NCBI GenBank assembly: GCA_022728415.1
Contig: JAIJJM010000051.1
Location: 1-9,688 of the forward strand
Length of the DNA: 9,688 nt
Source: Collinsella sp.
Lineage (GTDB): Bacteria > Actinomycetota > Coriobacteriia > Coriobacteriales > Coriobacteriaceae
Reading direction: 5' to 3'
Both the position numbers and the translations under genes were made by a program. The notes below the pieces were generated by a model that had not been told where the DNA came from, did not search any database, and was given only the letters and a program-made list of their open reading frames with translations. Shown piece after piece: positions 1-9,688 of the stretch; positions within the stretch are counted from its first letter, which is position 1, and every line of letters starts with the position of its first letter.

Positions 1-62
1 TCATCCGTTTCGCTGAAAAACATAACCCATAAAATGCTAGCTGTACCAGGAACCACCTCCTT

Positions 63-98
63 AGCCTGTGTAATCTCCCTTACACGGGCTTATTTTTT
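63..98 (+). terminator. CyaR intrinsic terminator
   Basis: The stem AGCCTGTGTAA (63-73) pairs with TTACACGGGCT (80-90) around the loop TCTCCC, and is followed by TATTTTTT (91-98). Most of this terminator is also the phage attachment core, so integration keeps the small RNA 3' end complete. Confidence 0.93.
72..98. other. P2-type attachment core (attR junction)
   Basis: Read on the - strand, positions 98 to 72 match the 27-bp P2 attachment core as I remember it (begins AAAAAATAAGCCCGTG and ends GGGAGATT). Sequence to the left is cyaR and the chromosome; sequence to the right leads into ogr. In the P2 map ogr is the last gene before attP, so this end is attR, the host/prophage boundary opposite the integrase gene. 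The other junction and int lie outside the window. Strand exchange occurs inside the core, so the exact crossover cannot be placed. Confidence 0.9.
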
Positions 99-139
99 AC
101 GCGTAATACGATGAAATAAAAGGATTTATTTCTGGTCAC

Positions 140-157
140 GTCCACACATTGACCACA
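140..157. promoter_or_regulatory. Candidate P2 integrase arm-type sites
   Basis: Two direct repeats, GTCCACA (140-146) and GACCACA (151-157), start 11 bp apart. Their complements TGTGGAC and TGTGGTC resemble the TGTGGACA-like arm-site motif recalled for P2 integrase. They lie 40-60 bp from the core on the phage side, where a P' arm is expected. Assignment rests on motif similarity and position only. Confidence 0.5.
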
Positions 158-162
158 TCGAC

Positions 163-190
163 AAAAAAGCCCCTCGACTGAGGGGCTTTC
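163..190 (-). terminator. Intrinsic terminator downstream of ogr
   Basis: A GC-rich hairpin, AAGCCCCTC (167-175) with GAGGGGCTT (180-188) and the loop GACT, is followed on the - strand by TTTTTT (168-163). It ends ogr and F-operon transcription before it runs antisense into cyaR. On the + strand the hairpin is followed by only a short T run, so it might also work weakly in that direction. Confidence 0.85.
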
Positions 191-199
191 TGTTTGTAA

Positions 200-418
200 T
201 TACATCCACATAATTTGCTGCCCTGACGGCAACGGGTGCGGCCTTACGGCGTGGACTTCTCCCGGCTTAACGATGTATCGCTGTACCGACTCATAAGTGA
301 TGAACGTGGCGCTGCAATTCACGTTCTGGCACTGGTGATAACGCTCTTTTGTCGTGTCAGTGATATAGCGACTTGTACGCGCATGTGCGGCATGCTGGCA
401 TAAAGGACAATGAAACAT
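200..418 (-). CDS. ogr: Late transcription activator Ogr (zinc finger)
   Basis: This 72-aa protein activates P2 late transcription by binding upstream of the late promoters and contacting the RNA polymerase alpha subunit. It has the hallmark zinc-binding pattern of the Ogr/Delta family, CX2C-X22-CX4C, formed by Cys4, Cys7, Cys30 and Cys35. A longer reading frame opens at 481, but the start at 418 is preferred for three reasons. It gives the usual 72-residue length with MFHCPLC at the N terminus. It has a ribosome site, AGAGGTG, at the right distance. The upstream in-frame ATGs fall at or before the predicted promoter. The gene is last before attR and is followed by a strong terminator. It can be reached by read-through from the F operon and probably from its own promoter at 453-481. 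Confidence 0.95.
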   Translation of the reverse strand: MFHCPLCQHAAHARTSRYITDTTKERYHQCQNVNCSATFITYESVQRYIVKPGEVHAVRPHPLPSGQQIMWM

Positions 419-452
419 CGCGAGCACCTCTTCCGGTTTTGTTGATGGTGCC

Positions 453-481
453 ATTTTAGTTAATTTATCCTTATAAAACAA
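453..481 (-). promoter_or_regulatory. Predicted sigma70 promoter of ogr
   Basis: On the - strand a TTGTTT box (481-476) and a TAAAAT box (458-453) are separated by exactly 17 bp of AT-rich sequence, predicting a start near 446. P2 ogr is known to have its own promoter in addition to read-through from the F operon. The position between the D stop and the ogr start fits. Confidence 0.55.
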
Positions 482-499
482 ACAGATAAATAATAAACA

Positions 500-1663
500 T
501 CACTCATCATCTTCTGTTTCGTACTCCACATCAGAAAGCCTGACCTCAAGCTCTAAGGACGTCGTGAAGCCGCTATTATTCAGAAAATGTGTCACCTTAG
601 TGATTGTCCAGTCCTGCTCGTCTATGACGCGCTTAAAGCCTGACACTTTAACCGGTGTTTCCGTGTAAATATCTGCCCGACCGGTAGCCAGGCTGATGGA
701 GAACTCCGCGACGCCCCGTTGCAGTTTGTCCCACTTTGCCTGAGCGGCGCGCATGGCCTGCGCTTTTGTGGCATATACCGTAGTCAGGGCAAAAACGTTG
801 TCAGCTTCACCGGCCATGTATTCACCTTCGCGCGCTTCCGGTACTTTTGGCGCTTTCTTCTGCGTGACCGGTTTCGCTTTCGGGTGCTCCAGTGCGCGCA
901 GGTGTTTTTCTTTCTTTTTGCGTTTCAGTTTTACCTTCTGCTTTTGAGGCTTCGGGTCTTTGGTGTGTAACCACTTTGCCGTTACACCGGTGTAGGCTCC
1001 ACGGTCAGCAATCGCAAAATGGTGACGGTCGCCATCGCTGCGGGTGATGGTAATCTGCGGGATTTTTTTACCGCTGGCCGTCACCCCCTGCCCCGCTTTG
1101 AGAAACAGCAGTTTTCCCATTTTTACCGACACCTCACCGCCGTTGCGTTCTGCAAGACGGGTCAGGAATTTCGCATCGGACTCCTGCGACTGGTCGATGT
1201 GCGGGATTTTAATTCCGGCCAGTGACGGAGCGATACTGGCTTCCAGCTTGTTACGGGAGGCTATCGCCTCAACAATCGCACCGAGCGTGGTGTCATGCCA
1301 GGAGCCTTCACGGCGGGAATTGAGCGTCCCGCGAAAATCTGCACTCCGGGCGCGGATGGTAACCACATCCGGCGCGCCCCGGTGTTCAACCTCATCAACG
1401 GTAAATTTCCCTTTGCATACCAGGGCAAAACCTTTCCAGCCGATATACACCGTCAGGACAGCGCCACGAATCGGTAGCTCGACCTGCCCGTCGGCATCGT
1501 TCAGTTCAATATCAAGCTGGTCAGCCTCAAAGCCCCGGTTATCCGTCAGGGTCATGCTCATCAGACGGTCGCTGATATTGCCGGTAATATCCCTGCTGTC
1601 GAGCATCAGCATGTAATCCGGCGTCAGCGTACTGCCTGCATCAAATGTCAGCGCATCCAGCAT
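500..1663 (-). CDS. D: Baseplate hub protein gpD
   Basis: At 387 aa this has the same length as P2 gpD, the late-control D family. It forms the trimeric hub under the tail tube, functionally like T4 gp27, and connects the tube to the spike. The N-terminal half carries recognisable family sequence (SMTLTDNRGFEADQLDIEL, residues 36-54). A very lysine-rich linker follows at about residues 234-273, then the C-terminal domain. The start codon overlaps the stop of U by one base (TAATG at 1665-1661), and no strong ribosome site precedes it, so translation is probably coupled to U. It is the last gene of the F operon. No truncation is seen. Confidence 0.95.
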   Translation of the reverse strand: MLDALTFDAGSTLTPDYMLMLDSRDITGNISDRLMSMTLTDNRGFEADQLDIELNDADGQVELPIRGAVLTVYIGWKGFALVCKGKFTVDEVEHRGAPDVVTIRARSADFRGTLNSRREGSWHDTTLGAIVEAIASRNKLEASIAPSLAGIKIPHIDQSQESDAKFLTRLAERNGGEVSVKMGKLLFLKAGQGVTASGKKIPQITITRSDGDRHHFAIADRGAYTGVTAKWLHTKDPKPQKQKVKLKRKKKEKHLRALEHPKAKPVTQKKAPKVPEAREGEYMAGEADNVFALTTVYATKAQAMRAAQAKWDKLQRGVAEFSISLATGRADIYTETPVKVSGFKRVIDEQDWTITKVTHFLNNSGFTTSLELEVRLSDVEYETEDDE

Positions 1664-2142
1664 TATCCCGCCCCCGTCATACCCGTGAATTTAGTCGCCA
1701 TACTGCCAGCCTTACCGATGAGCGATTCCGCCTGTTTACCGATATCGCCATAAAGCGCGGCCAGTGACTCATCAACGCGGGTGAGCGACAGCGTAAAATC
1801 AATTTTCCGTGGTGTGCCGTCTGCAAAGAAAATACTCCCTGTTTCACTCACCTTGCTGATGACATACATGCCGTAAATCATGCCGGTGCCATCCAGCAAC
1901 GGCCACGCCCGGCCTTCATCTGCCATCAGCCTGAGCGTGGTCATCGTCAGCTTGCCGCCGGTCAGTTCGGGATAAAGCACACCGGCCAGCGTCATGTTTT
2001 CCTCGCCAACGCCGAGAAACTGGTAGGCATCCCGTTTACCGATACGGGAATTTGACGGCCAGCGATAATCTGATTCACGCTGCATGGTCTGGTGTGGCAG
2101 CGTCTGGCGCATAAAAACAAACATACCTAACGCGAGCATCAT
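1663..2142 (-). CDS. U: Tail completion protein gpU
   Basis: This 159-aa protein matches P2 gpU in length and sequence character. In P2, gpU acts at the head-proximal end of the tail, capping the polymerised tube and sheath so that the tail can join the head. It starts with two consecutive ATGs (2142 and 2139). A near-perfect ribosome site, AAGGAGGTGA, lies just upstream and overlaps the stop codon of T (TAA at 2159-2157), so reinitiation after T is likely. The C terminus is glycine-rich and overlaps the D start by one base. It is part of the FI-FII-E-T-U-D operon and is intact. Confidence 0.94.
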   Translation of the reverse strand: MMLALGMFVFMRQTLPHQTMQRESDYRWPSNSRIGKRDAYQFLGVGEENMTLAGVLYPELTGGKLTMTTLRLMADEGRAWPLLDGTGMIYGMYVISKVSETGSIFFADGTPRKIDFTLSLTRVDESLAALYGDIGKQAESLIGKAGSMATKFTGMTGAG

Positions 2143-2156
2143 TTTTCGTCACCTCC

Positions 2157-4604
2157 TTAACCGTCATGCATCATGCTGGCACGGGCACGCGCACGTTTAT
2201 CCCGCTCGTATTTTTCGAGCGCATCCTGTAACTGGCGGTCAAGCTGTGTCCCCGGTGCAGTACCACCCGTCAGGCTGATGTGATATTCGTTTTTACTCTG
2301 GTCCACATAAGAGCGGCCAGCCGGTGCCGTGACCGGCTGATAAGCCTGATAGCCTGCATAAGAGCTGGTCGCCGGAATATAACCACCGCTGCCATACGTG
2401 GCGGCTTGAGTTCTGGCGGCGGTCTGGTCAAGTGTGTCTGACTCTTTGTTGATAACACCGAGTTTTTCCAGTACCCAGTCAATACCGCTGCGCAGTTTGT
2501 TGAACGCATTAAGCGGCAGCATCAGCGCGTCAGCCAGTGCCTGCCCGAACATGACGCCCGTATCACGGCAACGGTTCAGGGTGTCCTGGGTGGCTTTGAC
2601 CGGGGCAATCAGGTTTTTAAACCACTGCCACGCGGCCTGTAACTTTTCGCCCAGCCAGTCAAACACCGGCTTAAGTGGCGTGAACAGTTCCCCCACTGGC
2701 GCAAATGCCACTTTCAGCCCTTCAACCACACCGCCAAAGAATGCGCTGACAGGCTCCCAGTATTTACGGATAAGCAACGCCCCGGCGACAATGGCAGCCA
2801 CCACGGCCACAACCGGCCAGCTAATCACCCCGATAGCAGTCATAACGGCACTGCCAACCGTCGTGAAGATTGCACCCATTGCGCCTGCTGCCGCGATGAT
2901 GGCATTGATGCCGGTGATAACCGGCCAGGCTACAAGACCAATTGCACCGATGATGCCAATAAGCGCCAGCGCGCCACCGGCAATGATGCCAATGGTTGAC
3001 GCCAGTGATTTGTTTTTCTGGATCCAGCCGTCGAGTTTTAACACATACTTTGTGGCCGTCTGTGTGAGCTTACGCAGTGCGCCTTCCTGCTGGTCAAACA
3101 GGTCTGTCCCCACCGCCTCATAAGCGGACTGAAACTCTTTAAAGTCACCGCCGAGGTTGTCCTGCATGATATTTACCAGCTCGGCGGTCTTCCCGTCTGA
3201 GGCTTTAAACGCAGCGGTCAGTTTGTCCAGCTTTCCGGTTGAGGCGGCAGTCATCAGCACGGCGGCGGCTGAGCTGGCCTCCTCCCCGAAAATAGTTTTC
3301 ATGTATTCAGCCTGCTGGGCAGTACCGAGCCGGTTTTTCTCAAAACTGGCCTGCATTTCTTTCAGAATGGTAAATATTGGCCGGGTGTTTCCCTTGCTGT
3401 CTGAGGTTTTCACTCCAAGCTCTTTGAGTGCATCCCATGCTTTTCCCGTCGGTGCCTGCAGGCGGCTTAACACGGCACGGCTTCCCGTCCCCGCCATTGA
3501 GCCTGTGATTTTTGCATCATGCAGCGCCCCGACCATTGCGGCGGTTTCTTCAATGCTGACACCGGCATTTTTTGCCACAGGTGCGGCATAGGTCAGCGCA
3601 TCGCTCATGCCGTCAAAATCGGCGGCGGTTTTGTTCATCGTCATGGAGAGAACATCCCCGATATGAGCGACCTTATCGTTTGAAAGCTGAAAGGCGGATT
3701 TCATCCCCATCAGCAGGGCGGCGTTTTCTTCCATCGTGCGGCGGTTCGCCAGCGCCATATTCAGCGTGACCGGCGTTGCCGCCTGAATGGCATCAACATC
3801 CCCACCCGCTTTCGCGATGATTATCTGTGCACCGGCCGCATCATCCGCCGAAGCGGCGGTATTGTCGCCGAGCTGGCGCGCCTGTTTGCGTAGTGCGGTC
3901 ATTTCGGCGGAGTCTTTTGCCACTCCGAGCACGGCCTGCAATTCTGAGTTTTTCTGCGCAAACTCATAACCGGGCATCAGCAACTTAACTCCGGCCATCG
4001 TTCCCGCCGCCGCAATCCCCACACCGGCAGCGCCCACCGAGGCCATATTTCCGGCCAGCTCCTTTCCGGCCTGATAACGCTGTTTGACTGCGTTAAGTTT
4101 TGCCTGTTGCGCACTGACACGCGCCAGCGCGTCGCGCTGACGGTTAAGCTGTGCGGTGGTTTCACTGATACGGTTTTTCAGTCCCTGCTCATCATGTGCA
4201 AGATTGCGGGTATTAATTCCCACAGCGGCCAGTTCCCGCTGCTGGCGTTTAACGGAATCCGTCAGGCGGTTATATTTCGCCTGTAAGTCCTCCGCCGCAC
4301 GCTTTGCGGATTCCAGCACTTTCGCCTGAGCACGGGTCGGACGTTCGGTGTTTTTAAACTGTGTGGCAAGGGCTTCTGCTTCCTGCCGAGCCTTTTCAAG
4401 TGCATGACCAGTCACGGCGAGCTGTGCACTGGTCTTGCGGAATCCCTCAATACGGGATGCCTGACCGTTCAGCTCGCGCAGTGATTTTTGTGTTTCCCGG
4501 ATATCCCCCGACAGCGACTTGCTCGCTGTGCGGATGGATTTAAACGGGCGGGATGCCTGGTCAACAGCCCTGAGCAATACCTGTAATTTTACATTGTTAC
4601 TCAT
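2157..4604 (-). CDS. T: Tail tape measure protein gpT
   Basis: At 815 aa this equals P2 gpT, the tape measure whose length sets tail length and which is thought to leave the tail during DNA injection. Residues 1 to about 180 are strongly helical and charged, with coiled-coil character. Residues about 215-450 correspond to the conserved phage tail tape-measure core. A long, very hydrophobic stretch (about 534-612) contains several potential membrane-inserting helices separated by glycine, as is usual for tape measures. The C terminus is charged (KYERDKRARARASMMHDG). The ATG at 4604 overlaps the end of the frameshifted E' reading frame by 8 bases and has only a weak ribosome site (GCGGAA), so it is probably coupled to E' translation. 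The neighbours E and E' are its expected chaperones. Confidence 0.95.
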   Translation of the reverse strand: MSNNVKLQVLLRAVDQASRPFKSIRTASKSLSGDIRETQKSLRELNGQASRIEGFRKTSAQLAVTGHALEKARQEAEALATQFKNTERPTRAQAKVLESAKRAAEDLQAKYNRLTDSVKRQQRELAAVGINTRNLAHDEQGLKNRISETTAQLNRQRDALARVSAQQAKLNAVKQRYQAGKELAGNMASVGAAGVGIAAAGTMAGVKLLMPGYEFAQKNSELQAVLGVAKDSAEMTALRKQARQLGDNTAASADDAAGAQIIIAKAGGDVDAIQAATPVTLNMALANRRTMEENAALLMGMKSAFQLSNDKVAHIGDVLSMTMNKTAADFDGMSDALTYAAPVAKNAGVSIEETAAMVGALHDAKITGSMAGTGSRAVLSRLQAPTGKAWDALKELGVKTSDSKGNTRPIFTILKEMQASFEKNRLGTAQQAEYMKTIFGEEASSAAAVLMTAASTGKLDKLTAAFKASDGKTAELVNIMQDNLGGDFKEFQSAYEAVGTDLFDQQEGALRKLTQTATKYVLKLDGWIQKNKSLASTIGIIAGGALALIGIIGAIGLVAWPVITGINAIIAAAGAMGAIFTTVGSAVMTAIGVISWPVVAVVAAIVAGALLIRKYWEPVSAFFGGVVEGLKVAFAPVGELFTPLKPVFDWLGEKLQAAWQWFKNLIAPVKATQDTLNRCRDTGVMFGQALADALMLPLNAFNKLRSGIDWVLEKLGVINKESDTLDQTAARTQAATYGSGGYIPATSSYAGYQAYQPVTAPAGRSYVDQSKNEYHISLTGGTAPGTQLDRQLQDALEKYERDKRARARASMMHDG

Positions 4605-5024
4605 TCGTGTTTCCGCTTCGCCGGAGCGCCTTTTCGCGCCATGTGATGAGTTCGGTCAGGCTCATGGGATACAGTTCTGATGGCGGCCAGTGAAATATCA
4701 CTGCCACATCCGCCATCAGGTCATCGACCGAGAGATTTTTCGGAAACGTCACTGCACCGAGTTCGGCGACAAAAAACCGACCACCTTACCGGCCAGCGCC
4801 ACAAGGTCAGGCAGCTCCAGCGCGGCGACCTCCTGCTCAGTCAGCATCGGTGCCGTCATGCGCGGCAGCACTTTAATCAGTGCATCGACTTCGGAGTTTG
4901 CGACCGCAGCCAGACTGACACCGCGCAGCGTCCCGGCATTGGGTTTCATCAGCGTGACCTGTTCGATAACCTGCTCACCACGCTTGACCGGATTGTCCAG
5001 GGTAATCACATTTTCTTTGTTCAT
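4597..5024 (-). CDS. E': gpE+E' tape-measure chaperone (-1 frameshift product)
   Basis: A programmed -1 frameshift at TTTTTTG (4776-4770) fuses the first 85 residues of gpE to a 57-residue extension. I translated the extension by hand: it begins VAELGAVTFPKNLSVDDLMA, contains WPPSELYPMSLTELITWRE, and ends SGNTNE at a TAA (4599-4597). The total of 142 aa equals the P2 E+E' product. The same arrangement exists in lambda (G-T) and most long-tailed phages; the extension is thought to contact tube protein while the E part binds the tape measure. The extension has no start codon of its own at the shift point and overlaps the start of T by 8 bases. The coordinates cover both parts; the reading frame changes at 4770. 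Confidence 0.93.
4749..5024 (-). CDS. E: Tape-measure chaperone gpE
   Basis: This 91-aa protein corresponds to P2 gpE, a tail assembly protein equivalent to lambda gpG. It is made in excess of the frameshifted form and is thought to help the tape measure fold and recruit tube subunits. The start at 5024 gives MNKENVITLDNPVKRGE and is preceded by AAGTGAG as a modest ribosome site. Close to its 3' end, codons 84-85 (TTT TTG) form the slippery heptamer TTTTTTG (4776-4770), where some ribosomes move to the -1 frame. The unshifted frame ends six codons later at TGA. The gene is separated from FII by a hairpin-containing gap. Confidence 0.94.
   Translation of the reverse strand: MNKENVITLDNPVKRGEQVIEQVTLMKPNAGTLRGVSLAAVANSEVDALIKVLPRMTAPMLTEQEVAALELPDLVALAGKVVGFLSPNSVQ
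4770..4776 (-). promoter_or_regulatory. Slippery heptamer for -1 ribosomal frameshift
   Basis: TTTTTTG, read as GGT TTT TTG in the E frame, is the slippery site described for P2 E/E'. Tandem slippage gives TTT TTT followed by GTC in the -1 frame. I see no strong stem immediately downstream: only CCGA/TCGG with a 2-nt loop. Any stimulating structure is therefore weak or more distant. Confidence 0.9.
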
Positions 5025-5052
5025 GGTTTTCTCACTTCTGAATCAGGGTTAA

Positions 5053-5073
5053 CCGGTCAGCCTGGCTGACCGG
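5053..5073 (-). other. Intercistronic hairpin between FII and E
   Basis: CCGGTCAG (5053-5060) is a perfect 8-bp inverted repeat with CTGACCGG (5066-5073) around CCTGG. It lies 7 bp after the FII stop. On the - strand it is followed by TTAACC rather than a U tract, so it does not look like a complete intrinsic terminator. A role in mRNA stability or in lowering E relative to tube protein is an inference. Confidence 0.7.
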
Positions 5074-5080
5074 ATGAAAA

Positions 5081-5599
5081 TCACAGGCCGATATTGCGGC
5101 GGTGTTGCTCCAGCCGGTCGACGCCGTTCACCTTCTCAATCATGTTGATGGTGTCGATTTCGACCAGCTCCTTACCGTCCATCGTCAGCCGGAAATAGGT
5201 GCAGACCACGGAGATTTTCGACTCAGTGTCTTCTCCCTGTTTACCCTCGCCGGTGTCGATTTCTTTCTGACGGCCACGCATGACCACTTCGACGGCCACC
5301 GTTTCGCCGGTATCGTCACGCTGGTAAGAGCCTGCAAAACGAATCGGCACAGCATCCACACCGGTTGCGGCGTAAAGCTCCCAGATAACCGAATCCGGGA
5401 AGCCCCCGAGCGACCACTCCATTGACAGCGCATCGTCATCAAGGCCGAGGTCTACCGGTGCGCTGCCGTTCATCCCCGCACCGCGATAGTTTTCGAGCTT
5501 ACGGGTCAGTTTTGGCAGCGTGACGGACTTTGCAACGCCCTGATAGCTGTAGCCGTTCAGAAAGACGTTCATTAACTTGAGTTTGCGCGGCATTGCCAT
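5081..5599 (-). CDS. FII: Major tail tube protein gpFII
   Basis: This 172-aa protein has the length and sequence of P2 gpFII (MAMPRKLKLMNVFLNGYSYQ at the N terminus). It polymerises as stacked rings to form the inner tube of the contractile tail, inside the FI sheath. The ATG at 5599 has a good ribosome site (AAGGAG, 8 nt away) overlapping the end of FI. A second ATG two codons later (5593) would fit the spacing less well. The gene is second in the F operon, 12 bp after FI, as expected for a high-level structural protein, and is followed by a hairpin before E. It shows no defects. Confidence 0.96.
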   Translation of the reverse strand: MAMPRKLKLMNVFLNGYSYQGVAKSVTLPKLTRKLENYRGAGMNGSAPVDLGLDDDALSMEWSLGGFPDSVIWELYAATGVDAVPIRFAGSYQRDDTGETVAVEVVMRGRQKEIDTGEGKQGEDTESKISVVCTYFRLTMDGKELVEIDTINMIEKVNGVDRLEQHRRNIGL

Positions 5600-5611
5600 C
5601 GGTCAGGCTCC

Positions 5612-6802
5612 TTAATTGCTGTTAACCGAGGTGACCAGATTTGCCAGGTATTTATCGGTAATACGCTGGCGCAGGGTCAGGTTTTCAAGAGGAGGCACCG
5701 GTGTATAGTCGTAGTCGATATACAGTTTTCCGGCCTTGAGGGTTTCCGCATCGTTGGATTCTTCGCTGAACCAGCAGGTCGCATCCACGATATAGCCGTT
5801 TGTTTTCAGCTCACGGAATTTGGCATTGATGCCGTCAACGATGTCGCGAATCAGCGTTGCGGTGATGGGCTTGTCCACCGCCCACATGTGCGCCTCAGCC
5901 ATCGTGTCGGCCAGCACCTGCGCGGTGCGGGTGTAGTTTTCAAAGAGGAACAGCGGGTCATCAGAGCAGGTACGGTTACCCCAGAATCGGAAACCGTCAC
6001 GGCGAATCAGCGTTGTGACACCTGACTCGTTCAACAGGTCAGCATCGGTGCCGGACTCCTGCAAATCCCAGAATACAGAGGCACTGATGCCGGTAACACC
6101 GTTTACCCCGACGTTGGACAGCGTTTTATGCCAGCCCTGCTCCTGGTCGATTTTAGCGCGCAGGCCCAGCGCACGGGCGGTGGCATACGCGGTGGCGGTG
6201 GTACTGGCGACCGTATCCCATGCGAGGAAATCCGGCCAGATGACCATCAGCTCACGCTGGCTGAAATTCTGGCGGTAGGCTTTCACCTCGGAAATGGTCT
6301 TACAGCCCCATGCGCTGATATATCCGAAAGCGCGCAGCTTCTGACAGACGGATGCCAGTGCAACAGCCACCTCTTTGGTGTCCAGCCCCGGCACACCGAG
6401 AATACGCGGTTTAACACCGGTTACCGACTCCGCCGCCAGCAGGGCTTTTAGTCCGGTATACTGACCGTTTTCGTCGGTGGTGCCGATGATATTGGAAACG
6501 GTCTGCGCGAGTTTCGTTTCCTCGTCATCACCGGTGCCGTCTTCCACGCGCACGACAACGGTGACCGGTTTTGACTGGTCGGCGATGGCCTGCAACGATG
6601 CCGCCAGCGTGCCTTTTTTACCGGCCTTTGCAATTGCGCTCTGCACATTGGTAATCAGCACCGGTTTATTGAGGGGGAAGGTTTCCGCATCCGCATCGCT
6701 GGCCGTGCAGACCATGCCGACAATGGCCGTGGATACGGTGGAAATGACGCGGGTGCCGTCGTTAATCTCCAGCACCTGCACGCCGTGATGATAGTCACTC
6801 AT
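5612..6802 (-). CDS. FI: Tail sheath protein gpFI
   Basis: At 396 aa this matches P2 gpFI, the contractile sheath subunit. Sheath rings surround the FII tube and shorten on infection to drive the tube through the cell envelope. The N terminus is MSDYHHGVQVLEINDGTR; the C terminus includes the conserved-looking YTPVPPLENLTLRQRITDKY. The start at 6802 is supported by GGAG eight bases upstream and by the unusually clear length match. It is the first gene of the F operon, preceded by a leader of about 75 nt and an Ogr-dependent late promoter. The gene is complete. Confidence 0.96.
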   Translation of the reverse strand: MSDYHHGVQVLEINDGTRVISTVSTAIVGMVCTASDADAETFPLNKPVLITNVQSAIAKAGKKGTLAASLQAIADQSKPVTVVVRVEDGTGDDEETKLAQTVSNIIGTTDENGQYTGLKALLAAESVTGVKPRILGVPGLDTKEVAVALASVCQKLRAFGYISAWGCKTISEVKAYRQNFSQRELMVIWPDFLAWDTVASTTATAYATARALGLRAKIDQEQGWHKTLSNVGVNGVTGISASVFWDLQESGTDADLLNESGVTTLIRRDGFRFWGNRTCSDDPLFLFENYTRTAQVLADTMAEAHMWAVDKPITATLIRDIVDGINAKFRELKTNGYIVDATCWFSEESNDAETLKAGKLYIDYDYTPVPPLENLTLRQRITDKYLANLVTSVNSN

Positions 6803-6880
6803 CCGTTTAACTCCGTGGTTAATGGGTGCAACTATTTTCCGTTGGGTAGTACATGAGACGCTATTTGACCTGGCTGGTCA
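6803..6880 (-). other. F-operon mRNA leader with 5' hairpin
   Basis: This is the predicted untranslated leader between the late promoter and FI. At its 5' end is a perfect 5-bp inverted repeat, TGACC (6866-6870) with GGTCA (6876-6880) around a 5-nt loop, which would sit at or next to the first transcribed base. The ribosome site GGAG is at 6814-6811. The transcription start is inferred from the Ogr site, not measured. Confidence 0.5.
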
Positions 6881-6884
6881 GGGG

Positions 6885-6943
6885 ATGAAACAACAGATAA
6901 AGAAAAGGCGGGAAATCAGCCCGCCTGTCCTGATTTGTACACA
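6885..6943 (-). promoter_or_regulatory. Ogr-dependent late promoter PF
   Basis: On the - strand there is an exact TGT-N12-ACA dyad (6943-6926), the published form of the Ogr/Delta binding site, which is centred near -55 in P2 late promoters. That spacing places the start near 6879, with TTTCAT (6890-6885) as a plausible weak -10; TTATCT (6900-6895) is a second choice. No -35 box is seen, as usual for these activator-dependent promoters. It drives the FI-to-D operon. Confidence 0.82.
6899..6925 (-). terminator. Intrinsic terminator embedded in PF
   Basis: GGCGGG (6907-6912) pairs with CCCGCC (6920-6925) around a 7-nt loop, and the - strand continues with TTTTCTTT (6906-6899). This would stop transcripts arriving from H, G or the cargo gene. 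The hairpin begins at the base directly next to the Ogr dyad and occupies the spacer where a -35 element would be. Confidence 0.75.
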
Positions 6944-7244
6944 CTCATTTTCCGACTGACTATTTACATAGCCGAAACGCTATCAAATATGACAGTCTGC
7001 TTTTAGCTAAGAGCGGAAGTTGTCACGAAGTTACTCTCCCCTGAGTGCAAATCCCCCAAAGTCATTCGCAGATCAGTACCGAAAGGCGATCACTTTAACG
7101 CTCTGTATTGCGAGTGCTCAAATAAGGAGTGAGGCCATACCTACGTATTGAATCTGACGTTCTCACACACGTTGAGCCCCAGCTCAATAGCGGCAGACCG
7201 ACTGCTGAAAGAGCCGGTTAGCCAACTCAGCCCCTAGCACGTAA
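6944..7244. other. Non-coding stretch between PF and cargo terminators
   Basis: No convincing gene is seen in about 300 bp on either strand; short frames lack ribosome sites and family resemblance. It contains one hairpin element (6990-7022, listed separately) and a small perfect stem, TTGAGC (7172-7177) with GCTCAA (7182-7187). The rest has no structure I can support and may be debris from earlier cargo exchange at this locus. Confidence 0.6.
6990..7022 (+). repeat. Hairpin element A (left flank of cargo)
   Basis: The element begins TGACAGTCTGC and continues to GAGCGGAAGTTG. CTGCTTTT (6997-7004) can pair with AAGAGCGG (7009-7016), with two G-U pairs. Aligned without gaps to element B on the opposite strand (8852-8821), it matches at 23 of 32 positions, including TGACAGTC and GAGCGGA. 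Some differences exchange a G-U pair for a G-C pair. The two copies face inward around the cargo gene. Confidence 0.55.
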
Positions 7245-7273
7245 AACTGCCCTAGATTTACTGCAGGGCAGTT
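7241..7273 (-). terminator. Second tandem terminator after cargo gene
   Basis: A perfect 9-bp inverted repeat, AACTGCCCT (7245-7253) with AGGGCAGTT (7265-7273) and an 11-nt loop, continues as TTTTAC on the - strand. It lies just beyond the first terminator and backs it up. Confidence 0.7.
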
Positions 7274-7278
7274 AATGT

Positions 7279-7301
7279 AAAAGCCTCGCACTTGCGGAGG
7301 C
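7279..7301 (-). terminator. First tandem terminator after cargo gene
   Basis: On the - strand GCCTCCGC, loop AAGT and GCGAGGC form a stem with one bulged C (7301-7283), followed by TTTT (7282-7279). It begins 11 bp after the cargo stop codon. Two terminators in a row isolate the cargo gene from the tail operon. Confidence 0.8.
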
Positions 7302-7312
7302 AGTATTATAAT

Positions 7313-8614
7313 TCAAGCTTCATTCTTTAGTTTTTCAATGTGATTAACCTCATCATTGCTTGCTTTAGCTGCTGATTGGCCTTTCTTACTTATAATCCCT
7401 TTAACATAATTTACATTATCAATGGAGGCATCTAAGAATTTTTGAAACGACTTAGAATTAAGCATTTCTGTCCAAGGAGTAGTATGATCTTCATCTTTCA
7501 CAAAACGCAATGGAGCCTCTTCAAGTCGACTTAGCGCAGAATCAAATAAGCGTTTTTCGAACTCTCCATCTGATACCTTGCATGCCTCATTTTTGTATCC
7601 CTCATACGCTTTAGCCACAGAAGCTTTATAAGCATAATCCTCTGCGAGTTTGAAACGTTGATTAATTTGTTTTGTAGACATCCAAGCAAACCAAAGAGGG
7701 GCGCCTATGCTAAAAACAGATAATAGTAATTGAGTGAGTATTACTACCGCACTGGGATTTGGGTTATTCAAAACCCCAGAAAGAACTTTCAATCTTTCAT
7801 ATCCGACTAAACCACCAAGCCCCAAAGCAACTGCCAAACCGGCAACCCATAGTTGGATACTTCGGTTAAGCTTATCTGCTTTTATTTCAAATGCTCCTGC
7901 TAAGCCTTTCGATGTTGAAGCCCTAATAGCCTCTTCGCAAAGAGCCAGATACCGGGCAGCCTCTATATTTTTTTCTTGCAACTCATCAATAATTTTTTTT
8001 GCGGCTTCTTCTTGGGACTCTAAACTGAAATGAGTTTTAGATATCTTCTCCTTTAAATCAGATGCTTCTTTGTTGTATTCCTTTAATTCATTTAAGTCTA
8101 TAGGTATATTTTCTGCAGCTACATGAGCATCATTAATCGTTTTAACTTTACTCTCAAGAGCATCCATCTCAGGATCAATCTTGTTAATTCTCGCCTCCAT
8201 GCTTTTAATTTTTCTGCTTAAATTTCTAGGAAGTAAATTAGCATTATCCAACCGCTTCCATGTAAACGATTCATCCAAGAAATGGTCAACATATGCCAGT
8301 GTTAGCATATATGAAGATATAGCTCGTGCGGAGTTAACGCCTGAGAACTCTGGGACGTGAACTCTAATGAGTGTGTCAATTTTTTCAGGGAGAGATGAAT
8401 AAGCGGCAATTTCTTTTTCAGTTAGTTCAATATCACCATATGCTTTCAGCTTGTTAATAATGCAAATTATTTGGTCAATTAGGTCATCTGATGTTATTGC
8501 CGGAACACCAACTCCAAGAGTATTCGTCATCAACCCATCTTGGATGGTCAGACCTTCTATAGCCTTCTCAAGCCTCAAAAGTGCGTCATAAGTTCCCTTA
8601 AAGCCAGTATGCAT
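7313..8614 (-). CDS. Coiled-coil two-TM membrane protein, phage cargo
   Basis: I do not recognise a named family for this 433-aa protein. Residues 1 to about 130 are a soluble, mostly helical region. A long charged coiled coil follows (about 133-215). Two hydrophobic segments, about 252-272 and 288-312, are joined by a short loop (Asn-Pro-Asn-Pro, 284-287) and form a membrane hairpin. The C-terminal part (about 315-395, including AEDYAYKASVAKAYEGYK and EAPLRFV) looks like a compact conserved domain. With no N-terminal signal and two TM segments, both long regions probably face the cytoplasm. Base composition is clearly more AT-rich than the tail genes. The gene sits between G and FI, where P2 carries the unrelated T5-exclusion gene Z/fun, and has its own candidate promoter and tandem terminators. 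A lysogenic-conversion or anti-phage role is inferred from locus and architecture. The start at 8614 has only a weak GGA ribosome site. Confidence 0.85.
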   Translation of the reverse strand: MHTGFKGTYDALLRLEKAIEGLTIQDGLMTNTLGVGVPAITSDDLIDQIICIINKLKAYGDIELTEKEIAAYSSLPEKIDTLIRVHVPEFSGVNSARAISSYMLTLAYVDHFLDESFTWKRLDNANLLPRNLSRKIKSMEARINKIDPEMDALESKVKTINDAHVAAENIPIDLNELKEYNKEASDLKEKISKTHFSLESQEEAAKKIIDELQEKNIEAARYLALCEEAIRASTSKGLAGAFEIKADKLNRSIQLWVAGLAVALGLGGLVGYERLKVLSGVLNNPNPSAVVILTQLLLSVFSIGAPLWFAWMSTKQINQRFKLAEDYAYKASVAKAYEGYKNEACKVSDGEFEKRLFDSALSRLEEAPLRFVKDEDHTTPWTEMLNSKSFQKFLDASIDNVNYVKGIISKKGQSAAKASNDEVNHIEKLKNEA

Positions 8615-8640
8615 ATTTTATTCCATGAACTTAAGTGATG

Positions 8641-8646
8641 ATTATA
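8641..8646 (-). promoter_or_regulatory. Candidate -10 box of the cargo gene
   Basis: A consensus TATAAT lies on the - strand (8646-8641), predicting a start near 8634 and a leader of about 20 nt. No good -35 box is present 16-18 bp upstream (AAGCAG, AAAGCA or GAAAGC). The promoter would be weak or need an activator; the palindrome at 8678-8694 would centre near -52. Confidence 0.45.
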
Positions 8647-8677
8647 CAGGCTGCTTTGCAACCTGCTTTCGTTGTTA

Positions 8678-8713
8678 GTATATGTAGCATATACATAATT
8701 CTATAGCGTATAC
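8678..8713. promoter_or_regulatory. Palindrome and repeat upstream of cargo gene
   Basis: GTATATG (8678-8684), TAG and CATATAC (8688-8694) form a perfect 7-bp inverted repeat. A related copy, TAGCGTATAC (8704-8713), repeats TAGCATATAC (8685-8694) with one change, 19 bp away, about two helical turns. This spacing is typical of paired sites for a dimeric regulator. No known consensus (for example LexA CTG-N10-CAG) matches. Confidence 0.5.
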
Positions 8714-8765
8714 CTATCCATTTTACCCTTCGTTTTCACAGGAAGCCATATGATTAATGCCGCTT

Positions 8766-8787
8766 AAAAAGCCAGCAGTGTAGTGGC
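8766..8787 (-). terminator. Weak candidate terminator after G
   Basis: On the - strand GCCA (8787-8784) and TGGC (8774-8771) flank a 9-nt interval and are followed by TTTTT (8770-8766). A 4-bp stem is short, so this is at best a weak stop for the H-G transcript before the cargo promoter. Confidence 0.3.
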
Positions 8788-8820
8788 ATACGGATTTTGG
8801 CCACAGAAGCAGAAGTGTGG

Positions 8821-8874
8821 GATGTCCGCTCCTGGCACAGAGCGGACTGTCAGATTAGGCTTTACTCTGTGCCA
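8821..8874 (-). repeat. Hairpin element B with alternative stems
   Basis: Two perfect inverted repeats share bases. GTCCGCTC (8824-8831) pairs with GAGCGGAC (8840-8847). TGGCACAGAG (8833-8842) pairs with CTCTGTGCCA (8865-8874). They cannot form together, because GAG at 8840-8842 belongs to both. The element lies 35 bp after the G stop, in the H-G transcript and upstream of the cargo gene. It is related to element A at 6990-7022 in the opposite orientation. Confidence 0.6.
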
Positions 8875-8908
8875 TAGATATGTAAACTCCCACCAGAACT
8901 CATACAAC

Positions 8909-9436
8909 TTATTGCGGCATTTCTGGCCATTCAGGATTTGCAGTATCCACACGACTGACCAGAACGTTGTAGCGTTCCCATGCTTCCAGTCGGCTGCGTT
9001 CCTCATCTGTTGCCATATTCAGCCTGACAGCGCGCTCCAGCGGCAAAATCACGGATTCAGCATCTGCAAGAAGTCTGCCTTTCCGATTTTCTGCCTGCTG
9101 CTGCAATTCCTCTGCCGTATAAATTCGTTTAATCACAGCACCATCCTTAAACATCCATTTACCTGAGTCGTCAGCACGTCGGTTGGAGGTAATATCAGGA
9201 ACCTCAACAACGCTAAAACCTTCAGGATTAAGCGTTGAAGCATCTCTGGTGATAGCGACAATAATATTATTTTCATCGTAAACAATCTTTATTGTGTCTG
9301 GCTGAAAGTTCTTCACTTCCTCATACCAGTTTTTTCCGTCCTCAGAGTAAAGCCAGATAACTCCGTGTTTCTTTGTTAACTCATACTGTTCCAGTGTTTT
9401 AGCGTTACCCGCTTTTATGTTCTTTAAGTGCATCAT
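8909..9436 (-). CDS. G: Tail fibre assembly protein gpG
   Basis: At 175 aa this matches P2 gpG, a Tfa-type chaperone needed for folding or attaching the distal tail fibre. The family-typical C terminus is clear: [20 protein letters not shown] (about residues 150-169), followed by EWPEMPQ. A helical charged stretch precedes it ([20 protein letters not shown]). The start is a double ATG (9436, 9433) one base after the stop of H (TAA at 9440-9438), so translation is probably coupled to the fibre gene, as usual for fibre and chaperone pairs. No strong ribosome site is present. The gene is complete; downstream is the cargo region rather than FI. Confidence 0.92.
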
Positions 9437-9437
9437 A

Positions 9438-9688
9438 TTAAACGCTCGCTACATTATACCAGGTGCCATTTATATACTTTTGAACGGGTCTGTAATAAAC
9501 GCCCGCTATATTATCGGCAGAGTTGGACCCTGTATCCTGAACATTAATACCAGACAATACATGACCTGACGGGCACTGGAAATTCCATGTTTGCCAGTTG
9601 TTCACTCCATAATATTGCTGTGAACCAAGTCGAACATCTTTCACATATCTGGAATCAAAATTGCCATAGTTGCCGGGAATAACTTGCG
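9438..9688 (-). CDS. H: Tail fibre protein gpH, C-terminal end (partial)
   Basis: The reading frame is open from the window edge and ends at 9438; 82 residues are visible, so the 5' part lies outside. The visible part begins [20 protein letters not shown], and the [14 protein letters not shown] motif is common near the end of tail fibres of P2, Mu and lambda-like phages. The final segment (about 60 residues, rich in Gly, Asn, Tyr and Trp) would form the receptor-binding tip. A GTG at 9646-9644 is an internal codon, not a start. Fibre tips are exchanged between phages, so host range cannot be read from this piece. The companion chaperone G follows immediately. Confidence 0.88.

Follow-up and report, generated by a model that had tools for sequence, protein, structure and literature searches.

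A putative membrane protein carried as cargo in the fun(Z) slot of a P2-like prophage is a candidate anti-phage protein

A cargo segment between two P2 tail genes

The window (the whole stretch of 9,688 nucleotides that we analyzed) is the tail-side end of a P2-like prophage of E. coli and adjoins a host gene, the small RNA gene CyaR, which lies at 10-95, just outside the prophage. Inside the prophage, an open reading frame (ORF) with an ATG start encodes a protein of 433 amino acids. It lies between the genes for tail fibre assembly (P2 G) and the tail sheath (P2 FI), and all three are on the minus strand. The features of the locus are:

7024..8821, no strand: replaceable cargo segment, ~1.8 kb, from the similarity breakpoints of P2 and six prophages
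7313..8614, minus strand: gene for the 433-aa protein, PHROG_34659, with no function assigned in PHROG
8909..9436, minus strand: tail fibre assembly gene (P2 G), flanking (Caudo_TAP, 4.3e-36)
5612..6802, minus strand: tail sheath gene (P2 FI), flanking
7283..7301, minus strand: terminator-like hairpin 1 (fold versus shuffles)
7245..7273, minus strand: terminator-like hairpin 2 (fold versus shuffles)
8646..8694, minus strand: two inverted repeats in the leader, at 8646-8666 and 8678-8694 (whole leader z -1.7, weak)

By windows, the GC content is 0.36-0.43 over the 433-aa gene, as compared to 0.52-0.59 over the tail genes. The ORF, its GC content and the flanking matches bear out the original prediction that an AT-rich gene lies between G and FI.

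Phage P2 is 96.5% identical to positions 72-7023 of the window. Similarity to P2 is lost after 7023 and is back at 8824, and in P2 this gap is occupied by fun(Z). For six other P2-like prophages of E. coli (chosen from 20 listed matches among 979), the match to the window runs as far as 7007-7021 and starts again at 8822-8834. Because P2 and the six prophages match the window on both sides but not in between, the ~1.8 kb between the blocks of P2 backbone is, by these alignments, replaceable cargo at the position of fun(Z). The P2 record states that fun(Z) blocks T5, so the record and the alignment of the borders agree with the prediction that this is the slot of the T5-blocking Z/fun gene. In P2, fun(Z) is on the opposite strand to G and FI; the window gene shares their strand.

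The six comparison prophages carry five other types of cargo in this slot, mostly annotated as hypothetical. None of this cargo has detectable similarity to the window protein or to Fun, and the five cargo products that we scanned had no match in PADLOC or Pfam at E ≤ 0.001. In two of these prophages (L138 and L139) the slot holds one type of cargo protein, of 197 aa and with 94% identity between the copies; the copy from L138 matched nothing in Pfam or PADLOC at 0.001.

Vassallo 2022 (PMC9519451) reports that P2 has a second locus enriched in defence, the fun locus; of the 21 new systems in that study, four are at the A-Q slot (from replication gene A to portal gene Q) and three at the fun locus. 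In Rousset 2022 (PMC9122126), P2-hotspot systems were tested together with old and tin. In its location, a variable slot of a P2-like prophage, the window gene matches the defence cargo of such prophages, and this location in a P2 defence slot makes it a good anti-phage candidate.

The gene had also been credited with its own terminators. A scan of 6700-9000 for terminator patterns gave just one candidate, at 6906-6926, with 1.7 expected from shuffles, but two terminator-like hairpins come directly past the stop codon (7283-7301, z -2.3, and 7245-7273, z -3.1); both fold better than shuffled sequences and are followed by UUUU. The inverted repeats in the leader might, speculatively, be an operator or an attenuator.

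A protein family with a common core

The predicted features of the protein, in window coordinates, are:

8225..8614, minus strand: N-terminal domain, residues 1-130, four-helix bundle (AlphaFold; dN)
7865..8227, minus strand: coiled-coil helix, about residues 130-250, running into the first transmembrane helix
7799..7861, minus strand: transmembrane helix 1, about residues 252-272 (hydropathy)
7682..7756, minus strand: transmembrane helix 2, about residues 287-311 (hydropathy)
7445..7681, minus strand: conserved C-terminal region, residues 312-390 (block conservation)
7583..7642, minus strand: core motif EDYAYKASVAKAYEGYKNEA, residues 325-344 (invariant residues in 87 sequences)

AlphaFold confidently predicts a bundle of four helices for residues 1-130 alone (pLDDT 90.7, pTM 0.84). 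It then gives a single helix at 130-282, to which both the coiled coil and membrane helix 1 belong, and a helix at 289-347 that includes the second membrane helix; the tail that follows is weakly predicted, and the model is unreliable past residue 360. The layout in the original prediction (N-terminal helical domain, coiled coil, membrane hairpin and conserved C-terminal region) stands, with a small change: the pre-membrane helix in the model has about 120 residues (130-251), more than the estimate of about 80 for the coiled coil. Hydropathy gives hydrophobic windows at 252-273 and 285-314. Positive residues lie before the hairpin (K236, K245, K248, R251), after it (K315, R320, K322, K330) and in its loop (R274, K276). 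By the positive-inside rule, we infer that both ends of the protein are cytoplasmic.

The C-terminal region is conserved, as its appearance had suggested. The 20-residue blocks across 301-380 have mean conservation of 0.65-0.89, the top run of the protein, and in an alignment of 87 sequences (the window protein and 86 of 120 listed homologues), E325, D326, Y327, K330, A336, Y337, E338, G339, Y340, E343 and A344 are invariant. In four of four pairs, dN over residues 1-130 exceeded dN from residue 222 to the end (by 2.8, 3.7, 3.6 and 3.3 times). By these rates the N-terminal domain evolves fast and the C-terminal part slowly, which fits a modular split.

When 8000 candidate proteins were scored, 1069 were homologues at E ≤ 1e-5, and scans for loci gave 80 in genomes (kept from 106 relatives; one, L084, has no ORF of the family) and 47 in viral contigs. 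In 18 of 5426 E. coli genomes, a copy with ≥99% identity covers 80% or more of the gene, and part of the sheath-side flank is present in 979. Another 24 E. coli genomes have a partial gene at 60-80% DNA identity. The one of these that we examined is beside integrase remnants and a tRNA-Asn, outside of any P2 prophage, and the protein that it encodes has 55% identity across 420 residues. Relative to an Enterobacter copy that is 80% identical (L005), dN is 0.13 and synonymous sites are saturated. Given the 1069 homologues, the 18 near-identical copies and this low dN with saturated synonymous sites, the comparisons indicate that the ORF is a real gene and not a chance one. Seven of the 18 full-length E. 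coli copies (H5, H10-H13, H17 and H18) are annotated in two pieces, one with IS1 inside, so the gene is dispensable.

The profile search that had been proposed for this protein identified no family. The window protein matches no Pfam or NCBIfam family at its curated cut-off; among 120 listed close homologues, none has a precomputed Pfam domain; and in scans of 86 close and 16 remote relatives, the 25 families listed per scan were weak and mostly coiled-coil. PADLOC-DB 2.0.0, which predates newer anti-phage systems, gave the window protein only coiled-coil matches (DruC, 0.0013, residues 131-225; LmuB, 0.0066, residues 134-215). PF28159.1, an entry that is newer than the Pfam release we searched, is precomputed on three of the 120 remote relatives that were listed. 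Neither the libraries nor the open papers that we searched describe the protein, so the word undescribed, used of it at the outset, holds within that scope: the family is real and undescribed there, and the kind of cargo is already known.

Remote relatives were found by using the C-terminal domain as the query. Sixteen of them have the same C-terminal module (hhalign probability 100, E = 3e-39), but a profile of the N-terminal domain matched none of the 16 at E ≤ 10. Short relatives of ~260-290 aa, some of them named Haemophilus, keep the C-terminal core. Four of these (L150, L152, P0155 and P0177) are 265-286 aa long, and two are named Haemophilus influenzae; the sequences of L150 and L152 are without the N-terminal domain. 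(Alignment A2 holds 74 of 129 loci and the window protein, and alignment A7 holds 93 of 116 N-terminal stretches and the window protein.) Because the N-terminal profile misses the 16 remote relatives and the short relatives are without that part, the coiled coil, the hairpin and the C-terminal helix make up the core of the family, as judged from these sequences, and the N-terminal module is specific to a lineage.

Pairwise comparison to P2 Fun, Tin and Old did not indicate homology (E = 1.3, 11 and 0.30). Among 50,697 phage records (including P2), tblastn found only Providencia phage PSTCR8lys. DUF6161 (PF19658), a family with no assigned function, also has a coiled coil, two membrane helices and a conserved helix, with similar spacing by eye. 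A weak profile alignment pairs the helices that follow the second membrane helix, but key residues differ; hhalign probabilities were 12 and 13, neither of them significant, with reversed controls at 5.3 and 2, using a DUF6161 profile of six sequences (seven loci were tried and L170 gave no ORF). The Pfam profile for DUF6161 has no match in the window protein.

In SLATT proteins, the two membrane helices are the candidate effector. The SLATT families (PF18181, PF18186 and PF18160) have two membrane helices, as does the window protein, but the members we fetched are 167-288 aa and, by eye, lack a comparable long coiled coil. Against the A2 profile, probabilities were 5.7, 2.5 and 0.3 with SLATT profiles too thin to weigh against kinship (4, 2 and 1 sequences; the SLATT_4 locus L175 was left out), and the SLATT Pfam profiles have no match in the window protein. 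CorA has a GMN motif in the loop between its two transmembrane helices. We rejected CorA for the window protein: residues 273-287 have no GMN, and the Pfam score is 10.5 against a cut-off of 27.

For the N-terminal fold, the nearest known domains for comparison are the four-helix domains Rx-CC, NRG1 CC-R and MLKL. Plant Rx-CC and MLKL are among its best structural matches, with scores that generic helical bundles also reach. Pfam's SesA, which is related to HeLo, is weakly matched by four of the 87 sequences (best E = 0.0047). We found no significant match to a pore or toxin fold.

Distribution and neighbours of the homologues

The sampled homologues are patchily distributed across Pseudomonadota, Bacteroidota and one genome of Nitrospinota. 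Thirteen of 129 loci have the family's ORF in the A-Q slot, which in P2 holds tin and old; these are 12 of 47 viral-contig loci and one of 79 genome-contig loci. At two further loci Q is adjacent and the contig ends on the other side, and at two more, only Q or only A is within reach. The G-FI slot accounts for two of 129 loci, of the window's own type of prophage. One P2-like prophage (L131; NZ_CP083056.1, 149606-166877) is on a conjugative IncF-type plasmid of Klebsiella, with the homologue between the replication and portal genes.

Within 10 kb of the homologue, a P2 gene or a gene for an integrase, recombinase or transposase is present at 29 or more of the 79 genome-contig loci; in the other 50, our chosen seeds found no mobile-element gene. 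The Enterobacter copy is near ORFs that, by eye, are integrase-like, repressor-like and primase-like. A C-terminal profile hit 16 genomes among 295 in the order and 5 among 296 in the phylum Bacteroidota (both counts include the seed genome and remote relatives). We ran the possibility of core housekeeping genes as a check, and by these counts the family is patchy, not core. In a tree of 86 rows, made by a quick method and with long branches flagged, eight Bacteroidota rows lie among Pseudomonadota, and starred branches force at least two changes. (Rows were sequences of at least 380 aa among L005-L084, along with chosen phage, E. coli and remote rows.) This placement is compatible with transfer but is not proof of it.

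The survey of genomic neighbourhoods that had been proposed as a check gave a mixed answer. On the one hand, there are the A-Q slots and some defence-type neighbours: one homologue (L086) adjoins a KAP ATPase that was scored as PDC-S20, another (L102) adjoins an AAA ATPase that was scored as HEC-02A/PD-T4-4/Old-like, and a remote relative (L135) has an Abi family protein nearby. On the other hand, defence genes were not clearly enriched beside chromosomal homologues when, at 50 loci, we compared the three ORFs closest to the homologue with the three farthest from it (150 proteins each). There were 99 defence models matched near and 45 far, but one protein may match many models. Among the 25 models listed per set, the near ones include AbiU, Old, C3a187 and a type II methyltransferase, and the far ones include Tin, mads and type I specificity. 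By Pfam, near neighbours also include metabolic genes such as MFS transporters, aconitase and thiolase. Vassallo 2022 (PMC9519451) reports that prophage-associated homologues are typically near one or two defence genes and rarely more, so the lack of clear enrichment weighs less.

The AAA ATPase at L102:5691-7626 is overlapped at its end by an unnamed ORF of 203 aa, and the homologue there is in an A-Q slot. An ORF that is TIR-like by eye lies close to another homologue (L103:4588-5559); that contig also carries P2-like genes for capsid and terminase. In four A-Q slots, an unnamed protein with a hydrophobic start is encoded directly upstream of the homologue (L085:6818-7660, L092:6943-7737, L098:1591-2388 and L100:6972-7769). 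Neither of the two that we scanned, from L085 and L092, matched anything in Pfam or PADLOC at 0.001. This protein is possibly a partner or a second cargo.

A possible anti-phage role and the alternatives

We believe that the window protein probably has an anti-phage role: its family's presence in both P2 defence slots, its mobility, its patchiness and its striking neighbours, as judged from the genomes, all count for this. On the other side are the PADLOC matches that do not go beyond coiled coils, the defence models in both the near and the far sets, the metabolic neighbours, the 50 loci where our seeds found no mobile-element gene, the E. coli copies in pieces and the lack of a significant pore or toxin fold. 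If it has such a role, then we lean towards membrane damage as the mode. We infer a topology, a trigger, an assembly and membrane damage that would fit together as follows. The protein would have its anchor in the inner membrane, and both of its ends would be cytoplasmic. Its N-terminal four-helix domain, which is variable, and the coiled coil would hold the protein in an inactive state and would respond when a phage infects; the hairpin in the membrane, together with the near-invariant helix after it, would then rearrange or assemble and permeabilize the inner membrane, and the infected cell would be stopped before phage release. This whole reading, a prophage-carried single-gene protein that damages the inner membrane upon infection, is tentative, and we put it at somewhat less than an even chance. 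The original prediction had the coiled coil and the C-terminal domain sensing or signalling, but sensing by the C-terminal domain seems less likely: because the C-terminal part is the most conserved and the N-terminal domain varies, the N-terminal domain appears to be the better candidate.

If the protein is protective, then the membrane-acting single-gene defences gain a family that has over 1,000 members and no name in the libraries searched, and the copy of PADLOC that we used would miss it. A common C-terminal core with unlike N-termini would also allow a direct test of which part senses the phage and which part acts.

Alternatively, this could be a gene for lysogenic conversion or for the host membrane with no role in defence, for example one that acts in stress or as a scaffold and aids the lysogen or the stability of the prophage. 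The metabolic genes among the nearest chromosomal neighbours, the lack of clear local enrichment and the breadth of the family would all be expected, but the use of both P2 defence slots, the patchy and partly mobile spread and the fast evolution of the N-terminus would not, and we consider this unlikely, at perhaps one chance in a few. Slightly less likely again is superinfection exclusion without cell death, in which an inner-membrane protein stops certain phages during entry, at DNA passage or at early takeover. A membrane hairpin with a short loop would suit this, as would the replacement of fun(Z), which blocks T5 according to the P2 record. But most of the protein (about 250 and 120 residues) is predicted to be extramembrane and, from the positive-inside rule, cytoplasmic, and a block on the periplasmic side would have no need of this; also, homologues are found in chromosomal loci with no detected phage gene.

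It is improbable that the protein is half of a two-part system that needs an unlinked or occasional neighbour (the upstream membrane protein or an ATPase). The same unnamed protein is at -1 in four loci and KAP or AAA ATPases are beside two others, but the gene is alone in the window and the -1 protein clusters in only four of the loci compared. More speculative still, by analogy, is a widespread bacterial membrane suicide protein in which a bundle of the MLKL or plant CC-NLR type would be the sensor or executioner, joined through a coiled coil to a pore-forming hairpin. It would be the bacterial equivalent of the four-helix cell-death domain, carried by phages as cargo on a conserved two-TM effector core that has other N-termini in other lineages; we give this little credence. 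Finally, a structural or lysis protein of the phage is very improbable: the gene is between tail genes and, unlike fun(Z) in P2, on their strand, but our check found no significant match to a structural phage protein, its PHROG has no known function, it is far rarer in E. coli than the sheath-side flank (18 versus 979 genomes), and homologues are at the other P2 locus and in chromosomes.
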